NCBI RefSeq assembly: GCF_900168115.1
Contig: NZ_FUZC01000001.1
Span: 372,001-436,000 of the forward strand
DNA from: Salegentibacter salinarum
Lineage (GTDB): Bacteria > Bacteroidota > Bacteroidia > Flavobacteriales > Flavobacteriaceae
Direction of reading: 5' to 3'
Length of the DNA: 64,000 nucleotides
Shown here: piece after piece, positions 1 through 64,000 of the stretch
How the letters are laid out: each line of letters begins with the position of its first letter
Numbering within the stretch: position 1 is the first letter of the stretch
The notes under the pieces: generated by a model
The model's input: only the letters and a program-made list of their open reading frames with translations
Database searches by the model: none
Told to the model about the DNA's origin: nothing
Program-made: the position numbers and the translations under genes

Positions 1-708
1 TTGAATAAAAACACCCGCAACATAACCTGCAATTACATTTACAACTGCCGGGAGCGTACTTAGTAAACCTTCGGGATCAAAAGGAAGGCCGTAGCCTTTA
101 TAAAGATTGGCGTCATTAAAAATTAATCGGTCAAATTTCAATGCTGCATTGTTTTCTAAAGAAAGTGGATTAGGCTGATCTCCAAAAAACCACATAATTA
201 CCCAATAAGCAAGCAAGATTAAAATTCCAACAATAATAGATTTTTTCAGTTTTAGATAATGCAGAATTAATGATGCAAAAAGATAGCAGAGTGCAATGCG
301 TTGTAAGACACCCATAATTCGCATATTGGCCAGATTTTTAAAAACCAGCTCGCCTTCCTGTCGAAAAACAAACGGAAATGCGCTTAAAAACAACCCAATA
401 AGGAAAATAAGTCCGGTTCGTTTAAATACTTTTCTTAAAAATGCGCTTTCCGAAATACTTTCGTATTTGCGAAGGCTAAAACTCATCGCGTTGCCAATTA
501 CGAATAGAAATGAAGGGAAAACCCAATCGGTTGGAGTAAAACCATTCCAGGCTGCATGTTTAAATGGTGCATAAATATGCGACCAGCTTCCCGGCGTATT
601 CACCAGTATCATTAGGGCTACGGTAAGTCCGCGCAAAACATCTAAAGCTAAATAACGCTGATTTTTGCCGATTTTTGCTTGCTTAAATAATTTATTGGCT
701 TCAGTCAT
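1..708 (-). CDS. NagX-like membrane acyltransferase (DUF5009 / heparan-alpha-glucosaminide N-acetyltransferase family), 3' part missing
   Basis: The reading frame starts at an ATG at 706-708 and runs off the left edge, so only about 236 N-terminal residues are present. Translation gives a cytoplasmic head (MTEANKLFKQAK), then the family hallmark RYLALDVLRGLTVALMI and TDWVFPSFLFVIGNAMSFS, followed by several hydrophobic membrane segments (for example RTGLIFLIGLFLSAFPFVF). This pattern is typical of the DUF5009/YeiB-like acyltransferases related to human HGSNAT. Members called NagX sit beside N-acetylglucosamine genes in other bacteria. Here the gene diverges from a ROK regulator and a NagB fusion, which supports an amino-sugar role. 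The exact substrate is not known. The spacer to the next gene (709-922) is extremely AT-rich and contains no promoter box that I can call. Confidence 0.8.
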   Translation of the reverse strand, partial: MTEANKLFKQAKIGKNQRYLALDVLRGLTVALMILVNTPGSWSHIYAPFKHAAWNGFTPTDWVFPSFLFVIGNAMSFSLRKYESISESAFLRKVFKRTGLIFLIGLFLSAFPFVFRQEGELVFKNLANMRIMGVLQRIALCYLFASLILHYLKLKKSIIVGILILLAYWVIMWFFGDQPNPLSLENNAALKFDRLIFNDANLYKGYGLPFDPEGLLSTLPAVVNVIAGYVAGVFIQ

Positions 709-922
709 TCTCCTTTTCGGTACTCTTAAAGTTGAGGCTTAGATTTGAAAATTCGAGTTTATATTATTCCATAAAAGTATAAATTTCGATTAAATAATCA
801 ATCTTTTATAAAAAAATAGAAAAAGTATTTTTAAAAATATTTTTTTTATATACTTTTAAATTCAAAATAAATTCATTTTTTTAAAAGCTTAAAACAAACC
901 ATTAATGCTTTTATTTTAAAAT

Positions 923-2209
923 ATGACAACTCAAACTATGCCAACAGATCTACATGACTTTTTTATAGATGAAAAGAAACTTTCTACTATCAATAATGTA
1001 GAGCGGAAGAAATTTCTCCAGAAATTAAAGATCATCAAACATTTATTTTTGAATGGTGAAACCTCTAACGCCGAAGTTTGCCAGCGCTTTAATGTAAGCC
1101 TGCCAACTTCCATGTCTCTCCTCAATCAACTTATTGAAGAAGGCATAGTGATAAAAAAAGGACGGGGAAAATCTGAAGGTGGCCGTAAACCCGATCTATA
1201 CGGACTTGTAGAGAATTCATTTTTTGTAGTGAGTATTCATATAGAACGGTTTAGAATTAAGTTGGCAGTAATTGATAATAACCATACCATTCTTCACGAA
1301 AAATCCTGGCCCGCCGAGATTTCTTCAGATTCTAATATCGTAGATCTCTTATTTGGGTGGACCCAAGAATTATTAAAAGAAGCTAAAGTGAAACTGGACC
1401 AGGTAATGGGTGTTGGTATAAGCATGCCTGGACTGGTTTCTGCTGAAGCCGGTAAAAACTTCACTTATTATTTAAGCGAACAGGAACCCGAATCTCTTAA
1501 AAATAAATTTGAAAAAAAGTTTAAAAAGCCGGTTGCTATTTTAAATGATGCAAAAAGCGCCTGTTTAGCTGAATTTCGCTTTGGCACGGCCAAAAATAAA
1601 AGCAATGTTTTAGTAATTTCTATGGACTGGGGTATTGGTCTGGGAATTATTATGGGCGGAAGAATGCACTCCGGTGAGTCTGGTTTCGCGGGAGAATTCG
1701 GCCATATTCCAATGACAGAAGACGGCTTACTTTGCCACTGCGGGAAACGTGGCTGTCTGGAAACAGAAGCTTCGGGACTTGCCCTTGTTAGGAAGACCAA
1801 AGAGGGTTTAAAAGCAGGACAAACCTCGGTTTTAAACAATTTAAAAAAAGAAGAATTGGAGAAACTGGAGCCGGAAACGATTATAGATGCTGCTAATCGT
1901 GGCGACCAGTTTGCAATTAATGTACTTTCTGAAATAGGAATAAACCTTGGAAAAGGAATTGCAATTTTAATCCAGATCTTTAATCCAGAATTAGTGATTT
2001 TAGAAGGCAAAATAGCTGAAGCAAAACAATTTATTACCACCCCAATTCAACAATCAATGAACACTTACTGTATGATGCAGCTTAAGGAACGTACCAAAAT
2101 TGAGCTTTCTACCCTTGGGGCGAATTCCAGCTTGTATGGTGGCACCATAGCAGTAATGGACGATATATTTAAAGACCAGGTTAGCCTGGTAAAATCCCAA
2201 ATTAGTTAA
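923..2209 (+). CDS. ROK-family transcriptional repressor (NagC/Mlc-like)
   Basis: This 428-residue protein has an N-terminal winged helix-turn-helix (about residues 30-90, with TSNAEVCQRFNVSLPTSMSL and the wing KGRGKSEGGRKPDLYGL) and a C-terminal ROK domain. The ROK zinc motif CHCGKRGCLE is intact and ILNDAKSACLAE carries the sugar-binding Asp. The phosphate-binding motif DxGGT of ROK kinases is replaced by VSIHIERFRIKLAVID. That favours a sugar-sensing repressor over a kinase, as in NagC and Mlc. It ends 6 bp before the NagB fusion, so the two are co-transcribed. The likely targets are its own operon and the facing minus-strand salvage genes; this is inferred. The inducer is probably an amino sugar or its phosphate. 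A second ATG at 938 is an alternative start. Confidence 0.88.
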   Translation: MTTQTMPTDLHDFFIDEKKLSTINNVERKKFLQKLKIIKHLFLNGETSNAEVCQRFNVSLPTSMSLLNQLIEEGIVIKKGRGKSEGGRKPDLYGLVENSFFVVSIHIERFRIKLAVIDNNHTILHEKSWPAEISSDSNIVDLLFGWTQELLKEAKVKLDQVMGVGISMPGLVSAEAGKNFTYYLSEQEPESLKNKFEKKFKKPVAILNDAKSACLAEFRFGTAKNKSNVLVISMDWGIGLGIIMGGRMHSGESGFAGEFGHIPMTEDGLLCHCGKRGCLETEASGLALVRKTKEGLKAGQTSVLNNLKKEELEKLEPETIIDAANRGDQFAINVLSEIGINLGKGIAILIQIFNPELVILEGKIAEAKQFITTPIQQSMNTYCMMQLKERTKIELSTLGANSSLYGGTIAVMDDIFKDQVSLVKSQIS

Positions 2210-2215
2210 AAAATT

Positions 2216-4138
2216 ATGGCCAGATTAAATCTTTTAGAAGAAACACGTTTTGAGAAACTACCGGTAAAAGTTTATGAAGATGAACATATTGCCTCAAAAA
2301 AAGTAGCCAAACGAATTGCAGATCTTATTAGACGTAAGCAAGACAAGCATGAAAATGCCGTGTTGGGTCTGGCAACAGGTGCCACCCCGGTAGAAGTTTA
2401 CGACGAACTAATTAGAATGCATAAAGAAGAAGGGCTTAGTTTTAAAAACGTGATAACCTTTAACCTGGATGAATATTACCCCATGCAGCCTGATGCCAAA
2501 CAGAGCTACGTAAAATTTATGGATGAAAATCTTTTTAATCATATAGATATAAAAAGAGAGAATATTCATATTCCAGATGGGACCCTGGCCAAAGAAGATA
2601 TTACCGATTATTGCCTCTCTTACGAAAATCAAATTGGGGCTGTGGGCGGTTTAGACCTGCAATTACTGGGAATTGGTAGAACCGGTCACATAGGTTTTAA
2701 TGAACCGGGTTCTGCCCCAAATTCTGGAACGCGGTTGGTAACCTTAGACGATTTAACCCGAAGGGATGCTTCACGTGATTTTGGTGGTAAAGAAAATGTA
2801 CCTACCAAAGCCATCACAATGGGAATTGGCACCATTTTTAAAGCCAAAGAAATTATTTTAATGGCCTGGAGCAAGAAAAAAGCTCCCATCATTAAAAAAG
2901 CTGTTGAAGGGGAAATGTCTGGAAATGTACCCGCCACATATCTTCAGCTTTCAGATAATGTAGAATTTATTCTAGATGAAGATGCTGCTTCAGAATTAAC
3001 AAGATTTAATACGCCGTGGTTAGTAAAAGACTGTTCCTGGGATAAGGCATTAATTAAAAAAGCGGTAATCTGGCTTTCTTCCGAAGTAAAAAAACCTATT
3101 CTAAAACTTACCGACGAAGATTACAACAATAACGGAATGGCCCAACTTGCCACAGAGCAAGGCCCAGCTTATGATATTAATATTGATGTTTTCAATCAAC
3201 TTCAGCATAGTATTACCGGATGGCCGGGAGGAAAACCAAATGCCGATGATTCCCAGCGTCCAGAGCGTAAAAGTCCGGCGAAAAAACGCTCTCTCATATT
3301 TTCACCTCATCCCGATGATGATGTGATTTCTATGGGCGGTACATTTATAAGATTGGTAGACCAGGGACACGATGTGCACGTTGCGTATCAAACTTCAGGG
3401 AATACCGCTGTTTGGGATACTGATGTGTTACGTTATGTGGAATTTGCCATAGATTTTAAGAAGAGTACCGGTGAAGATACCGAAAAGCTGGAAGCTACTT
3501 ATGAGAAAATGCGCGCCTTTATTGATAAAAAAGAGCCTAATGAAATTGATTTAGATGAAATAAGGGACGTAAAAGCCTTTATTAGAAAATCTGAAGCAAT
3601 TGCCGGAGCTCGTTATGCCGGATTAAAAGATAAAAACATTCATTTTATGGCCCTGCCATTTTATGAAACCGGGAAAAAAGTAAAAAATCCGGTGACCGAT
3701 AAAGACGTGGAACTTACCATGGATTTATTGAAAGAGATAAAGCCTCATCAAATATTTGCCGCCGGCGATTTTGCCGATCCTCACGGAACACATATAGTTT
3801 GTTTCAGAATCATCCTGGAAGCAATGAAAAGGCTCAGAAAAACCGAAGCCTGGACCAAAGATTGCTGGTTGTGGATGTACCGTGGCGCTTGGCAGGAATT
3901 TGAAGTACACGAGATTGAAATGGCCGTGCCACTTTCTCCAAAAGAAGTACAACGCAAACGAAATGCTATTTTCCAACATCAATCTCAAAAAGACAGACCG
4001 GTATTTCCGGGAGACGACGAACGTGAGTTTTGGGTAAGAGCAGAAGAAAGAAACCGCGAAACCGCCGAAAGTTACGATAAACTGGGATTAGCGAATTATG
4101 AAGCCATGGAAGCATTCGTAAAATGGAAATTCGAATAA
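2216..4138 (+). CDS. nagB: Glucosamine-6-phosphate deaminase (NagB) fused to a PIG-L/LmbE deacetylase domain
   Basis: This 640-residue protein has two domains. Residues 1-270 are NagB-like: GLATGATPVEVYDEL binds the phosphosugar, NLDEYYPM contains the proton-shuttling Asp (D85), and GIGRTGHIGFNEPGS contains H158 and E163. In E. coli NagB the base between G and H is Asp (GNDGH, D141); here it is Thr156. The C-terminal part (about 355-640) is a PIG-L/LmbE domain with the zinc motif SPHPDDDV (H365, D367, D368) and a later DPHGTH. Known two-domain relatives occur in Bacteroidota and are annotated as GlcN-6-P deaminases. The PIG-L part could remove the N-acetyl group before deamination, which would fit the absence of nagA here; this is inference. 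It converts GlcN-6-P to fructose-6-P and ammonia if active. Confidence 0.85.
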   Translation: MARLNLLEETRFEKLPVKVYEDEHIASKKVAKRIADLIRRKQDKHENAVLGLATGATPVEVYDELIRMHKEEGLSFKNVITFNLDEYYPMQPDAKQSYVKFMDENLFNHIDIKRENIHIPDGTLAKEDITDYCLSYENQIGAVGGLDLQLLGIGRTGHIGFNEPGSAPNSGTRLVTLDDLTRRDASRDFGGKENVPTKAITMGIGTIFKAKEIILMAWSKKKAPIIKKAVEGEMSGNVPATYLQLSDNVEFILDEDAASELTRFNTPWLVKDCSWDKALIKKAVIWLSSEVKKPILKLTDEDYNNNGMAQLATEQGPAYDINIDVFNQLQHSITGWPGGKPNADDSQRPERKSPAKKRSLIFSPHPDDDVISMGGTFIRLVDQGHDVHVAYQTSGNTAVWDTDVLRYVEFAIDFKKSTGEDTEKLEATYEKMRAFIDKKEPNEIDLDEIRDVKAFIRKSEAIAGARYAGLKDKNIHFMALPFYETGKKVKNPVTDKDVELTMDLLKEIKPHQIFAAGDFADPHGTHIVCFRIILEAMKRLRKTEAWTKDCWLWMYRGAWQEFEVHEIEMAVPLSPKEVQRKRNAIFQHQSQKDRPVFPGDDEREFWVRAEERNRETAESYDKLGLANYEAMEAFVKWKFE

Positions 4139-4165
4139 TTTCAATAACGAAGTTAGATTAGATCA

Positions 4166-5101
4166 ATGAAAAAATTAATTCCTGTTTTTTATCTTATAAT
4201 GGCCGTTGCTATTATTTCCTGCGGAAATAATCCTTACGCAAAAACCAATCGTTTACATAAGAAACAGGCAAAGGCTTACAGCAAACAATTACAGCAGTTC
4301 CCCACCCCGGAAAACCAGAAAGAATCCGCACTCAATTATGGTGACTACTGGGTGGGAACTACTAATTTTAACCTGAGAAAGCCTAATTACGTGGTAATTC
4401 ACCACACCGCTCAGGATTCAATTGGTCAAACTTTAGCTACGTTTACCTTGCCAAGAACGCAAGTAAGTTCGCATTATGTAATTGCTAAAAACGGGGAAAT
4501 TTTTCATATGTTAAATGATTATTATCGTGCCTGGCACGGTGGAATTGGGAAATGGGGCAACAATACCGATTTAAATTCATCTTCACTGGGAATTGAAATT
4601 GATAATAACGGCGAAGAAGTATTTACCGATCTGCAAATAAATAGTTTAATTGAATTGCTCAAGCAAATTAAAGAAAAATACAGCATCCCCGCTGAAAATT
4701 TTATTGGCCATTCTGATATTGCGCCTTCCCGAAAAGTAGATCCAAATGCTAATTTTCCATGGAAACGTTTAGCTGAAGAAGGTTTTGGATTATGGTATGA
4801 TGAAGCTGACGTGGAAAACCTTAAACTTGAAGCTGAATTTTTTAAACCAAATCCTTTAGCTATAAGACTTAATTCAAGGCTTACTACCAGAATTCCGTTT
4901 CTGGATAAACTGGTTTTCCCCGAAGTAATTCCGGCCGATTTTAATACAGAAAATGCATTAAAGATCATAGGTTTTGACACTACAGACTTAGAAGCTGCAA
5001 AAAGTGCTTTTAAATTGCACTTTATCCAGGAAAATCTTGACCAGCCTTTTAACCATTATGATTTAAAAGTACTGTATCAATTGCATAAGAAGTATTTGTA
5101 A
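4166..5101 (+). CDS. N-acetylmuramoyl-L-alanine amidase lipoprotein (Amidase_2, AmiD-like)
   Basis: The 311-residue precursor starts with MKKLIPVFYLIMAVAIISC, a lipoprotein signal with Cys19 as the lipidation site, so the enzyme should sit on an envelope membrane facing the periplasm. The Amidase_2 zinc ligands are visible: VVIHHTAQD (H79/H80) and IGHSDIAPSRKVDP (H182, D192), with SSHYVIAKNG and AWHGG between them. The family cleaves the amide bond between MurNAc and L-Ala, releasing stem peptides and denuded or anhydro sugars. It lies 27 bp after the NagB fusion on the same strand and ends at a terminator hairpin shared with the NlpC/P60 gene. About 100 C-terminal residues beyond the amidase core resemble the helical tail seen in AmiD-type enzymes. 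Confidence 0.88.
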   Translation: MKKLIPVFYLIMAVAIISCGNNPYAKTNRLHKKQAKAYSKQLQQFPTPENQKESALNYGDYWVGTTNFNLRKPNYVVIHHTAQDSIGQTLATFTLPRTQVSSHYVIAKNGEIFHMLNDYYRAWHGGIGKWGNNTDLNSSSLGIEIDNNGEEVFTDLQINSLIELLKQIKEKYSIPAENFIGHSDIAPSRKVDPNANFPWKRLAEEGFGLWYDEADVENLKLEAEFFKPNPLAIRLNSRLTTRIPFLDKLVFPEVIPADFNTENALKIIGFDTTDLEAAKSAFKLHFIQENLDQPFNHYDLKVLYQLHKKYL

Positions 5102-5109
5102 TAATAAAG

Positions 5110-5140
5110 AAACCTCACAGGTTTGGAAACTGTGAGGTTT
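5110..5140. terminator. Bidirectional intrinsic terminator of the salvage island
   Basis: An 11-bp perfect stem AAACCTCACAG / CTGTGAGGTTT encloses a 9-nt loop. A-rich and T-rich flanks let it work in both directions between convergent genes that end at 5101 (+) and 5144 (-). The same AACCTCACAG core recurs in the hairpins at 16567 and 28164. Confidence 0.85.
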
Positions 5141-5143
5141 AAC

Positions 5144-6373
5144 TTACATTTTCACTTTCTCACCTTCAGAATTAGTAAATAAGTCTGAATCTTTTAAATA
5201 GATCAAACCTTTATCTTCTTTGTTTAAAATTCGTTTGGTGCGCAGGTAGCGATTGTAATTATATTCATCAAAATCTTCAGCTTCGGTATCAAAATTACTG
5301 ATGTGAACTTCACCCATTGAGTGAATGAATTTATTATCACCAATCCACATGCCTACGTGAATTACACGTTCTGAGGTAGAATCGGTTGCAGGTTTTCCGA
5401 AGAAAAGTAAGTCGCCTTTTTCAAGGTTTTCAAAATTCTTATCGGTATCTACAACATCCCCGGTATGAATTTGCTGCGAAGCATCACGCGGAATTACCAT
5501 CCCGTTCAGAAAAAATATGGTTTTGGTGTACCCGCTGCAATCAACTCCTTTTGGCGAAGTACCACCCCATAAATAAGGCAATCCCATTAGTTTTTTGGAA
5601 GTTGCCACTAAATCCTCTTCGGTTTGATCTAAAGAAGTCAGCCAATCCTCGTATGGTTGCGCGTAAGCTTCCTCTATGAAGGCTTTCTTTCCATTTGGGT
5701 ATTCTACCTCGTAAAAATTATTTTGTTTGTTTAAGAGCTCTAAAATATTCCCGGCCACGAGATCTGAAACCGTTTGTGAATTGGGATTTGGTTCAAAATA
5801 AGAATTGCCGGTGGGTTCGGTAAAAATTAGTTTTTCCTTAGATTTCCAGTCAGAAAATTCTTCTTCGGTCATATTTTTAATTCCGCCGTAATCTACCCAG
5901 GCCAGGTAACCTTCGGGAGTTTGAATGTAATACCAACTTCCCTCCTTTTTATAAACTTTAACCGGCATTCCGAGCGTAGCTTGAGTGACGAGTTGCGCCG
6001 AATGTTTCGGTGCATCCCTAAGATTGGCTACTGAAATCTTTACCACCCCGTGAGTTTTATTTTCCAAACCTTCAGTATCGGGAAGCATCCTAATGCTATC
6101 GGTAAATTTGATATTTTCTGATTGTAATTTTTCCTTTAGAAAAGCTACTGCTTCAGGATCGTTAGATTCTCCTTTTAGAATGTAGGATTCTCCGTCTTTT
6201 TCGGCTCGCACATCAAAAAGAGCTACCCGTCCATCCGGGGCGTATTCTTCTTCCACTTGAGCAATTTGATTTTCAAGTGGGTTTTCTTCTTCTTTTTCTA
6301 CTTTTTCTTCACAGGAAGCGAATAGGAAAAGCGTTAAGAATAAAATTAAATAAGGTTTTTTAAGTATGTTCAT
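5144..6373 (-). CDS. NlpC/P60 peptidase lipoprotein with SH3-like domains (YkfC-like)
   Basis: The 409-residue precursor has a lipobox ending in FLFASC (Cys21). After an acidic linker comes an SH3-like region (about 110-165, with VKISVANLRDAPKHSAQLV) and a second SH3-like stretch (about 185-235). The NlpC/P60 catalytic domain follows: LPYLWGGTSPKGVDCSGY (Cys279), RVIHVGMWIG (His339) and FIHSMG (His351). Such enzymes cut the gamma-D-Glu-diamino acid bond and release L-Ala-D-Glu. The gene just upstream in the same direction encodes an L-Ala-D/L-Glu epimerase, the next step, which strongly supports a murein-peptide recycling role. The 127-bp gap between them holds a repeat fragment (6405-6454), so it may also be transcribed separately. 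Confidence 0.88.
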   Translation of the reverse strand: MNILKKPYLILFLTLFLFASCEEKVEKEEENPLENQIAQVEEEYAPDGRVALFDVRAEKDGESYILKGESNDPEAVAFLKEKLQSENIKFTDSIRMLPDTEGLENKTHGVVKISVANLRDAPKHSAQLVTQATLGMPVKVYKKEGSWYYIQTPEGYLAWVDYGGIKNMTEEEFSDWKSKEKLIFTEPTGNSYFEPNPNSQTVSDLVAGNILELLNKQNNFYEVEYPNGKKAFIEEAYAQPYEDWLTSLDQTEEDLVATSKKLMGLPYLWGGTSPKGVDCSGYTKTIFFLNGMVIPRDASQQIHTGDVVDTDKNFENLEKGDLLFFGKPATDSTSERVIHVGMWIGDNKFIHSMGEVHISNFDTEAEDFDEYNYNRYLRTKRILNKEDKGLIYLKDSDLFTNSEGEKVKM

Positions 6374-6404
6374 TGGTGATTATTTTTTCTATTTGAAAAA
6401 CTTT

Positions 6405-6454
6405 GATCTCCGAATAAATTTCGGAGCAGGCTCTTAAACAAGTTCAGGATGACG
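6405..6454 (-). repeat. Partial copy of a dispersed intergenic palindromic repeat
   Basis: A hairpin CTCCGAATAAATTTCGGAG is followed by ACAAGTTCAGGATGACG. The latter is the reverse complement of the left arm CGTCATCCTGAACTTGT seen at 41545. This looks like a truncated, inverted copy of the family described in the findings. Confidence 0.6.
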
Positions 6455-6500
6455 TATCCATAAAAAGTAGATTCGAAATTAGTGAATTTTTGACTGAAAT

Positions 6501-7517
6501 TTATTTCTCATACAATTCCACTCCTGTGCCGTTTCTTTTAGGAAAATGCACCTTTTCGTCGTAAACTTTTACTCCGTCGGCGATATCGTTTTTAATTAAA
6601 AGTCCGCCGTCCATATCTACATAATCCAGTAGTGGCAATAATTGTGCAATTGCTGAAATTCCCACCGTAGATTCTGTCATACAACCCACCATTACTTTTA
6701 AGCCGAGCGATTTTCCTTTTAAAATCATTCGCTTTCCCGGGGTGAGGCCGCCGCATTTGGTGAGTTTGATGTTTATTCCGTGAAAATATCCGGAGCATTT
6801 TTCAACATCGCTTTCTTCAATACAACTTTCATCGGCAATAAGTGGCAAAACCGATTCTTTGTATAGTTTTTTCATTCCATCCCAATCATCAGCCTTTAAA
6901 GGTTGCTCTAGGAATTCAACATTCAATTCTTTCAAAGCTTTGGCATTTTCAATAGCCTGATCTGCGGTCCAGGCGGCATTAGCATCTACCCTAAAAATGG
7001 CATAGGTATGTTTTCGCAGTTCTTTTACAATCGCGACATCATCTTCGGTTCCCAGTTTGATTTTGTATAATGGCCATGGGAATTCCTCAATTTTCTGCAC
7101 CATTTTTTCAACGGAATCTATTCCAATAGTATAATTTGTAAGTGGAATATTTTCCAAATTTAATCCCCATAATTGGTAAAGCGGCATTTCATTTCGCTTT
7201 CCGTGGAGATCGTGCAGGGCGATGTCCAGGGCACATTGGGCAAATGGATTATGCTTTAATCTTGGCCAGGTAAGCTCCCAGATCTCCTCAGGCGTTTTAT
7301 CGATATTTTCAGCAAGCAGCGGCTCTAAAGATTGAATATCCTCCTGCATTCTTTCAATACTGACCCCATAATAAGAAGTAGCAGTAGCTTCGCCATACCC
7401 GGTAAAACCGCCATCGGTTACCGCTACAATTAATGTAGGTTGAAAGTCGCGAGACCCGTGGCTAATTGTAAATGTATTCTTTAACTCAAGATTATATGGA
7501 TAAAACTTTAGCTGCAT
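6501..7517 (-). CDS. L-Ala-D/L-Glu epimerase (enolase superfamily dipeptide epimerase)
   Basis: The 338-residue protein matches the mandelate racemase/muconate lactonizing branch of the enolase superfamily. The catalytic Lys pair motif YKIKLG has K152 and K154. The magnesium ligands lie in FRVDANAAWT (D178), EFLEQPL (E204) and IADESC (D229). The second catalytic lysine lies in NIKLTKCGGL (K251). This arrangement is that of YcjG/YkfB L-Ala-D/L-Glu epimerases, which convert the murein dipeptide to L-Ala-L-Glu so that normal peptidases can use it. It sits 10 bp downstream of a sodium:solute symporter and just upstream of an NlpC/P60 peptidase, all in one direction. That neighbourhood matches peptide recycling. 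Other dipeptide specificities are possible in the family. Confidence 0.88.
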   Translation of the reverse strand: MQLKFYPYNLELKNTFTISHGSRDFQPTLIVAVTDGGFTGYGEATATSYYGVSIERMQEDIQSLEPLLAENIDKTPEEIWELTWPRLKHNPFAQCALDIALHDLHGKRNEMPLYQLWGLNLENIPLTNYTIGIDSVEKMVQKIEEFPWPLYKIKLGTEDDVAIVKELRKHTYAIFRVDANAAWTADQAIENAKALKELNVEFLEQPLKADDWDGMKKLYKESVLPLIADESCIEESDVEKCSGYFHGINIKLTKCGGLTPGKRMILKGKSLGLKVMVGCMTESTVGISAIAQLLPLLDYVDMDGGLLIKNDIADGVKVYDEKVHFPKRNGTGVELYEK

Positions 7518-7527
7518 AAATTTTGAA

Positions 7528-8985
7528 TTATTCGGATAGGCGTTTTTCAGCTTTCGATCTATAAATAGCTAAAAGTCCTACCATGGTAATAGCGGCATTT
7601 ACCAACAAGATCTCGAAACCAAATTGATAACCTCTAAACCAGGTTTCAGAATTAAAATCTAAAATTACAGAAATTACCGGGGATAATATACATACCAACG
7701 GCACCCATTTGTCGCGTACCGGATTTTTGCTTAACAATCCATAAGCGAATAAACCCAGTAAAGGACCATAAGTAAAACCGGCAACTTTAAACACTGCGCT
7801 TACTACACTGCTATCGTTTACCGCATTAAATGCAATAATTACCAGAAACATTAAAATGGTAAAACCAATATGAACTAAAAGTCTTGTTTTTTTTTGATTT
7901 TTTTCTTTTTTCTGAATATCAAGAATATCTACACAAAATGAAGTAGTAAGCGCCGTTAAGGCCGAATCTGCACTGGAAAAAGCAGCGGCGATGATTCCTA
8001 ATAGGAATACGACTCCGGCTAAAATTCCGAAGTGATTTAGCGCAAGTAGAGGATAAAGATCGTCGGTTCTTTGCGGGATTGCAATTCCCTGATCCATTGC
8101 GAATTTATAAAGTAAAACCCCAAGGGCTAAAAAGAGTACCGTTGAAAAGAAAAAAACAATGGAAAACCAAAAAATATTCTTTTGAGCTTCTCCCTTGTTC
8201 TTGCAAGTCAGGTTTTTTTGCATCACATTCTGATCAAGCCCATTCATCGCAATCGTAATAAAGATTCCGGCAAGGAAACTTTTGAAAAACGCAGTGTTAG
8301 ATCGCCAATTCCAATCAAAAATAGTAGACATTTCACTATTTGCAACTATGCTGAAAACATCGGTAAACTTGAGTTCCATCTGGTCTACGATCATAAAAAT
8401 ACTAATGACAACCGCCAATAGTAAGAAAGTGGTTTGCAGGGTATCTGTCCATACAATTGTTTTAATTCCACCGCGAAAGGTGTAAATCCAAATCAGTGCA
8501 ATAGTAATCAATACAGTAACCCAAAATGGAATTCCGAAGGCATCGAAAAATGCAATTTGCAAGACCAGCGCAGCCAAAAACAACCTAAAAGATGCCCCTA
8601 TAGTTTGAGATATAAGAAAAAATGTGGCTCCGGTGTAATAAGAATTTTGCCCGAACCTGTCTTTTAAATATTCATAAATGGAAATCAATTTGAGTTTATA
8701 AAATAATGGAATTAACACAAGCGCAATTACCGTGTATCCCACCATATTCCCCATAACAAATTGCAAATAAGTCCAATTGGAATTTCCAACCTCCCCGGGA
8801 ACTGAAATGAAAGTCACACCGGATAGCGTGGCACCAACCATTCCATAAGCTACTAAAAACCAGGGTGATTGCCGGTTGGCTGTGAAAAAGGTATTATTAT
8901 CAGCTTGTTTCGAGGTATAATGGCTAATTACTAACAGTAGCGCAAAATAACCGGCGATAACACCAAAAACGAGGATAGGGCTCAT
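7528..8985 (-). CDS. Sodium:solute symporter (SSS family)
   Basis: This 485-residue membrane protein has about 13 hydrophobic segments and SSS-family landmarks: FFTANRQSPWFLVAYGMVGA near the start, SGVTFISVPG, and a central RGGIKTIVWTDTLQ. Proteins of this family import sugars, amino acids, sialic acid or other solutes with sodium. Its cargo cannot be read from sequence. Its tight position (7 bp after the DigH-like gene, 10 bp before the epimerase) suggests murein-derived cargo such as a muropeptide, a dipeptide or an amino sugar; this is inferred from context only. Confidence 0.85.
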   Translation of the reverse strand: MSPILVFGVIAGYFALLLVISHYTSKQADNNTFFTANRQSPWFLVAYGMVGATLSGVTFISVPGEVGNSNWTYLQFVMGNMVGYTVIALVLIPLFYKLKLISIYEYLKDRFGQNSYYTGATFFLISQTIGASFRLFLAALVLQIAFFDAFGIPFWVTVLITIALIWIYTFRGGIKTIVWTDTLQTTFLLLAVVISIFMIVDQMELKFTDVFSIVANSEMSTIFDWNWRSNTAFFKSFLAGIFITIAMNGLDQNVMQKNLTCKNKGEAQKNIFWFSIVFFFSTVLFLALGVLLYKFAMDQGIAIPQRTDDLYPLLALNHFGILAGVVFLLGIIAAAFSSADSALTALTTSFCVDILDIQKKEKNQKKTRLLVHIGFTILMFLVIIAFNAVNDSSVVSAVFKVAGFTYGPLLGLFAYGLLSKNPVRDKWVPLVCILSPVISVILDFNSETWFRGYQFGFEILLVNAAITMVGLLAIYRSKAEKRLSE

Positions 8986-8991
8986 AACTTG

Positions 8992-10587
8992 TTAGTTGAT
9001 CTCAATTTCTATAAATTCACTTTGGTTACCGGTACGATCTACTGCAGTAACCCCAATCTTTTGAAGTTTTCGCTTCTTCTCTCCTACTTCCTTTTGTAAA
9101 TCCTGACTTCTTTTATCAGCATTTAGAATTTTATAATCCCAGTTTCCTGTTTCATATTTAAAATAAACCACCCATTGTTTTATATCGGAATCGTTTTCCA
9201 CACCCCAGGTAATTTCAATTTTATCGCGGTTTTCGTTTGCAGTAACACTAGGAATTGCTGGAGGCGTATTATCCAACCACGGGCTTGGAGGAACCAGCAT
9301 TTTCTTTTTATACGGACCTTCTTTTATAGCTTCTGCAAGTTTATTATATTTTAAAAGCGGGGCAATACTCCAGTGTACGGCGCCTTTATTTTCCGGAAGC
9401 ATGCCGCGGGTAATCATTATCTGATTGATCACTTCGGTTATATGCATCTCATCTCCCTCTCCACCAACATTCATTCCCGGCCATAAATGGCGATTTTTGG
9501 TATTTTCACTTTTCCACCAACCTAATAATTCGGGGAAACTCTGACCAAGCTGACTAATTTTCCAATACAATTGCGGCGTATAATAATCTATCCAGCCTTC
9601 ATTTAACCACAACTTTGCATCGGCATATAATTTATCATATTGATCGTAACCCTGAATCGATTCAGGGTAACCCGGGCGCCAGATTCCAAATGGGCTTAAC
9701 CCGAATTTTACATGGGGTTTTTCAGCTTTTATTTCTTCATAAATCCTTTTGATAAAAACATTCACACTTTCACGTCGCCAATCTCCACGAGATAGCTTGC
9801 CACCAGCTGTCTGGTAGGCCCTCCAGCTGAGATCATCCGGAAAATCTTTACCATTGTTATAAGAATCGTAAGGATAAAAATAATCATCAAAGTGAACGCC
9901 ATCTATATCGTATCGTTTCACGATATCCATCACTACTTCTGAAGAACGATCCTGGGTTCCCTTTTGAGCTGGATCCATCCACCACATTCCGTTTTCCAGT
10001 TCTACTACAAGATCCGGATTGGTTTTAATTACAGATTTTTCACTGATTTCCTTTCCAGCGGTATGATGCGCACGATATGGATTTAACCAAACGTGTAATT
10101 CAAGGCCACGCTCGTGAGCTGCATTTACCCAGAATTTAAGCGGATCGTAATAAGGTTCAGGTGCTTCGCCCTGTTCGCCGGTCAGGTAATAAGACCAAGG
10201 TTCTATTTCACTGTCATAAAGAGCATCAGCCTGCGGACGTACCTGGAAAACTACCGCGTTAAAATTGTGTTCTTCTAAAAAATCTAAAAGTTCCAGGGCT
10301 TCTTTTTGCTGCTCTGAAGTAGAAAGTCCCGGTTTGCTGGGCCAGTTAATATTAGCAACGGTAGCCACCCAGGCAGCACGGAATTCTTCAATATTTTTAG
10401 GAGTTTTTGGATCCCATTTCACCTCATCTTTTGGAGTTTCAGGAGCCTCTATTTCTTCCGGAATTTCTTCAACCACCTCTTCAGGTTCCGGTGTCACCGG
10501 CGGTTGGGGTTGAGGTGCATCTTTGGCTGTTTTACAGGAAAAGAAAAACATAAAAAGCACAAGTAGGGAAAGAATTGTTTTTTTCAT
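8992..10587 (-). CDS. Family-10-like glycoside hydrolase lipoprotein (DUF187/GHL10; YngK/DigH-like)
   Basis: The 531-residue precursor starts MKKTILSLLVLFMFFFSC (Cys18 lipidation), followed by a Pro/Glu-rich linker to about residue 60. The GHL10 TIM-barrel begins at EEFRAAWVATVANINWPS and includes VVFQVRPQADALYDS, ELHVWLNPYRAHHTAG, DIVKRYDIDGVHFDDYFYP and KFGLSPFGIWRPG. A fibronectin-like tail (from about 455, KIEITWGVENDSDIKQW) ends the protein. E. coli YddW was renamed DigH because it cleaves denuded peptidoglycan glycans. Here the gene lies next to murQ and near an amidase that would generate such glycans, so the same role is likely. The acid/base residues were not assigned individually. 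Confidence 0.85.
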   Translation of the reverse strand: MKKTILSLLVLFMFFFSCKTAKDAPQPQPPVTPEPEEVVEEIPEEIEAPETPKDEVKWDPKTPKNIEEFRAAWVATVANINWPSKPGLSTSEQQKEALELLDFLEEHNFNAVVFQVRPQADALYDSEIEPWSYYLTGEQGEAPEPYYDPLKFWVNAAHERGLELHVWLNPYRAHHTAGKEISEKSVIKTNPDLVVELENGMWWMDPAQKGTQDRSSEVVMDIVKRYDIDGVHFDDYFYPYDSYNNGKDFPDDLSWRAYQTAGGKLSRGDWRRESVNVFIKRIYEEIKAEKPHVKFGLSPFGIWRPGYPESIQGYDQYDKLYADAKLWLNEGWIDYYTPQLYWKISQLGQSFPELLGWWKSENTKNRHLWPGMNVGGEGDEMHITEVINQIMITRGMLPENKGAVHWSIAPLLKYNKLAEAIKEGPYKKKMLVPPSPWLDNTPPAIPSVTANENRDKIEITWGVENDSDIKQWVVYFKYETGNWDYKILNADKRSQDLQKEVGEKKRKLQKIGVTAVDRTGNQSEFIEIEIN

Positions 10588-10642
10588 CGTGTAGATTTTG
10601 AATAAGTAACGGAAGATGCAACCTTATATTGGCAATACAAAA

Positions 10643-11461
10643 TTAAGCTTTTCGGTAAGCCAAAACAGCCTTCCGAACGTTCCCGTATTCCTGAAGTAAG
10701 CCAGCAGCTTCTTTTTCTCCAATACCTAATTCCTCCATGATCATACGGGTGCCACGGCTGACTAATTTTTTATTAGAAAGTTGCATATCAACCATTTTAT
10801 TGCCCTTTACCCGGCCTAATTTTATCATTACCGAAGTAGAAATCATATTTAAAACCAACTTTTGAGCAGTCCCCGCTTTCATTCTTGTGCTTCCTGTAAC
10901 GAATTCGGGTCCGGTAACAACTTCAACAGGAAATTCACTGGCTTCTGCTAACGGACTTCCAGAGCTACATGTAACACAGCCGGTAATAATTCCATTTTTA
11001 CGAGCTTCTTTAATTCCGCCTATCACATAAGGGGTTGTTCCTGAAGCGGCAATCCCAACCAAAACATCTTTTTCAGAAACATTATATGACTGAAGGTCTT
11101 TCCATGCTTGTGCTGTATCATCTTCAGCATTTTCTACGGCATTTCTAAGGGCAGTATCGCCACCGGCTATTAAACCGATTACCATTTGATCTGAAACTCC
11201 AAAAGTAGGCGGACATTCTGAAGCATCTAAAACTCCTAACCTGCCACTGGTTCCGGCGCCTATATAAAAAAGTCGGCCACCCACTTCCATTTTGGTAACT
11301 ATTTTATCTACCAGCGTTTCAATTGCTGGAATTTGCTTCTCAACACTTTCAGGTACCGTCTTATCTTCCTTATTTATATTCCTAAGAAGATCTGCAGTAC
11401 TCATTTTCTCCAAATCATTGTAATTTGAAGTCCTTTCTGTATCAGGGTTTTTATTTTCCAT
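10643..11461 (-). CDS. murQ: N-acetylmuramic acid 6-phosphate etherase MurQ
   Basis: This 272-residue protein has the SIS-domain etherase signature: RLFYIGAGTSGRLGVLDASE with catalytic Glu82 in ASECPPTFG, then IAASGTTPYVIGG and TGSTRMKAGTAQKLVLNMIS. MurQ removes the lactyl ether from MurNAc-6-P, giving GlcNAc-6-P and D-lactate in the cytoplasm. It is slightly shorter than the E. coli enzyme (about 298 residues), mostly at the C-terminal helices. It lies 18 bp downstream of the GH20 gene and 55 bp upstream of the DigH-like gene. The GlcNAc-6-P product then needs deacetylation and deamination, for which the NagB-PIG-L fusion across the terminator is the local candidate. Confidence 0.95.
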   Translation of the reverse strand: MENKNPDTERTSNYNDLEKMSTADLLRNINKEDKTVPESVEKQIPAIETLVDKIVTKMEVGGRLFYIGAGTSGRLGVLDASECPPTFGVSDQMVIGLIAGGDTALRNAVENAEDDTAQAWKDLQSYNVSEKDVLVGIAASGTTPYVIGGIKEARKNGIITGCVTCSSGSPLAEASEFPVEVVTGPEFVTGSTRMKAGTAQKLVLNMISTSVMIKLGRVKGNKMVDMQLSNKKLVSRGTRMIMEELGIGEKEAAGLLQEYGNVRKAVLAYRKA

Positions 11462-11479
11462 TTAAAGTTCAGTTAAAAG

Positions 11480-13054
11480 TTACCATCTGGATTCCGGCAT
11501 ATATTCCGAAAAAACACCTTTATTTCTATCACTGTTCCATTCTACATCTGGCGTTCTAAAGTAGTGCACATCCATAAGGTCCAATCTCAATCCATGTTCA
11601 CCTAATCGTTTTAGAAACTTTATATAATCTTTATTTTCATCTTCACTCCAACCTACTTCTGCCAGGGCTATAGTTCGGGGCCAGAACCTATCGTCTGCAG
11701 CTTCATTAGAAAGAACTTTTTCGGTCCAAACCGGTGCTTCTACTCCTATAGTATTCGGATTTTTAGCTTTAAAAGTATAGGCATCCTTCAAAGAAACTCC
11801 TCTTTCCTGGCACCAATTATTTGTAAATTCCTGACCGGGAATATTTGCATGATCAAAATAAAAGCTAGAACAAATTGACTCTATAACACGAGTGTTAACC
11901 ACACTTTCAGTTTTCCCGGTCCAACGCTGACTAATAAAAGTGCTATCTACTTCTGCCTGGGTAACTTCTTCCCAGCCAATTGTTGTTTTACCTAAACCGC
12001 GGACAATAGAATCAGCTTTTACCACAAATTCTTTATAGCGTTCATCTTCAATTTCATCTCCTCCAATATGTAAATATTCGCCAGTGGTAATTTCAGCCAT
12101 TTCGCCTAGAATTGTTGCAACAAAATCATAGATTTCCGGTTTCTCCAGGCATAATTTGCTCCAGCCAACTGTATAATCGTGATATAGTTCTGGCGGCGTG
12201 GCCAAGCTCGGTTCTATATTGGCAAATTCATCGCAATTTAATTCGGGATAAGTCATTAAGGCTGAATAAATATGACCGGGCATATCAATTTCAGGGACGA
12301 TCACTATATTTCTGGCTGTAGCATATTCCTGAATTTCTTTATACTCTTCCTGCGTTAAATAGCCAGAACGACCACCTTTAACGGCGCCTTTACTTCCAAG
12401 TTCGGTTAGTTTTGGTTTTTGTTTTATTTCTATACGCCAACCCTGGTCATCGGTTAAATGTAAATGAAGTCGGTTTAATTTGTAAAAAGCCATCCTGTCC
12501 AGGTGCTTTTTAATATAATCGGGGCCAAAAAAACTACGGGCAATATCCAGCATAGAACCCCGCCACTCGTATTTTGGTCTATCGGAAATTGTTCCCTGCG
12601 GAAGTTTAATTTCTTCTGAAACTTTTTTATTTTCAATTTCAGCCGGAAACATTTGGCGTATGGTTTGGATTCCATAGAACAGTCCTGCTTCTGAAGCCGC
12701 TTCTAAACTAACCACACTAGAAGAAATATCTAAATTATAACCTTCCTGACCTAAGGTTTCTTCCAGGTTTGGATCAAGATTAAGGTTAAATCCGTTACAA
12801 TTTTCGCCTCTCATAGTATAACTTTGCGTATAAGTATTTTTCAACAATCGCTGCAGCCAGGCAGCCGATGCTTCTGCACCAGAATTAAAACAAACCACTG
12901 TTCTTTCCTGGAGTGTGAAGAAATCTTCCTTCCACTCAATTTCTGCCGGCTGCGGAATGATTGCCGGTTTTTCAGTTTGGGGTTCTTGTGCGGAAGAACC
13001 CCACTGAAATAACATTAAAAAAACTAAACTAACACTTAACTTTAAACTTTTCAT
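11480..13054 (-). CDS. Beta-N-acetylhexosaminidase, GH20
   Basis: This 524-residue protein starts with a Sec signal peptide (MKSLKLSVSLVFLMLFQWGSSAQ), so it is exported. An N-terminal GH20b domain (about 28-150) precedes the catalytic barrel, which starts at YEWRGSMLDIARSFF and contains LHLHLTDDQGWRIEI, IVPEIDMPGH and the catalytic pair D333-E334 in HIGGDE. The fold uses substrate-assisted catalysis to release terminal GlcNAc or GalNAc. In this operon the probable substrate is GlcNAc-MurNAc from cell wall or chitin-like oligosaccharides. It sits 104 bp after the MFS importer gene and 18 bp before murQ. It may therefore do the job of NagZ (GH3 family), for which no gene is visible. Confidence 0.93.
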   Translation of the reverse strand: MKSLKLSVSLVFLMLFQWGSSAQEPQTEKPAIIPQPAEIEWKEDFFTLQERTVVCFNSGAEASAAWLQRLLKNTYTQSYTMRGENCNGFNLNLDPNLEETLGQEGYNLDISSSVVSLEAASEAGLFYGIQTIRQMFPAEIENKKVSEEIKLPQGTISDRPKYEWRGSMLDIARSFFGPDYIKKHLDRMAFYKLNRLHLHLTDDQGWRIEIKQKPKLTELGSKGAVKGGRSGYLTQEEYKEIQEYATARNIVIVPEIDMPGHIYSALMTYPELNCDEFANIEPSLATPPELYHDYTVGWSKLCLEKPEIYDFVATILGEMAEITTGEYLHIGGDEIEDERYKEFVVKADSIVRGLGKTTIGWEEVTQAEVDSTFISQRWTGKTESVVNTRVIESICSSFYFDHANIPGQEFTNNWCQERGVSLKDAYTFKAKNPNTIGVEAPVWTEKVLSNEAADDRFWPRTIALAEVGWSEDENKDYIKFLKRLGEHGLRLDLMDVHYFRTPDVEWNSDRNKGVFSEYMPESRW

Positions 13055-13158
13055 AATAACAATATTTTACTCAAAAATCGAGATTGAAATACTCCAAGAT
13101 TCACCTCGAAATCAAAGACTATTTCCATTAATTCCTTCGTAGGTTTACTCCGAGGCCG

Positions 13159-14424
13159 TTACTTTATTTTATGCCCTTTTGCAGCAAAAAACCAGATATA
13201 CAGGTAACTCGGTATTACTATCCAGTAAGCCGATTGTGGATCAAAAGTATCTGCCAGGTAACCATAAATAAGTGGTAAAATAGCTCCACCGGCAAGTGCC
13301 ATTATTAAAAATGAAGATCCCATTTTGGTAAACCTACCCAGTCCGTGAAGGGCTAAAGGCCAGATAGCGGGAAATACCAAAGCATTTGCTAAACCTAAGA
13401 GGGAAATACAAAGCACTGAGACATATCCGTCGGTGAAAATTGCGGCTAAACCGAGAATAATACCAAGTATACCCGAAATTTGCAATGCTTTCTGCTGACT
13501 TATATATTTTGGAATAGTTACCGTCCCTATTAAATAACCCACAATCATCGCAATTAAGGTATACGTAGTAAAATATTTAGCGACATCAGTTGCAATATCA
13601 TGCCCATCACGTGCGTAACTTATTACAGTATCTCCTGCAATTACTTCTACCCCAACATACAGGAACATCGCAAGAGTCCCTAGTAATAAATTTGGAAACT
13701 GGAGTACACTAGTTTTACTTTTATTCGCAGCAGCAAGGGTATCATCTTCTCCATCGGTTTCAATTTCAGGTAAAGCTGAATAATAAATAAGAACTGAAAG
13801 CCCAACCAGAATTACCGCCATAACTATATATGGTGTAATCACGAGTGAAGCAAGTTCATCTAATTCAGCAGCTTTTGCGGATGCACCCATACCTTCCAAC
13901 CTGGCTTCTACCGCGTCCATATTTTTCAGCAAAATCGCACCAAAAATAATTGGAGCCAAGGCACCGGCAACTTTGTTACAAATTCCCATGATACTAATTC
14001 GTTTCGCAGCACTTTCAATAGGTCCAAGGATGGTGATATAAGGATTAGCTGCCGATTGAAGTAAAGCCAGCCCTGTTCCCTGAACGAACAATCCAAAAAG
14101 GAACATCGCGTAGGTCCTGGACATTGCGGCCGGGATAAATATTAAAGCCCCAATAGCCATAACTACAAGTCCAAGGGACATCCCATTTTTAAAACCTGTT
14201 TTCTTTAAAACCCAGGCTGATGGGATTGCCATTACGAAATATGAGATATAAGATGCAAAGGCCACTAAATAAGATTCAAAGTTATTTAACTGGCTGGCTG
14301 TTTTTAAAAAGGGAATAAGCACAGAGTTTAGCCAGGTGACAAAGCCAAAGATGAAAAATAACACCCCAATTATAACTATAGATCTACTGGTGTTGTTCTG
14401 GTTGGTTGCGGTTTCAACTGCCAT
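13159..14424 (-). CDS. MFS sugar importer of the FucP/NagP type
   Basis: This 421-residue protein has 12 predicted membrane segments. The start (SIVIIGVLFFIFGFVTWLNS) and the motif GLALLQSAANPYITILGP are characteristic of the FucP/GluP/NagP branch, which imports L-fucose, glucose/galactose or GlcNAc with protons. It is the first gene of the minus-strand run leading into GH20 and murQ. N-acetylglucosamine or MurNAc import is therefore the best guess. Such carriers deliver unphosphorylated sugar, so a kinase is required, and none is visible nearby. The 321-bp upstream spacer contains two short inverted repeats that could be operator sites. Confidence 0.85.
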   Translation of the reverse strand: MAVETATNQNNTSRSIVIIGVLFFIFGFVTWLNSVLIPFLKTASQLNNFESYLVAFASYISYFVMAIPSAWVLKKTGFKNGMSLGLVVMAIGALIFIPAAMSRTYAMFLFGLFVQGTGLALLQSAANPYITILGPIESAAKRISIMGICNKVAGALAPIIFGAILLKNMDAVEARLEGMGASAKAAELDELASLVITPYIVMAVILVGLSVLIYYSALPEIETDGEDDTLAAANKSKTSVLQFPNLLLGTLAMFLYVGVEVIAGDTVISYARDGHDIATDVAKYFTTYTLIAMIVGYLIGTVTIPKYISQQKALQISGILGIILGLAAIFTDGYVSVLCISLLGLANALVFPAIWPLALHGLGRFTKMGSSFLIMALAGGAILPLIYGYLADTFDPQSAYWIVIPSYLYIWFFAAKGHKIK

Positions 14425-14745
14425 AGGTATTTATCTTATGTAATGTGAGAATTTAGTTTTGGGTTAAACTTAACGCCTTTTTAATAAAACTCTAACATAA
14501 TTGTTTCTTACAAAAAAAAGAAACTTTTTTACAACCGCTACACACTTAAGTAAGTTTTTTTATAATTAACTAAAAGATTAACCATTTTTTTATTTAAATG
14601 AATTATTGCAAAAGGGATAATTTCAAAAATCGGTTTTCCGTATTCTTATTTTCTATCTTTCTTTTTAGGACTATGAAATAAACTATATTTGTAAACTTAA
14701 ATTTGTTGATTACCTTTTAAGGAATTCAATTACTAAAAATACCCG
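14425..14745. promoter_or_regulatory. Divergent control region between the salvage operon and lepA
   Basis: The 321-bp spacer is AT-rich. For lepA, TATATTTG at 14684-14691 matches the TANNTTTG -7 box and leaves a leader of roughly 50 nt; no clear -33 TTG was found. On the importer side there are two small inverted repeats, GTTAA-N2-TTAAC (14463-14474) and GTTTCTT-N8-AAGAAAC (14503-14524). Either could be an operator for the ROK repressor, but neither recurs in front of the ROK gene, so this is weak. Confidence 0.5.
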
Positions 14746-16542
14746 ATGAAGCATATTAGAAACTTCTGTATAATCGCACATATTGACCACGGAAAAAGTA
14801 CCCTGGCAGACCGTTTACTGGACTTTACCGGTTCTGTAACCGATCGTGAAAAACAGGAACAACTCCTGGACAGTATGGATTTAGAACGTGAGCGTGGTAT
14901 TACTATTAAAAGTCACGCAATACAGATGGACTATGAATATGAGGGCGAACAGTATGTTTTAAACCTTATTGATACTCCGGGACACGTAGATTTCTCTTAC
15001 GAAGTTTCCCGATCTATCGCGGCCTGTGAAGGTGCTTTGCTGGTAGTAGATGCGGCTCAAAGTATACAGGCGCAAACCATTTCTAACCTTTACCTGGCCC
15101 TAGAAAATGATCTTGAAATTATCCCGGTGCTTAATAAAGTAGATTTACCAAGTGCTAATCCAGAAGTTGTAAGCGATGATATTGTAGATCTTTTAGGATG
15201 TGAACACTCAGATATTATTCCTGCCAGTGCAAAAACCGGATTGGGAATTGAAGAAATTCTGGCCGCGATTATTACAAGGGTTCCCCCGCCAAGCGGAAAA
15301 GTAGATGCTCCTTTAAGAGCTTTGATATTTGATTCGGTTTATAATCCATTTCGCGGTGTTGAAACTTATTTCAGGGTAATTAACGGATCTATCAAAAAAG
15401 GCCAGAACATTAAATTTGTGGCCACAAATAAAAACTATTTCGCCGATGAAGTGGGAACACTTCGTTTAAAGCAATTTCCGCGTCAGGAAATTAAGACCGG
15501 TGATGTTGGTTACCTAATTACCGGAATTAAAGATGCCCGCGAAGTAAAAGTTGGTGATACGATTACCGATGCCAAAAATCCAACGACCGAAGCCGTAGCT
15601 GGGTTTGAGGATGTAAAACCTATGGTTTTTGCAGGAATTTATCCAGTAGATACCGAGGATTATGAAGAACTGCGCAGTTCTATGGAAAAGCTTCAGTTAA
15701 ATGATGCTTCCCTGGTATTTTTACCTGAAAGTTCTGCAGCTTTAGGCTTCGGATTTAGATGTGGATTCTTAGGAATGCTTCACCTGGAAATTATTCAGGA
15801 ACGCCTGGAAAGGGAATTTGATATGACGGTGATTACCACCGTTCCCAACGTGTCTTATCACGCCTACACTAATAAAAATCCGGATGAACGTATTTTAGTT
15901 AATAATCCTTCAGATTTACCAGAACCTTCTTCACTTAACCGTGTGGAAGAACCTTATATTAAAGCTACAATAATCACCAAAGCTGATTATGTAGGGAATG
16001 TAATGTCCCTTTGTATTGAAAAAAGAGGCGAAATTACTAACCAAACATATCTTACTACAGAAAGGGTTGAACTTTCTTTTGATATGCCTCTAGCTGAAAT
16101 TGTTTTTGACTTTTACGATCGTCTAAAAACAGTTTCCCGTGGTTATGCGTCTTTTGATTATTCGCCAATAGGAATGCGCCAGTCAAAACTGGTTAAAGTA
16201 GACGTTTTATTAAACGGAAATATTGTAGATGCACTATCAGCCTTGCTTCACGTGGACAACGCTTACGATATTGGTAAGAAAATGTGTGAAAAACTGAAGG
16301 AGTTGATACCGAGACAGCAGTTTGATATTCCAATTCAGGCGGCAATTGGTGCAAAAATTATTGCCCGGGAAACGGTAAAAGCACTTAGAAAAGATGTTAC
16401 CGCTAAATGTTATGGTGGTGATATTTCCCGTAAGCGAAAACTTCTTGAAAAGCAGAAAAAAGGTAAAAAACGTATGCGCCAGGTAGGAAATGTGGAGATC
16501 CCACAGGAAGCTTTTATGGCCGTACTAAAGTTGAATGACTAA
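14746..16542 (+). CDS. lepA: Elongation factor 4 (LepA), ribosomal back-translocase GTPase
   Basis: At 598 residues this has the family's usual length. The start [20 protein letters not shown] gives the P-loop, [10 protein letters not shown] the switch region, DTPGHVDF the G3 motif and NKVDLP the G4 motif. Later come [20 protein letters not shown] and the LepA-specific C-terminal end ([20 protein letters not shown]). LepA binds ribosomes and remodels stalled elongation or initiation complexes. It is followed by a strong hairpin terminator, so it appears to be monocistronic. Confidence 0.98.
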
Positions 16543-16566
16543 GATTTAAACTTTTTATATACTTAC

Positions 16567-16597
16567 AAAAACCTCACAGCTATTTGTGAGGTTTTTT
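16567..16597 (+). terminator. Intrinsic terminator of lepA
   Basis: A 12-bp stem AAAAACCTCACA / TGTGAGGTTTTT with a 6-nt loop ends in a T tract. It uses the same CCTCACA core as the terminators at 5110 and 28164. Confidence 0.9.
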
Positions 16598-16614
16598 GAT
16601 TTTCTACATTTTCT

Positions 16615-16622
16615 TATTTTTG
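16615..16622 (+). promoter_or_regulatory. Candidate -7 promoter box of yebC
   Basis: TATTTTTG matches TANNTTTG and lies 34 bp before the ATG. A TTG at 16596-16598 is 16 bp upstream, slightly closer than the usual -33 spacing, and overlaps the end of the lepA terminator. Confidence 0.5.
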
Positions 16623-16656
16623 TTAGTCTACCAACTACAGACTAAAATTGGATCCA

Positions 16657-17418
16657 ATGGCGGGACATAGCAAATGGGCGAATATAAAGCACCGAAAAGG
16701 AGCGCAGGATAAAAGGAGAGCAAAACAATTTACTCGGGCAATCAAAGAGATTAGTGTTGCAGTGAAAGAAGGCGCCGGACCCGATCCAGAAGCCAATCCG
16801 GCGTTGCGTAATGCTATTTCTAATGCCAAGGGTGTGAATATGCCCAAGGACACCATAGAACGCGCTATAAAGAAAGCCAGCGGCGCCGATGCAGATAATT
16901 ATGAACTGGTAACTTTTGAAGGTTATGGCCCAAACGGAATTGCTTTTTTTATTGAATGTACTACCGACAATACCAATCGTACCGTAGCTTCAGTTCGATC
17001 CATTTTTTCAAAAAATGGAGGAAATTTGGGGACCAATGGTTCGCTTGAGTTTCTTTTTGATAAAAAAGGGGTTTTTACTATTGAAAGAGAAATGATCGAG
17101 ATGAACCTCGAGGAATTTGAGCTCGAACTTATTGAAGGCGGCGCTTCAAAAATTGAAAAGGAAGATGATTATATAACAATTTACACCAATTTTAATGATT
17201 TCGGACTAATGTCTGCAAAACTCGAAGAATTGGAGATAGAAGTGAAATCTTCTGAAATTCAAAGAATTCCTATGAATACCGTAGAATTACCGGTTGAAGA
17301 TGCCAAAAATATTCTGAACCTTGTTGAAAAATTTGAAGATGACGACGATGTTCAAAACGTTTATCACAACATGGAAATTACCGATGAACTGGTAGAAGAA
17401 ATGGAAAAAGAAGCTTAA
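16657..17418 (+). CDS. YebC/PmpR-family protein
   Basis: The frame is open from a TTG at 16648, but the family begins MAGHSKWANIKHRKGAQD, so I place the start at the ATG at 16657, giving 253 residues. Conserved stretches include RAKQFTRAIKEI, PDPEANPALRNAI, NMPKDTIERAIKKASG and TDNTNRTVASVRSIF. YebC-family proteins were described as DNA-binding regulators, and more recent work links them to relief of ribosome stalling at proline runs. Which applies here is unknown. It ends exactly where the converging antiporter gene ends, with no base between the two stop codons and no evident terminator. Confidence 0.95.
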   Translation: MAGHSKWANIKHRKGAQDKRRAKQFTRAIKEISVAVKEGAGPDPEANPALRNAISNAKGVNMPKDTIERAIKKASGADADNYELVTFEGYGPNGIAFFIECTTDNTNRTVASVRSIFSKNGGNLGTNGSLEFLFDKKGVFTIEREMIEMNLEEFELELIEGGASKIEKEDDYITIYTNFNDFGLMSAKLEELEIEVKSSEIQRIPMNTVELPVEDAKNILNLVEKFEDDDDVQNVYHNMEITDELVEEMEKEA

Positions 17419-19458
17419 TTATTTTTCCCTGGGATAGACAATAATCTTAGTATTTTCTTTAAAATACATTCCCATTTTCTGTGGAATTTGTTCTAAAATT
17501 CCACGATGAGCTATACTTCCCGTACGCGCTGAAATAAACATAATAATATCTTCGGCACTAAGATTTTTTGATATTATTAGGAAATCTTCCCAATTTTTGA
17601 ACTCTTTAAATTCAAATGGCGCCCTTAATTTTAATTTTTCTACCAGTTTTTCTACCGCGGTTTGGGTTTCCTTATCACAGTAAAGCAAGATAGGAATACT
17701 AAGCTCTTCAGAGAATTTGATCACTTTTTTCACCCATAATTCAAATCCGGCCATTTCAGCAGATTTTTGAGGAGCGGCTACAATTAAACGTTCGTGTGTA
17801 GCCCAGGGCGTGTGAGTTTCACAAATAAAAATAGTGTTTCGCGTTCCACGAATAATGCCGGCCATTTTATCTCCAATAATATCATTTTCATTAGTAGAAC
17901 TGGCGGGCCATCCTAAAACGGTGAGATCAGCAATAATTTCGCGTGATTTTCTGGAAATTCCGCTAGCTACATCCTGGTCTATAGTTGCGGTTACATCTAC
18001 ATCTGTTTCTGAGGCAGATGCTTGTCTTACAAAATCCTCAAGTTTATTTTGAGCCTGTGCGATATTAACTTCGGCTTCTTCATCATTAGGAACTACAGAA
18101 AGAATAGATACAGGATTATCTGAAACTTTATCTTTTATAAGAATAGCGAATTCAAGCAGCTTCTCAAAATTCACAATATTGGCCAGCGGTAATAATATGC
18201 TTTCCTTTTTATAATTTTCTGAATTCTTAATAACTTCAGGATCGGATTCCTGGTTTTCCAATAGAAGTTTTTCTGCAGCTTTTTCAGTAGCAAAAGTTGC
18301 TATAATTGAGGTAATAAGAATTAATATAATAGTTCCGTTAAGAATGTTTTTATCAATTATTCCGGCATTAAAACCTACAATAATAACTGCCAAAGTAGCC
18401 GCCGCGTGACCACTGCTTAAACCAAAAATAACCTTTCGTTGTGCTGCGCAATATTTAAATACCAGTTGGGTAAAAAATGCAGCTGCCCATTTTCCGAAAA
18501 GCGCAACTGCCGATAAGGTTAAGGCTACTACAATTGCCATATATCCGCTTAAAATAACGCTTATATCTACCAACATTCCCACGCTTATTAAAAAGAAAGG
18601 AATAAACAGGGAATTTCCCATAAATTCAATACGATTCATAAGTGCAGAAGAATGCGGAATCAATCTGTTTAAGGCTAATCCGGCCAGGAATGCGCCAATA
18701 ATATCTTCAACCCCGGCTAACTCAGCTAAAAATGCGGCAAGAAATACCACGGTAAGTACAAAGATATAATGCGAGTGTTTTTCTTTTTCAAGACGGGTAA
18801 AGAACCATTTTGCAATTTTTGGCACCAAATAAAACATAATACCACAAAAAATTGTGAGAGAAACTACGAGTCTAATCCAGAAATCCATGGTCAATCCCCC
18901 GTCCTGGGCATTTCCCATAATAACAGCCAGGATTATCAAAACAGCAGTATCGGTTAAAATGGTTCCACCAACGGTAATTGCTATAGCTTCGTTTTTTGAA
19001 ACCCCCATTTTACTAACAATAGGATAGGCAATCAAGGTATGCGTGGCAAACATACTGGCGGTTAAAAAACTGGCATTAAAATCGTAACCCAGTAAATAAT
19101 AACATACGGGATAACCTACTATAAGCGGAATAGCAAAGGTAAAGAGACCAAAAAGCAAACTTTTATTCCGGTTTACTTTAAACTGGTTCATATCCAATTC
19201 TAAACCGGCGATAAACATAATATAGAGTAATCCGATTTTGGAGAATAAGTCTATGGCCGTATTTTGTTCTAATAGGCCTGTCCCATATGGACCTATGATA
19301 ATTCCCGAAATAATAAGAACAATAATTCCGGGGATCTTAATTCTTCTTAATAATACCGGAGAAACAAGTATTATAAGCAAAATAAGGGCAAAAACCAGTA
19401 CAGGATTACTTAATGGAAGTTCAAATTCGTGTTTAAGAATTTCCAGAAATTCATTCAT
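17419..19458 (-). CDS. Cation:proton antiporter (CPA2-like) with C-terminal universal-stress-like region
   Basis: The frame is open to a TTG at 19470, but the first ATG (MNEFLEILKHEF) is at 19458, giving 679 residues. The first 400 residues are a Na+/H+ exchanger domain of 12 or more membrane segments, with PGIIVLIISGIIIGPYGTGLL near the start and EDIIGAFLAGLALNRLIP in the middle. The remaining part (about 405-679) is soluble and contains two stretches reminiscent of Usp domains, including the short TVLGWPASS segment. Such proteins exchange sodium or potassium for protons at the inner membrane, and the soluble tail may sense ligands. It is the first of three antiporter genes in a row (17419-23543), each with a different cytoplasmic module. 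Confidence 0.88.
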   Translation of the reverse strand: MNEFLEILKHEFELPLSNPVLVFALILLIILVSPVLLRRIKIPGIIVLIISGIIIGPYGTGLLEQNTAIDLFSKIGLLYIMFIAGLELDMNQFKVNRNKSLLFGLFTFAIPLIVGYPVCYYLLGYDFNASFLTASMFATHTLIAYPIVSKMGVSKNEAIAITVGGTILTDTAVLIILAVIMGNAQDGGLTMDFWIRLVVSLTIFCGIMFYLVPKIAKWFFTRLEKEKHSHYIFVLTVVFLAAFLAELAGVEDIIGAFLAGLALNRLIPHSSALMNRIEFMGNSLFIPFFLISVGMLVDISVILSGYMAIVVALTLSAVALFGKWAAAFFTQLVFKYCAAQRKVIFGLSSGHAAATLAVIIVGFNAGIIDKNILNGTIILILITSIIATFATEKAAEKLLLENQESDPEVIKNSENYKKESILLPLANIVNFEKLLEFAILIKDKVSDNPVSILSVVPNDEEAEVNIAQAQNKLEDFVRQASASETDVDVTATIDQDVASGISRKSREIIADLTVLGWPASSTNENDIIGDKMAGIIRGTRNTIFICETHTPWATHERLIVAAPQKSAEMAGFELWVKKVIKFSEELSIPILLYCDKETQTAVEKLVEKLKLRAPFEFKEFKNWEDFLIISKNLSAEDIIMFISARTGSIAHRGILEQIPQKMGMYFKENTKIIVYPREK

Positions 19459-19570
19459 TCCTTGTACCAATTTTAAGTTGAAATCTTTTTAAAAATTCCA
19501 AAGATAGAAGAAAATAGAGTATTTCTTTTTAACGCCCAGAATTATAACTAAAATTTATAAGATTTGAGTT

Positions 19571-21451
19571 TTAAGAATTTGCATCTTCATTAGCATCTAC
19601 AGTTTCTTCGTAATCTTCTTCATCTTTTTCTTCACGCTGAATTTGTTTTCCTAAGTAAACCAACTGAAATCCTTCTTCAATTTCAACATCTGAACTGTGT
19701 GAAGGAATAATGGTTAGGCCGCCATTTTTATTTTTTACAAATAACGGGATAATATCAGGATCGGTTTTAGAAATTTCAATCAAGCCCTCATAATGCTCCT
19801 TACTGTTAAGCACTAATTCATGAATTTTGGGATAACTCCTGGAAACCTCGGTAAGCTTTATATAATCATCGGTATGAGAAAATAAACCTTCAGTCGGATT
19901 TTTCTCGGGATTATTCATTTCATCCGCAGTAATAACCCTAAAGGACCCGTTTTCTCCAAACTGCTTTTTAAACTTGGTTATAGCGGTTTTATTAATATCA
20001 CTATTGCCGGTCATTGCCATTAAATAACCAATATCATTCAGTTCAATATTGTTCATAAGATCATCTGAATAAACACTGCCTTCAATAGCATCAATGCCCA
20101 AATCCCGGGCTTTATTTACATTATCTGAATTATTATCAAGAAGGACTACGTGTCGCTCATTATCGTGTAGATATTTTCCTATTAATCTAGCTATTGATGA
20201 AGCTCCAATAATTAAAATTCCTTGTGAATCTTTAATAAAAACGCCCACCAAACGCGCAAAAAGCCTGGCCGTGGCCGCGTTTAATAAAACCGAACAAAGC
20301 ACGATCATAAACACTAAAGGGGTAATATATTCGGCGCCGGCAATACCTTCCCGGGCCAATCGCAATCCGAATAAAGAGGCGATACCAGCAGCTACAATAC
20401 CGCGAGGTCCTACCCAACTTACAAATGCAATTTCATTAATTTTTAAACCTGAGCCCAGGGAACTTAGAATAACCCCGAGTGGCCTGATTAATAAAACTAC
20501 TACTCCAAAAAGAATAAGTGAATTCCAGTTAAAAACCAGCAAAAGCTCTTCAATTTCAATATTTGCCGCTAATAAAATAAAAAGTATAGAAATCAATAAA
20601 ACACTTAGCGATTCTTTAAAATACAGTAGTTCTTTAATATTGGGTAATTTTTGATTCCCCATGACCATACCCATAATTACTACTGCCAGAAGTCCACTCT
20701 CGTGGGCAAATGTATCGGCTAAAACAAAAACTCCGAGTACGGTTGCCAGGATAAAAACATTGAGTAAATAATGCGGAATTATCTGTCTTTTAATTAAAAA
20801 TGCCAGCAAATAGGCAAATGTAAATCCGAAGGTAAACCCGAAAAGTAAAATCTTCCCAAATTCAATTAGCGCGGTTTGGGTAAAATCCTGCCCTCCTTCA
20901 ACCCTTATAAATTCAAACATTAAAACCGAAATAAGCGCACCAATGGGATCTATAAGAATTCCTTCCCATTTTAGAATCGAGGACACGTGGGTTTTTAAAG
21001 GAATATTCCGAAGAATTGGGGATATAACAGTAGGACCGGTAACGATAATTAATGCTGAAAATAAAAAGGAAATTTGCCAGGACAGATCAAATATAAAATG
21101 CGCGGCTAAACCTGCCCCTAAAAACGTAACCATTGATCCAATGCTAATAAGCTTTAAAATAACCGGACCAATATTACCTACTTCACTTCTTTTTAGGGTT
21201 AATCCTCCTTCAAAAAGAATAACCGAAATAGCGAGTGAAACAAAATAAAACAAACTCTCACCGGGGAATAATCCTTCAGAGCCATTCCAGATAGGTTCTA
21301 CCCATTTGGTGCCGTCTTCGCTAATTAAAGTGGAGATGGGACCAACTAAAAGACCAATTAAAATAAGTGGTAAAATTGCGGGGGTTTTAATCTTCCAGGC
21401 CAACCACTGCGCCAGGATTCCCAATATTACCAAACTTGCAAGTTCTAACAT
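19571..21451 (-). CDS. NhaP-type cation:proton antiporter with RCK/TrkA-N domain
   Basis: This 626-residue protein has a CPA1-type membrane domain with LILIGLLVGPISTLIS, ISVILFEGGLTLKRSEVG, WEGILIDPIGALISVL and VSWVGPRGIVAAGIASLFG, all typical of NhaP/KefB-like sodium/proton exchangers. After about residue 405 comes a Rossmann RCK domain (GILIIGASSIARLIGKYL, then VVLLDNN) that binds NAD(H) or nucleotides in related proteins. A TrkA-C-like segment and an acidic tail (EEKDEEDYEETVD) end the protein. It lies 112 bp from the preceding antiporter on the same strand. The combination suggests nucleotide-gated pH or sodium control. Confidence 0.88.
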   Translation of the reverse strand: MLELASLVILGILAQWLAWKIKTPAILPLILIGLLVGPISTLISEDGTKWVEPIWNGSEGLFPGESLFYFVSLAISVILFEGGLTLKRSEVGNIGPVILKLISIGSMVTFLGAGLAAHFIFDLSWQISFLFSALIIVTGPTVISPILRNIPLKTHVSSILKWEGILIDPIGALISVLMFEFIRVEGGQDFTQTALIEFGKILLFGFTFGFTFAYLLAFLIKRQIIPHYLLNVFILATVLGVFVLADTFAHESGLLAVVIMGMVMGNQKLPNIKELLYFKESLSVLLISILFILLAANIEIEELLLVFNWNSLILFGVVVLLIRPLGVILSSLGSGLKINEIAFVSWVGPRGIVAAGIASLFGLRLAREGIAGAEYITPLVFMIVLCSVLLNAATARLFARLVGVFIKDSQGILIIGASSIARLIGKYLHDNERHVVLLDNNSDNVNKARDLGIDAIEGSVYSDDLMNNIELNDIGYLMAMTGNSDINKTAITKFKKQFGENGSFRVITADEMNNPEKNPTEGLFSHTDDYIKLTEVSRSYPKIHELVLNSKEHYEGLIEISKTDPDIIPLFVKNKNGGLTIIPSHSSDVEIEEGFQLVYLGKQIQREEKDEEDYEETVDANEDANS

Positions 21452-21755
21452 GCTGAATTATTTGAGCTATAAATTGCTATTTACAAAAATAGGTTGATTT
21501 AATGGCAACTCTCTAAGGATTTCAGGCTTTTTACCCGATAATTAGGATTTATATGGTTCAATTCCTGCCCAAATCAATTAGACAATTCTTCCATTAAATC
21601 AGATTATAATTCTTTAAATATCTCTTAGACGTGCCATAGTTAGTTTAATTTCAGAATACCTCATATTTATGATTAATAGTCATTTAACATTATTAATTAT
21701 CTGTAATTCACGAAAATATTGATATTTTGTAGGTCCAACCACCAAAATATTCTTT
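21452..21755. other. Divergent spacer without recognised elements
   Basis: This 304-bp AT-rich region separates two divergent antiporter genes. It must carry both promoters, but I found no exact TANNTTTG box, no clear hairpin and no small gene. Confidence 0.5.
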
Positions 21756-23543
21756 ATGGAAGAATTAAATATCCTTAGTCTCCTAATTATCTTATTCAGT
21801 GCATGGTTAGGTGGCTCAGCCGCAAAAAAATTAGGATATCCCGCAATTCTGGGAGAACTTATAATAGGAATTTTACTTGGTCCTGCCCTTCTGGGAATAA
21901 TGGAAACTTCTGAAATGATTAACGTCCTGGCCGAAGTTGGTATTATCCTGCTTATGGTTTATATAGGGATGGAAATTAATTTTAGAGATCTTGGTAAAGC
22001 TTCCTGGCCCGGGCTTTTAGCAGCTATAGGAGGTTTTATTGTTCCATTTGTCCTTGGGTATTATTCCATAATTTATTTTGGAGGAACACAAATGGCAGCG
22101 ATTTTTGTCGCTATTGCGGTAGCGGTCACTTCGCTTGCAACCAAAAGCAGGATTCTTGTAGATTTAAAACTGCTCAATACCCGAATTGCCTATGTTCTTA
22201 TGGCCGGTGCCCTTATTTCTGATACACTCGCACTGGTAATTTTTGCAGGAATTGTAAGTTATGTAGACGCGGGAAGTATTGATACACTTGGCCTGGTTTG
22301 GGTTGCAGGTAAGGCTATTTTATTCTTCGTCTTTACGGCACTTGCAGGGATTTATCTCTTACCATTACTGGGTAAATTTTTAATGAAATCTAACTTAACA
22401 AGTAGAACGCTCCATTTTACGTTAATTCTCATTATTGTACTTGCTTTTTCTGAACTGGCTGAAATTGCCGGTTTACATAGTATTTTAGGAGCTTTTATGG
22501 CCGGTTTATTTATTCGTGACGGCGTTTTTAACCGTCAAATTTCCAAAGATATAAATCATATTTTCCACGATATTTCCATAGGTTTTCTGGCGCCAATTTT
22601 CTTTGTTTCCGCAGGATTCAATGTAACCTTAGAGGTATTTCAAACCGATTTGCTTATGCTCATAGTTGTGACGTTGGTTGCTATGGTAGGTAAAATTCTT
22701 GGTACCGCTATTTTCTATCTTCCCAGCGGCTATGGATGGCGTGAAGGAATTGCAGTTGGAACCGGAATGAACGGTCGTGGAGCTGTAGAAATTATTATCG
22801 CAGGAATTGGATTACAAATGGGGATTATAACAAACGAGATTTTCTCTATTCTTGTTTTTATGGCCATTTTCACCACACTTACAGTGCCGCTATTCTTAAC
22901 CTGGACTACAACCTGGCTAAGAAACAGGAACGAACTTGTTCACCAGGAATCTAGGGGAGGTTACATAATCTTAGGCGCAAATCCACTTGGTTTGTATATG
23001 GCAAAACAACTTCAGCAAAAAGATGATGATGTGATTATAATCGATGCCAACCGCGAAATGGTTGCTGAAGCTAAAAAACAGGGCTTCAATAGTATGTATG
23101 GTAACATTTTAAAAGAAGAAACCATGGAAGATGCAAAAGCCATAGAAAAAGGCACTTTTATTGGTCTTACGGGCAATAGCGAAATAAACTTCCTGGCTGC
23201 ACAACTGGCCGACGATGCTTTTTATATTCCGAATAAAATCGTTCTGGTTTCTCCTAGCGAAAGTGGGACCGATGTTGATATGCTCGATAAAATTAATGCT
23301 ACTTCTCTTTTTGCCAATAAAACCGAATTAAAACCCTGGGCAGCAAAAATTAGCAACGGTAATTTTGAAGAAAAGACACAAACTGTAGAAGAAGAAATTA
23401 CTACTCGAGAATGGGTAAAACAACATAAAGACGATAAAAACTCAATTCTCCCATTTTTTATTATTAATAGTGAAGGAATTAAAAGGCCGTTCCATTATAA
23501 CGATACTATAGATGAAGGAGAAAAAGTAGTTTACCTGGAATAG
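21756..23543 (+). CDS. KefB-type cation:proton antiporter with TrkA-N domain
   Basis: This 595-residue protein starts with a CPA2 membrane domain (LGYPAILGELIIGILLGPAL, LAEVGIILLMVYIGMEINF, LHSILGAFMAGLFIRDGVF and GMNGRGAVEIIIAGIGL). From about residue 400 it has a Rossmann segment (GGYIILGANPLGLYMAKQL followed by VIIIDANREMVAEAKKQGF) of the TrkA-N type. Related KefB/KefC-like proteins export potassium or exchange sodium for protons. It is transcribed away from two other antiporters and ends in a strong hairpin terminator. Ion specificity cannot be predicted. Confidence 0.88.
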   Translation: MEELNILSLLIILFSAWLGGSAAKKLGYPAILGELIIGILLGPALLGIMETSEMINVLAEVGIILLMVYIGMEINFRDLGKASWPGLLAAIGGFIVPFVLGYYSIIYFGGTQMAAIFVAIAVAVTSLATKSRILVDLKLLNTRIAYVLMAGALISDTLALVIFAGIVSYVDAGSIDTLGLVWVAGKAILFFVFTALAGIYLLPLLGKFLMKSNLTSRTLHFTLILIIVLAFSELAEIAGLHSILGAFMAGLFIRDGVFNRQISKDINHIFHDISIGFLAPIFFVSAGFNVTLEVFQTDLLMLIVVTLVAMVGKILGTAIFYLPSGYGWREGIAVGTGMNGRGAVEIIIAGIGLQMGIITNEIFSILVFMAIFTTLTVPLFLTWTTTWLRNRNELVHQESRGGYIILGANPLGLYMAKQLQQKDDDVIIIDANREMVAEAKKQGFNSMYGNILKEETMEDAKAIEKGTFIGLTGNSEINFLAAQLADDAFYIPNKIVLVSPSESGTDVDMLDKINATSLFANKTELKPWAAKISNGNFEEKTQTVEEEITTREWVKQHKDDKNSILPFFIINSEGIKRPFHYNDTIDEGEKVVYLE

Positions 23544-23571
23544 TATAAATTTTTAAACCTTGAAACTTTTA

Positions 23572-23613
23572 AACACATGCCTGCTAATAGAATTTTAGCT
23601 GTGCATGTTTTTT
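23572..23613 (+). terminator. Intrinsic terminator after the KefB-type antiporter
   Basis: A two-part hairpin has outer stem ACATGC / GCATGT (23575-23580, 23603-23608) and inner stem GCTAA / TTAGC (23583-23587, 23595-23599), followed by six T residues. Confidence 0.8.
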
Positions 23614-23648
23614 GCTTTTAGTAATTTGCAGAACCTAAATTGAATATT

Positions 23649-24512
23649 ATGAAATTATACCCAATAGAATCTGGTAATTTTAAATTAGATGGCGGTGCTA
23701 TGTTTGGTGTGGTTCCAAAAAGTCTTTGGAGCAGAACAAATCCTGCTGATTCTAATAATATGATAGATATGGCAGCCCGATGTCTTCTTATAGAAGACGG
23801 GGATAAGCTGAGTCTTATAGATACCGGGATGGGCGATAAACAAAGCGATAAATTTTTTAGTTATTATTATCCCTGGGGCGAACATTCTTTAGATAAATCG
23901 CTTAAAAAGCACGGTTTTCACAGCGACGATATTACCGATGTTTTTCTAACTCATTTACATTTCGATCATGTTGGAGGGGCTATACAATGGAATAAAGACA
24001 AAACAGGTTACGAGTCGGCTTTTAAAAATGCGAAATTTTGGAGCAATAAAGATCATTGGAAATGGGCTACAGAACCCAATGCCAGAGAAAAAGCTTCATT
24101 TTTAAAGGAAAATATTCTGCCGATGGAGGAAAGCGGTCAACTTCATTTTTTAGATCGTATTGAAAACAAAAACTTCATACATTCTCAGGAATTTGATTTT
24201 GGCGTGCTGTTTGTAGATGGACATACCGATAAGCAAATGATACCGCATATTCAGTATAAAGATAAAACCCTTGTTTTTATGGCAGATTTATTGCCAACTG
24301 CCGGCCATATTCCCTTGCCATACGTTATGGGATTTGATACCCGGCCGCTGCTAACTTTAACCGAAAAAGAGAAGTTTTTAAAAGAAGCGGCAGATAAAGG
24401 TTATTATTTGTTCCTAGAGCACGATGCTCACAATGAAATTATCACTTTAAAAAACACCGAAAAAGGAGTTAGGTTAGACAAAACCTTTACTTTTAATGAA
24501 CTTTTTAATTAA
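23649..24512 (+). CDS. Metallo-beta-lactamase-fold hydrolase
   Basis: The frame opens at a TTG at 23640, but the ATG at 23649 (MKLYPIESGNFKLDGGAMFG) is the likely start, giving 287 residues. The zinc-binding motif THLHFDHVGG is intact, with later ligands in GHTDKQMIPH and FMADLLPTAGH and a final FLEHDAHNE. The AiiA-like layout (start with LIDTGMGD, then HxHxDH) is shared with lactonases and glyoxalase-II-like enzymes. No signal peptide is seen, so it is cytoplasmic. The substrate is unknown. It stands alone after a terminator, 58 bp before an S8 protease gene. Confidence 0.85.
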   Translation: MKLYPIESGNFKLDGGAMFGVVPKSLWSRTNPADSNNMIDMAARCLLIEDGDKLSLIDTGMGDKQSDKFFSYYYPWGEHSLDKSLKKHGFHSDDITDVFLTHLHFDHVGGAIQWNKDKTGYESAFKNAKFWSNKDHWKWATEPNAREKASFLKENILPMEESGQLHFLDRIENKNFIHSQEFDFGVLFVDGHTDKQMIPHIQYKDKTLVFMADLLPTAGHIPLPYVMGFDTRPLLTLTEKEKFLKEAADKGYYLFLEHDAHNEIITLKNTEKGVRLDKTFTFNELFN

Positions 24513-24570
24513 GTAGAATTCTGTATAAAATCAATTAATTTCTCAGATAAAATTAAATTCAATAGAATAA

Positions 24571-26244
24571 ATGAAAATACCCTTTTTAAAACCTGCGTTA
24601 ATAATGGGAAGCGCCCTTATTTTAGCTTCCTGCGGAAGTGGCTCCCCAAAAATAGTTTCCACTCCAATTGCGAATATAGATTCTATTCCGCTTAAAATTA
24701 CAGATCTTTCTGATACTCAACTCCAGGGCTGGGGTGGTGCCGATCTTGTAAACGATACTATCCCGGGAATGAGCGTTGATAAAGCTTATTCAGAAATTAT
24801 TAAAAACAACAAAGGTCAAAAAACCATCGTAGCCGTTATAGATAGTGGTGTAGATATTGAACACGAAGATCTTGATGGTGTAATCTGGACTAATACCGAT
24901 GAAATTCCAGGCAACGGAAAAGACGACGATAATAATGGTTATATAGACGATATGCACGGCTGGAACTTTCTTGGTCATGCCGTGGAAGAAAATATGGAAT
25001 ACACCCGTATTTATAAGCGTTTAAAGCCTAAATACGAAGGAAAATCGGCTAGTTCTATAAGTACTGCAGATCGTGCTGAATTTATTTACTACCAGGAAGC
25101 TAAAGAAGAGTACGAGAAAGAATATGAAGAAACTGTTCAAAACAAAAACCAGTACGAGCAAATTAAAAAGCAATTGGTAGCAGCACATCAGGCCGTTTCT
25201 TCTCAACTTGGTAAAGAAGATTATACCAAAAAAGAGCTGAATGAAATGGAGGCTACCGGGCAATTGGCGCAGTATAAAGCCATGTTGCAGCAAATTCAGA
25301 ATAATGTAAACGAAAATATTCCCGAAGCACTGGATGAGCTTGATGAAGGTATTGAATATTATGCGGGACGTTTAGATACTCATTTTAACTTAGAATTAAA
25401 TGGTCGTGCACCTGTAGGTGATGATCCTTATGATATTACCGATACCGATTATGGTAATGGCAATGTTATGGGACCTTCCCAGGATAAAGAAGACCTTAAA
25501 CACGGTACCCACGTAGCGGGAATTATTGCTGCAGAAAGAAATAATAATACTGGTATTAATGGTGTAGCCAATAATGCTGAAATTATGGTTTTACGAGCCG
25601 TACCAGATGGTGATGAATATGATAAAGATATTGCCCTGGCAATTCGCTATGCGGTAGATAATGGCGCAAAAATTATTAATACCAGTTTTGGAAAGTATTT
25701 CTCTCCAAATCCTGAGTGGGTTACAGAAGCCATTCAATATGCTGCAGAAAACGATGTTTTAATCGTAAATGCAGGAGGAAATGAAGGACTTAATTTAGAC
25801 GAAAACACCGTTTATCCCAATGATCAAACCCCTGAAGCACCGGAAGAAATTTCAGATAATTTCTTAACCGTAGGTGCTCTTAATTTTGACTATGGTTCTC
25901 AATTGGTAGCCGATTTTTCTAACTACGGAAAAACAAATGTTGATGTTTTTGCCCCGGGAACCAAGATCTGGTCTACAACACCAAATAATGAATACGAATA
26001 TTTACAGGGTACATCTATGGCCGCTCCTGCAGTTGCCGGGGTAGCCGCAATTATTCGTTCATTTTATCCAAAATTGAGCGCTGCACAGGTTAAACAAATA
26101 ATTATGGACAGCGGTTTAACCACCAATGCCGATGTAATCTTAGGTGGCGACAGAAGCAACACTAAAGATTTTAAAGAAATATCTACTTCGGGTAAAATGG
26201 TGAATCTCTATAACGCTCTTATTTTAGCTTCCCAAACAAAATAA
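24571..26244 (+). CDS. S8 subtilisin-like protease, lipoprotein, with inserted coiled-coil region
   Basis: The 557-residue precursor has the lipobox ILASC near residue 20. The catalytic triad is complete: D91 (AVIDSGVDIEHEDLDG), H314 (KHGTHVAGIIAAE) and S482 (LQGTSMAAPAVAG), with the oxyanion Asn in NAGGNEG. The Asp and His are about 220 residues apart, compared with some 30-60 in typical subtilases. The insertion (about 140-275) is rich in Glu, Lys and Gln and looks like a helical hairpin or coiled coil. It should act on the periplasmic or external side of an envelope membrane. It is followed 36 bp later by an M1 peptidase with a signal peptide, suggesting a joint role in peptide digestion. 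Confidence 0.92.
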   Translation: MKIPFLKPALIMGSALILASCGSGSPKIVSTPIANIDSIPLKITDLSDTQLQGWGGADLVNDTIPGMSVDKAYSEIIKNNKGQKTIVAVIDSGVDIEHEDLDGVIWTNTDEIPGNGKDDDNNGYIDDMHGWNFLGHAVEENMEYTRIYKRLKPKYEGKSASSISTADRAEFIYYQEAKEEYEKEYEETVQNKNQYEQIKKQLVAAHQAVSSQLGKEDYTKKELNEMEATGQLAQYKAMLQQIQNNVNENIPEALDELDEGIEYYAGRLDTHFNLELNGRAPVGDDPYDITDTDYGNGNVMGPSQDKEDLKHGTHVAGIIAAERNNNTGINGVANNAEIMVLRAVPDGDEYDKDIALAIRYAVDNGAKIINTSFGKYFSPNPEWVTEAIQYAAENDVLIVNAGGNEGLNLDENTVYPNDQTPEAPEEISDNFLTVGALNFDYGSQLVADFSNYGKTNVDVFAPGTKIWSTTPNNEYEYLQGTSMAAPAVAGVAAIIRSFYPKLSAAQVKQIIMDSGLTTNADVILGGDRSNTKDFKEISTSGKMVNLYNALILASQTK

Positions 26245-26280
26245 ATTCAATTAATATTTGACCATAAAAACCACAATTAA

Positions 26281-28140
26281 ATGAAGAAATTAATATTAAG
26301 TATCGCCCTTGTAGCAAGCTCCCTTGCCGGTGCTCAAAACAATACAGGCTACTGGCAGCAGCACGTAGATTATGAGATGGAAGTAGACATGAATGTTGAA
26401 AACTTTCAATATACTGGTACCCAGGAATTGGTGTATACCAACAACTCTCCTGATACCTTAAACCGCGTTTTTTATCATTTGTATTTCAACGCTTTTCAAC
26501 CGGGAAGTGAAATGGACGTGCGTTCATTAACCATACAGGATGCAGATAGAAGGGTAGCAGACCGTATTTCAAAATTAACCGAAGATCAACAGGGATATTT
26601 AAGAGTTTCCAGCCTTGATCAAAACGGAAATGATCTTTCTTATGAAGAAGTTGGTACCGTACTCGAAGTAGAGCTGGACGAACCTATTTTACCGGGAGAA
26701 AAAGCCACTTTTAATATGGAATTTAAAGGCCAGGTACCTGAGCAAGTTCGTCGTGCAGGAAGGAACAGTTCAGAAGGTGTTGCACTTTCTATGAGCCAGT
26801 GGTTTCCAAAAATGGCCGAATACGATTTTGAAGGCTGGCACGCCGCGCCTTATATTGGACGTGAATTTCACGGGGTTTGGGGAGATTATGACGTAAAACT
26901 TACAATTGATAAAGATTATACCGTTGCAGCCTCAGGATATCTTCAAAATCCTGATGAAATTGGCCATGGTTATTCAGATGAGGAAGTAGAAGCTGAAGGT
27001 GACACTCATACCTGGCATTTTGTAGCACCAAAAGTGCACGACTTTACCTGGGCCGCAGATCCTGAATATATTCACGATAAAAGAACTGCAGCAGACGGAA
27101 CCGTACTTCACTTTTTCTATAAAGACAATGATGAAATAAAGGAAAACTGGAAGAATCTTCAGCAGAAAACCGAAGATTTACTAATATTTTTCAATGAAAA
27201 TATTGGTCCTTATCCGTGGGATCAATATACCGTAGCACAAGGTGGTGATGGCGGAATGGAATATGCCATGCTAACTTTAATTACAGGAGAACGTAACTTT
27301 GGAAGCCTTGTAGGTGTTACAGCCCACGAACTTGCACACGCCTGGTTCCAGCATTTAATGGCTACAAACGAAAGCAAACACGAATGGATGGACGAAGGTT
27401 TTACCAGTTATATTTCCAGCCGTGCAATGAACCAGGTTATGGAAACTTATGCGGAAAATCCGCATACCGGTTCTTACCGTAGCTATATGGGATTAGCAAA
27501 TTCCGGGATGGAGCAACCACAAACCACCCAGGCAGATCGTTATGCACTAAACGCCGCTTATGGAGCATCAGCTTATTCTAAAGGTGCGGTATTTTTAGCG
27601 CAATTAGGCTACGTTATTGGAGAGGATAATCTTGATAAAACTCTAAAACGCTACTACGACGAGTGGAAATTTAAACACCCCACACCAAACGATTTTATAA
27701 GAATTGCCGAGAAAGTTTCCGGAGCAGAATTAGACTGGTATTTAAACGACTGGACGCGAACCACTGCTACTATAGACTACGGAATTAAAGAAGTTACCGA
27801 AGCTGATGAAAATTCAACTAAAGTAATTCTAGAACGTAACAAATTAATGCCAATGCCTATAGATCTTACCGTTCGTTATACTAATGGCGAAGAAGAAATG
27901 ATCTATATCCCGTTGCAAATAATGCGTTGGGAAAAATCTGCAGAACACGAAAACTGGACCGTTGCAGACGATTGGGCCTGGGCACGTCCAACCTATGAAT
28001 TAAACATAGATAAACCACTAAGTGAGATAGAAAGTATAGAAATTGACGAATCTCAACTAATGGCCGATGTAAACAGGGATAACAACCTTTATACTCCCGA
28101 AACTCCCGAAGAAACTTCAGAAGAAGAAGGGCAGGAGTAA
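26281..28140 (+). CDS. M1-family metallopeptidase (aminopeptidase N-like), secreted
   Basis: The 619-residue precursor has a signal peptide MKKLILSIALVASSLAGAQ. The catalytic zinc site is HELAHAWF (H349, E350, H353) with the third ligand E372 in HEWMDEGF, giving the M1 spacing HExxH-18-E. Before it, GGDGGMEYAM corresponds to the exopeptidase GAMEN motif. The N-terminal beta domain and the later catalytic domain match gluzincin aminopeptidases, but the length is short of the full E. coli PepN (870), as is usual in periplasmic Bacteroidota versions. An acidic Glu-rich tail ends the protein. It is followed by a terminator at 28164. Confidence 0.93.
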   Translation: MKKLILSIALVASSLAGAQNNTGYWQQHVDYEMEVDMNVENFQYTGTQELVYTNNSPDTLNRVFYHLYFNAFQPGSEMDVRSLTIQDADRRVADRISKLTEDQQGYLRVSSLDQNGNDLSYEEVGTVLEVELDEPILPGEKATFNMEFKGQVPEQVRRAGRNSSEGVALSMSQWFPKMAEYDFEGWHAAPYIGREFHGVWGDYDVKLTIDKDYTVAASGYLQNPDEIGHGYSDEEVEAEGDTHTWHFVAPKVHDFTWAADPEYIHDKRTAADGTVLHFFYKDNDEIKENWKNLQQKTEDLLIFFNENIGPYPWDQYTVAQGGDGGMEYAMLTLITGERNFGSLVGVTAHELAHAWFQHLMATNESKHEWMDEGFTSYISSRAMNQVMETYAENPHTGSYRSYMGLANSGMEQPQTTQADRYALNAAYGASAYSKGAVFLAQLGYVIGEDNLDKTLKRYYDEWKFKHPTPNDFIRIAEKVSGAELDWYLNDWTRTTATIDYGIKEVTEADENSTKVILERNKLMPMPIDLTVRYTNGEEEMIYIPLQIMRWEKSAEHENWTVADDWAWARPTYELNIDKPLSEIESIEIDESQLMADVNRDNNLYTPETPEETSEEEGQE

Positions 28141-28163
28141 TAGCTTTTAATATTAGAATTCAG

Positions 28164-28198
28164 ACCTCACAGGTTTTTAAAACCTGTGAGGTTTTTTT
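28164..28198 (+). terminator. Intrinsic terminator after the M1 peptidase gene
   Basis: A 13-bp perfect stem ACCTCACAGGTTT / AAACCTGTGAGGT with a 3-nt loop is followed by seven T residues. It is the strongest member of the AACCTCACAG hairpin set. Confidence 0.92.
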
Positions 28199-28224
28199 GA
28201 TGAATTTTTTTACCAGTTTTTATT

Positions 28225-28300
28225 TCGTGATTCTGTCCCGAAGTTTCGGGATTATTTCAGAATCTAAATCTCTTAGAACCTGAAACAAGTTCAAGTTGAC
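28225..28300. repeat. Copy of the dispersed intergenic repeat
   Basis: It contains CCCGAAGTTTCGGG (a hairpin shared with 34905-34918) and ends with CTGAAACAAGTTCAAGTTGAC, a near-copy of the right arm at 51165. It lies between a terminator and rnpA. Confidence 0.65.
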
Positions 28301-28380
28301 TTATTTGTAATTCTAAATATTCAGCTTCAGTCTACCTTTAATTCCTCTTAAATTATTCATAGAGAAATTAAAACTATCCT

Positions 28381-28388
28381 TACTTTTG
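28381..28388 (+). promoter_or_regulatory. Candidate -7 box of rnpA, very close to the start codon
   Basis: TACTTTTG matches TANNTTTG and ends only 4 nt before the ATG at 28393. Transcription would therefore begin at or near the A of the start codon, giving a leaderless mRNA. No clear -33 TTG was found. Confidence 0.5.
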
Positions 28389-28392
28389 AACC

Positions 28393-28773
28393 ATGGATGA
28401 AAGTTTTGGAAAAGACGAAAAACTAAAGAGTAAAAAACTGATAGATATTCTGTTTCAGGAAGGGAAATCGGTTAAAAAATATCCTCTAAAACTCATCTAT
28501 CTTCCCATTACCAATCCTGAAATTACCAATTTTAAAACAGGGGTTTCAGTACCTAAAAAGCTGGTAAAAACCGCGGTCGGCCGCAACCGTATTAAACGTT
28601 TGATGCGGGAAGCTTTCAGAAAAAATAAGTATCTTGTAACCAGCAACTTTCCAAAACCTTATGCCTTGATGTTTATCTATATTTCCCGGGACGAAATTAG
28701 CCTGGAAGAGCTTAAAAAGGTAATGATAAAAGTGATGGAGAAGTTTAATGAAGCAGAAAACAAGCAGCGCTGA
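28393..28773 (+). CDS. rnpA: Ribonuclease P protein component
   Basis: This 126-residue basic protein starts MDESFGKDEKLKSKKLIDIL, matching the N-terminal pattern of RnpA, and contains the RNR signature VGRNRIKRLMREAFRKNK (about residues 64-81). It assists the RNase P RNA in trimming tRNA 5' ends. Unlike most bacteria, rpmH is not adjacent. Instead an S41 protease gene follows after 33 bp. I recall the same pair from other Flavobacteriaceae but could not verify this. Confidence 0.95.
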   Translation: MDESFGKDEKLKSKKLIDILFQEGKSVKKYPLKLIYLPITNPEITNFKTGVSVPKKLVKTAVGRNRIKRLMREAFRKNKYLVTSNFPKPYALMFIYISRDEISLEELKKVMIKVMEKFNEAENKQR

Positions 28774-28806
28774 TTTTCCTATAAATCCGCTTAAAAATAT
28801 TGAAAA

Positions 28807-30441
28807 ATGAAAAAGAAACTCGCCAAAAAAATTGCGTTAGTTACGCTGGGTGCTACATTAATTTTTAGCAGTTTTGGTTTTAAATCTGATTTCTTTGAGA
28901 TCGCCAAACAAATTGAAATTTTCACCACGCTTTTTAAGGAAATCAACATGAATTATGTTGAAGAAACCAATCCCGCAGCTTTGATGGATACAGCAATTAA
29001 AGCAATGCTGGCCGATTTAGATCCATATACCAATTACTGGAACGAACAGGATGTGGAAGCAGCGAGAATTAATAATTCCGGTGAATACAGTGGAATAGGT
29101 GCAACAGTTCAGGTAATTGAAGATGCATTGCTAATTATGGAACCTTACAAAGGTTATCCCGCCGATGAAGCCGGTTTGAAGGCCGGAGACGAAATTATTG
29201 AAATTGAAGGAATAAAAGTAGCCGATTATACCGATGATGTTGGAGAATTACTCAATGGGTCTCCAGATTCTCAAATTAATATTAAATATCGTAGACAGGG
29301 CGAAATAAAATCTACCGAGCTTACCCGAAGCGCCATTAAGCTAAAAGCAGTGCCTTTTTATGAACTTTTAGACCAAAAAACAGGCTATATTGTCCTTTCC
29401 CGTTTTAACACCAAAGCTTCTTCAGAAACCATTAGAGCGCTTAAGGATTTGAAAAACCAGGGAGCAGAAGAAATTATACTTGACCTTAGGGGAAATCCCG
29501 GTGGCTTATTAACAGAAGCAATAAATGTTAGCAATATTTTCCTTCCCAAAGGGGAGTTGATCACCACCACCAAATCGGTTATTGAGAAATATAACCGGGC
29601 TTACCAAACCCAAAAAGAACCTGTAGATACGCAAATTCCATTGGTTGTTTTAGTAAACGGAAGAAGTGCTTCCGCCAGCGAGATCGTAGCGGGCGCTATC
29701 CAGGATTTAGACAGGGGCGTGGTAGTTGGCGCTAGAAGTTTTGGAAAAGGTCTTGTACAACGCCCAAAAGAGCTTGCTTATGGTACTCAGCTTAAAATTA
29801 CCATTTCCCGTTATTACACGCCAAGCGGAAGGTGTATACAGTCCTTAAATTATGCCGAAAGGGATGAAGAAGGAAATGCAATTAAAACAAATAAAGAAGA
29901 TTACAATGAATTTAAAACCCGCAACGGAAGAAGCGTTTTTGATGGTGGCGGAATTTCTCCCGATGTAAAACTTGAAACTTCTGAATACAGCAATATTACC
30001 AACGCCTTACTGTCCGAAAATGCGATTTTTGATTTTGCTACCGAATATTATTATAAAAATGAATTAAGCGATCCCGAAGCTTTTGAATTTACTGATGCAG
30101 ATTTCAACAATTTTAAATCTTATTTGAAAACTTCAGATTTTGATTATAAAACCGCAACAGAAAAGGAGCTGGGAGAACTTTTAGCCACCGCTTCTCAGGA
30201 AGGTTATGAACAGGATATTTTAGATCACTATAAAAGTATTTCTACTGAAATTGATGCTCAGAAAAAGAAGGAATTAGACGAAAAGAAGCACGAAATAGTA
30301 AGCATTTTAACCGATGAGATTATAAAACGATATTTCTACAAAGAGGGTTTACATGAATATTACGTAGATCACAATCCTGAGATCCTGGAAGCGAAATCTA
30401 TTTTAAACAATACCCAGCGGTATTCAGAAATTTTGAAATAA
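28807..30441 (+). CDS. S41-family C-terminal processing protease (PDZ domain)
   Basis: This 544-residue protein has an uncleaved N-terminal membrane anchor or signal (KKIALVTLGATLIFSSFGF). A PDZ domain (about 90-165, with GIGATVQVIEDAL and DEAGLKAGDEIIEIEGIKV) precedes the catalytic tail-specific protease domain. The active serine lies in GRSASASEIVAGAI (residues 285-298) and the lysine is K314 in RSFGKGLVQ. Such enzymes trim the C-termini of envelope proteins in the periplasm. The C-terminal extension beyond the catalytic domain is rich in Glu, Lys and aromatic residues. A hairpin at 30440-30472 ends it. Confidence 0.92.
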   Translation: MKKKLAKKIALVTLGATLIFSSFGFKSDFFEIAKQIEIFTTLFKEINMNYVEETNPAALMDTAIKAMLADLDPYTNYWNEQDVEAARINNSGEYSGIGATVQVIEDALLIMEPYKGYPADEAGLKAGDEIIEIEGIKVADYTDDVGELLNGSPDSQINIKYRRQGEIKSTELTRSAIKLKAVPFYELLDQKTGYIVLSRFNTKASSETIRALKDLKNQGAEEIILDLRGNPGGLLTEAINVSNIFLPKGELITTTKSVIEKYNRAYQTQKEPVDTQIPLVVLVNGRSASASEIVAGAIQDLDRGVVVGARSFGKGLVQRPKELAYGTQLKITISRYYTPSGRCIQSLNYAERDEEGNAIKTNKEDYNEFKTRNGRSVFDGGGISPDVKLETSEYSNITNALLSENAIFDFATEYYYKNELSDPEAFEFTDADFNNFKSYLKTSDFDYKTATEKELGELLATASQEGYEQDILDHYKSISTEIDAQKKKELDEKKHEIVSILTDEIIKRYFYKEGLHEYYVDHNPEILEAKSILNNTQRYSEILK

Positions 30442-30472
30442 TTGCTCATAAAAATTCGATAATCGAGCAATT
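30440..30472. terminator. Bidirectional hairpin between S41 protease and ElaA-like genes
   Basis: The stem AATTGCTC / GAGCAATT (8 bp, 17-nt loop) lies between convergent stop codons and is followed by a T-rich stretch. It overlaps the last bases of both genes. Confidence 0.6.
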
Positions 30473-30908
30473 ATTTTATCATCGCAATATGGGGAATTCC
30501 GTCTTCGAGGTAACCTTCACCAACTTGCATAAATCCGTGATTTTCGTAGAAATCGGTTAAGTATTGTTGGGCAGAAAGTTTGATATTGTTCGTTTCAAAA
30601 CGTTCCTCAATAGCCAAAATTGAAGCTTTTAAAATGAGATGTCCATAAGCATTCTTCCTTTCAAATTCTTTTACTACAACACGGCCAATGGCGGCTTCAT
30701 CAAAATAAAATCCTTTATCAAAACAGCGGGTGTATGCAACTACTTTTCCTGCTTTAGTTCCCAAAATATGCAATGCCTTTTGATCTTTACCATCTATATC
30801 CTGGTAAACACAATTCTGTTCTACTACAAAAACTTCAGAGCGAAGTTGTAATACCTGGTAAAGTTCTTCAAGACTAAGTTCATTGAAGGTTTTTATAAGG
30901 ATTTCCAT
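30471..30908 (-). CDS. GNAT-family acetyltransferase, ElaA-like
   Basis: The 145-residue protein begins with the ElaA-type pattern LYQVLQLRSEVFVVEQNCVY, then a GNAT core with VVAYTRCF, AAIGRVVVKEFERKNAYG (acetyl-CoA binding loop region) and NIKLSAQQYLTDFYENHGF. ElaA-like proteins are uncharacterised N-acetyltransferases. The substrate is unknown. It is transcribed against the S41 protease gene and followed upstream by a repeat element. Confidence 0.88.
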   Translation of the reverse strand: MEILIKTFNELSLEELYQVLQLRSEVFVVEQNCVYQDIDGKDQKALHILGTKAGKVVAYTRCFDKGFYFDEAAIGRVVVKEFERKNAYGHLILKASILAIEERFETNNIKLSAQQYLTDFYENHGFMQVGEGYLEDGIPHIAMIK

Positions 30909-30946
30909 ATTTTTTAAATGAAGATTTGTTCGGAATTAAAAAAGGG

Positions 30947-31086
30947 AAGACCTGCCTAAAAGGCTTTTTAAATCGTCATTCTTAACCTGCCCATCCGTTC
31001 AGGGGGGGTTATCTCAGAATATAAACATGTTAGAAGCTGAAACAAGTTCAGCTTGACGAAATTAGACTTTTTAGAAGGCCTCTTTT
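30947..31086. repeat. Dispersed repeat copy, possibly nested in a larger imperfect hairpin
   Basis: The inner element spans 30974-31058 and ends with a perfect consensus right arm, CTGAAACAAGTTCAGCTTGA. The left half is diverged and contains CCTGCCC...CAGGGGGG. The outer arms (around 30948-30965 and 31064-31084) pair imperfectly. The left arm alone contains GCCT-AAA-AGGC followed by five T residues. Confidence 0.6.
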
Positions 31087-31101
31087 ATAATTGAATAATT
31101 T

Positions 31102-31536
31102 CTAATTTTCAACCGGAATTTTATCAACTCGTTTTTGATGTCTTCCACCTTCAAAAGGAGTTTCTAAAAATATTTTTACCATATCTACCGCCTGGTGTTC
31201 AGAAACAAACCGGGCAGGAATGCTTAATATATTAGCATCATTATGCTCACGCGCCAATTTGGTAATCTCACCCATCCAACATAAAGCAGAACGCACACCC
31301 TGGTGTTTATTCGCCGTCATATTGGCGCCGTTTCCGCTTCCGCAGATAATAATTCCAAAATCTACTTTTTTGTTTTCAACATCATCGGCTACCGGATGAA
31401 CAAAATCGGGATAATCTACACTATCGCCACTGTTAGTACCATAGTTAATAACTTCTATTCCCTTGTTTTTTAGATAATCAACAACGCTTTTCTTGTATCC
31501 GGTACCGGCGTGATCGTTTCCTATTGCAATTTTCAT
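31102..31536 (-). CDS. rpiB: Ribose-5-phosphate isomerase B
   Basis: The frame extends upstream to 31596, but the family starts MKIAIGNDHAGTGYKK, and a promoter -7 box lies inside the extra stretch, so the start is the ATG at 31534-31536 (144 residues). NYGTNSGDSVDYPDF, GIIICGSGNGANMTANK and NDANILSIPAR are characteristic of RpiB. The enzyme interconverts ribose-5-P and ribulose-5-P in the pentose phosphate pathway. The C-terminal GGRHQKRVDKI matches the usual end. Confidence 0.96.
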   Translation of the reverse strand: MKIAIGNDHAGTGYKKSVVDYLKNKGIEVINYGTNSGDSVDYPDFVHPVADDVENKKVDFGIIICGSGNGANMTANKHQGVRSALCWMGEITKLAREHNDANILSIPARFVSEHQAVDMVKIFLETPFEGGRHQKRVDKIPVEN

Positions 31537-31556
31537 AATTAAATTTTTAGCTATCA

Positions 31557-31584
31557 CAAAGGTAAAAAAACCACTTAGTAACAA
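31557..31584 (-). promoter_or_regulatory. Promoter of rpiB
   Basis: On the minus strand TTG (31582-31584) is followed after 17 bp by TACCTTTG (31557-31564), a full match to the Flavobacteriaceae TTG-N17-23-TANNTTTG pattern. It shows that the upstream extension of the reading frame is not translated. Confidence 0.75.
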
Positions 31585-31596
31585 GGGTATTTTCAA

Positions 31597-32657
31597 TTGT
31601 TAATTACTTTTTTAATAAGCTTAAAAATCAGGGCTTTAGTATTGACATAGTATTGTGAATAAGCATTGATGAGAATCTGAGAAACTTATTTGCGGTATTC
31701 AAATTAAAATTCAATAGCAAAATATTACTGAGTAAATCAAATTATAAGTCGGCTATTTTTAGCAAAGTTATCAGCACATAAAAACAGGTTGTGAACAGTA
31801 AATTATTTTTAAATTATCCCAATTAGATATTAATATTTGATTATTAACTTTTGTTAAGTAAATATTAAAATACAAAGATTTCCAGCCTTTTATAACTTTA
31901 GAAGTATGTTAATAAGTTGTTATCAAATCAAGCTAACTTAAAAACCAAATAAAGCTCGAAAAAATTATGTTACAAGTTAACAGCCTATAATAATCATTAG
32001 TTTTAATTTTTATAAAAAGAAGAAAAAAGATAATAATATATAATGTTGATAACATTGAATGCTATCTGCTAAAATTAAAATTTAAGGTTTAAATTTTAAA
32101 AGTTTGAGCTTAGAAAGTATAAAGAACTGGAAATGAATCAAATTGAAAATTAAAACTCTTGAAGATTTTAAAATTTTACCATATTTATCTGAAATTCAGA
32201 TATTTAAAAATATTATGAAAGAAATGTGGTTTTTATTAGAATCGCTTATGTTTCGGTCCATATAAAGCTGAGCCGATTTAATATTTACCTGGCTTTTTTT
32301 ATTTAAAGAGAGATTAATAGAAGCTATAAAACCTATTAATCCAAACAGGAAAATTAGAAGGAAGAGGAGCGATATTTTATGTGCTTTTTTCATAGCAACT
32401 TGATTACCAGATGTTGCAAAGATGACGAAAAAGTAATCCAGCTATCTTAAATTAAAATTAAGAAAAAATTAAGATTTAGAATCTTTCTTTGGGCTTTCAT
32501 GCAAAAAACGGGGGTTTTTACCCAGTTGGAAAATTATGTTAATAAAATGTAAAAAATATCTTGTAAAAGATTAATTTTCAGTTCGCTTAACAAAACTTTA
32601 ATTGCAAATGGATGTCATGTAATGCAGAAGCCGTAATTTTATACTTTAAATATTGAA
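31597..32657. other. Long AT-rich spacer between rpiB and rnr, possible replication-origin region
   Basis: This region of about 1060 bp has no convincing conserved gene. It holds a TTATTCACA (reverse strand, 31654-31662), which fits the DnaA-box consensus TTATNCACA. One-mismatch or weaker relatives are TTATCAACA (reverse, 32044-32052), TTATCAGCA (31769-31777) and TTATTAACA (reverse, about 31908). Long A/T runs lie at 32000-32045. The region also contains a short reading frame (32196-32393). Whether it is an origin is an inference. Confidence 0.35.
32196..32393 (-). CDS. Possible small membrane protein (65 residues)
   Basis: The frame starts MKKAHKISLLFLLIFLFGLI, giving a basic N-terminus and one strong membrane segment (about residues 8-28), then a short polar tail. 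No family is recognised. CATCTTTG (reverse strand of 32418-32425) is one base off a TANNTTTG box and lies about 24 bp upstream. The tail is of low complexity and AT-rich, so it may also be a chance frame. Confidence 0.3.
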   Translation of the reverse strand: MKKAHKISLLFLLIFLFGLIGFIASINLSLNKKSQVNIKSAQLYMDRNISDSNKNHISFIIFLNI

Positions 32658-34847
32658 ATGAGTAAAAAGAATAAAAATAAATCCCAACACCAGGGTGACC
32701 TTGCCAAAAGTATTATAGATATCCTTAGAAAGGAACCTGGAAAAACCTTTAATCATAAGCAAATTGCCGCTAAACTTGGAGTTAATGATGCTACAAGCAG
32801 AAATAGTATTATTAAAAAATTAGCCCAGTTAATTGCAAAAAAACAGATTGAAGAAGAAGAACGCGGAAAGTTTAAAATAAGTAGAAAAAGCAACGATTAT
32901 TATAACGCGGTGATAGATATGACCACAAAAGGTTATGCCTATGCGCTGGTAGATGAGTTAGAAGATGATGTTTTTATCTCTCCTAAAGATCTTAATACAG
33001 CTTTTAATGGTGACGAAGTAGAAATCTATATTTATAACCGAAAGCGAAATAAAAAATCTGAAGGAGAAGTAACCCAAATTTTAAAGCGTAAGAGAACCGA
33101 ATTTGTTGGTGTTCTTGATATGCAAAAAGACTTTGGTTTTGTTGTTATTGGAGATCCAAAAATGTATACCGATGTTTTTGTGCAGAAGAACAAAATGGGC
33201 GATGCTAAAAACGGGGATAAAGTAGTTGTTGAAATTGAAGAATGGCCAGAGAAAGCCGATTCTCCTTTTGGAAAAATCATCCAGGTTTTAGGAACTCCGG
33301 GAGAGCACCATACCGAAATTCATTCTATCCTGGCGCAATATGGTTTGCCGCACGAATTTCCCAAAGAAATAGAAGATTTTGCCGATGAAATAGATACTTC
33401 TATTCAGCCCGATGAAATTAAAAAGCGTCGTGATATGCGCGATGTTTTGACCTTTACCATAGATCCAGCAGATGCAAAAGATTTTGATGATGCCTTGAGT
33501 TTTCGCAAACTTGAAAATGGAAATGTGGAAATAGGAATTCATATTGCCGATGTATCGCATTATGTACAGCCGGGAACAATTTTAGACGATGAAGCTTACG
33601 AACGCGCAACTTCAGTTTATTTAGTAGATCGCGTGGTACCTATGTTGCCGGAAGTACTTTCAAACAACGCCTGTTCTCTAAGGCCAAACGAAGAAAAATA
33701 TACTTTTTCAGCAGTTTTTGAAATTGATAAGACTACAAAAGTTGTGAACGAATGGTTCGGCAGAACCGTTACTTATTCTGATGCCAGGTTTGCTTACGAG
33801 GAAGCCCAGCAGATTATAGAAACTGAAAAAGGAGAAGTTCCAGAAGGAATTTCTATTCAGGATAAAGCCTATACGGTGAAAGATGAAATTGTTGAGGCTG
33901 TATTGACAATGAATAAAATGGCAAAAAAGATGCGTTCTGCAAGAATGCGTCAGGGTGCGATTTCTTTTGATAAAGTTGAAGTTAAATTTCAATTGGACGA
34001 AGAAAATGAACCGGTTGGTGTTTACTTCAAAACCGCTAAAGATGCCAATAAACTTATCGAAGAATTTATGCTTTTAGCCAACCGAAAAGTAGCTGAATTC
34101 ATAGGAAAAAGAGAAGAAAAGAAAACCTTTATCTATCGTTGTCACGACGAACCCGATGAAGAAAAACTGGTTTCTTTAAACAGTTTGGTTTCCAGGTTTG
34201 GTCACGGCTTAAATCTTAAAAACAGGAAAACCGTTTCTTCTTCTTTAAATCAATTACTTCAGGATGTTCAGGGTAAAAAAGAGCAAAATTTGATTGATAC
34301 GCTTGCCATTAGAACAATGAGCAAGGCCTATTACGGCACCGAAAATATTGGGCATTATGGATTGGCTTTCGATTACTATTCACATTTTACTTCGCCAATT
34401 AGAAGATATCCAGATGTGATGGTGCATCGTCTATTGCAGCGTTATCTTGATGGACAACCTTCCGCAAAAGAAGAAGAATACGAAGAAAAATGTCACCATT
34501 CCAGCGAAATGGAAAACCTTTCTACAAATGCTGAAAGGGATTCTATTAAATATATGCAGGTGAAATTTATGATAGATCACCAGGATAAAGAATTTGTAGG
34601 TGTGATTTCAGGAGTTACAGATTTCGGTATTTTTGTTGAAATTATAGAGAATAAATGTGAAGGAATGATTCGCTTGCGTGATATTAAAGGCGATCATTAT
34701 GATTTTGATGCTGAAAATTATGCAATTGTAGGCAGAAAAACCAAAAAGGCTTATCAGCTTGGAGATGAAGTGATCGTAAAAGTGAAAAATGCCGATTTAG
34801 TTAAAAGACACCTCGATTTTACCCTAATCGGTAAAAATGAAGAATAA
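32658..34847 (+). CDS. rnr: Ribonuclease R
   Basis: This 729-residue protein has an N-terminal winged helix (GKTFNHKQIAAKLGVNDATS), two cold-shock-like domains (about 75-230, with FVGVLDMQKDFGFVVIGD), the catalytic RNB domain (FTIDPADAKDFDDALSF with metal-binding Asp residues, then EIGIHIADVSHYV) and a C-terminal S1 domain (VISGVTDFGIFVEI). It is a processive 3'-5' exoribonuclease that digests structured RNA. The length is close to E. coli RNase R (about 813) minus the basic C-terminal tail. Confidence 0.97.
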   Translation: MSKKNKNKSQHQGDLAKSIIDILRKEPGKTFNHKQIAAKLGVNDATSRNSIIKKLAQLIAKKQIEEEERGKFKISRKSNDYYNAVIDMTTKGYAYALVDELEDDVFISPKDLNTAFNGDEVEIYIYNRKRNKKSEGEVTQILKRKRTEFVGVLDMQKDFGFVVIGDPKMYTDVFVQKNKMGDAKNGDKVVVEIEEWPEKADSPFGKIIQVLGTPGEHHTEIHSILAQYGLPHEFPKEIEDFADEIDTSIQPDEIKKRRDMRDVLTFTIDPADAKDFDDALSFRKLENGNVEIGIHIADVSHYVQPGTILDDEAYERATSVYLVDRVVPMLPEVLSNNACSLRPNEEKYTFSAVFEIDKTTKVVNEWFGRTVTYSDARFAYEEAQQIIETEKGEVPEGISIQDKAYTVKDEIVEAVLTMNKMAKKMRSARMRQGAISFDKVEVKFQLDEENEPVGVYFKTAKDANKLIEEFMLLANRKVAEFIGKREEKKTFIYRCHDEPDEEKLVSLNSLVSRFGHGLNLKNRKTVSSSLNQLLQDVQGKKEQNLIDTLAIRTMSKAYYGTENIGHYGLAFDYYSHFTSPIRRYPDVMVHRLLQRYLDGQPSAKEEEYEEKCHHSSEMENLSTNAERDSIKYMQVKFMIDHQDKEFVGVISGVTDFGIFVEIIENKCEGMIRLRDIKGDHYDFDAENYAIVGRKTKKAYQLGDEVIVKVKNADLVKRHLDFTLIGKNEE

Positions 34848-34892
34848 GTATGCTTAATGGCTTGACAGTTAATTAATTTATGAAAAAATTAA

Positions 34893-34957
34893 ACGTCATC
34901 CTGTCCCGAAGTTTCGGGATATTTTAGAGATTGCTCCGGAAATTTATTTGGAGATAA
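34893..34957. repeat. Partial dispersed repeat with TCCCGAA hairpin
   Basis: It starts CGTCATCCTG like other copies, carries TCCCGAA-GT-TTCGGGA, and ends with TGCTCCGGAAATTTATTTGGAGA. The last part resembles the hairpin in the copy at 6405. It could also terminate rnr transcription. Confidence 0.55.
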
Positions 34958-35025
34958 AGTTTATGGATATACAATATTTGAAGATATAATATGTTCAGCT
35001 AGGCGTAATTATAAAATATATAGAG

Positions 35026-35697
35026 ATGAAAAAATATCTTTTTGTACTTTTTTTACTGGGAGTTGGACTGCTAAGCGCTCAGGAACTTACCCAGGATTTA
35101 GAAGATTTTAATGAAATTAAGGTCTATAACGGTCTGGATGTTATTTTAAAAGAAGCAAACCAGAATAAAGCAACCATAACCGGTGAAAACCGAACTGATG
35201 TAAAATTCAAAATTGATAACGGGATTTTAAAAGTGCGAATGAGTATTGATGAAATTCTGGATAATGATAATACCCAAATCACTATTCAGTTCAAAAAACT
35301 GGATAAAATTGATGCGCGCCAGAATGCTTCCATAAAAATAGATTCTAAACTGGAGCAGGATTTACTTCATTTAAATGCTTCAGAAGGTGCTGATATTTTT
35401 GCTGATGTAAATCTTAGCAAACTCTATGTAGACTCAAACACCGGGGGCGAAATTGAAGTTCAAGGTAAAACCGAAGACCAGGAAATAGACATTAATACAG
35501 GTGGGAAATTCTTCGCTAAAAATTTAAAATCTATAAATACCCAAATTAGCATAAAAGCCGGCGGCGTAGCAGATATTACTGCCAGCGGAAATGTAGAAGC
35601 AAAGGTGAGGGCTGGAGGTACCGTAAATGTATACGGCAATCCAAAAACCTTAGATCAAAATACCCTCTTTGGCGGAAAAATAATTAGAAAAAACTAA
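35026..35697 (+). CDS. Exported GIN-domain protein (DUF2807)
   Basis: The 223-residue precursor has a signal peptide MKKYLFVLFLLGVGLLSAQ. The rest is a single DUF2807/GIN beta-helix-like domain, recognisable by FNEIKVYNGLDVILKEA, KLDKIDARQNASIKID and repeated short strands with Gly/Ala/Asp turns (ASEGADIFADVNLSKLYVDS, KAGGVADITASGNVEAKVRA). Such proteins are common in Bacteroidota and are described as putative adhesin heads, but no function is proven. It stands alone, ending 32 bp before a LysE-type exporter gene that has its own promoter box. Confidence 0.85.
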   Translation: MKKYLFVLFLLGVGLLSAQELTQDLEDFNEIKVYNGLDVILKEANQNKATITGENRTDVKFKIDNGILKVRMSIDEILDNDNTQITIQFKKLDKIDARQNASIKIDSKLEQDLLHLNASEGADIFADVNLSKLYVDSNTGGEIEVQGKTEDQEIDINTGGKFFAKNLKSINTQISIKAGGVADITASGNVEAKVRAGGTVNVYGNPKTLDQNTLFGGKIIRKN

Positions 35698-35703
35698 AAA
35701 GTC

Positions 35704-35711
35704 TACATTTG
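35704..35711 (+). promoter_or_regulatory. Candidate -7 promoter box of the LysE-family gene
   Basis: TACATTTG matches TANNTTTG and lies 17 bp before the ATG. It starts just after the stop codon of the preceding gene. A -33 TTG is not obvious. Confidence 0.55.
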
Positions 35712-35728
35712 TAATATAATACAATTGT

Positions 35729-36436
35729 ATGTTTCAGGATGTATTAGCAGCCCTACCCTTAGGTCTTTTTTTAGCTTTTTTACTCGGCCCAGTCTTCTTC
35801 GTATTGCTGGAAACCGCTGCTATTAAAGGATTTAGAGCAGCTTTTGCATTTGATTTAGGCGTTATCGTAGCCGATATTGTTTTTCTTTTTGTCGCTTACT
35901 TAAGTACCACCAAATTACTCGCCAGCATTAAAGACGATCCCGCACTATTTATCTTTGGGGGTATGATTCTCGCTACCTACGGGGTTATGAGCTTTGTACA
36001 GACCAAAAAGGTGCTTAGGCAGGAAGATGATACCCCTGAGATTAGAAAACTCAGTAAAAGCGATTATTTTGGTTTAGCAGTTAAAGGATTTTTATTGAAT
36101 TTCATCAATATTGGCGTTTTGGGGTTCTGGCTGGGATTAATTATCATATTTGGTCCAAAGTTAGAAATGGAGCAAAACAGAATAATTGTTTTCTTCGGAA
36201 GTGTATTAGGTACTTATCTTGTACTTGATATTTTTAAAATCTTACTTGCCAAAAAACTAAACAGAAAATTGACACCTAATCGAATTTACCTGATGAAAAA
36301 AGGTATTAGTATTTTACTCATAGTTTTTGGTGCAATGCTTATTTTCCAGGGACTCTTTCCTAACCAGGTTAATGGTATTCAAAACCAAATTGAAACCATT
36401 TCTCCCAACGATACACTTCGCGAAAATCCCAACTGA
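35729..36436 (+). CDS. LysE-family translocator
   Basis: This 235-residue protein has six predicted membrane helices and the LysE/RhtB-family opening PLGLFLAFLLGPVFFVLLE, with GFRAAFAFDLGVIVADIVF next. A cytoplasmic loop (about 95-115) is polar. Family members export amino acids such as lysine, threonine or homoserine. The substrate is not predictable. The C-terminal end after the last helix is short and acidic or polar. Confidence 0.82.
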   Translation: MFQDVLAALPLGLFLAFLLGPVFFVLLETAAIKGFRAAFAFDLGVIVADIVFLFVAYLSTTKLLASIKDDPALFIFGGMILATYGVMSFVQTKKVLRQEDDTPEIRKLSKSDYFGLAVKGFLLNFINIGVLGFWLGLIIIFGPKLEMEQNRIIVFFGSVLGTYLVLDIFKILLAKKLNRKLTPNRIYLMKKGISILLIVFGAMLIFQGLFPNQVNGIQNQIETISPNDTLRENPN

Positions 36437-36468
36437 AATTCAAAAAAGATTTGATAATTATTTATAAG

Positions 36469-36493
36469 CCGGCGTCCCGTAACTTCGGGAGAA
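36469..36493. repeat. Short fragment of the dispersed repeat
   Basis: GCGTCCCGTAACTTCGGGAG resembles the CGTC...CCCGAAGTTTCGGG part of the copies at 28225 and 34893. It lies 33 bp after the LysE-family stop codon. Confidence 0.4.
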
Positions 36494-36540
36494 CCGCTGT
36501 AAATTTCAATTTTATAAATTTTAAGCTGAATATTATGAAT

Positions 36541-36571
36541 AAAAAAAGCCCCCAGAAATTGGGAGCTTTTT
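36541..36571 (-). terminator. Intrinsic terminator of tRNA-Cys
   Basis: On the minus strand, immediately after the tRNA, AGCTCCC / GGGGGCT forms a 7-bp stem (one G-U pair) with a 7-nt loop, then seven T residues. Confidence 0.85.
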
Positions 36572-36572
36572 G

Positions 36573-36643
36573 AGGCATCGAGCGGATTCGAACCGCTGTA
36601 CAAGGTTTTGCAGACCTCTGCCTAGCCACTCGGCCACGATGCC
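36573..36643 (-). tRNA. tRNA-Cys (anticodon GCA)
   Basis: On the minus strand the acceptor stem GGCATCG pairs with CGATGCC seven for seven. The D arm contains GCCGAGTGGCTAGGC, the anticodon loop is TCTGCAAAA with anticodon GCA, and the T arm contains CGGTTCGAATCCG. The discriminator base is U. CCA is not encoded. The length is 71 nt. Confidence 0.97.
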
Positions 36644-36793
36644 CTGTTTTATTTAAGGGTTGGCAAATGTAATAAAAATTTATAGTTTAAAAAATAAAAC
36701 TAATTCAGGGCACTTCAGGAAGATTTGAGCAACTAAAAAATAATAAAAATATGTATCTCAAATATTCATTTCTGCAGATTAAAAACTAAAAAT

Positions 36794-37150
36794 TTAGCGC
36801 GATTTACTTCTAATTACGCTAACCATAGCCACATTCCCTCCAATCGGCGGATTGATTTTTGAAACTTCAACTTTAGCTTTTTGTACTAAAATTATTTCAT
36901 CTAAAACCCTTTTTAAAATCCGTTCGGCTACGTTTTCCAGAAGTTTAGACCTAATTGCCATTTCTTCTTTTACAATTTTGTTTAAATGTACGTAGTCTAT
37001 GGTATCTCCCAAAGAATCCGTTTTGGCAGAATGTGATAAATCGCCTTTCACTTTAAGATCTACACGATAATCACTTCCTATTTTTCCTTCTTCATCAAGG
37101 CAGCCGTGATAGGCAAAAACCCTAATATTTTTTAGTTTAATACTTCCCAA
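36794..37150 (-). CDS. folB: Dihydroneopterin aldolase
   Basis: This 118-residue protein matches FolB: IRVFAYHGCLDEEGKIGSDY near the start with the conserved HGxxxEE pattern, DTIDYVHLNKIV, LLENVAERI and the end VEVSKINPPIGGNVAMVSVI. It converts dihydroneopterin to hydroxymethyl-dihydropterin in folate synthesis. It appears to be monocistronic, with a leader of about 85 nt from a good promoter at 37240-37270. Confidence 0.95.
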   Translation of the reverse strand: MGSIKLKNIRVFAYHGCLDEEGKIGSDYRVDLKVKGDLSHSAKTDSLGDTIDYVHLNKIVKEEMAIRSKLLENVAERILKRVLDEIILVQKAKVEVSKINPPIGGNVAMVSVIRSKSR

Positions 37151-37496
37151 AAGAATGTTTTTTGCTCGATAATCGAGATTTATCTGATTAAAAAATGCCC
37201 AAATTATTCAGGCTTCCTAGCTTACTCGTTAGTGGTTTACAAAGATAAGCGGGTAGAGGCTTTAATTCAATATTTACAGCCCTGGATTTTATTATTTTCC
37301 TCAGAGATTTAAATTTGAGTTCTACTTAATCAAAATATATTATTTCTTGTAGCGTAAAGCTTGGGTGCGGCGATCTATTTTTTGGTAACTTTGCGTCTTA
37401 TACCCATTTAGGGTTTAATAATTTGAGCCATGCTCGAATTCAAAAATAAATGTCTGATTTTAACCTCTTTTACGAGGTTTTTGATTTTAATAAATT
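37151..37496. promoter_or_regulatory. Divergent promoters of folB and glnS, with a hairpin in the glnS leader
   Basis: For folB (minus strand), TTG at 37268-37270 is followed after 20 bp by TATCTTTG (37240-37247). For glnS (plus strand), TTG at 37361-37363 is followed after 22 bp by TAACTTTG (37386-37393). The glnS leader is about 100 nt and contains AACCTC-TTTTAC-GAGGTT (37462-37479) and a T-rich run directly before the ATG. This looks like an intrinsic terminator placed as an attenuator. The folB leader contains CTCGATAATCGAG. Confidence 0.7.
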
Positions 37497-39173
37497 ATGG
37501 CTGAAGAAAGAAAATCGCTCAATTTTATTGAGCAAATTATAGAAGAAGATCTTCAAACTACCCACAAAAAAGAAGAGCTAAAATTCAGGTTTCCACCTGA
37601 ACCTAATGGTTATCTTCATATCGGTCACGCATCTTCTATTTGCCTCAATTTTGGTTTAGGCGAAAAATACAATTCACCTGTAAACCTTCGTTTTGATGAT
37701 ACCAATCCTATAAAAGAAGAGCAGGAGTTTGTAGATGCCATAAAAGAAGACGTTTTGTGGCTTGGCTTTAAATGGGAAAAGGAATGCTATGCGTCAGATT
37801 ATTTTCAACAGTTGTACGACTGGGCCGTGGAAATGATCAAAAATGGAGAGGCTTATGTAGATAGCCAGACTTCAGAAGACATTGCGCTTCAAAAAGGAAC
37901 TCCAACAGAACCCGGTAAGGAAAGTCCGTTTAGAAATCGTTCTGTAGAAGAAAATCTGGAACTTTTTGCAAAGATGAAAAATGGAGAAACCCCGGAACGT
38001 GGCCACGTTTTACGGGCAAAAATAGATATGGCTTCAACAAATATGTTAATGCGCGATCCTGTGATGTATCGTTGTTTGCATAAAAGTCATCACCGTACCA
38101 AAGACATCTGGAAAATTTACCCTATGTACGATTGGGCGCACGGGGAAAGTGATTTTATAGAGAGTATTTCGCATTCTTTCTGTACCCTTGAATTTTTACC
38201 ACACCGCGAATTATACAACTGGTTTGTGGAAAAAGTGAGTAAGGAAGGCGAATTGAAGCCAAAACAAAGGGAATTTGCCCGTAGAAACCTAAGTCATACT
38301 GTTGTTAGTAAACGTAAACTGATGCAATTGGTAGAAAAGGGCGTGGTTAAATCCTGGGACGATCCAAGAATGCCAACAATTTCCGGATTAAGAAGAAGGG
38401 GTTATACGCCAAATGCCATCAGGAAATTTGCTGATTCTATTGGCGTTGGAAAACGTGAAAATATGATTGATGTTGCACATTTAGAATTTTGTGCAAGGGA
38501 AGATCTTAATAAAACCGCTCCAAGGGTTATGGGGGTTTTAGACCCGATAAAATTGGTAATTACCAATTACGAAGAAGGAAAAGAGGAGTGGCTGGAAGCT
38601 GAAAATAATCCGGAAGATGAATCGGCAGGAAGCAGAGAAATTCCGTTTTCAAGGGAACTTTATATTGAAAAAGAAGATTTTAAGGAAAGCGCGAACAGAA
38701 AATTTTTCAGGCTAACCCTTGGGAAAGAAGTGAGATTAAAGAACGCTTATATTATAAAAGGCGAAGAAGTAGTAAAAGATTCCGAAGGAAATATTACCGA
38801 AATTCATTGTACCTACGATCCTAAAAGTAAAAGTGGAAGCGGTACCGAAGAATCAATGCGAAAAGTAAAAGGAACCCTGCATTGGGTTTCGTCTAAACAC
38901 GCTTTAGAAACCGAGATCAGGCTTTACGACCGTTTATTCAGCGTAGAAAATCCCGATGGCGATAAGGAAAAGGATTATATGGAGTTTGTAAATCCAGATT
39001 CATTAGAAGTAATCAAAGGCTATGTGGAACCCAGTTTGAAATCAGCAGGAATTCAAGATAAATTTCAATTTCAACGTATAGGATATTTCTGTGTAGATAA
39101 AGATTCAAAGGAAGGTCAGCCTATATTTAATCGTACGGTAACGCTGAGGGATTCCTGGGCGAAAATTAAATAA
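37497..39173 (+). CDS. glnS: Glutaminyl-tRNA synthetase
   Basis: At 558 residues it is close to E. coli GlnRS (554). The class I signature is RFPPEPNGYLHIGHASS (HIGH) and the KMSKS equivalent is VVSKRKLM. RFDDTNPIKEEQEFVDAI and YDWAHGESDFIESISHSF are GlnRS-specific (rather than GluRS) landmarks. The C-terminal anticodon-binding domain is complete. Having both glnS and gltX in the window shows that Gln-tRNA is charged directly. Confidence 0.98.
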   Translation: MAEERKSLNFIEQIIEEDLQTTHKKEELKFRFPPEPNGYLHIGHASSICLNFGLGEKYNSPVNLRFDDTNPIKEEQEFVDAIKEDVLWLGFKWEKECYASDYFQQLYDWAVEMIKNGEAYVDSQTSEDIALQKGTPTEPGKESPFRNRSVEENLELFAKMKNGETPERGHVLRAKIDMASTNMLMRDPVMYRCLHKSHHRTKDIWKIYPMYDWAHGESDFIESISHSFCTLEFLPHRELYNWFVEKVSKEGELKPKQREFARRNLSHTVVSKRKLMQLVEKGVVKSWDDPRMPTISGLRRRGYTPNAIRKFADSIGVGKRENMIDVAHLEFCAREDLNKTAPRVMGVLDPIKLVITNYEEGKEEWLEAENNPEDESAGSREIPFSRELYIEKEDFKESANRKFFRLTLGKEVRLKNAYIIKGEEVVKDSEGNITEIHCTYDPKSKSGSGTEESMRKVKGTLHWVSSKHALETEIRLYDRLFSVENPDGDKEKDYMEFVNPDSLEVIKGYVEPSLKSAGIQDKFQFQRIGYFCVDKDSKEGQPIFNRTVTLRDSWAKIK

Positions 39174-39271
39174 GCTGTAATCCATTTGGTTAAGTGGCTT
39201 TTTAAGAATATTTTAGTAAAGCATTTTAACATATTAACCGGTTATTAACAGCATAGCCTTAACCCATCTTG

Positions 39272-39279
39272 TATCTTTG
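39272..39279 (+). promoter_or_regulatory. Candidate -7 promoter box of the YtxH operon
   Basis: TATCTTTG matches TANNTTTG and lies 30 bp before the ATG of the YtxH gene. No clear TTG stands at the expected -33 distance. Confidence 0.5.
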
Positions 39280-39309
39280 GGTTTAGTATTAACTTAACTA
39301 AAAACTATT

Positions 39310-39684
39310 ATGGCAAATACAGGAAGTACACTATTAGCATTAATTACCGGAGCTGCAATTGGAGCAGGAGTAGGTTTATTATATGCTCCAGATAGCGGTG
39401 AAAAAACACGAAAAAAATTAAAAGACGAATCTAAAAAAGCTCAGGATAGATTGAATAAAAAGTACACAGAGACTTCTTCTAATCTAACCGAAAAAGCCAA
39501 GCAGGCTCGTGTAGACTTTGAAGCACGTTTGGAGGAAACTCTTTCTTCAGCAAGTCATAAAGCAGATGATATTCTTACTGCAATGGAAACTAAATTAGAA
39601 GAGCTTAGAAAACAAAACGCCAAATTACAGAAAGAAGGTAAGGGGGGCGATTCTAAAGATAAACCTAACAAAGCAGTAGTATAG
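39310..39684 (+). CDS. YtxH-domain protein
   Basis: The 124-residue protein has the YtxH/gas-vesicle-like start: a Gly/Ala-rich membrane segment (LLALITGAAIGAGVGLLYAP) followed by DSGEKTRKKLKDESKKAQD and a long charged amphipathic helix. Proteins of this family respond to general or osmotic stress in other bacteria. It is the first gene of a compact trio with 10- and 5-bp gaps. The role is unknown. It probably lies in the inner membrane with the helix in the cytoplasm. Confidence 0.85.
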   Translation: MANTGSTLLALITGAAIGAGVGLLYAPDSGEKTRKKLKDESKKAQDRLNKKYTETSSNLTEKAKQARVDFEARLEETLSSASHKADDILTAMETKLEELRKQNAKLQKEGKGGDSKDKPNKAVV

Positions 39685-39694
39685 TAGCAATTTT

Positions 39695-40045
39695 ATGGCA
39701 TTTGAAAAACTATCCAGAAGTATTGACGAGCTAAATTATAATTTGAAGGCATTTGCCCACAGCAATGCCGAATATTATAAACTTGAATTCTTTAAACAAG
39801 CCATGAAAGGGGCCATTGGTCTCGTTCAGGGTCTATTGTTGGGTATATTTTTCATTTTTGCCTTAATATTACTTTCGGTAGCTGTTGCTATACTTATCAG
39901 CGAGGCTATTGGTACACCAAGTTCCGGTTACTTTATTGTAGGCGGATTCTATTTTCTATTATTCCTTGGAATATTATTCTTCGGAAGAAAACCAATTGAG
40001 AAGATTTTGCTTTTAAAAGTTTCAAGAAAATTTTTTAACGATTAA
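39695..40045 (+). CDS. Phage-holin-like / YqjE-type membrane protein
   Basis: This 116-residue protein has a soluble N-terminus (about 1-35) and two membrane helices (about 45-70, QGLLLGIFFIFALILLSVAV, and 78-100) joined by a short loop. The pattern fits the phage holin 3_6 / YqjE superfamily, which includes non-phage stress-operon members. Because it lies between YtxH and a YqjK-like gene and no phage genes are present, I read it as a housekeeping or stress membrane protein, not a lysis holin. Confidence 0.75.
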   Translation: MAFEKLSRSIDELNYNLKAFAHSNAEYYKLEFFKQAMKGAIGLVQGLLLGIFFIFALILLSVAVAILISEAIGTPSSGYFIVGGFYFLLFLGILFFGRKPIEKILLLKVSRKFFND

Positions 40046-40050
40046 GCGCT

Positions 40051-40284
40051 ATGAAGGAATATAGTTCATTCAAAGAAATAGATCGGGATTTAAAAATTCT
40101 GAAACTTCAAACCAAGATAGACCAGGAAGAGATTAAACTGAATATAGAGCGGACTAAAAGTGCCCTGTCTCCTTTATCTCTTATGGGAAGTATGGCAGGA
40201 TCTATCTTGCAAAAAGCATTTATTCTTAAAGCTGTAACGAAGCTTACCGGTTTAAAAAAGGTAACCGCTTCAGTAAAGAAATAA
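40051..40284 (+). CDS. Small DUF6327/YqjK-like protein
   Basis: The 77-residue protein MKEYSSFKEIDRDLKILKL... has a charged helical N-terminal half (about 1-45) and a hydrophobic/amphipathic C-terminal half with LMGSMAGSILQKAFILKA. It resembles the small DUF6327-type proteins in Flavobacteriaceae that accompany YtxH and holin-like genes, and loosely E. coli YqjK. No function is known. The 5-bp spacing shows that it is part of the trio. Confidence 0.65.
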   Translation: MKEYSSFKEIDRDLKILKLQTKIDQEEIKLNIERTKSALSPLSLMGSMAGSILQKAFILKAVTKLTGLKKVTASVKK

Positions 40285-40309
40285 AGATTTCTTAGGCATA
40301 TTATATTAT

Positions 40310-40432
40310 AAAGGTTTGAGAGTTTATTTTTTATCTCCGTCAACCTGGACTTGTTTCAGGTTCTAGAATGTTAGATTCTGAAATAAGTTCAGAATGACAT
40401 TTGATATTAAAATTAAACCTTCAAACCTTTTT
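40310..40432. repeat. Dispersed repeat nested in a terminator-like hairpin
   Basis: Outer arms AAAGGTTTGAGAGTTTA (40310-40326) and TAAACCTTCAAACCTTT (40414-40430) pair at 15 of 17 positions and run into a T tract on the plus strand. Between them lies a repeat copy (40338-40401) with arms CGTCAACCTGGACTTGTTTC and CTGAAATAAGTTCAGAATGAC. It sits between the convergent ends at 40284 and 40477. Confidence 0.75.
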
Positions 40433-40476
40433 TTATTCAATAATTTTGGCCCGTATAGTATAAACTGAGATTACAA

Positions 40477-41439
40477 TTATCTGCGTTTTGTATCCGGTTT
40501 ATTCTTTTTTTCCTGTTCAATTTCTTCATTTTTCTTGCGCATCGCTTCTCCAATTTGATTGGAAGCAGTAAACGAAGCCACCATATTATTCAGCATATCA
40601 CTTCCTGCCTGGGGAGAGTTGGGTAATAATATAAGATTACTGTTGGTTTCTTCACCAATGGCCTGCAGCGTATCATAATGCTGTGTTACCACAATTAGAG
40701 CAGAAGCTTCCTGCGAATTTATTCCCACATTATTAAGTACATCCACACTTTCTTCTAGTCCGCGGGCAATTTCCCTTCTTTGATCGGCAATTCCCTGTCC
40801 TTGTAAGCGTTTACTCTCGGCTTCGGCGCGTGCCTTGGCAACAATTCGTATTCTTTCGGCTTCCCCTTCGTACTCTGCAGCCACTTTCTCGCGTTCTGCC
40901 GAGTTTATTCGGTTCATAGCGTGTTTCACCTGCTCATCGGGATCAATGTCTGTTACAAGCGTTTTAATGATGTCATAACCGTAATCCTGCATAGATTGGT
41001 TAAGTTCACGGTTTACAGCAATTGCGATATCATCTTTTCTTTCAAAAACGTCATCAAGAATCATTTTAGGAACTTCAGCCCTTACCACATCAAAAACATA
41101 GGAAGTAATTTGGTCTGACGGACTTTCAAGTTTATAAAAAGCATCGTAAATATTGGTTCTAATAACCTGGAATTGTACTGAAATTTTCAGTTTTACAAAT
41201 ACGTTATCCTTGGTTTTGGTTTCAACCAGAACGTCTAATTGCTGAACTTTTAAATTAATCCTGCCGGCAATTTGGTCTATAATAGGAATCTTTAAATGTA
41301 ACCCGGAATTCTTGATACTTTTAAACTTTCCAAAGCGCTCAAGAATAGCCGCTTTTTGCTGCCGAACGGTGAAAATTCCGCTAAAAAGGATAACAAGAAA
41401 TAAAACAAGAAAAATGGGGATAAATACGTAGCTAATCAT
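40477..41439 (-). CDS. SPFH/band-7 membrane protein (stomatin-like)
   Basis: The 320-residue protein has one N-terminal membrane helix (ISYVFIPIFLVLFLVILFSG), then a prohibitin/band-7 domain (VRQQKAAILERFGKFKSIKN, IPIIDQIAGRINLKVQQLDV, MILDDVFERKDDIAIAVNRE) and a coiled-coil stretch with the repeats EREKVAAEYEGEAERIRIVA. Stomatin-like proteins organise membrane microdomains and often associate with a NfeD-like partner, which is not seen here. It is transcribed toward a repeat element and away from gltX. Confidence 0.88.
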   Translation of the reverse strand: MISYVFIPIFLVLFLVILFSGIFTVRQQKAAILERFGKFKSIKNSGLHLKIPIIDQIAGRINLKVQQLDVLVETKTKDNVFVKLKISVQFQVIRTNIYDAFYKLESPSDQITSYVFDVVRAEVPKMILDDVFERKDDIAIAVNRELNQSMQDYGYDIIKTLVTDIDPDEQVKHAMNRINSAEREKVAAEYEGEAERIRIVAKARAEAESKRLQGQGIADQRREIARGLEESVDVLNNVGINSQEASALIVVTQHYDTLQAIGEETNSNLILLPNSPQAGSDMLNNMVASFTASNQIGEAMRKKNEEIEQEKKNKPDTKRR

Positions 41440-41513
41440 AATTCTAAAGAGATATAAGTTGATTCTCCCAAGATAGTGAAACTTTGCTTAGCTGTATTGA
41501 TTTTGATATAAAC

Positions 41514-41652
41514 AAAAAATAGGCTGCTTGAAAAGATTTTAAAGCGTCATCCTGAACTTGTTTAAGGATCTATTATGATGATATTTCCAACATGTTAGAA
41601 GCTGAAAACAAATTCAGCTGGACGAAAAATAACTCTTCAAACAGCCTACTTT
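41514..41652. repeat. Dispersed repeat nested in a larger hairpin downstream of gltX
   Basis: Outer arms TAGGCTGCTTGAAAAG (41520-41535) and CTCTTCAAACAGCCTA (41633-41648) pair at 14 of 16 positions. The inner copy (41545-41624) has left arm CGTCATCCTGAACTTGTTT and right arm AAACAAATTCAGCTGGACG, pairing at 15 of 19. It follows the gltX stop codon. Confidence 0.75.
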
Positions 41653-41667
41653 TAGAATTATAATATA

Positions 41668-43185
41668 TTACCCCAAAGTCTTTATCGCATTTTCAAGACG
41701 GGAAATGGTTTCTTGCTTTCCAATCATTTCTGCGATTTCGTAAAGATCGGGGCCTTGCATAGCACCAACTAGGGCTAACCTAAAAGGCTGCATTACTTTT
41801 CCAAAACCGACTTCCTTGTCTTGGATCCAGGCTTTTACTTTTGCCTGTAAACCTTCTGCTTTAAAATTTTCCTGTTCCTTTAAAACCTTAATCAATTCCT
41901 GCATAAGATTTGAAGTATCTTCCTTCCAGGCTTTTTTTACGTTTTTAGGATCATATGAGGTAGGGGCAACGAAGAAGAAATAACCCTGTTCCCAAATATC
42001 ATTTACAAAAACAGCACGCTCTTTCATTAATTTTACCACTTCCAAAACATAGTCTGAAGAAGCTTCAATTTCCTTCAGCTGAAGTATTTTTTCAAGTTTT
42101 TCAGCAATTATCTTATCATCGGCTTCGTGCATATAATGCTGCTGGAACCACTTGGTTTTTTCAGGATCAAATTTTGCTCCGCCTTTGTGAACACGGCTTA
42201 TTTCAAAAGCTTCAACCAGTTTGTTCAGCTTAAAAAATTCCTGTTCTGTTCCGGGATTCCAACCCAAAAAGGCCAGCATATTGGTAACTGCTTCAGGAAA
42301 ATAACCATCTTCCCTGTAACCCGCAGAAATATCCCCTGAATTTGGATCTTTCCATTCCAGCGGAAAAACAGGGAATCCTAGTTTATCACCGTCTCGTTTG
42401 CTTAATTTTCCTTTGCCCTGTGGCTTTAAAATAAGTGGTAAATGTGCAAATTTAGGGGCATCCCAGCCAAAAGCACGATATAACATAAAATGTAACGCCA
42501 GGGAAGGCAACCATTCTTCGCCACGAATCACGTGGGAAATTTCCATTAAATGATCGTCTACAATATTAGCCAGGTGATAGGTGGGCATTCCATCACTTTT
42601 AAACAAAACTTTATCGTCTAAAGTACTGGTGTCAATGTCCATATTACCGCGAATTTCATCTTTAATATGCAGGTTTTCATCTGCTGGCGATTTAAACCTG
42701 ATCACGTAATCCTCGTCGGCATCTAATTTATCCCTGATTTCATCTTCAGAAAGTGCCAGGGAATTTTTTAATTTCTGGCGGTTGTGCCAGTTATAAATAA
42801 AGGTTTTTCCTTTTTCTTCGTGGTCTTTTCTGTGTGCGTCTAATTCTTCAGCCGTATCAAATGCATAATAGGCATTATCGGTTTTAATAAGTTCTTCGGC
42901 ATATTTTCGGTACATTTCCTTACGCTCGCTCTGGCGGTAAGGACCATAATCACCTTCTTTTCCGGGACCTTCATCAAATGGAATTCCGCACCAGTTAAGG
43001 GATTCAATAATATAATCTTCGGCACCTTCCACATAGCGGTTTTGATCGGTATCTTCAATACGCAATACAAAATCGCCCTTGTGTTTTTTGGCAAATAAAT
43101 AATTATATAAAGCTGTTCTAACCCCGCCAATATGCAAAGGGCCGGTTGGACTTGGTGCAAAACGCACGCGAACTTTAGCTGACAT
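41668..43185 (-). CDS. gltX: Glutamyl-tRNA synthetase
   Basis: The frame is open to 43209, but a promoter box overlaps that end and the family starts with AKVRVRFAPSPTGPLHIGG, so I start at the ATG at 43183-43185 (505 residues). The HIGH motif is PTGPLHIGGVRTALYNY and the KMSKS motif is GKLSKRDG. LRIEDTDQNRYVEGAEDYI is the expected amino-acid site. It is of typical length. It charges tRNA-Glu and is the companion of glnS upstream. Confidence 0.97.
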   Translation of the reverse strand: MSAKVRVRFAPSPTGPLHIGGVRTALYNYLFAKKHKGDFVLRIEDTDQNRYVEGAEDYIIESLNWCGIPFDEGPGKEGDYGPYRQSERKEMYRKYAEELIKTDNAYYAFDTAEELDAHRKDHEEKGKTFIYNWHNRQKLKNSLALSEDEIRDKLDADEDYVIRFKSPADENLHIKDEIRGNMDIDTSTLDDKVLFKSDGMPTYHLANIVDDHLMEISHVIRGEEWLPSLALHFMLYRAFGWDAPKFAHLPLILKPQGKGKLSKRDGDKLGFPVFPLEWKDPNSGDISAGYREDGYFPEAVTNMLAFLGWNPGTEQEFFKLNKLVEAFEISRVHKGGAKFDPEKTKWFQQHYMHEADDKIIAEKLEKILQLKEIEASSDYVLEVVKLMKERAVFVNDIWEQGYFFFVAPTSYDPKNVKKAWKEDTSNLMQELIKVLKEQENFKAEGLQAKVKAWIQDKEVGFGKVMQPFRLALVGAMQGPDLYEIAEMIGKQETISRLENAIKTLG

Positions 43186-43206
43186 ATCTAAATTTGTTTT
43201 TGAACA

Positions 43207-43214
43207 CAAAGATA
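43207..43214 (-). promoter_or_regulatory. Candidate -7 promoter box of gltX
   Basis: On the minus strand TATCTTTG matches TANNTTTG and ends 21 bp before the gltX ATG, inside the longer open frame. It supports the shorter start. No TTG stands at the expected upstream distance. Confidence 0.55.
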
Positions 43215-43301
43215 CAACCTTATTAAACGAAACCTAATGGAGGATTACCAATCCCGTGGTAAATTACTCCGCTAAAATTGTTGTATTTTTAAGCCTCAAT
43301 T

Positions 43302-46300
43302 ATGGAAAGTTACAAACAGGTTAGAAGAAAACTGGAGGCGTTTATCAGGAAATTTTACCTGAATAAATTGCTGAAAGGACTAATATTATTTTTTGCAATT
43401 GGGCTGCTTTATTTTCTTGTGGTTTTAGCGATTGAACATTTTTTATGGTTAGAACCTGCCAGCCGTACTTTTTTATTCTGGATTTTTGTTGGGGTAGAGG
43501 TGATACTTTTGGGATATTTTATATTGATTCCGCTAACCAAACTTTTTAAATTTTCTAACGGAATAAATGATGAAGAGGCCTCAAAGATTATAGGCGCTCA
43601 TTTTCCTGAAGTAGACGATAAATTACTGAATGTACTTCAGCTTAAAAAAGATGCACATCAATCTGAATTATTACTGGCTGGAATCGAGCAGAAATCGGCT
43701 GAATTAAATAAAGTGCCTTTTACCCGTGCGGTCGATTATAAAGAGAATAGTAAATATTTAAAATATGCATTATTTCCGCTAATCCTGATTTTAGGACTTT
43801 TAGTTACCGGAAATATTAACCTTGTTGCTGCGCCATTAGGTCGATTAGCAAAACACAATACGGCTTTTGAAGCGCCCGCGCCGTTTAGATTTTTGATTTT
43901 GAATGATTCGTTGATGGCGCGAGAGAATACAGAGTATAAAATCCTCGTAAAAACTGAAGGAAATATTACTCCTGAAAAACCGGAGATTTCCTATAACGGA
44001 CAAACCTATTTCCTAAAACAAATCGCTCCCGGAAGCTTTGAATATACTTTTAAACGTCTTCAAAATGATGTGGATTTCAGGTTGAGTGCCAACGGAATTT
44101 CCTCGGAAGAATATAATCTTGAAACCCTAAAAGTACCGAAACTTTTAGATTTTAATATGAAGTTTGATTATCCCGATTATATTGGAAAGGTAGATGATAG
44201 TTTGAGCGGAACCGGAAATGTAAATGTCCCTGAAGGAACAAAGATCACTTGGGATTTTAATACTAGAAATACGGATATTCTTAATTTTTCAACTAAAGAT
44301 TCCCTGGTAAAAATTTCGGCGGAAAATACAGATTTTCAATATTCACAAGCTGTTTATTCCCGGTTGGATTACCGCGTTAGCACTAGTAATAATGCGATTA
44401 AAAACTTTGAAGCTTTAGATTATTCCGTTCGTGTTATTAAGGATGAATATCCGGAAATGGAAATTCAGCAAAAACTGGATAGCATAGATAAGAGCACTCA
44501 ATATTTCTACGGAAAACTATCTGATGATTACGGATTAAACCGGTTAAATCTGGTTTATTATATTGAAAATAAAGAAGATAGCCTTAAAAAGCAGGAAATT
44601 ACCATTTCCAAAACTGCTTTTGACGAATTTCATTACACTTTTCCTGGTGATTTGGATCTCGAACCCGGAGAGACCTATAATTTTTATTTCCAGCTTTGGG
44701 ATAACGATGGGGTTAACGGATCAAAAAGTACCAAGAGTTCAACATTTAGTTTTCGAAGAAAAACGGCAGATGAAATCGAAGCGGAGAAGCTAAAACAACA
44801 ACGTGAATCTATAGATAATTTGGGTGAAAGTTTAAGGGATATTAAATCTTCAGAAGAGGAATTGAATGAGCTAAACCGCTTGCAGAAGGAGAATGAAAAC
44901 CTTGATTATAATCAGCGTAAAAAATTTGAGAATTTTATTCAACGGCAAAAGCAGCAATCTGAAATGATGCGGAATTATTCTGAAAAATTTAAAAAGAGTT
45001 TTGAAGAAGAGCAGGACGAACTTAATTCAGATTCTGCGGAAAAAGAAGAATTAAAGAAGCGTTTAGATAGAAACGAAGAACGCTTAAAGGAAAATGAAGC
45101 TTTGCTTAAGGAATTGCAGGAAATAGCCGATAAGATTAATCGGGAAGAATTGGGGGAGAAGTTAGAGGAATTATCTAAACGAAATCAAAGTGAAGAGCGA
45201 AACCTGGAACAACTTTTAGAATTAACCAAGCGATATTATGTAGAAGAAAAACTTCAAAAACTCGCCAGGGATTTGGATAAACTTTCGGAGAAGCAAGAGG
45301 GATTGGCAGAAAATTCCGATGATAATTCTCTAGATGAACAAGAGGAGATTTCAGAGAAATTCGAAGAATTTCAGGAGGAAATGAATCAATTGGAAAAGGA
45401 TAATAACGAACTTCGAAAACCAACCGGCTTACCCCGTGACGAAGTTGATGAGGAAAGTATTAAAAACGAACTAAATGAAGCTAAGGAAAATTTAGAAAAT
45501 AAGGAAGAAGAAAAGGCTAAAGAAAAACAGAAGAATGCCGCACAGCAAATGAAGAAAATGAGCCAAAGAATGCAGCAAATTTCTATGCAGCAAAGTGGGG
45601 AAGAATTAAAAGCTGATATTAAAACTTTACGCCAAATTTTAGATAATTTAATTGCATTTTCTTTTCAGCAGGAAGATCTTCTGGATGATTTTAATAGTAT
45701 AGAAATTAATAATCCTGGGTATGCTGCCAAGCTTAGAAGGCAAAGTGATTTAAGGGAGAATTTCAGGCATATAGATGATAGTTTATATTCCCTTGCACTT
45801 AGCAATCCTATGATTACAGAAGAGATTACAAAAGGTCTGACCGATATTGAATTTGACATAAACAAATCGCTTGAACGTCTTGCCGAAAATGAGTTGCCGC
45901 AGGGAACCGCAAGCCAGCAGTATGTTGTAACCGGTGCGAACGACCTTGCTTATATGCTAAGTGAAATTCTTTCCATGATGCAACAACAAGCCAATCCGCA
46001 AATGGGTAAAGGCGATGGTAAAGATTCTGAATTTCAACTTCGGGATATTATAAAGAAACAACAAGGAATCAATAAGGAGTTCCAGGAAAAAGGCGAGCAA
46101 CAAAAACAGCAACAGAAAGGTAAGAAACCCGGAGAAGGAATGGGAGAAGGAGAGATGGAAGAATTGTTCGAAATTTATAAAGATCAGCAAGAACTTAGAC
46201 AGCGTTTACAGGAACTGAATAAGAAGGAGGGTTCTCAGCAGGGAAAACAAATTGAAGAACAAATGAAGGAGGCGGAGGAACAGCTTCTTGATAAAGGATT

Positions 46301-46559
46301 TGATCCTCAAAACCTTCGGCAGCTGCAACAATTGGAACACGAATTGATGGAACTTGAAGATGCAAAATTACAGCAGGGAGAAAATAATAAGCGGGAGTCC
46401 AAAACCAATTTGCGAGAGTTCGATAACACAACTAAAGATCAAAGTATTAAGGCTAAAGAATATTTCAATTCTATAGAAATTTTAAACAGACAAACCTTAC
46501 CTTTGCGCGAAATTTATAAACAAAAAGTAAAGACTTATTTTGAACGAACAAACAATTAA
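43302..46559 (+). CDS. DUF4175-family large membrane/coiled-coil protein
   Basis: The 1085-residue protein has three N-terminal membrane helices (about 25-48, 60-80 and 150-170). A periplasmic-type beta-rich region (about 190-480) follows. The rest is very long charged helix and coiled coil, rich in Glu, Lys, Gln and Asn (about 490-1070, e.g. EELNELNRLQKENENLDY). Flavobacteriaceae carry such DUF4175 proteins, often next to ybeY and mnmG. No enzyme motif is visible. A structural or scaffold role in the envelope is possible. The last 20 bp overlap the ybeY start. Confidence 0.85.
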   Translation: MESYKQVRRKLEAFIRKFYLNKLLKGLILFFAIGLLYFLVVLAIEHFLWLEPASRTFLFWIFVGVEVILLGYFILIPLTKLFKFSNGINDEEASKIIGAHFPEVDDKLLNVLQLKKDAHQSELLLAGIEQKSAELNKVPFTRAVDYKENSKYLKYALFPLILILGLLVTGNINLVAAPLGRLAKHNTAFEAPAPFRFLILNDSLMARENTEYKILVKTEGNITPEKPEISYNGQTYFLKQIAPGSFEYTFKRLQNDVDFRLSANGISSEEYNLETLKVPKLLDFNMKFDYPDYIGKVDDSLSGTGNVNVPEGTKITWDFNTRNTDILNFSTKDSLVKISAENTDFQYSQAVYSRLDYRVSTSNNAIKNFEALDYSVRVIKDEYPEMEIQQKLDSIDKSTQYFYGKLSDDYGLNRLNLVYYIENKEDSLKKQEITISKTAFDEFHYTFPGDLDLEPGETYNFYFQLWDNDGVNGSKSTKSSTFSFRRKTADEIEAEKLKQQRESIDNLGESLRDIKSSEEELNELNRLQKENENLDYNQRKKFENFIQRQKQQSEMMRNYSEKFKKSFEEEQDELNSDSAEKEELKKRLDRNEERLKENEALLKELQEIADKINREELGEKLEELSKRNQSEERNLEQLLELTKRYYVEEKLQKLARDLDKLSEKQEGLAENSDDNSLDEQEEISEKFEEFQEEMNQLEKDNNELRKPTGLPRDEVDEESIKNELNEAKENLENKEEEKAKEKQKNAAQQMKKMSQRMQQISMQQSGEELKADIKTLRQILDNLIAFSFQQEDLLDDFNSIEINNPGYAAKLRRQSDLRENFRHIDDSLYSLALSNPMITEEITKGLTDIEFDINKSLERLAENELPQGTASQQYVVTGANDLAYMLSEILSMMQQQANPQMGKGDGKDSEFQLRDIIKKQQGINKEFQEKGEQQKQQQKGKKPGEGMGEGEMEELFEIYKDQQELRQRLQELNKKEGSQQGKQIEEQMKEAEEQLLDKGFDPQNLRQLQQLEHELMELEDAKLQQGENNKRESKTNLREFDNTTKDQSIKAKEYFNSIEILNRQTLPLREIYKQKVKTYFERTNN

Positions 46560-46971
46560 TTTTCATTCAGAAAATGATTTTCAATTAGAGGATGAAAAGT
46601 CTTTTGATAATTGGATCAGAGAAATAATTGAATCGGAGAAGAAAGAGCTTGGAGAGATTAATTATATTTTTTGTGACGATCATTATTTGTATAAGATCAA
46701 TTTAAAGTTTTTAGATCACGATACGTATACCGATATTATTTCCTTCGATAATTCTGAAGGAAATGAATTGAACGGTGATATTTTTATTAGTACAGATCGT
46801 GTTACAGAAAATGCTAAGGAATATAATGTTGATTTTTCTGAAGAGCTAAAACGGGTGATGAGTCACGGTATTTTGCATTTATGTGGATATGGAGATAAAT
46901 CTGAAAGTGAAGCCAAGGAAATGCGACAGAAGGAAGACGAAAAGATTGCATTGTTCCACGTGGAACAATAA
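46540..46971 (+). CDS. ybeY: Endoribonuclease/rRNA maturation factor YbeY
   Basis: This 143-residue protein begins at a TTG (MNEQTINFHSE) that overlaps the end of the previous gene by 20 bp; no in-frame ATG lies before the conserved core. The metal-binding signature is SHGILHLCGYGDKSESEAK. The canonical family motif HGxLHLxGYDH has a third His, but here the corresponding residue is Asp. YbeY acts in 16S rRNA 3'-end maturation and ribosome quality control. The final codons, LFHVEQ and stop, encode a parS-like palindrome in the DNA (46951-46968). Confidence 0.93.
   Translation: MNEQTINFHSENDFQLEDEKSFDNWIREIIESEKKELGEINYIFCDDHYLYKINLKFLDHDTYTDIISFDNSEGNELNGDIFISTDRVTENAKEYNVDFSEELKRVMSHGILHLCGYGDKSESEAKEMRQKEDEKIALFHVEQ
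46951..46968. promoter_or_regulatory. parS-like centromere site in the 3' end of ybeY
   Basis: TTGTTCCACGTGGAACAA is a perfect 18-bp palindrome and matches the chromosomal ParB site consensus TGTTTCACGTGAAACA at all but one symmetric base pair. It lies within the ybeY coding sequence immediately before its stop codon. Confidence 0.8.
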
Positions 46972-46991
46972 ATTTAGAAAGAAGAAATTTT

Positions 46992-48863
46992 ATGTTCGAA
47001 GATGAATATGATGTTATAGTAGTTGGTGCCGGGCACGCAGGAAGCGAAGCCGCGGCCGCAGCTGCAAATTTGGGTTCAAAAACCTTATTGGTGACGATGA
47101 ACCTCCAAAATATTGCTCAAATGAGTTGTAATCCCGCGATGGGCGGAATTGCAAAAGGACAGATTTTGCGCGAAATTGATGCTATGGGTGGTTATAGCGG
47201 GTTGGTTAGTGATACCAGCGCCATTCAATTTAAAATGCTCAACAAATCTAAGGGACCCGCAATGTGGAGTCCAAGGGTCCAGAGTGACAGGATGATGTTT
47301 GCCGAGCATTGGAGACTTAGACTGGAACAGACTCCTAATCTCGATTTTTACCAGGAAATGGTGGCCGGTATTATTATGGAAGGAAACCAACTTAAAGGGG
47401 TGAAAACTTCTTTAGGATTGGAAATTCGCGCCAAGTCTGTAGTGTTAACCAATGGAACTTTCTTAAACGGTTTAATACATATTGGGGATAAGAATTTTGG
47501 CGGTGGTAGAGCTGGGGAAAGAGCCGCAACCGGAATCACGAAAGATCTCGTTGATGTAGGTTTTGAATCTGGAAGAATGAAAACCGGAACTCCGCCAAGA
47601 GTTGATGGAAGATCTTTAGATTATTCTAAAATGATTGAGCAACCAGGGGATAAAGAACCATCTAAATTTTCGTTTTTAGATGAAACCCAGCCATTAAAAA
47701 AGCAGCGTTCTTGTTATATGACTTATACCTCTCCCGAGGTGCACGAAATCCTGAAAGATGGTTTTGAAAGATCGCCAATGTTTAATGGCAGAATTAAAAG
47801 TATTGGACCAAGATATTGCCCGAGTATTGAAGATAAAATTAACCGTTTTGCTGACAAGGATCGTCACCAACTTTTCGTAGAACCAGAAGGCTGGAATACC
47901 GTTGAAGTTTATGTAAATGGTTTTTCAACTTCCCTTCCGGAAGATGTTCAGTTTAAAGCTTTACGTTCGGTTGCTGGTTTTGAGAATGTAAAATTCTTTA
48001 GACCCGGTTATGCTATAGAGTATGATTATTTTCCACCAACACAACTGAAACATACCTTAGAAACAAAACTTGTTGACCGTTTATATTTTGCGGGTCAAAT
48101 CAACGGAACTACCGGTTATGAGGAGGCCGCCTGCCAAGGATTAATGGCCGGTATAAATGCCGCGTTAAAAGTTCAGGAAAAGGAAGAGTTCATCATTAAA
48201 AGGAACGAAGCTTATATCGGCGTTCTTATAGATGACCTTATTACCAAGGGTACAGAAGAGCCTTATAGAATGTTTACTTCCCGTGCTGAATATAGAACTT
48301 TATTACGTCAGGATAATGCCGATTTTAGATTAACCGAACGTTCTTATAAAATAGGTTTAGCTACCGAAGAGCGAATGCGAAAAATGGAAGAGAAGAAAGA
48401 GAAGTCTTCAAACTTTGTGGAATTCCTTCGGAATAAAAGTGTTTCTCACGAAGATTCAAATCCGGTTTTGGAGGCCAATAATTCTGCTTTAATGACACAA
48501 AGCGATAAAATATTTAAGATATTTTCGCGCCCTAATATCACGATGAAAGATGTTAGAAAGTTCCCAGGGGTAGAAGAATATATCGAGGAGAATAATTTGA
48601 ATAATGAGATCATGGAGCAAACCGAAATCCAGGTAAAATATTCAGGTTATATAGAAAAGGAAAAGAACAATGCCGATAAATTGAATAGGTTGGAGGATGT
48701 AAAAATTCCGAATGATTTTGATTATTCAAAGATTAAATCTATGTCTTATGAAGCTCGTGAAAAATTGAATAAGGTTCAGCCAATTTCAATCTCCCAGGCA
48801 TCAAGAATTAGCGGTGTGAGTCCGAATGATATTTCGGTTTTGCTGGTTTATATGGGGAGATAA
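46992..48863 (+). CDS. mnmG: tRNA uridine-5-carboxymethylaminomethyl modification enzyme MnmG (GidA)
   Basis: This 623-residue protein has the FAD-binding start YDVIVVGAGHAGSEAAAAAA, then SCNPAMGGIAKGQILREIDA, GGRAGERAATGI, RMKTGTPPRVDGRSLDY and FFRPGYAIEYDYF, all typical of GidA. The C-terminal GidA-associated domain includes YEAREKLNKVQPISISQASR. MnmG with MnmE modifies the wobble uridine of certain tRNAs. Length is normal. A parS-like palindrome lies on each side (46951 and 48872), which fits the known origin-proximal location of gidA in many bacteria. Confidence 0.98.
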   Translation: MFEDEYDVIVVGAGHAGSEAAAAAANLGSKTLLVTMNLQNIAQMSCNPAMGGIAKGQILREIDAMGGYSGLVSDTSAIQFKMLNKSKGPAMWSPRVQSDRMMFAEHWRLRLEQTPNLDFYQEMVAGIIMEGNQLKGVKTSLGLEIRAKSVVLTNGTFLNGLIHIGDKNFGGGRAGERAATGITKDLVDVGFESGRMKTGTPPRVDGRSLDYSKMIEQPGDKEPSKFSFLDETQPLKKQRSCYMTYTSPEVHEILKDGFERSPMFNGRIKSIGPRYCPSIEDKINRFADKDRHQLFVEPEGWNTVEVYVNGFSTSLPEDVQFKALRSVAGFENVKFFRPGYAIEYDYFPPTQLKHTLETKLVDRLYFAGQINGTTGYEEAACQGLMAGINAALKVQEKEEFIIKRNEAYIGVLIDDLITKGTEEPYRMFTSRAEYRTLLRQDNADFRLTERSYKIGLATEERMRKMEEKKEKSSNFVEFLRNKSVSHEDSNPVLEANNSALMTQSDKIFKIFSRPNITMKDVRKFPGVEEYIEENNLNNEIMEQTEIQVKYSGYIEKEKNNADKLNRLEDVKIPNDFDYSKIKSMSYEAREKLNKVQPISISQASRISGVSPNDISVLLVYMGR

Positions 48864-48871
48864 TTTTAATA

Positions 48872-48885
48872 GTTCCACGTGGAAC
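48872..48885. promoter_or_regulatory. Second parS-like site downstream of mnmG
   Basis: GTTCCACGTGGAAC is a perfect 14-bp palindrome identical to the core of the site at 46951. The two sites are about 1.9 kb apart. Confidence 0.75.
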
Positions 48886-48993
48886 AAATTATTTTTGAGT
48901 AAAATATCTAATAATAATTTCTGCATCAAATTGAATTCGCATAAAGGAAAGAGAAACAAGTCAGCATTTTTTGTGTTCGGATTAAGCAGTAAA

Positions 48994-49494
48994 ATGTTTC
49001 TTCTCTTTTCGATGTTTTGGTTGTTTGATTCTTGTGTAATTACCACGCATTCGGTAAAGGAAATTGATACTTCAGAAATGGCTCAGCCCGATGCTCTTTC
49101 AGAGTATACTTCTTTTAAATTTAGCAGTGCTGTAAAACCGCAAAAAACAAAAGATTGGTTTCGAAATTATTTTGGCCTGGATCGGAAGGATGATTTAGTG
49201 AATTTTAAATCAAGTTTTTTAGAAGATTCCAATCACGAATTTATAATTACAATTTCTGATTATTCAGATAAGGAGGAATATATGGATCTCACCGGACTTT
49301 TTTTTGGGGGAGGTGTAAAAAACCGGGTTGGAGATCTTAAGTTTTTTATAGAGATTACCATCACTGATAAATCTGGAGTTGATCATTTAGCTGAAGATTC
49401 TATTTTTCAGAAACCAATTCTAGAAAAATTATCTGAAATGAGAAATGAATTTCAATCTTTTACCGGAAGTAATCCTGATCAAAAATTCTTTTAA
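48994..49494 (+). CDS. Uncharacterised small lipoprotein
   Basis: An open frame runs from 48826, overlapping mnmG and the parS site, but MFLLFSMFWLFDSC with a lipobox-like LFDSC starts at 48994, so I begin there (166 residues). The remainder is polar, with VKEIDTSEMAQPDALSEY, KDWFRNYFGLDRKDDL and SDKEEYMDLTGLFFGGGVK. I recognise no family. The gene ends in a 1-bp overlap (TAATG) with the methyltransferase gene, so the two are translationally linked. Confidence 0.65.
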   Translation: MFLLFSMFWLFDSCVITTHSVKEIDTSEMAQPDALSEYTSFKFSSAVKPQKTKDWFRNYFGLDRKDDLVNFKSSFLEDSNHEFIITISDYSDKEEYMDLTGLFFGGGVKNRVGDLKFFIEITITDKSGVDHLAEDSIFQKPILEKLSEMRNEFQSFTGSNPDQKFF

Positions 49495-50327
49495 TGCCAG
49501 ATAAAAATTTGCCTTTAAAATGTAAAGATCATTTGGTTTCCGGAGAAGAATTTCGATTGGAAATGCGAAACGATTTCGAGATTTTGGAGACCCTTCCCAA
49601 ACCGAAAAATCTTTCAGCATATTATGAAAGTGAAGATTATATTTCCCATACAGATTCAAAAAAATCTATTACCGATAAAGTTTATCGCGCTGTAAAAAAA
49701 TACATGCTTTCAGAAAAACTAAAGTGGATTTTACAAGTTTCAAACGGAAATAAAATCTTGGATATCGGGGCAGGAACCGGGGATTTTTTAGAGGCTGCAA
49801 AAGAGAAGAAGTTTGAAGTTTCGGGAATTGAGCCAAACGATCACGCTCGAAAGTTAGCCTTTCAAAAAGGTATAGAATTACAGAAGGAACTAGCATACTT
49901 TGATGATATTTCTTTTAATGTAATTACGATGTGGCACGTGTTAGAACATGTTCCAGATTTGGAATTTCAGCTTAAAGAATTGCATCGGCTATTAACACCA
50001 AATGGAGTGGTGGTAATTGCAGTTCCAAATTTTAAAAGTTTTGATGCAAACTATTACAAAGAGTTTTGGGCGGCTTATGATGTTCCCAGGCACCTTTGGC
50101 ATTTTTCCCAAAATGGAATTTCAGAATTATTTAAAAATTATAATTTCCAAAAGCTACAAACCAAACCACTGGTCTTTGATTCTTTTTATGTAAGCTTACT
50201 TTCAGAAAAACATAAAACCGGAAAAGGAAATTTTATAAAAGCTTTCAATATTGGTTTGAACTCTAATTTAAAAGCGAAAACCACTTCAGAGTATTCCTCG
50301 CTCGTATATTTCTTTCAAAAAAGCTGA
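49494..50327 (+). CDS. Class I SAM-dependent methyltransferase
   Basis: This 277-residue protein has the Rossmann SAM-binding motif KILDIGAGTGDFLEAAKEK (motif I), the acidic end of motif II in VSGIEPNDHA, the catalytic-core region FNVITMWHVLEHVPDLE and the motif NGVVVIAVPNFKSFD. It belongs to the Methyltransf_11/23 type. PRHLWHFSQNGISELF resembles members that act on O-antigen or small molecules, but the substrate is not determinable. It is translationally coupled to the lipoprotein gene before it. Confidence 0.85.
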   Translation: MPDKNLPLKCKDHLVSGEEFRLEMRNDFEILETLPKPKNLSAYYESEDYISHTDSKKSITDKVYRAVKKYMLSEKLKWILQVSNGNKILDIGAGTGDFLEAAKEKKFEVSGIEPNDHARKLAFQKGIELQKELAYFDDISFNVITMWHVLEHVPDLEFQLKELHRLLTPNGVVVIAVPNFKSFDANYYKEFWAAYDVPRHLWHFSQNGISELFKNYNFQKLQTKPLVFDSFYVSLLSEKHKTGKGNFIKAFNIGLNSNLKAKTTSEYSSLVYFFQKS

Positions 50328-50526
50328 AATTTACATTTTAAGCTGATTTAAGAGCTTTCCTGAGTATAAAGCAAGCATTTACCTTTTTAATTTTTAAAAG
50401 CGCAGTATCGGGCCTTTATTTGCTTCATTTTTAATCAAATATTCTTATAAAGTATTCAGCTTCTATAAGGATTTACTATATCTCTTTATTATTCAATTTT
50501 GCTTTATATCAAAAATTTAACTTTCA

Positions 50527-50534
50527 TACATTTG
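50527..50534 (+). promoter_or_regulatory. Candidate -7 promoter box of the OmpH-like gene
   Basis: TACATTTG matches TANNTTTG and lies 22 bp before the ATG. A TTG at 50499-50501 stands 25 bp upstream, slightly beyond the usual spacing. Confidence 0.55.
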
Positions 50535-50556
50535 CGGGAAACAAATTATAATCATC

Positions 50557-51072
50557 ATGATGAAAAAACTTTTAATGATTTTGGTAGTTGCTGTTTTACT
50601 TACTTCCTGTGACCAGGAAAAAACAGCTTATGTAGATACCACAAAACTAATTCAGGAGTACAAAGAGATGAAAGATGTGGAAGCTGAATTTTCTACACAA
50701 TCAGATTCTGTAAAGAGACAATTAGATTCTATTGCGAGAACATTCCAGCAGGAAGTTCAGGCTTACCAGGAGGAAATGAATTCTTTATCACAGGCACAAC
50801 GCCAGGAAAAAGAGCAGGAGTTAATGCAAAAACAACAAAGAATTCAACAGCAACAACAAATGCAGGGTAACCGACTTAGAGAGCAAAGCGATGCTGTTAT
50901 AGATTCTATTGTAGATAAAGTAAAGGATTATGTAGCAGATTACGGTGAAGAGAATGGTTACACCTATATTTTTGGGTCTAACGAGTCTGCCAATATTATG
51001 TACGCGAAAGACGGTAAAGATCTTACCGAGGAAATTCTTGAGAATTTAAATGAAACTTATAATCAGAACTAA
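50557..51072 (+). CDS. OmpH/Skp-like periplasmic chaperone lipoprotein
   Basis: The 171-residue precursor has a lipobox MILVVAVLLTSC followed by a Skp-like start (AYVDTTKLIQEYKEMKDVEA), a central Gln-rich coiled coil (about 60-115, ending QQRIQQQQQMQGNRLREQS) and a C-terminal domain. Skp holds outer-membrane proteins in solution in the periplasm; lipidated Skp homologues are seen in Bacteroidota. The first two codons are both Met, so the start may be 3 bp further in. Confidence 0.85.
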   Translation: MMKKLLMILVVAVLLTSCDQEKTAYVDTTKLIQEYKEMKDVEAEFSTQSDSVKRQLDSIARTFQQEVQAYQEEMNSLSQAQRQEKEQELMQKQQRIQQQQQMQGNRLREQSDAVIDSIVDKVKDYVADYGEENGYTYIFGSNESANIMYAKDGKDLTEEILENLNETYNQN

Positions 51073-51090
51073 TTAGGTTATAGTTTCTTT

Positions 51091-51213
51091 AAGAGGTCTG
51101 AGAAGTTTTCCAATTTCGTCAAGCTGAACTTGTTTCAGGATCTAGGTTCAAATTCACTTAGAAGCTGAAACAAGTTCAGCTTGACGAAAAGAATGACTTC
51201 TCAGGCCTTTCTT
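51091..51213. repeat. Dispersed repeat with 25-bp perfect inverted arms, nested in a terminator-like hairpin
   Basis: The inner element is 51114-51189 with perfect 25-bp arms (51114-51138 and 51165-51189), core CTGAACTTGTTTCAG / CTGAAACAAGTTCAG. The outer arms AGAGGTCTGAGAAGT (51092-51106) and ACTTCTCAGGCCTTT (51196-51210) pair at 13 of 15, and the two others are G-U wobbles. It lies between convergent genes ending at 51072 and 51217. Confidence 0.8.
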
Positions 51214-51216
51214 ATT

Positions 51217-51612
51217 TTAAGACATTAAATAAACCCCAAAGATTACCACAATAAAATATCCGGTTAAGGTAAAGGCACCGGCGTAATCTTTCGCAATTCT
51301 TTGTCCGAATAAAAGCATTAGCAGCGTGATGGCCGCGAGGATGCATGTGTAGAGCGCCATAGTTGGATCGTTATATCCAATAAGCCAGATTAGACCTAAA
51401 ATTGCTATAATTCCAGTTATAATTTCAAGAATCATAATAATACCCACCATTAAAGAAACCTGACCGGCGAGAAAAGTTCCTGAAAAATGTTCTTTTAACC
51501 AGCCTGTATTTCCTTTCCAATCGGCAGCTTTATCAATTCCAGACTGCAGAAAAGTGATAAGGATAAAAATCAGGATAAGAATTTCGGTAACATTTGCGTA
51601 AAGGTTTTCCAT
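51217..51612 (-). CDS. DoxX-like membrane protein
   Basis: The 131-residue protein has four predicted membrane helices (about 8-28, 48-70, 77-97 and 105-129) and the DoxX-like pattern FLQSGIDKAADWKGNTGWL near the start. DoxX-family proteins are found in respiratory and sulfur systems but their molecular function is often unknown. Its start codon lies 3 bp after the stop of holB, so it belongs to the same transcript. Confidence 0.7.
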   Translation of the reverse strand: MENLYANVTEILILIFILITFLQSGIDKAADWKGNTGWLKEHFSGTFLAGQVSLMVGIIMILEIITGIIAILGLIWLIGYNDPTMALYTCILAAITLLMLLFGQRIAKDYAGAFTLTGYFIVVIFGVYLMS

Positions 51613-51615
51613 AAT

Positions 51616-52770
51616 TTAAGCTGCTTTTTTGTGTAAATATCGGGTAAGTCTTATAGAAAGATCGGTTAGTATAATTTTGGCATTTCCATTTCTTTCAATA
51701 TGATAAATCGCTTCTTCAAGGGCGGAAATAATATCTTTTATATTATTTCCGTGCACAAAAGGTGCAAATTTGTCCAGTTTAAATCCCGGGGTGGCCGGTT
51801 CGAGGTAAACCAATTTGTCAGCTTTATAATTCAGCATTAAAGCCTGGCGGAAAAAATCTATGCAATACAGCAAAAAACTCTTTTGAGATTCCCTTCCCAT
51901 TCCGGCAATTTCTTCGCTCCAGGAAATAAGTTCCAGAACCGTCGCGCGATTTCCTTTTGCTTTAAATGCGGTACGCACCCAATTGATAAACCAGGTTTCA
52001 AATTGTTGATCTCCGCTATCTTTCTGTAACAAATGAAGGGCTCGAGTATAACTTCCGTTCGCCTGGTGAGCAATTTTTAAAGCATCAGGCTTAGTGCAAT
52101 TTTCATTCTTATTTAAAAAAGCTGCAATTTCATCTTCCGGCAAAGGAGGAAAATGAAGTTTCTGGCAACGCGAGCGGATGGTTTGAATTATTTGTTCTTC
52201 ATCTTCAGTAATAAGAAGGAAGAGGGTGTTTTTCGGTGGTTCTTCAATTAATTTCAGCAATTTGTTGGCAGCTGCGGTGTTTATTTTTTCTGCCATCCAT
52301 ATAATCATAATTTTAAATCCGCCTTCATAAGCTTTTAGCGAAAGTGATTTAACCACTTCCTGGGCTTCGTTTACCCCAATCTGGCCTTGTTTATTTTCAA
52401 TTCCAAGTTTCTGGTACCATTCAAATAAGCTTCCGTAGGGATTGGTTTTTACAAATTCACGCCATTCTTCTAAAAAATGCGAGGAAACTGGATGTTTTTT
52501 AACCTTCTGGTTGGCCGCAACCGGAAAAGCAAAATGAAGATCTGGATGAGCCAGTTTTCTAAACCTTTCGTTACACTTTTCATTTCCGGCAAGATTTTCT
52601 CCGTCTTTATTCTTACAAAGTAAATACTGTGCGTATGCGATAGCAAGTGGCAATGTACCGCTACCACTTTTCCCAACAAATAACTGCGCGTGGGGAACCC
52701 GGCCATTATCGGCCGTAGTGGTTAGATGTTTTTTTAAATGCTGTAAACCTATTATTTCTTCAAAAAGCAT
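51616..52770 (-). CDS. holB: DNA polymerase III delta-prime subunit
   Basis: The frame opens at a TTG at 52776, but the ATG at 52768-52770 (MLFEEIIGLQHLKKHL) is the likely start, giving 384 residues. The AAA+ clamp-loader fold is shown by HAQLFVGKSGSGTLPLAIAY (P-loop-like region), the zinc-like region around LLCKNKDG...CNERF, and IMIIWMAEKINTAAANKLLK with LIEEPPKNTLFLLITEDEEQ. It assists loading of the sliding clamp. Promoter box TATATTTG (52774-52781, reverse) ends only 3 nt before the ATG. Confidence 0.9.
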   Translation of the reverse strand: MLFEEIIGLQHLKKHLTTTADNGRVPHAQLFVGKSGSGTLPLAIAYAQYLLCKNKDGENLAGNEKCNERFRKLAHPDLHFAFPVAANQKVKKHPVSSHFLEEWREFVKTNPYGSLFEWYQKLGIENKQGQIGVNEAQEVVKSLSLKAYEGGFKIMIIWMAEKINTAAANKLLKLIEEPPKNTLFLLITEDEEQIIQTIRSRCQKLHFPPLPEDEIAAFLNKNENCTKPDALKIAHQANGSYTRALHLLQKDSGDQQFETWFINWVRTAFKAKGNRATVLELISWSEEIAGMGRESQKSFLLYCIDFFRQALMLNYKADKLVYLEPATPGFKLDKFAPFVHGNNIKDIISALEEAIYHIERNGNAKIILTDLSIRLTRYLHKKAA

Positions 52771-52773
52771 AAG

Positions 52774-52824
52774 CAAATATAAAATTTATATACACTTTAA
52801 TGTCTTCGGAAAAATTTATATTTG
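52774..52824. promoter_or_regulatory. Divergent -7 boxes of holB and pgk
   Basis: TATATTTG appears twice: on the minus strand at 52774-52781 for holB and on the plus strand at 52817-52824 for pgk. The holB box ends 3 nt before its start codon (leaderless candidate), while pgk gets a leader of about 80 nt. No clear -33 TTG was found for either. Confidence 0.55.
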
Positions 52825-52910
52825 TAAATAGCGTATGCTGAATAAAAGCCGATTGGGCTTAATCTTAACCAACCAAACCAGATTTTTGGTTTTAAAAAAT
52901 GAAATGAAAA

Positions 52911-54095
52911 ATGAAGACTTTAAACGATTTTAATTTTAAAAACAAACAGGCATTAATAAGAGTAGATTTCAATGTTCCATTAAATAAAGATCAGGAAGTA
53001 ACTGATGCTAATAGAATTGAAGCAGCAAAACCTACAATTCTTAAAATTTTAGAGGATGGCGGGAGCGTTGTTTTAATGTCGCATCTTGGCAGGCCGGAAG
53101 GCAAAGAAGATAAATATTCTTTAAAGCATATTGTAAAAAAAGTAGCAGAAGTTATTGGGGTAGAACCTAAGTTTGTGAACGACTGTGTGGGAGATGAAGT
53201 TAAAACTGCGGCGGATAATTTACATCCCGGGGAGATCTTATTGCTGGAAAACCTTAGGTTCCATAAAGAAGAAAAAGGCGGAGACGAAGATTTTGCAAAA
53301 CAATTGTCTCAACTTGGAGATATTTACGTAAACGATGCTTTTGGTACGGCTCACCGTGCTCACGCATCTACCACTGTTGTGGCTAAATATTTTGACGATA
53401 AATGCTTCGGATATTTATTAGAAAAAGAAATTAAAAACCTTGATAAGGTACTTCACAGTAAAGAAAAGCCGGTAACCGCAGTTTTAGGTGGCGCTAAAGT
53501 TTCATCTAAAATTACCGTAATTGAAAATATTCTTGATAAAGTAGACCATTTGATTATTGGTGGTGGAATGGCCTATACTTTTATTCTCGCCAAAGGTGGA
53601 AAAATAGGAAATTCTCTCGTAGAAGAAGATAAGCAGGAATTAGCCTTGGAAATTCTTAAAAAAGCTGAAGCTAAAAATGTCCAGGTTCATCTTCCGGTAG
53701 ATTCTATTATAGCGGATAGCTTTTCTGAACAGGCTTCTACCGATACTGCTAAAATCCAGGAAATTCCAGATGGCTGGATGGGGCTTGACGCGGGACCGGA
53801 GAGTATCAAAAATTTTGATGCCGTAATTCAGGAATCCAGGATTATTCTTTGGAATGGACCACTTGGCGTATTTGAAATGGATAAATTTTCAAAAGGAACT
53901 ATCGCTTTAGGAAATTCTATTGCTGAAGCTACTAAAAAAGGAGCCTTTTCTTTAGTTGGAGGTGGAGATTCTGTAGCCGCGGTTAAGAAATTCGGTTTTG
54001 AAGAAAAAGTAAGCTATGTTTCTACAGGTGGCGGTGCCATGCTAGAAATGTTAGAAGGAAAATCGTTGCCCGGTATTGAGGCAATTGGGAAATAA
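52911..54095 (+). CDS. pgk: Phosphoglycerate kinase
   Basis: This 394-residue protein has the start FKNKQALIRVDFNVPLNKD, then SVVLMSHLGRPEGKEDKYSL, LLENLRFHKEEKGGD, GTAHRAHASTTVVAKYF, AVLGGAKVSSKITVIENIL and SLVGGGDSVAAVKKFG. All match PGK, the glycolytic enzyme that makes ATP from 1,3-bisphosphoglycerate. Length is typical. A hairpin separates it from the following transglycosylase gene. Confidence 0.98.
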   Translation: MKTLNDFNFKNKQALIRVDFNVPLNKDQEVTDANRIEAAKPTILKILEDGGSVVLMSHLGRPEGKEDKYSLKHIVKKVAEVIGVEPKFVNDCVGDEVKTAADNLHPGEILLLENLRFHKEEKGGDEDFAKQLSQLGDIYVNDAFGTAHRAHASTTVVAKYFDDKCFGYLLEKEIKNLDKVLHSKEKPVTAVLGGAKVSSKITVIENILDKVDHLIIGGGMAYTFILAKGGKIGNSLVEEDKQELALEILKKAEAKNVQVHLPVDSIIADSFSEQASTDTAKIQEIPDGWMGLDAGPESIKNFDAVIQESRIILWNGPLGVFEMDKFSKGTIALGNSIAEATKKGAFSLVGGGDSVAAVKKFGFEEKVSYVSTGGGAMLEMLEGKSLPGIEAIGK

Positions 54096-54130
54096 AACGT
54101 ACTAAAATCTAAGATTTTACGTTCTTTTTT
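54096..54130 (+). terminator. Intrinsic terminator after pgk
   Basis: AACGTACTAAAATC and GATTTTACGTT form a stem (TAAAATC / GATTTTA plus AACG / CGTT, with a 3-nt bulge) followed by six T residues. Confidence 0.7.
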
Positions 54131-54145
54131 AAATCTTGAATAATT

Positions 54146-55729
54146 ATGGGCAGGTATATAATTTTATCTCTTGTATTCCTTTTTGGAATTAGCCTTCAGG
54201 CGCAGGAAGGGGAGAAGGGGAAGCAGGTAGAGAAAGCTAATTTTAGGGTGCAAATCTTCCAGAAGGTAGATAGCAGTGAAATTATTCTTGCTCATCCAGA
54301 TCCTGAATTTAAGGATAAATTACCAATTTCGGCTGTGATTAGGGATTCTTCTGCGGTTTCGTTAGAAGATCTTCCCCGCGCAGCCGAAATTGATTCTGTT
54401 TGGAAAGCACAGCTTACCAATTCAGATCTTTTTGATGAGATGTATAAAAGCATCAGAGAACAGGATTATGAAGATGAAGTAAACCGCGAACTTCCTACAG
54501 ATACCTTAAAAGCCAGGCTGGCCAAATTAAATGCACGCACGCCATTTAACGTAGAATATCATCCTATACTTGAAAGTGTTATCAATTCCTATTTAAAACG
54601 CAATAAGAAGGCCATGGAGCGTCTTATGGCGTTAAGTGAATATTACTTCCCCATGTTTGAGCAGCAGCTTGACCGGTACGATATTCCGCTGGAGATAAAA
54701 TACCTTGCCATTGTAGAATCGGCATTAAATCCCAGAGCAAAATCCTGGGTTGGTGCTACCGGGCTTTGGCAATTTATGTACAGAACGGGAAAAGCCCACG
54801 GACTTGATGTAAGCAGTTATGTAGATGAGCGTATGGATCCGCAAATGTCTACTGAAGCTGCTGCGCAATATCTGGCGAATCTATATCGTTCTTTTGAAGA
54901 TTGGGATTTGGTATTAGCTTCTTATAATTCCGGGCCCGGGAATGTTTCTAAAGCAATTCGGCGCAGTGGTGGGTCTAACAACTACTGGGAATTAAGAAGA
55001 TTTTTACCACGAGAAACTGCAGGTTATGTTCCGGCTTTCCTCGCAACACTTTATCTTTTTGAGTATGCCGATGCACACAACTTCCAGCCGCAGGGACCAG
55101 ACATTGCTTTTTTTGAAACCGATACTATAAAAGTAAAAAAATTGATCACCTTCGATCAAATTTCTAAGGTTACCGGGGTAGAAAAAGAAATGCTTCAGTT
55201 TTTAAATCCAAGTTACAAACTAGACGTTATTCCGTTTGTAGAAGATGAAAATTATATGATAAGGCTTCCCGCCACTGTTAGCGGTGCTTTTGTGAGTAAC
55301 GAAGCCGCCATTTATAATTTTGCCGAAGAGGATATAAAAAATAAAGCAGAAGCTTTTCCTGAATTTGTAAAAGCTGAGGAACAAATAAGGTATCGTGTAA
55401 AAAGCGGTGACTATCTAGGAAGAATTGCCGAACGTTACGGGGTAGGTGTAAGCAGTATAAAACGTTGGAATAATCTTAGAGGCAATAATTTAAGAATAGG
55501 GCAGTATCTTACTATTTATCCGCGAAAACCCGGTGCAGAAACTCAAAATGCATCTACTGGAAATAGCCAGAAAAACAACGAAAAAACCTATACAGTGAAG
55601 AAAGGGGATTCACTTTGGAGTATTTCTCGTAAGTTTCCGGGAGTTACGGTACAGAATTTGAGGGCTTGGAATGATATGGGTAATAGTAGCCTGAAACCCG
55701 GTATGGAACTTAAACTTTCCAAGGGTTAA
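54146..55729 (+). CDS. Membrane-bound lytic transglycosylase MltD-like, with two LysM domains
   Basis: The 527-residue precursor has a signal peptide (MGRYIILSLVFLFGISLQAQ). The SLT domain contains the catalytic Glu191 in AIVESALNPRAKSWVGATGL, with QFMYRTGKAHGLDV and ASYNSGPGNVSKAI. Two LysM repeats bind peptidoglycan: RYRVKSGDYLGRIAERYGV (about 412-455) and TYTVKKGDSLWSISRKF (about 482-525). MltD cleaves glycan strands to anhydro-MurNAc ends. It adds to the murein enzymes elsewhere in the window. DUF4837 follows after 24 bp, a pairing that suggests a joint transcript. Confidence 0.93.
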   Translation: MGRYIILSLVFLFGISLQAQEGEKGKQVEKANFRVQIFQKVDSSEIILAHPDPEFKDKLPISAVIRDSSAVSLEDLPRAAEIDSVWKAQLTNSDLFDEMYKSIREQDYEDEVNRELPTDTLKARLAKLNARTPFNVEYHPILESVINSYLKRNKKAMERLMALSEYYFPMFEQQLDRYDIPLEIKYLAIVESALNPRAKSWVGATGLWQFMYRTGKAHGLDVSSYVDERMDPQMSTEAAAQYLANLYRSFEDWDLVLASYNSGPGNVSKAIRRSGGSNNYWELRRFLPRETAGYVPAFLATLYLFEYADAHNFQPQGPDIAFFETDTIKVKKLITFDQISKVTGVEKEMLQFLNPSYKLDVIPFVEDENYMIRLPATVSGAFVSNEAAIYNFAEEDIKNKAEAFPEFVKAEEQIRYRVKSGDYLGRIAERYGVGVSSIKRWNNLRGNNLRIGQYLTIYPRKPGAETQNASTGNSQKNNEKTYTVKKGDSLWSISRKFPGVTVQNLRAWNDMGNSSLKPGMELKLSKG

Positions 55730-55753
55730 TCATTTCAAACCAAACTAATTAAA

Positions 55754-56734
55754 ATGAAAAAAACATTATTCCTTCTATTCGGTTTAATTTTTCTCGTTTC
55801 CTGTAACGAAAACGGCGATAAAGAAGAAGAACGTATCCTTTCAGACTCTTCTGGAAATATTAATCAAATCACCCTGATAATTAAGAACGATTTATGGGAA
55901 GGCCCGGTAGGTGAAGCCATAAGAGATAATTTTGCCGCTACGGTAGAAGGCTTGCCCCAGGAAGAACCAATGTTTTCTCTAAGCCAGGTACCGCCGGAAA
56001 CTTTTAGCGGATTTGTTAGAAAAAACCGTTCTTTTATTTCTGTTCAGGAAGGGAAAGAAACTGAAGCCAGAATTATTAAAGATCTCTATGCCCGGCCGCA
56101 AACCGGTGTAATTATTTCTGGAGAAAACGAAGAAGAACTCATTCATATTATCAATGAAAGTTCAGAAAAATTAGTTTCAGCTTTCAAAGAGACCGAAATG
56201 AAGGAGAAACAACGCCGAATGAAAAAATCGCTTAAAAAAGATGGGAAACTTGAAGAAAAATTCGGTTTATCTTTAGATTTTCCTTCTGCTTATAGATACG
56301 CTTTAGAAGAGGAAGATTTTGTGTGGATAAGAAAGGAAATACCCAAAGGGAATATGGAAATTCTTATCTATGAAGTGCCTATCAATCAAATTGAATCTGA
56401 TACAAATACCATTGGAAATATAATTAAAATGCGCGATTCTATTGGAAAAGCTCATATCCCGGGCCCCACTGAAGGAACGCATATGATTACCGAAGAAGCC
56501 TACGCTCCTTATCTTTTTGAATCTGAAATTGATGGAAAATTCGCTTACGAAACCCGTGGAACCTGGGAAGTGAAAGGTGCTTTTATGGCGGGACCGTTCT
56601 TAAATTACGCAATTAAAGATGAAGCAAATAACCGTTTTTTAGTAGTAGAAGGTTTTGTTTTTTCTCCCTCAAGAAGCAAGCGTGATAATATATTTGAAAT
56701 AGATGCTATCCTGCAATCTGCAGATATTGAATAG
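55754..56734 (+). CDS. DUF4837-family lipoprotein
   Basis: The 326-residue precursor has a lipobox FLVSC and matches the DUF4837 family of Bacteroidota lipoproteins in the segment ITLIIKNDLWEGPVGEAIRD and TFSGFVRKNRSFI. No catalytic motif is visible and the function is unknown. It immediately follows mltD on the same strand and ends at a bidirectional hairpin before tatA. Confidence 0.78.
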   Translation: MKKTLFLLFGLIFLVSCNENGDKEEERILSDSSGNINQITLIIKNDLWEGPVGEAIRDNFAATVEGLPQEEPMFSLSQVPPETFSGFVRKNRSFISVQEGKETEARIIKDLYARPQTGVIISGENEEELIHIINESSEKLVSAFKETEMKEKQRRMKKSLKKDGKLEEKFGLSLDFPSAYRYALEEEDFVWIRKEIPKGNMEILIYEVPINQIESDTNTIGNIIKMRDSIGKAHIPGPTEGTHMITEEAYAPYLFESEIDGKFAYETRGTWEVKGAFMAGPFLNYAIKDEANNRFLVVEGFVFSPSRSKRDNIFEIDAILQSADIE

Positions 56735-56752
56735 CACAAATCAAGACAAATA

Positions 56753-56785
56753 AAAAAGCCCAAACTTAAAAGTTCGGGCTTTTTT
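56753..56785. terminator. Bidirectional terminator between DUF4837 and tatA genes
   Basis: AAAAAAGCCCAAACT / AGTTCGGGCTTTTTT forms a 15-bp stem with one mismatch and a short loop (TAAA). A and T tracts flank both sides, as needed for convergent genes. Confidence 0.88.
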
Positions 56786-56810
56786 GTATAAGGTAGTTGT
56801 AATTATTTGT

Positions 56811-57023
56811 CTATTTCTTTTCTTCAGAAAAATTCTTATCATCAGAAGTAACTGTCTTGTCGCCATTTTCATCCTTGGAAGCGTCTTTAAATTCTTTAAT
56901 TCCACTACCTAAACCTCTCATCAATTCAGGAATTTTTCGACCTCCAAATAATAGCAATATTACCACAACAATTAAAATAATTTGCGGGGCACCAATGGCT
57001 AATGGTAAAATAAGTGCGTTCAT
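56811..57023 (-). CDS. tatA: Twin-arginine translocase subunit TatA/E
   Basis: This 70-residue protein has one membrane helix (about 12-27, [19 protein letters not shown]) with the FGxxKxPE-type hinge, followed by an amphipathic helix [16 protein letters not shown] and a charged tail. This is the TatA layout for exporting folded proteins. No tatC is nearby. Confidence 0.95.
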
Positions 57024-57043
57024 AACATATAATTTTGATATTA

Positions 57044-57072
57044 CAAACTTAACAAGAATTAAATTATTACAA
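57044..57072 (-). promoter_or_regulatory. Promoter of tatA
   Basis: On the minus strand TTG (57070-57072) is followed after 18 bp by TAAGTTTG (57044-57051), 20 bp before the ATG. This is a complete TTG-N18-TANNTTTG match. Confidence 0.75.
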
Positions 57073-57216
57073 CGTTAATATGGCTTAAATTTAAGTTTTA
57101 ACTGTGTTGTATTTTAAACCGGGATGGCATTTTTATTGAAAACCTTATTTTTCTATAAAAGAATTCAATTTGGACTTAAGTTTGAGAACTTCATTTATCA
57201 AGCTCAAATTTTAATT

Positions 57217-57224
57217 TAACTTTG
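57217..57224 (+). promoter_or_regulatory. Candidate -7 promoter box of the M23 peptidase gene
   Basis: TAACTTTG matches TANNTTTG and lies 10 bp before the ATG, so the leader would be only a few bases long. No TTG is seen at the expected -33 distance. Confidence 0.5.
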
Positions 57225-57234
57225 TAAGCGGAAT

Positions 57235-58104
57235 ATGGCTGAAAACAAAAAAGAAAGGAAAAAATTCACCAAGAAGTTACTTCATAAATACCGGATGGTA
57301 GTTTTGAATGAAGATACTTTTGAGGAAAAGCTTTCTTTTAAATTAACCCGGCTCAATGTTTTTGTAACCATTACGCTAAGCGCGATAATTCTAATTGCAG
57401 CCACTACTTTTATAATTGCTTTCACTCCGCTTAAAGAATACATTCCCGGTTATTCATCGGCTCAATTAAAAAGGCAGGCTTCTGAGCTGGCTTATAAGTC
57501 AGATTCGCTTCAGCAGGTTTTAAAGATGAATAATCAATATTTAAGTTCTATTAAAAATGTACTTACCGGTAAAGCAGATACCTCCAGTTTAAGCAGGGAT
57601 TCTATGGTTGAAAATCCTATAATGGGCCAGGAAATTGAAGCTATAGAACCTTCTCGCGCAGATTCCTTATTAAGAGAAGAAGTAGCGCAGGAAGATAAAT
57701 ACAATGTTTTGCCATCGGCTACAGATAATATAGATTTTTCTTTATTTCCACCGGTTAAAGGATCAATTTCTGAAGAATACGATGCTAAGGAGAAACATTA
57801 TGCAGTAGATATCGTGGTGGCTAAAAACACCCCGGTAAAATCGGTTGCCGATGGTCGTGTAATTCTTTCAGAATGGACTACAGAAACCGGTTATATTATA
57901 ATTATTAAGCACGAATATGGCTTATTATCGGTTTACAAACACAATGCTTCCATAGCCAAAGAACAGGGTGAAAATGTAAGAAGGGGAGAAGTTATTGCCA
58001 CTGCAGGATCTACTGGAGAATACACTACCGGCCCACATCTGCATTTTGAACTCTGGAACGAAGCCGTGCCTGTAGACCCTACAGATTATATTGATTTTGA
58101 TTAA
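57235..58104 (+). CDS. M23-family murein endopeptidase (LytM-type)
   Basis: This 289-residue protein has one N-terminal membrane anchor (about 38-62, LNVFVTITLSAIILIAATTF), a coiled-coil region (about 72-125) and a C-terminal LytM domain. Zinc ligands are visible: KEKHYAVDIVV (H188, D192) and GPHLHFELW (H268/H270). Such enzymes cut peptide cross-links in the cell wall, or act as activators when ligands are missing; here they are complete. The gene diverges from tatA and is 69 bp before the GH3-fold gene. Confidence 0.92.
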   Translation: MAENKKERKKFTKKLLHKYRMVVLNEDTFEEKLSFKLTRLNVFVTITLSAIILIAATTFIIAFTPLKEYIPGYSSAQLKRQASELAYKSDSLQQVLKMNNQYLSSIKNVLTGKADTSSLSRDSMVENPIMGQEIEAIEPSRADSLLREEVAQEDKYNVLPSATDNIDFSLFPPVKGSISEEYDAKEKHYAVDIVVAKNTPVKSVADGRVILSEWTTETGYIIIIKHEYGLLSVYKHNASIAKEQGENVRRGEVIATAGSTGEYTTGPHLHFELWNEAVPVDPTDYIDFD

Positions 58105-58173
58105 TAAATCACGACCTTTGTAATACAAAAGGTATTTCTGAAATTTAGAATACTAATTAATTCAAAAGAACCT

Positions 58174-59682
58174 ATGTCTTTAAAGTCGTTTGGAGCAAAG
58201 ATTTTTGCTAGTTATATACGGAAGAAAATAGATAAATGGGCTTCTCAACCTGAAGCTACCCAGCAAAAGGTATTCAGGGAGCTTATTGAAAAAGGTAAAA
58301 ACACAAAGTTTGGGCAGGATCACGACTTTAAAAACATAAAAACCTATAAAGATTTTACCCAAAAAGTGCCAATTCGGGATTATGAAGAATTGCGATTTTA
58401 TGTAGATAAAATGGTGGCCGGTGAGGTAGATGTTTTATGGCCGGGTAAACCTTTATATTATGCAAAAACATCGGGAACTACCAGCGGTGCCAAATATATT
58501 CCGTTAACGAAAGATTCTATGCCGGCGCATATTAATGCCGCCAGGAACGCAATTTTATGTTATATAGACGAAACCGGAAATGCTAAATTTGTAGACGGAA
58601 AAATGATTTTCCTCCAGGGAAGCCCCGAAATGGATGAAAAAAACGGGGTAAAATTAGGTCGGTTATCAGGAATTGTTGCGCATTATGTTCCTGCTTATCT
58701 TCAGAAAAATAGAATGCCCAGCTGGAAAACCAATTGTATTGAAGACTGGGAAACCAAAGTAGACGCTATAGTTGAAGAAACCATCCACGAAGATATGAGC
58801 GTGATTAGCGGTATTCCTTCCTGGGTACAAATGTACTTTGAAAGGCTTCAGCAAAAAACCGGTAAAAAAGTCGGTGAACTTTTTCCTAATTTTAACCTGT
58901 TTATCTACGGCGGAGTACATTATGAACCCTATCGCGCTAAATTTGAAAACCTTATTGGGAGAAGAGTAGCCAGCATAGAACTTTATCCCGCATCTGAAGG
59001 CTTTTTCGCTTTTCAGGATAAGCAGAACGAAAAAGGAATGTTACTTCAGCTGGATTCGGGAATGTTCTATGAATTTATTAGAAGCGACGAATTTTTTGAG
59101 GAAAATCCGAAGCGTTTAACGATAGGAGATGTAGAAAAAGGTGTTAATTATGTAATAATAGTTTCTACCAATGCCGGTCTTTGGGGCTACAATATGGGAG
59201 ATACTATACAGTTTACTTCTTTAAAACCTTACCGCGTAATTGTTTCAGGACGCATCAAACACTATATTTCGGCCTTTGGAGAACACGTTATTGGTAAGGA
59301 AGTAGAGGAAGCTATGCAAGAAGCTATGAGGAGTACCAAAGCCAGGATAAGCGAATTTACGGTTGCTCCCCAAATCACTCCTGAGAATGATGAATTACCC
59401 TATCACGAGTGGTTTATAGAGTTTGAGGAAGAGCCTGAAAATATGGATGAATTCCATCGTATTTTAGAAAAGACACTTCAGGAGCAAAATTCATATTATT
59501 TCGATTTAATTGAAGGCAAAATACTTCAGCCTTTAAAAATCACTACAATTCCTAGAGGAGGCTTTAATCATTATATGAAGTCTATTGGTAAATTAGGCGG
59601 ACAGTTTAAACTCGCCCGCCTCTCCAACGACAGAAAAATAGCCGAAGTGCTTGAAGAAAATTTAAGAAAATATAATAAATGA
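58174..59682 (+). CDS. GH3-fold adenylating enzyme (plant auxin-responsive GH3 family, bacterial branch)
   Basis: This 502-residue protein matches the GH3 family: IEKGKNTKFGQDHDFKNI near the start, the nucleotide-binding YAKTSGTTSGAKYIPLT, ERLQQKTGKKVGELFPNF, IELYPASEGFFAFQDK and MGDTIQFTSLKPYRVIVSGR, with RGGFNHYMKSIGKLGGQFKL near the end. Plant GH3 enzymes activate a carboxylic acid as acyl-AMP and conjugate it to an amino acid. The bacterial substrates are unknown. It overlaps the next gene by 4 bp (ATGA), which suggests a tight functional pair. No signal peptide is present. Confidence 0.88.
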   Translation: MSLKSFGAKIFASYIRKKIDKWASQPEATQQKVFRELIEKGKNTKFGQDHDFKNIKTYKDFTQKVPIRDYEELRFYVDKMVAGEVDVLWPGKPLYYAKTSGTTSGAKYIPLTKDSMPAHINAARNAILCYIDETGNAKFVDGKMIFLQGSPEMDEKNGVKLGRLSGIVAHYVPAYLQKNRMPSWKTNCIEDWETKVDAIVEETIHEDMSVISGIPSWVQMYFERLQQKTGKKVGELFPNFNLFIYGGVHYEPYRAKFENLIGRRVASIELYPASEGFFAFQDKQNEKGMLLQLDSGMFYEFIRSDEFFEENPKRLTIGDVEKGVNYVIIVSTNAGLWGYNMGDTIQFTSLKPYRVIVSGRIKHYISAFGEHVIGKEVEEAMQEAMRSTKARISEFTVAPQITPENDELPYHEWFIEFEEEPENMDEFHRILEKTLQEQNSYYFDLIEGKILQPLKITTIPRGGFNHYMKSIGKLGGQFKLARLSNDRKIAEVLEENLRKYNK

Positions 59683-61361
59683 CGAATTTAAAATTACTCG
59701 GTCGTACCCGGGCACAAGAAAGTACCCACGCCATAGAGCGCATGTATATTACAATGCGCCATCTTTTCAACCGTGGATTTTATAAACCTATGGGTGTTTC
59801 TGGTGAGACTTTACGGGAAGCTTTACTTATACTTCGCCCCGAAATTTACGGTTCTATTGCCGATGATAAAGCAGAACTAAGCGGTTTGCTGTATGTGGTA
59901 GATCGTTTGCCAAAAGGAATTGAAGAATGCCGTTTTATTAATCTAACTAGCGATGAAGGTTATGGTAATTCGCATTTTAAGCCCATTGTTCCGCCTAAAC
60001 GTCGTCGAAACTGTTACCGTATAGACGAGGAGCAAATGAATATTGAAATCACTCGCGGTAGATCTGAGATTTATGATATTCTTACCCACCTTACTTTTCT
60101 CTTTGTAGAATCGCATAAAATAATGCGACGTGTCATTATAGACGAAGAAGGAAGCGTAACCCGCGATTGGCAAAAACTGGAAAAATCAGTTTTACAGGAA
60201 GGACCATTAGATCAGGCACAACGTGAAATTGCCTTAACCCATACCGCCAATATTTTAGGCAGAACATTCTTTGAAGTTCAGGATATTTATCCAAAATTTT
60301 CGCTTCCGGGTAATCCAGAGCGTTTTCTGAATATAATTTACTGGTTGGGGAAACTCGCTATTGCAGAAACCATACATAACGATAAAAGGATTATTACTTT
60401 TAGTCCCGTTTTACGCGAACGATTAGGACACCATATTCACGGAGAAATTTGGGCCGATAATATTAAACAGCATCTTATAAAACAGAATTTAATGCATCGA
60501 CCATTACACATTATTAGCGCGAATATGCACAGTGTTATGAATACGCTTTATACGCCTTCAGCCTTAAAAACCGAACTTAAAAAGAAAAAGCCACTGGAGA
60601 TTTATGAATTGCTTAGTAACAGTGCCAACGGCGATTTACGAAGTAAGGTGATGAAATCGGCTTTAGATAATGGGATGACGTTTTTAGATGATAAAAGCGG
60701 AACCAATATTGATGTGCAAATCTTTGATACGGCTAAATTAAACGGCAAATATGGAAGCTGTGATATTAAAACCGAAGAAGATGCACCGGTAATTATCGTG
60801 ATGGATTATGCATTTGGAGAGCAGGCTTATGAAACTATGGATGAGCTGCTGAAGCCTTACAATTTTGAAGGAAATGAGATTAAAATGAACGTAGAATCAA
60901 TTTCCATTATGGGGAAAGCCGGTATCCTTGAAGGTGGAAAAGGCGATATTATGATCCCTTCTGCTCATTTATTTGAGGGAACTGCAGATAATTATCCGTT
61001 TAAAAACGAACTTAGTCCGGCCGATCTTGAAGGCAGCGGAATAGATATTGTAGACGGCGCGATGATCACAGTTTTAGGAACTTCGCTTCAAAATCGGGAT
61101 ATCCTTAAATTTTTCCACGATTCTACCTGGAATGTTAGCGGACTCGAAATGGAGGGCGCACACTACCAAAAGGCCATTCAGGCGGCTTCTAAATTACGGG
61201 GAAGTATAGATAGTGAAGTTAAAGTGAGATATGCCTATTACGCTTCCGATAATCCGCTGGAAACCGGTAGCACGTTAGCTTCCGGGGGTCTTGGAACTAC
61301 CGGGGTAAAACCCACTTATTTAATTACTGAAAAAATCCTGGAACAAATCTTTAAATCTTAG
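59679..61361 (+). CDS. DUF6909-like protein with nucleoside-phosphorylase-like C-terminal half
   Basis: This 560-residue protein has a long N-terminal helical part (about 1-330, beginning LLGRTRAQESTHAIERMYIT) without known motif. The C-terminal part (about 370-560) contains IMGKAGILEGGKGDIMIPSA (from residue 411) and SGLEMEGAHYQKAIQAASK (E490-M-E-G-A), which resemble the Gly-rich and MEGA motifs of the purine nucleoside phosphorylase/nucleosidase fold. The two-part layout is reminiscent of AMP nucleosidase. No family function is known; Bacteroidota relatives are annotated DUF6909. It overlaps the GH3-fold gene by 4 bp. The pairing suggests that it works on the adenylate chemistry of that enzyme, but this is inferred. 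Confidence 0.7.
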   Translation: MTNLKLLGRTRAQESTHAIERMYITMRHLFNRGFYKPMGVSGETLREALLILRPEIYGSIADDKAELSGLLYVVDRLPKGIEECRFINLTSDEGYGNSHFKPIVPPKRRRNCYRIDEEQMNIEITRGRSEIYDILTHLTFLFVESHKIMRRVIIDEEGSVTRDWQKLEKSVLQEGPLDQAQREIALTHTANILGRTFFEVQDIYPKFSLPGNPERFLNIIYWLGKLAIAETIHNDKRIITFSPVLRERLGHHIHGEIWADNIKQHLIKQNLMHRPLHIISANMHSVMNTLYTPSALKTELKKKKPLEIYELLSNSANGDLRSKVMKSALDNGMTFLDDKSGTNIDVQIFDTAKLNGKYGSCDIKTEEDAPVIIVMDYAFGEQAYETMDELLKPYNFEGNEIKMNVESISIMGKAGILEGGKGDIMIPSAHLFEGTADNYPFKNELSPADLEGSGIDIVDGAMITVLGTSLQNRDILKFFHDSTWNVSGLEMEGAHYQKAIQAASKLRGSIDSEVKVRYAYYASDNPLETGSTLASGGLGTTGVKPTYLITEKILEQIFKS

Positions 61362-61364
61362 TTT

Positions 61365-61910
61365 ATGCACGTTGAAGAATCGCCTTTAAAAGACTGTTTT
61401 ATCATTAAACCCGATATTTTTCGGGATAAACGGGGCCTTTTCCTGGAGAGCTATCACAAGAAGAAATTTATAGAGTTAACCGGGATAGAAAAGGAATTTG
61501 TTCAGGATAACCAGTCAATTTCAAAAAAAGGTGTTTTACGCGGGTTGCATTATCAAACCGGGGAGTTAGCACAAACTAAACTGGTACGTGCTATTTATGG
61601 AAAAGTGCTGGATGTGGTGGTAGATTTAAGACCAGAATCATCCACTTTTAAACAAAGTTTCAAAATAATTCTTGACGACGAGAATTTATACCAACTCTAT
61701 ATTCCCAAAGGTTTTGGCCACGGCTTTGTAACTCTTTCAGAAACTTCAGTTTTTGCTTATAAATGCGATGAATATTATTATCCAGGCTACGAAGCCGGCA
61801 TTATTTATAACGATCCAGATTTAGCGATAGACTGGGGTTTCCCCGAAGAAGATATGATAATTTCAGATAAAGATTTAAAGCAACCGCGATTAAAAGAAGT
61901 TTTTAAATGA
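61365..61910 (+). CDS. rfbC: dTDP-4-dehydrorhamnose 3,5-epimerase
   Basis: The 181-residue protein has the RmlC cupin pattern RDKRGLFLESYHKKKFIEL, then VQDNQSISKKGVLRGLHYQ with the catalytic His in LRGLHYQ, and IPKGFGHGFVTLSETSVFAY. It converts dTDP-4-keto-6-deoxyglucose toward dTDP-L-rhamnose. It overlaps rfbD by 4 bp. The first two pathway genes (rfbA, rfbB) are not in the window. It begins just 3 bp after the DUF6909-like gene. Confidence 0.95.
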   Translation: MHVEESPLKDCFIIKPDIFRDKRGLFLESYHKKKFIELTGIEKEFVQDNQSISKKGVLRGLHYQTGELAQTKLVRAIYGKVLDVVVDLRPESSTFKQSFKIILDDENLYQLYIPKGFGHGFVTLSETSVFAYKCDEYYYPGYEAGIIYNDPDLAIDWGFPEEDMIISDKDLKQPRLKEVFK

Positions 61911-62755
61911 AGAATATTCTCGTTACTGGGGCCAACGGACAGTTAGGAGCCTGTTTTAAAAAGATTGAGGGGAATTATCCTGATTTCAATTTTGAATTTA
62001 AGTCTTCTGCCGAAGCTGATATTACCGATAAATCAAAATTACAGCAACTTTTTTCTGAAATGAATTTTGATTGGATTATTAACTGTGCGGCTTACACCAA
62101 CGTTGAAAAGGCCGAATCTGAAGAAGAAAAAGCTTTTAAAATTAATGCTGAAGCTGGCAAAAAACTCGCGGAGGTTTGTGAAGAAAATCAAGCAATTTTA
62201 GTGCATTTTTCCACCGATTATGTTTTTGATGGAAAGGCAGAAAAACCTTATAAGGAAACCGATAAAACCAATCCTATAAACGTGTATGGCGCTTCCAAAT
62301 TAAAAGGTGAATTAGCAATTGCTGAGGTTTTAAAAGAGCATTTTATTTTCAGGACTTCCTGGTTGTATTCAGAATTTGGACATAATTTTTATAAAACTAT
62401 CCTGAGGAAAATAGAAGAAAAAGCCGAATTAAACATTACTACTTCCCAAACCGGGACTCCAACCAATGCCAACGATCTGGCTGAATTTGTTATGGAAATA
62501 ATCGCTACAGAAAATAAGAATTTTGGTCTTTATCATTTCAGCAACTCAGGCAAAGCGACTTGGTATGATTTTGCGAAAGCAATTTTAGAATTTACAGGAA
62601 ATTCAAAAAAAATTCGGTTAAACGAAAGCAACAAGTTTAAGACCATTGCTGCCAGACCGGATTACAGCGTATTGGACAAAACTAAAATTCAGCAGAAATT
62701 TCAGAAGCAAATTCCTGAATGGAAAGTGAGCCTTAAAACACTCATCCTTTCGTAA
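61907..62755 (+). CDS. rfbD: dTDP-4-dehydrorhamnose reductase
   Basis: This 282-residue SDR protein starts NILVTGANGQLGACFKKIEG (NAD(P)-binding), has INCAAYTNVEKAESEEEKAF, VHFSTDYVFDGKAEKPYKET and NVYGASKLKGELAI (Tyr-x3-Lys), all typical of RmlD. It completes dTDP-L-rhamnose synthesis. The ATGA overlap with rfbC shows an operon. Confidence 0.95.
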   Translation: MKNILVTGANGQLGACFKKIEGNYPDFNFEFKSSAEADITDKSKLQQLFSEMNFDWIINCAAYTNVEKAESEEEKAFKINAEAGKKLAEVCEENQAILVHFSTDYVFDGKAEKPYKETDKTNPINVYGASKLKGELAIAEVLKEHFIFRTSWLYSEFGHNFYKTILRKIEEKAELNITTSQTGTPTNANDLAEFVMEIIATENKNFGLYHFSNSGKATWYDFAKAILEFTGNSKKIRLNESNKFKTIAARPDYSVLDKTKIQQKFQKQIPEWKVSLKTLILS

Positions 62756-62795
62756 ATCTCATAAAATTTGAGTAATTTTCGCACAAACTTCAGGA

Positions 62796-63785
62796 ATGGC
62801 AAAAAGAATACTCATTACCGGTGCTGCCGGCTTTTTAGGCTCTCATTTATGTGATAGGTTTATTAAAGAAGGTTATGAAGTTATTGCAATGGATAACCTT
62901 ATTACCGGAGATCTAAAGAATATTGAGCATCTTTTTAAACTGGATAAATTTGAGTTTTTTCATCACGATATCACCAAATTTATTCACGTTCCCGGGCAGT
63001 TAGATTACATCCTTCATTTTGCTTCTCCAGCAAGCCCCATAGATTATTTAAAGATTCCCATTCAAACTCTAAAAGTTGGCTCCGTTGGAACACTCCATTG
63101 CCTCGGTTTGGCAAAAGAAAAGAATGCAAGGATTTTGATTGCTTCAACTTCTGAAGTTTATGGCGATCCTCAGGTTCATCCGCAAAATGAAGAATATTAT
63201 GGAAATGTAAATACTATTGGGCCACGAGGAGTTTATGATGAAGCAAAGCGATTTCAGGAATCTATTACCATGGCTTATCACAGATTTCACGGCCTGGAAA
63301 CAAGGATTGCACGTATATTTAATACTTACGGACCCAGGATGCGATTAAACGATGGTCGTGTAGTCCCTGCGTTTATTGGTCAGGCGTTGCGGGGTGAAGA
63401 TCTCACCATTTTTGGTGATGGTTTGCAAACGCGCTCGTTTTGTTATGTAGACGATCAAATTGAAGGAATTTATCGTTTATTATTAAGTGATTATGCCGAT
63501 CCTGTAAATATTGGAAATCCCGAAGAAATCACTATTAAAGATTTTGCCGAAGAAATCCTGAAACTTACCGGGACTGACCAAAAAATAGTTTACAAAGAAC
63601 TCCCGGAAGACGATCCTTTAAAAAGGCAACCCGATATTAGTAAGGCAAAAGAAGTTTTGGGTTGGGAACCTACTGTTTCCCGGAGCGAAGGCATGAAAAT
63701 CACTTACAATTACTTCAAAAGTCTAAGCCCTGAAGAATTGGAGAAAAGCGAGCACAAAGATTTTTCCAATCATATAAGGCGATAA
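62796..63785 (+). CDS. UDP-glucuronate decarboxylase (UDP-xylose synthase, SDR family)
   Basis: This 329-residue protein has [74 protein letters not shown] (catalytic Tyr and Lys), [20 protein letters not shown] and [15 protein letters not shown]. These are landmarks of UDP-glucuronate decarboxylase, which makes UDP-xylose. It lies in a surface-polysaccharide cluster. The gene starts 40 bp after rfbD. Confidence 0.93.
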
Positions 63786-63793
63786 ATTTAGTT

Positions 63794-64000
63794 ATGGGGA
63801 GTCCCTTGGTTTCAGTAATTATGCCCGCCTTTAATGCGGAAAATTTTATTGAAGCAGCGGTGAATTCTGTTATTGCTCAAACCTATTCCAACTGGGAATT
63901 GTTTATTATCGATGATGCTTCTACTGATGCGACGCTTTCTAAAGTTGAAAAATTCGCAAAGCAAGATTCCCGGATTAAAATTATTCAAAATAAAAAGAAC
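63794..64000 (+). CDS. Family 2 glycosyltransferase, 5' part only
   Basis: From the ATG at 63794 the frame is open to the right edge (69 codons). It starts MGSPLVSVIMPAFNAENFIE and contains AVNSVIAQTYSNWELFIIDD followed by ASTDATLSKV, the GT-A fold start of GT2 enzymes (DDAST). It probably adds a sugar to a surface polysaccharide. The rest is outside the window. Confidence 0.9.
   Translation, partial: MGSPLVSVIMPAFNAENFIEAAVNSVIAQTYSNWELFIIDDASTDATLSKVEKFAKQDSRIKIIQNKKN

What the first reader, a model, noticed from the sequence alone, without database searches (positions are those of the whole stretch)
51091..51213. Dispersed intergenic inverted-repeat element nested inside terminator-like hairpins
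The element 51114-51189 has perfect 25-bp inverted arms and an internal spacer of 26 bp. At least seven more full or partial copies lie only between genes: 6405, 28225, 30974, 34893, 36469, 40338 and 41545. In three copies (40310, 41514, 51091) the element is itself enclosed by a different outer inverted repeat of 15-17 bp whose arms look like the two halves of an intrinsic terminator; a fourth (30947) shows this imperfectly. The outer arms differ in sequence between copies. This suggests that the element inserts into, or evolves with, terminator loops. No transposase or RAYT gene is in the window. A REPIN- or MITE-like element targeted to terminators is one reading; a long structured RNA 3' end is another.
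Basis: partly seen in the sequence, partly recalled or inferred. Interest (0 to 1): 0.7.

Follow-up and report, generated by a model that had tools for sequence, protein, structure and literature searches.

The report
Palindromic repeats nested in gene terminators
In a marine bacterium and its relatives, small palindromic repeats sit inside the loops of hairpins that look like gene terminators; related species show the same hairpin with and without the repeat, and sometimes with the repeat flipped, which makes these spots a readable record of how such repeats spread and change.

Summary
The 51091-51213 feature is a head-to-head dimer of CGTC-tagged REP units inside a terminator-like outer hairpin. 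Five window sites match a model of the whole nested element; of the other listed copies, 6405 is a single unit, 34893 is degraded and 36469 is something else. In 2.05 Mb from four repeat-rich species, 82 of 83 repeat clusters (40 distinct loci) are intergenic and none lies between divergent genes. Outer arms enclose 23 of 35 full dimers (random intergenic 8.7%); by locus 9 to 11 of 18. Orthologous spacers lacking the repeat keep the same arms in 8 of 24 cases (cross-locus 13 of 456), at four loci as plain terminators. At three window loci the dimer is inverted between species together with its inner flanks, as replication template switching would do. No RAYT is linked: the genome's one Y1 transposase is IS200-type. 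CGTC REPs, and REP dimers nested in palindromes, are already described (Di Nocera 2013); empty/filled terminators and loop flipping are the new part. New variant of a known kind; direction (insertion, not loss), termination and mechanism are inferred.

The parts
51091..51106 (.). left outer arm, terminator-like (AAGAGGTCTGAGAAGT)
   Evidence: pairs with the right arm in the fold; like arms in G002, G004, G009, G011, G012, G014
51117..51144 (+). left CGTC-tagged REP unit (chimeric: its 5' stem strand matches the right unit)
   Evidence: unit HMM 35.1 bits; position
51145..51158 (.). spacer between the two REP units
51159..51186 (-). right CGTC-tagged REP unit, head-to-head with the left
   Evidence: unit HMM 32.9 bits
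51196..51213 (.). right outer arm, terminator-like (ACTTCTCAGGCCTTTCTT)
50557..51072 (+). OmpH-like gene whose 3' end faces the element
   Evidence: PF03938
51217..51612 (-). convergent small gene, 3' end faces the element
   Evidence: no Pfam family
40310..40430 (.). nested copy: outer arms 40310-40337 / 40403-40430, dimer 40338-40398
   Evidence: dimer inverted in G011, G012, G013
41517..41651 (.). nested copy downstream of gltX; units 41545-41572 (+) and 41596-41624 (-)
   Evidence: dimer inverted in G002, G012, G014; other CGTC family in G011, G013; plain terminators at this place in several named outgroups
30944..31085 (.). nested copy with imperfect arms; intact unit 31031-31058 (-), other unit disrupted by an inner hairpin
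   Evidence: ortholog in G014 is a plain terminator
28198..28326 (.). weak copy; one intact unit 28274-28300 (-)
6433..6454 (-). single REP unit; no terminator-like outer arms seen
34893..34960 (.). degraded unit with inner TCCCGAAGTTTCGGGA hairpin (limits approximate)

Best explanation
The element is a CGTC-tagged REP head-to-head dimer (works like a REPIN) lodged in the loop of an intrinsic terminator at a gene 3' end. Units or dimers entered loops of terminators that already existed, mostly of one sequence class (..TGTYTGAAA..), without destroying the outer stem. Once nested, the inverted repeats are reworked by replication template switching: the loop flips between the outer arms, one arm is copied onto the other (giving the perfect 25-bp arms of the 51114 copy), and loop contents are exchanged for other CGTC repeats. 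Shown: nesting, 3'-end position, same arms with and without repeat, inversion of dimer and inner flanks, different contents at one locus. Inferred: that insertion rather than loss is the direction, that the outer hairpin terminates transcription, that template switching is the mechanism, and that some enzyme moves the units.
For: Unit fits CGTC REPs: 8-bp stem, 5-nt loop, covarying stem positions (TA 48, AT 30, CG 3 and CG 37, GC 23, TA 21 of 83 ungapped units, selected by score). 82 of 83 clusters intergenic; 46 tandem, 35 convergent, 0 divergent, against 218 of 916 divergent gaps; counted once per orthologous locus, 0 of 40 divergent, p=4e-5. Arms in 23 of 35 full dimers against 8.7% of random intergenic positions; by locus 9 of 18 taking the first dimer, 11 of 18 taking any. 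T run at a gene-facing hairpin end in 17 of 23 armed dimers; per strand 22 of 37 against 550 of 3274 at random. Same arms without the CTGAA-type unit in 8 of 24 orthologous spacers (6 of 13 loci) against 13 of 456 cross-locus comparisons (cut-off 19 set after seeing the scores; at 16 it is 9 of 24 against 8.3%). Four loci have plain 4-5-nt loops: G014 at window 30947; G009, G014 and G011 at C17:516065; G000 at C17:534166 and C17:97902. Inversion at S3 (40310), S4 (41514), S5 (51091): inner flanks match better inverted in 12/12, 6/6 and 8/8 opposite pairs (mean identity inverted against direct 0.72/0.66, 0.59/0.52, 0.84/0.62) and in 0/9, 0/4 and 0/7 same-orientation pairs. Other contents: CGTCATTGCGA-type dimer in the gltX terminator of G011 and G013, and in the S5 terminator of G013. 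Loop inversion and arm homogenisation are known products of template switching (PMC8604942, PMC8794818; passages read).
Against: Only 34 of 83 clusters have arms when single and degraded units are included. Arms share a consensus across loci and genera: 12 of 13 HMM-paired arms enclose the repeat (the arm model was built from armed repeat sites, which favours this), and other genera have like arms with the repeat, so part of the arm may travel with the repeat. In 16 of 24 repeat-free orthologous spacers the arms are not found. Polarity is not settled: the three-gene tree has weak nodes. At S4 some orientation differences are small (G000 against G014 -0.01, against G012 -0.06). Template switching is inferred from pattern; horizontal replacement could also bring in flipped versions. 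No transcription data.
Confidence: 0.66

Rival explanations
1. Composite element: outer arms and REP dimer form one ~125-145-bp MITE-like repeat whose terminal inverted repeats look like a terminator, and it inserts as a unit.
For: Many BLAST matches between loci cover about 105-155 bp including the arms at 76-84% identity, others only the inner 70-90 bp. 12 of 13 HMM-paired arms contain the repeat. In other genera like arms enclose the dimer (L283, L299, L303; L295 and L291 with one detected unit), and exact GGCTGTCTGAAA arms enclose dimers in G151.
Against: Same-locus plain terminators with the same, locus-specific arms; same arms with a different REP in G153 and with a 6-nt loop in G016; the same unit or dimer without such arms in many clusters.
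Confidence: 0.22
2. No targeting: REP units land anywhere between genes and survive best where they do least harm; terminator loops are merely tolerant. (Overlaps with the best explanation; the confidences are not exclusive.)
For: Absence from divergent gaps (promoters) and coding sequence is what purifying selection would give; REPs in other bacteria also prefer 3' ends (PMC3733652, section 15 read).
Against: Convergent and tandem gaps offer non-loop space, yet 23 of 35 full dimers (9 to 11 of 18 loci) are enclosed by arms.
Confidence: 0.3
3. A structured RNA 3' end or regulatory RNA family.
For: Very stable fold of 51091-51213 (-76.1 kcal/mol, z -13.1); covariation score 0.367 against 0.144 shuffled.
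Against: No Rfam family at gathering score over the element; below threshold only families far from their gathering scores, mostly microRNA hairpins. Loop contents are swapped, inverted or absent at orthologous loci. Template switching can itself make compensatory changes (PMC8794818 passages).
Confidence: 0.1

Closest known systems
CGTC-tagged REPs (Di Nocera et al. 2013, PMC3733652), closest to their family 2 (8-bp stem, 5-nt loop)
   Same: Unpaired CGTC tag, 8-bp stem starting with an A-T pair, 5-nt loop, head-to-head heterodimers, 3'-end location, no dedicated transposase; G. forsetii (same family, recalled) is named there as CGTC-positive
   Different: Tail CTA instead of the common CCA; many dimers lie in terminator-like loops; empty/filled orthologs and inversion are not reported in the parts I read (abstract, sections 6, 7, 14-17)
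REP dimers or units inserted within palindromes: A. variabilis GTAG-15, H. neapolitanus CGTC-1, T. roseum GTAG-23 (PMC3733652, section 7)
   Same: REPs enclosed by a longer, partly conserved palindrome
   Different: There target palindromes without REP were not found in A. variabilis and H. neapolitanus (in T. roseum hundreds were); here the palindromes are terminator-like and occur empty at orthologous loci
REPIN/RAYT system (GTAG REPs with TnpA-REP)
   Same: Two inverted REP units forming one large hairpin, dispersed between genes
   Different: CGTC tag, no RAYT: the only Y1 protein found in the genome scores as IS200/IS605 TnpA
Template-switch mutations at inverted repeats (PMC8794818, PMC8604942; passages read)
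   Same: Spacer inversion, arm homogenisation
   Different: Loops here are about 75-110 bp and carry a dispersed repeat; the yeast spacer inversions had 2-5 substitutions, the rRNA hairpin loops tabulated were 3-8 nt

Membership tests
CGTC REP superfamily | unpaired CGTC tag at one end | tested here: met
   CGTC in 81 and CGTT in 2 of 83 ungapped units of 12 bits or more; units were selected by a model seeded with CGTC
CGTC REP superfamily | 8-9-bp stem, A/T pairs in first and second stem position | tested here: met
   8-bp stem; first pair A-T 83 of 83, second pair T-A or A-T 78 of 83 (selected units)
CGTC REP superfamily | loop of 4-5 nt | tested here: met
   5 nt, mostly YTTRT, in the 83 ungapped units
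CGTC REP superfamily | short unpaired tail, mostly CCA | tested here: inconclusive
   a 3-nt tail is present but is CTA in 83 of 83 (seeds had CTA)
CGTC REP superfamily | head-to-head dimers predominate, tail-to-tail rare | tested here: inconclusive
   35 of 83 clusters are full head-to-head dimers; my clustering joined only that arrangement
CGTC REP superfamily | no associated transposase gene | tested here: met
   units in 2 of 30 Y1 loci examined (of 43 Y1 matches in the genus), both contig-end fragments of G011; repeat-rich G004 has no PF01797 match, though it is a draft in 60 contigs. Other transposase types were not tested
REPIN (GTAG REP with RAYT) | GTAG tag | tested here: not met
   tag is CGTC
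REPIN (GTAG REP with RAYT) | RAYT gene in the genome | tested here: not met
   one PF01797 match in G000; its 114-aa frame: NCBIfam IS200 119.2 bits over cut-off 55, REP_Tyr_transpos 26.1 under cut-off 80
MITE | target-site duplication and cognate transposase | not tested
   no systematic search for duplications was made
Intrinsic terminator (outer hairpin) | stem followed by a T run, downstream of a gene | tested here: met
   17 of 23 armed dimers have at least 5 T in 6 at one gene-facing 3' end; 22 of 37 strands against 550 of 3274 random
Intrinsic terminator (outer hairpin) | transcripts end there | not testable with these tools
   needs 3'-end sequencing

The most novel reading that the evidence does not exclude
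A RAYT-independent class of REP elements uses the single-stranded loops of terminator hairpins as landing sites, so that gene terminators become nested palindromes whose roughly 75-110-bp loops are repeatedly inverted, homogenised and exchanged by replication template switching, while the outer stem is kept.
Probability: 0.38. Interest if true: 0.72.

Novelty: new variant of a known kind. Interest (0 to 1): 0.52.

Why it matters
CGTC REPs were defined in 2013 as lacking a dedicated transposase, so how they move is open in the literature I read. Orthologous empty and filled terminators in one genus give target sites that can be aligned base by base, and the flipping loops look like a natural bacterial record of template switching at long hairpins. 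Both make old questions (what moves REPs, why they sit at gene 3' ends, how hairpin arms stay complementary) testable in a genus known from marine isolates.

Tried and rejected
RAYT as the mover: rejected as a general cause; the 190-aa Y1 frames occur only in G011, G012 and G013 among the 43 matches. Rfam family: none. Strict structural dimer finder: not used; it gave 7 dimers in the two G000 contigs against 1, 2 and 3 in three Markov versions of C17. The first arm scan (25 clusters, C17 and C24) was superseded. Terminator scan by loop length: loops of 60-110 nt number 9, 1, 9, 5 and 6 in the repeat-rich samples and 2 in G006, but only 18 of 50 terminators with 25-190-nt loops in the repeat-rich samples held a recognised unit (0 of 5 in G006), so it is weak evidence. 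Arm model as a detector of plain terminators: one plain pair of 13, which supports the composite rival. Mini-hairpins inside REP loops: too few to test.

Results against me or needing care. In the covariation control, 'pairs changed on both sides' was reached by 27 of 500 shuffles and 'further pair types' by 170 of 500; cells paired, cells changed on both sides and the covariation score were reached by none. Its 19 rows came from 27 full dimers with arm score 18 or more (8 dropped as long or with other arms), so pairing is partly built in. Clusters of different species are often orthologous: 83 clusters are 40 loci, and p values ignore this; one search recounts by locus (2 clusters could not be assigned). 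Two of the 20 armed groups (15 and 52) are one locus, as are groups 5 and 40. Single units were given up to 150-nt flanks on one side, which favours arms; only the 35 full dimers share the 80-nt flanks of the random control. 'Repeat-free' means no CTGAA-type unit; G011 in group 12 holds another CGTC dimer. mis-cut S5 in two rows and skipped G009 (S3) and G002 (S4); one search read G012 on the wrong strand; S5 was redone. Of 25 gltX loci printed, three were read in a wrong frame. Gene calls are from my own longest-ORF script, not an annotation.

Full report
1. What is there. The repeat 51114-51189 is real. Read in units it is CGTC-AAGCTGAA-CTTGT-TTCAG.. and a head-to-head partner ending CTTGACG. 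A unit model (four typed seeds, then two rounds of its own hits) finds 118 units of at least 11 bits in 2.05 Mb of four repeat-rich species (C17 26, C24 6, G009 30, G014 18, G011 38), 0 in 400 kb of the repeat-poor G006, and 1 in the reversed sequences. Among 83 ungapped units two stem positions covary (TA/AT/CG and CG/GC/TA), giving unit subtypes such as ATC, AAG and ATT.

2. Where it lies. Of 83 clusters 82 are outside my ORF calls (a simple longest-ORF script). Of the 81 with two neighbours, 46 lie between tandem genes, 35 between convergent genes and 0 between divergent genes, while 218 of 916 gaps of at least 60 bp are divergent. Many clusters are orthologs of each other: counted by locus, 0 of 40 are divergent, p=4e-5. 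The window copy lies between an OmpH-like gene and a convergent gene.

3. The outer hairpin. Arms of local score 20 or more enclose 23 of 35 full dimers and 34 of 83 clusters, against 8.7% of 1614 random intergenic positions and 20.5% of mispaired flanks. By locus, 9 of 18 (first dimer) or 11 of 18 (any) are armed. The high mispaired rate shows that arms of different loci resemble each other; the excess of true pairs shows that each locus also has matching arms of its own. The common form is AAAGAGG(C/T)TGT(C/T)TGAAAAGT. A T run follows the hairpin at 17 of 23 armed dimers. RNA folding of 51091-51213 gives one nested hairpin of -76.1 kcal/mol, z -13.1.

4. Host and spread. The exact 15-mer CTGAAACAAGTTCAG occurs 43 times in the window genome, 23 to 112 times in nine genus members and 1 to 3 times in five, one of them only 61% complete. 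A model of the whole nested element gives 132 to 150 matches in the window genome and the nine (both strands counted, at most 150 candidates scored per genome) and 0 to 9 in the five. In 299 genomes drawn from the wider family (three of this genus) the 27-base unit pattern occurs in 21, 19 of 236 genera, with 1 to 6 copies outside this genus.

5. Empty and filled terminators. Twenty orthologous spacer groups (19 loci) contain an armed site; 13 include a species without a CTGAA-type unit. In 6 of these 13 (8 of 24 spacers) that spacer has a hairpin with the same arms, against 13 of 456 cross-locus comparisons (cut-off 19 was set after seeing the scores). The clearest: at C17:516065 three species have AAAGAGGAAGTCTA / TAGACTTCCTCTTT (one base differs in G011) with a 5-nt loop, and the window genome has AGAGGAAGT..ACTTCCTCT around a REP unit. 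At group 43 the window genome has AAATGCTGTTTGATAATG-TTCA-CATTATCAAACAGCATTT and G011 has the same outer stem around one unit. G014 has a plain terminator at the locus of window 30947, and the window genome has one where G009 has a dimer. At window 40310, G006 keeps the arms with an unrelated 31-nt loop. At the gltX locus (41514) several of the named outgroup genomes printed carry plain terminators with other stems.

6. Flipping and exchange. At three window loci the dimer is in opposite orientation in different species: 40310 (G000, G002, G004, G009, G014 against G011, G012, G013), 41514 (G000, G004, G009 against G002, G012, G014), 51091 (G000, G002 against G004, G011, G012, G014) (at 41514 some differences are small, but the order of the unit subtypes agrees). 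The short flanks between arm and tag are inverted as well, in 12 of 12, 6 of 6 and 8 of 8 opposite pairs that could be cut and in none of 20 same-orientation pairs, which places the breakpoints in or next to the outer arms. In the survey of C17, G009, G011 and G014, inversion was seen at 2 of 10 distinct loci with full dimers in two species (groups 12 and 13). The groupings do not follow the three-gene tree, whose nodes are partly weak. The perfect 25-bp arms at 51114 look like a copy of the right unit onto the left half: the left unit's 5' stem strand matches the right unit while its 3' strand (GGATCTA) is like that of G002. At 41514, G011 and G013 carry a CGTCATTGCGA-type dimer in the same stem (in G011 part of the stem is gone); G013 has another such dimer in a terminator at 51091 with other arms.

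7. Mechanism. Template switching between short inverted repeats is known to homogenise arms and invert the spacer (PMC8604942 and PMC8794818, passages read). That fits point 6 without a recombinase. It also warns that compensatory changes in the arms need not mean selection on RNA. What first brings units into loops is unknown. The genome's one Y1 transposase is IS200/IS605 type, G004 has no PF01797 match although repeat-rich (a draft, so multi-copy genes may be missing), and units were found in 2 of 30 Y1 loci examined. This agrees with the published lack of a dedicated CGTC transposase (PMC3733652, sections 16 and 17 read).

8. The rival. Many matches between loci extend over about 105-155 bp, arms included. 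In other genera (G151, G158, G021, G202) similar arms enclose the same repeat; in all, 16 of 58 clusters in the 30 loci have arms of score 20 or more, a few of them pairings of one repeat with another or loci of this genus. Exact GGCTGTCTGAAA arms enclose the CTGAA dimer in G151, a different REP in G153, another sequence in G190 and a 6-nt loop in G016. Arms and contents are therefore modular, but some copies may have spread as one composite. I hold insertion into terminators as the main route and the composite as a minor or earlier one.

9. What is known. CGTC REPs and their dimers, their 3' location and cases of REPs nested in palindromes were described in 2013 (PMC3733652: abstract and sections 6, 7, 14-17 read; PMC6006769 on Y1 proteins: passages and section 25). 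Searches on Bacteroidetes with REPIN and RAYT, Flavobacteriaceae miniature inverted repeats, CGTC repeats, REPs with terminators and loops, inverted repeats with template switching and with terminators, and Salegentibacter repeats (open-access papers only; 12 of 76 and 12 of 117 hits listed, the listed papers seen mostly as titles and first lines of abstracts) showed no report of empty and filled terminators or of loop inversion for REPs.

Noticed in passing
window 36437-36570: TCCCGTAACTTCGGGA-type mini-palindrome next to the tRNA at 36573-36643. The related CCCGAAGYTTCGGG form lies after CTGT inside REP-like hairpins in 5 of 8 intergenic sample copies by eye (4 by a loose regex) and inside two tRNA-like fragments (G009, G014)
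   Followed up: partly
G000 C17:244026-244090 and other sample loci: Other CGTC REP families coexist: CGTCATTGCGA/ATTACGA type and TGTCATTCCCGCC type (the latter resembles Neisseria dRS3, recalled)
   Followed up: partly
L055 about 10818-10960 (C17:520818); orthologs in the G009, G011, G014 samples: Conserved ~134-nt stretch closed by AAAGACTGTTTAAA/TTTAAACAGTCTTT and T run, no Rfam match up to E 1: candidate unnamed RNA
   Followed up: partly
genome samples, for example C17:31339, G009:218469, G011:175488, G014:174025: Plain terminators with near-identical stems AAACCTCACAGGTTT/AAACCTGTGAGGTTT recur in the samples, with a variant in the repeat-poor G006: a repeated terminator sequence in its own right
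   Followed up: no
L307 and L310 (G153, another genus): Same outer arms GGCTGTCTGAAAAGTC enclosing a different REP-like dimer (GTCAAACTGAGCGCAGTCGAAGTTT)
   Followed up: partly
L311 (G151, another genus): Right REP unit extended into a perfect hairpin (TTTGTTTTGTCAATCTGAA..TTCAGATTGACAAAACAAA), looks like a template-switch copy
   Followed up: no
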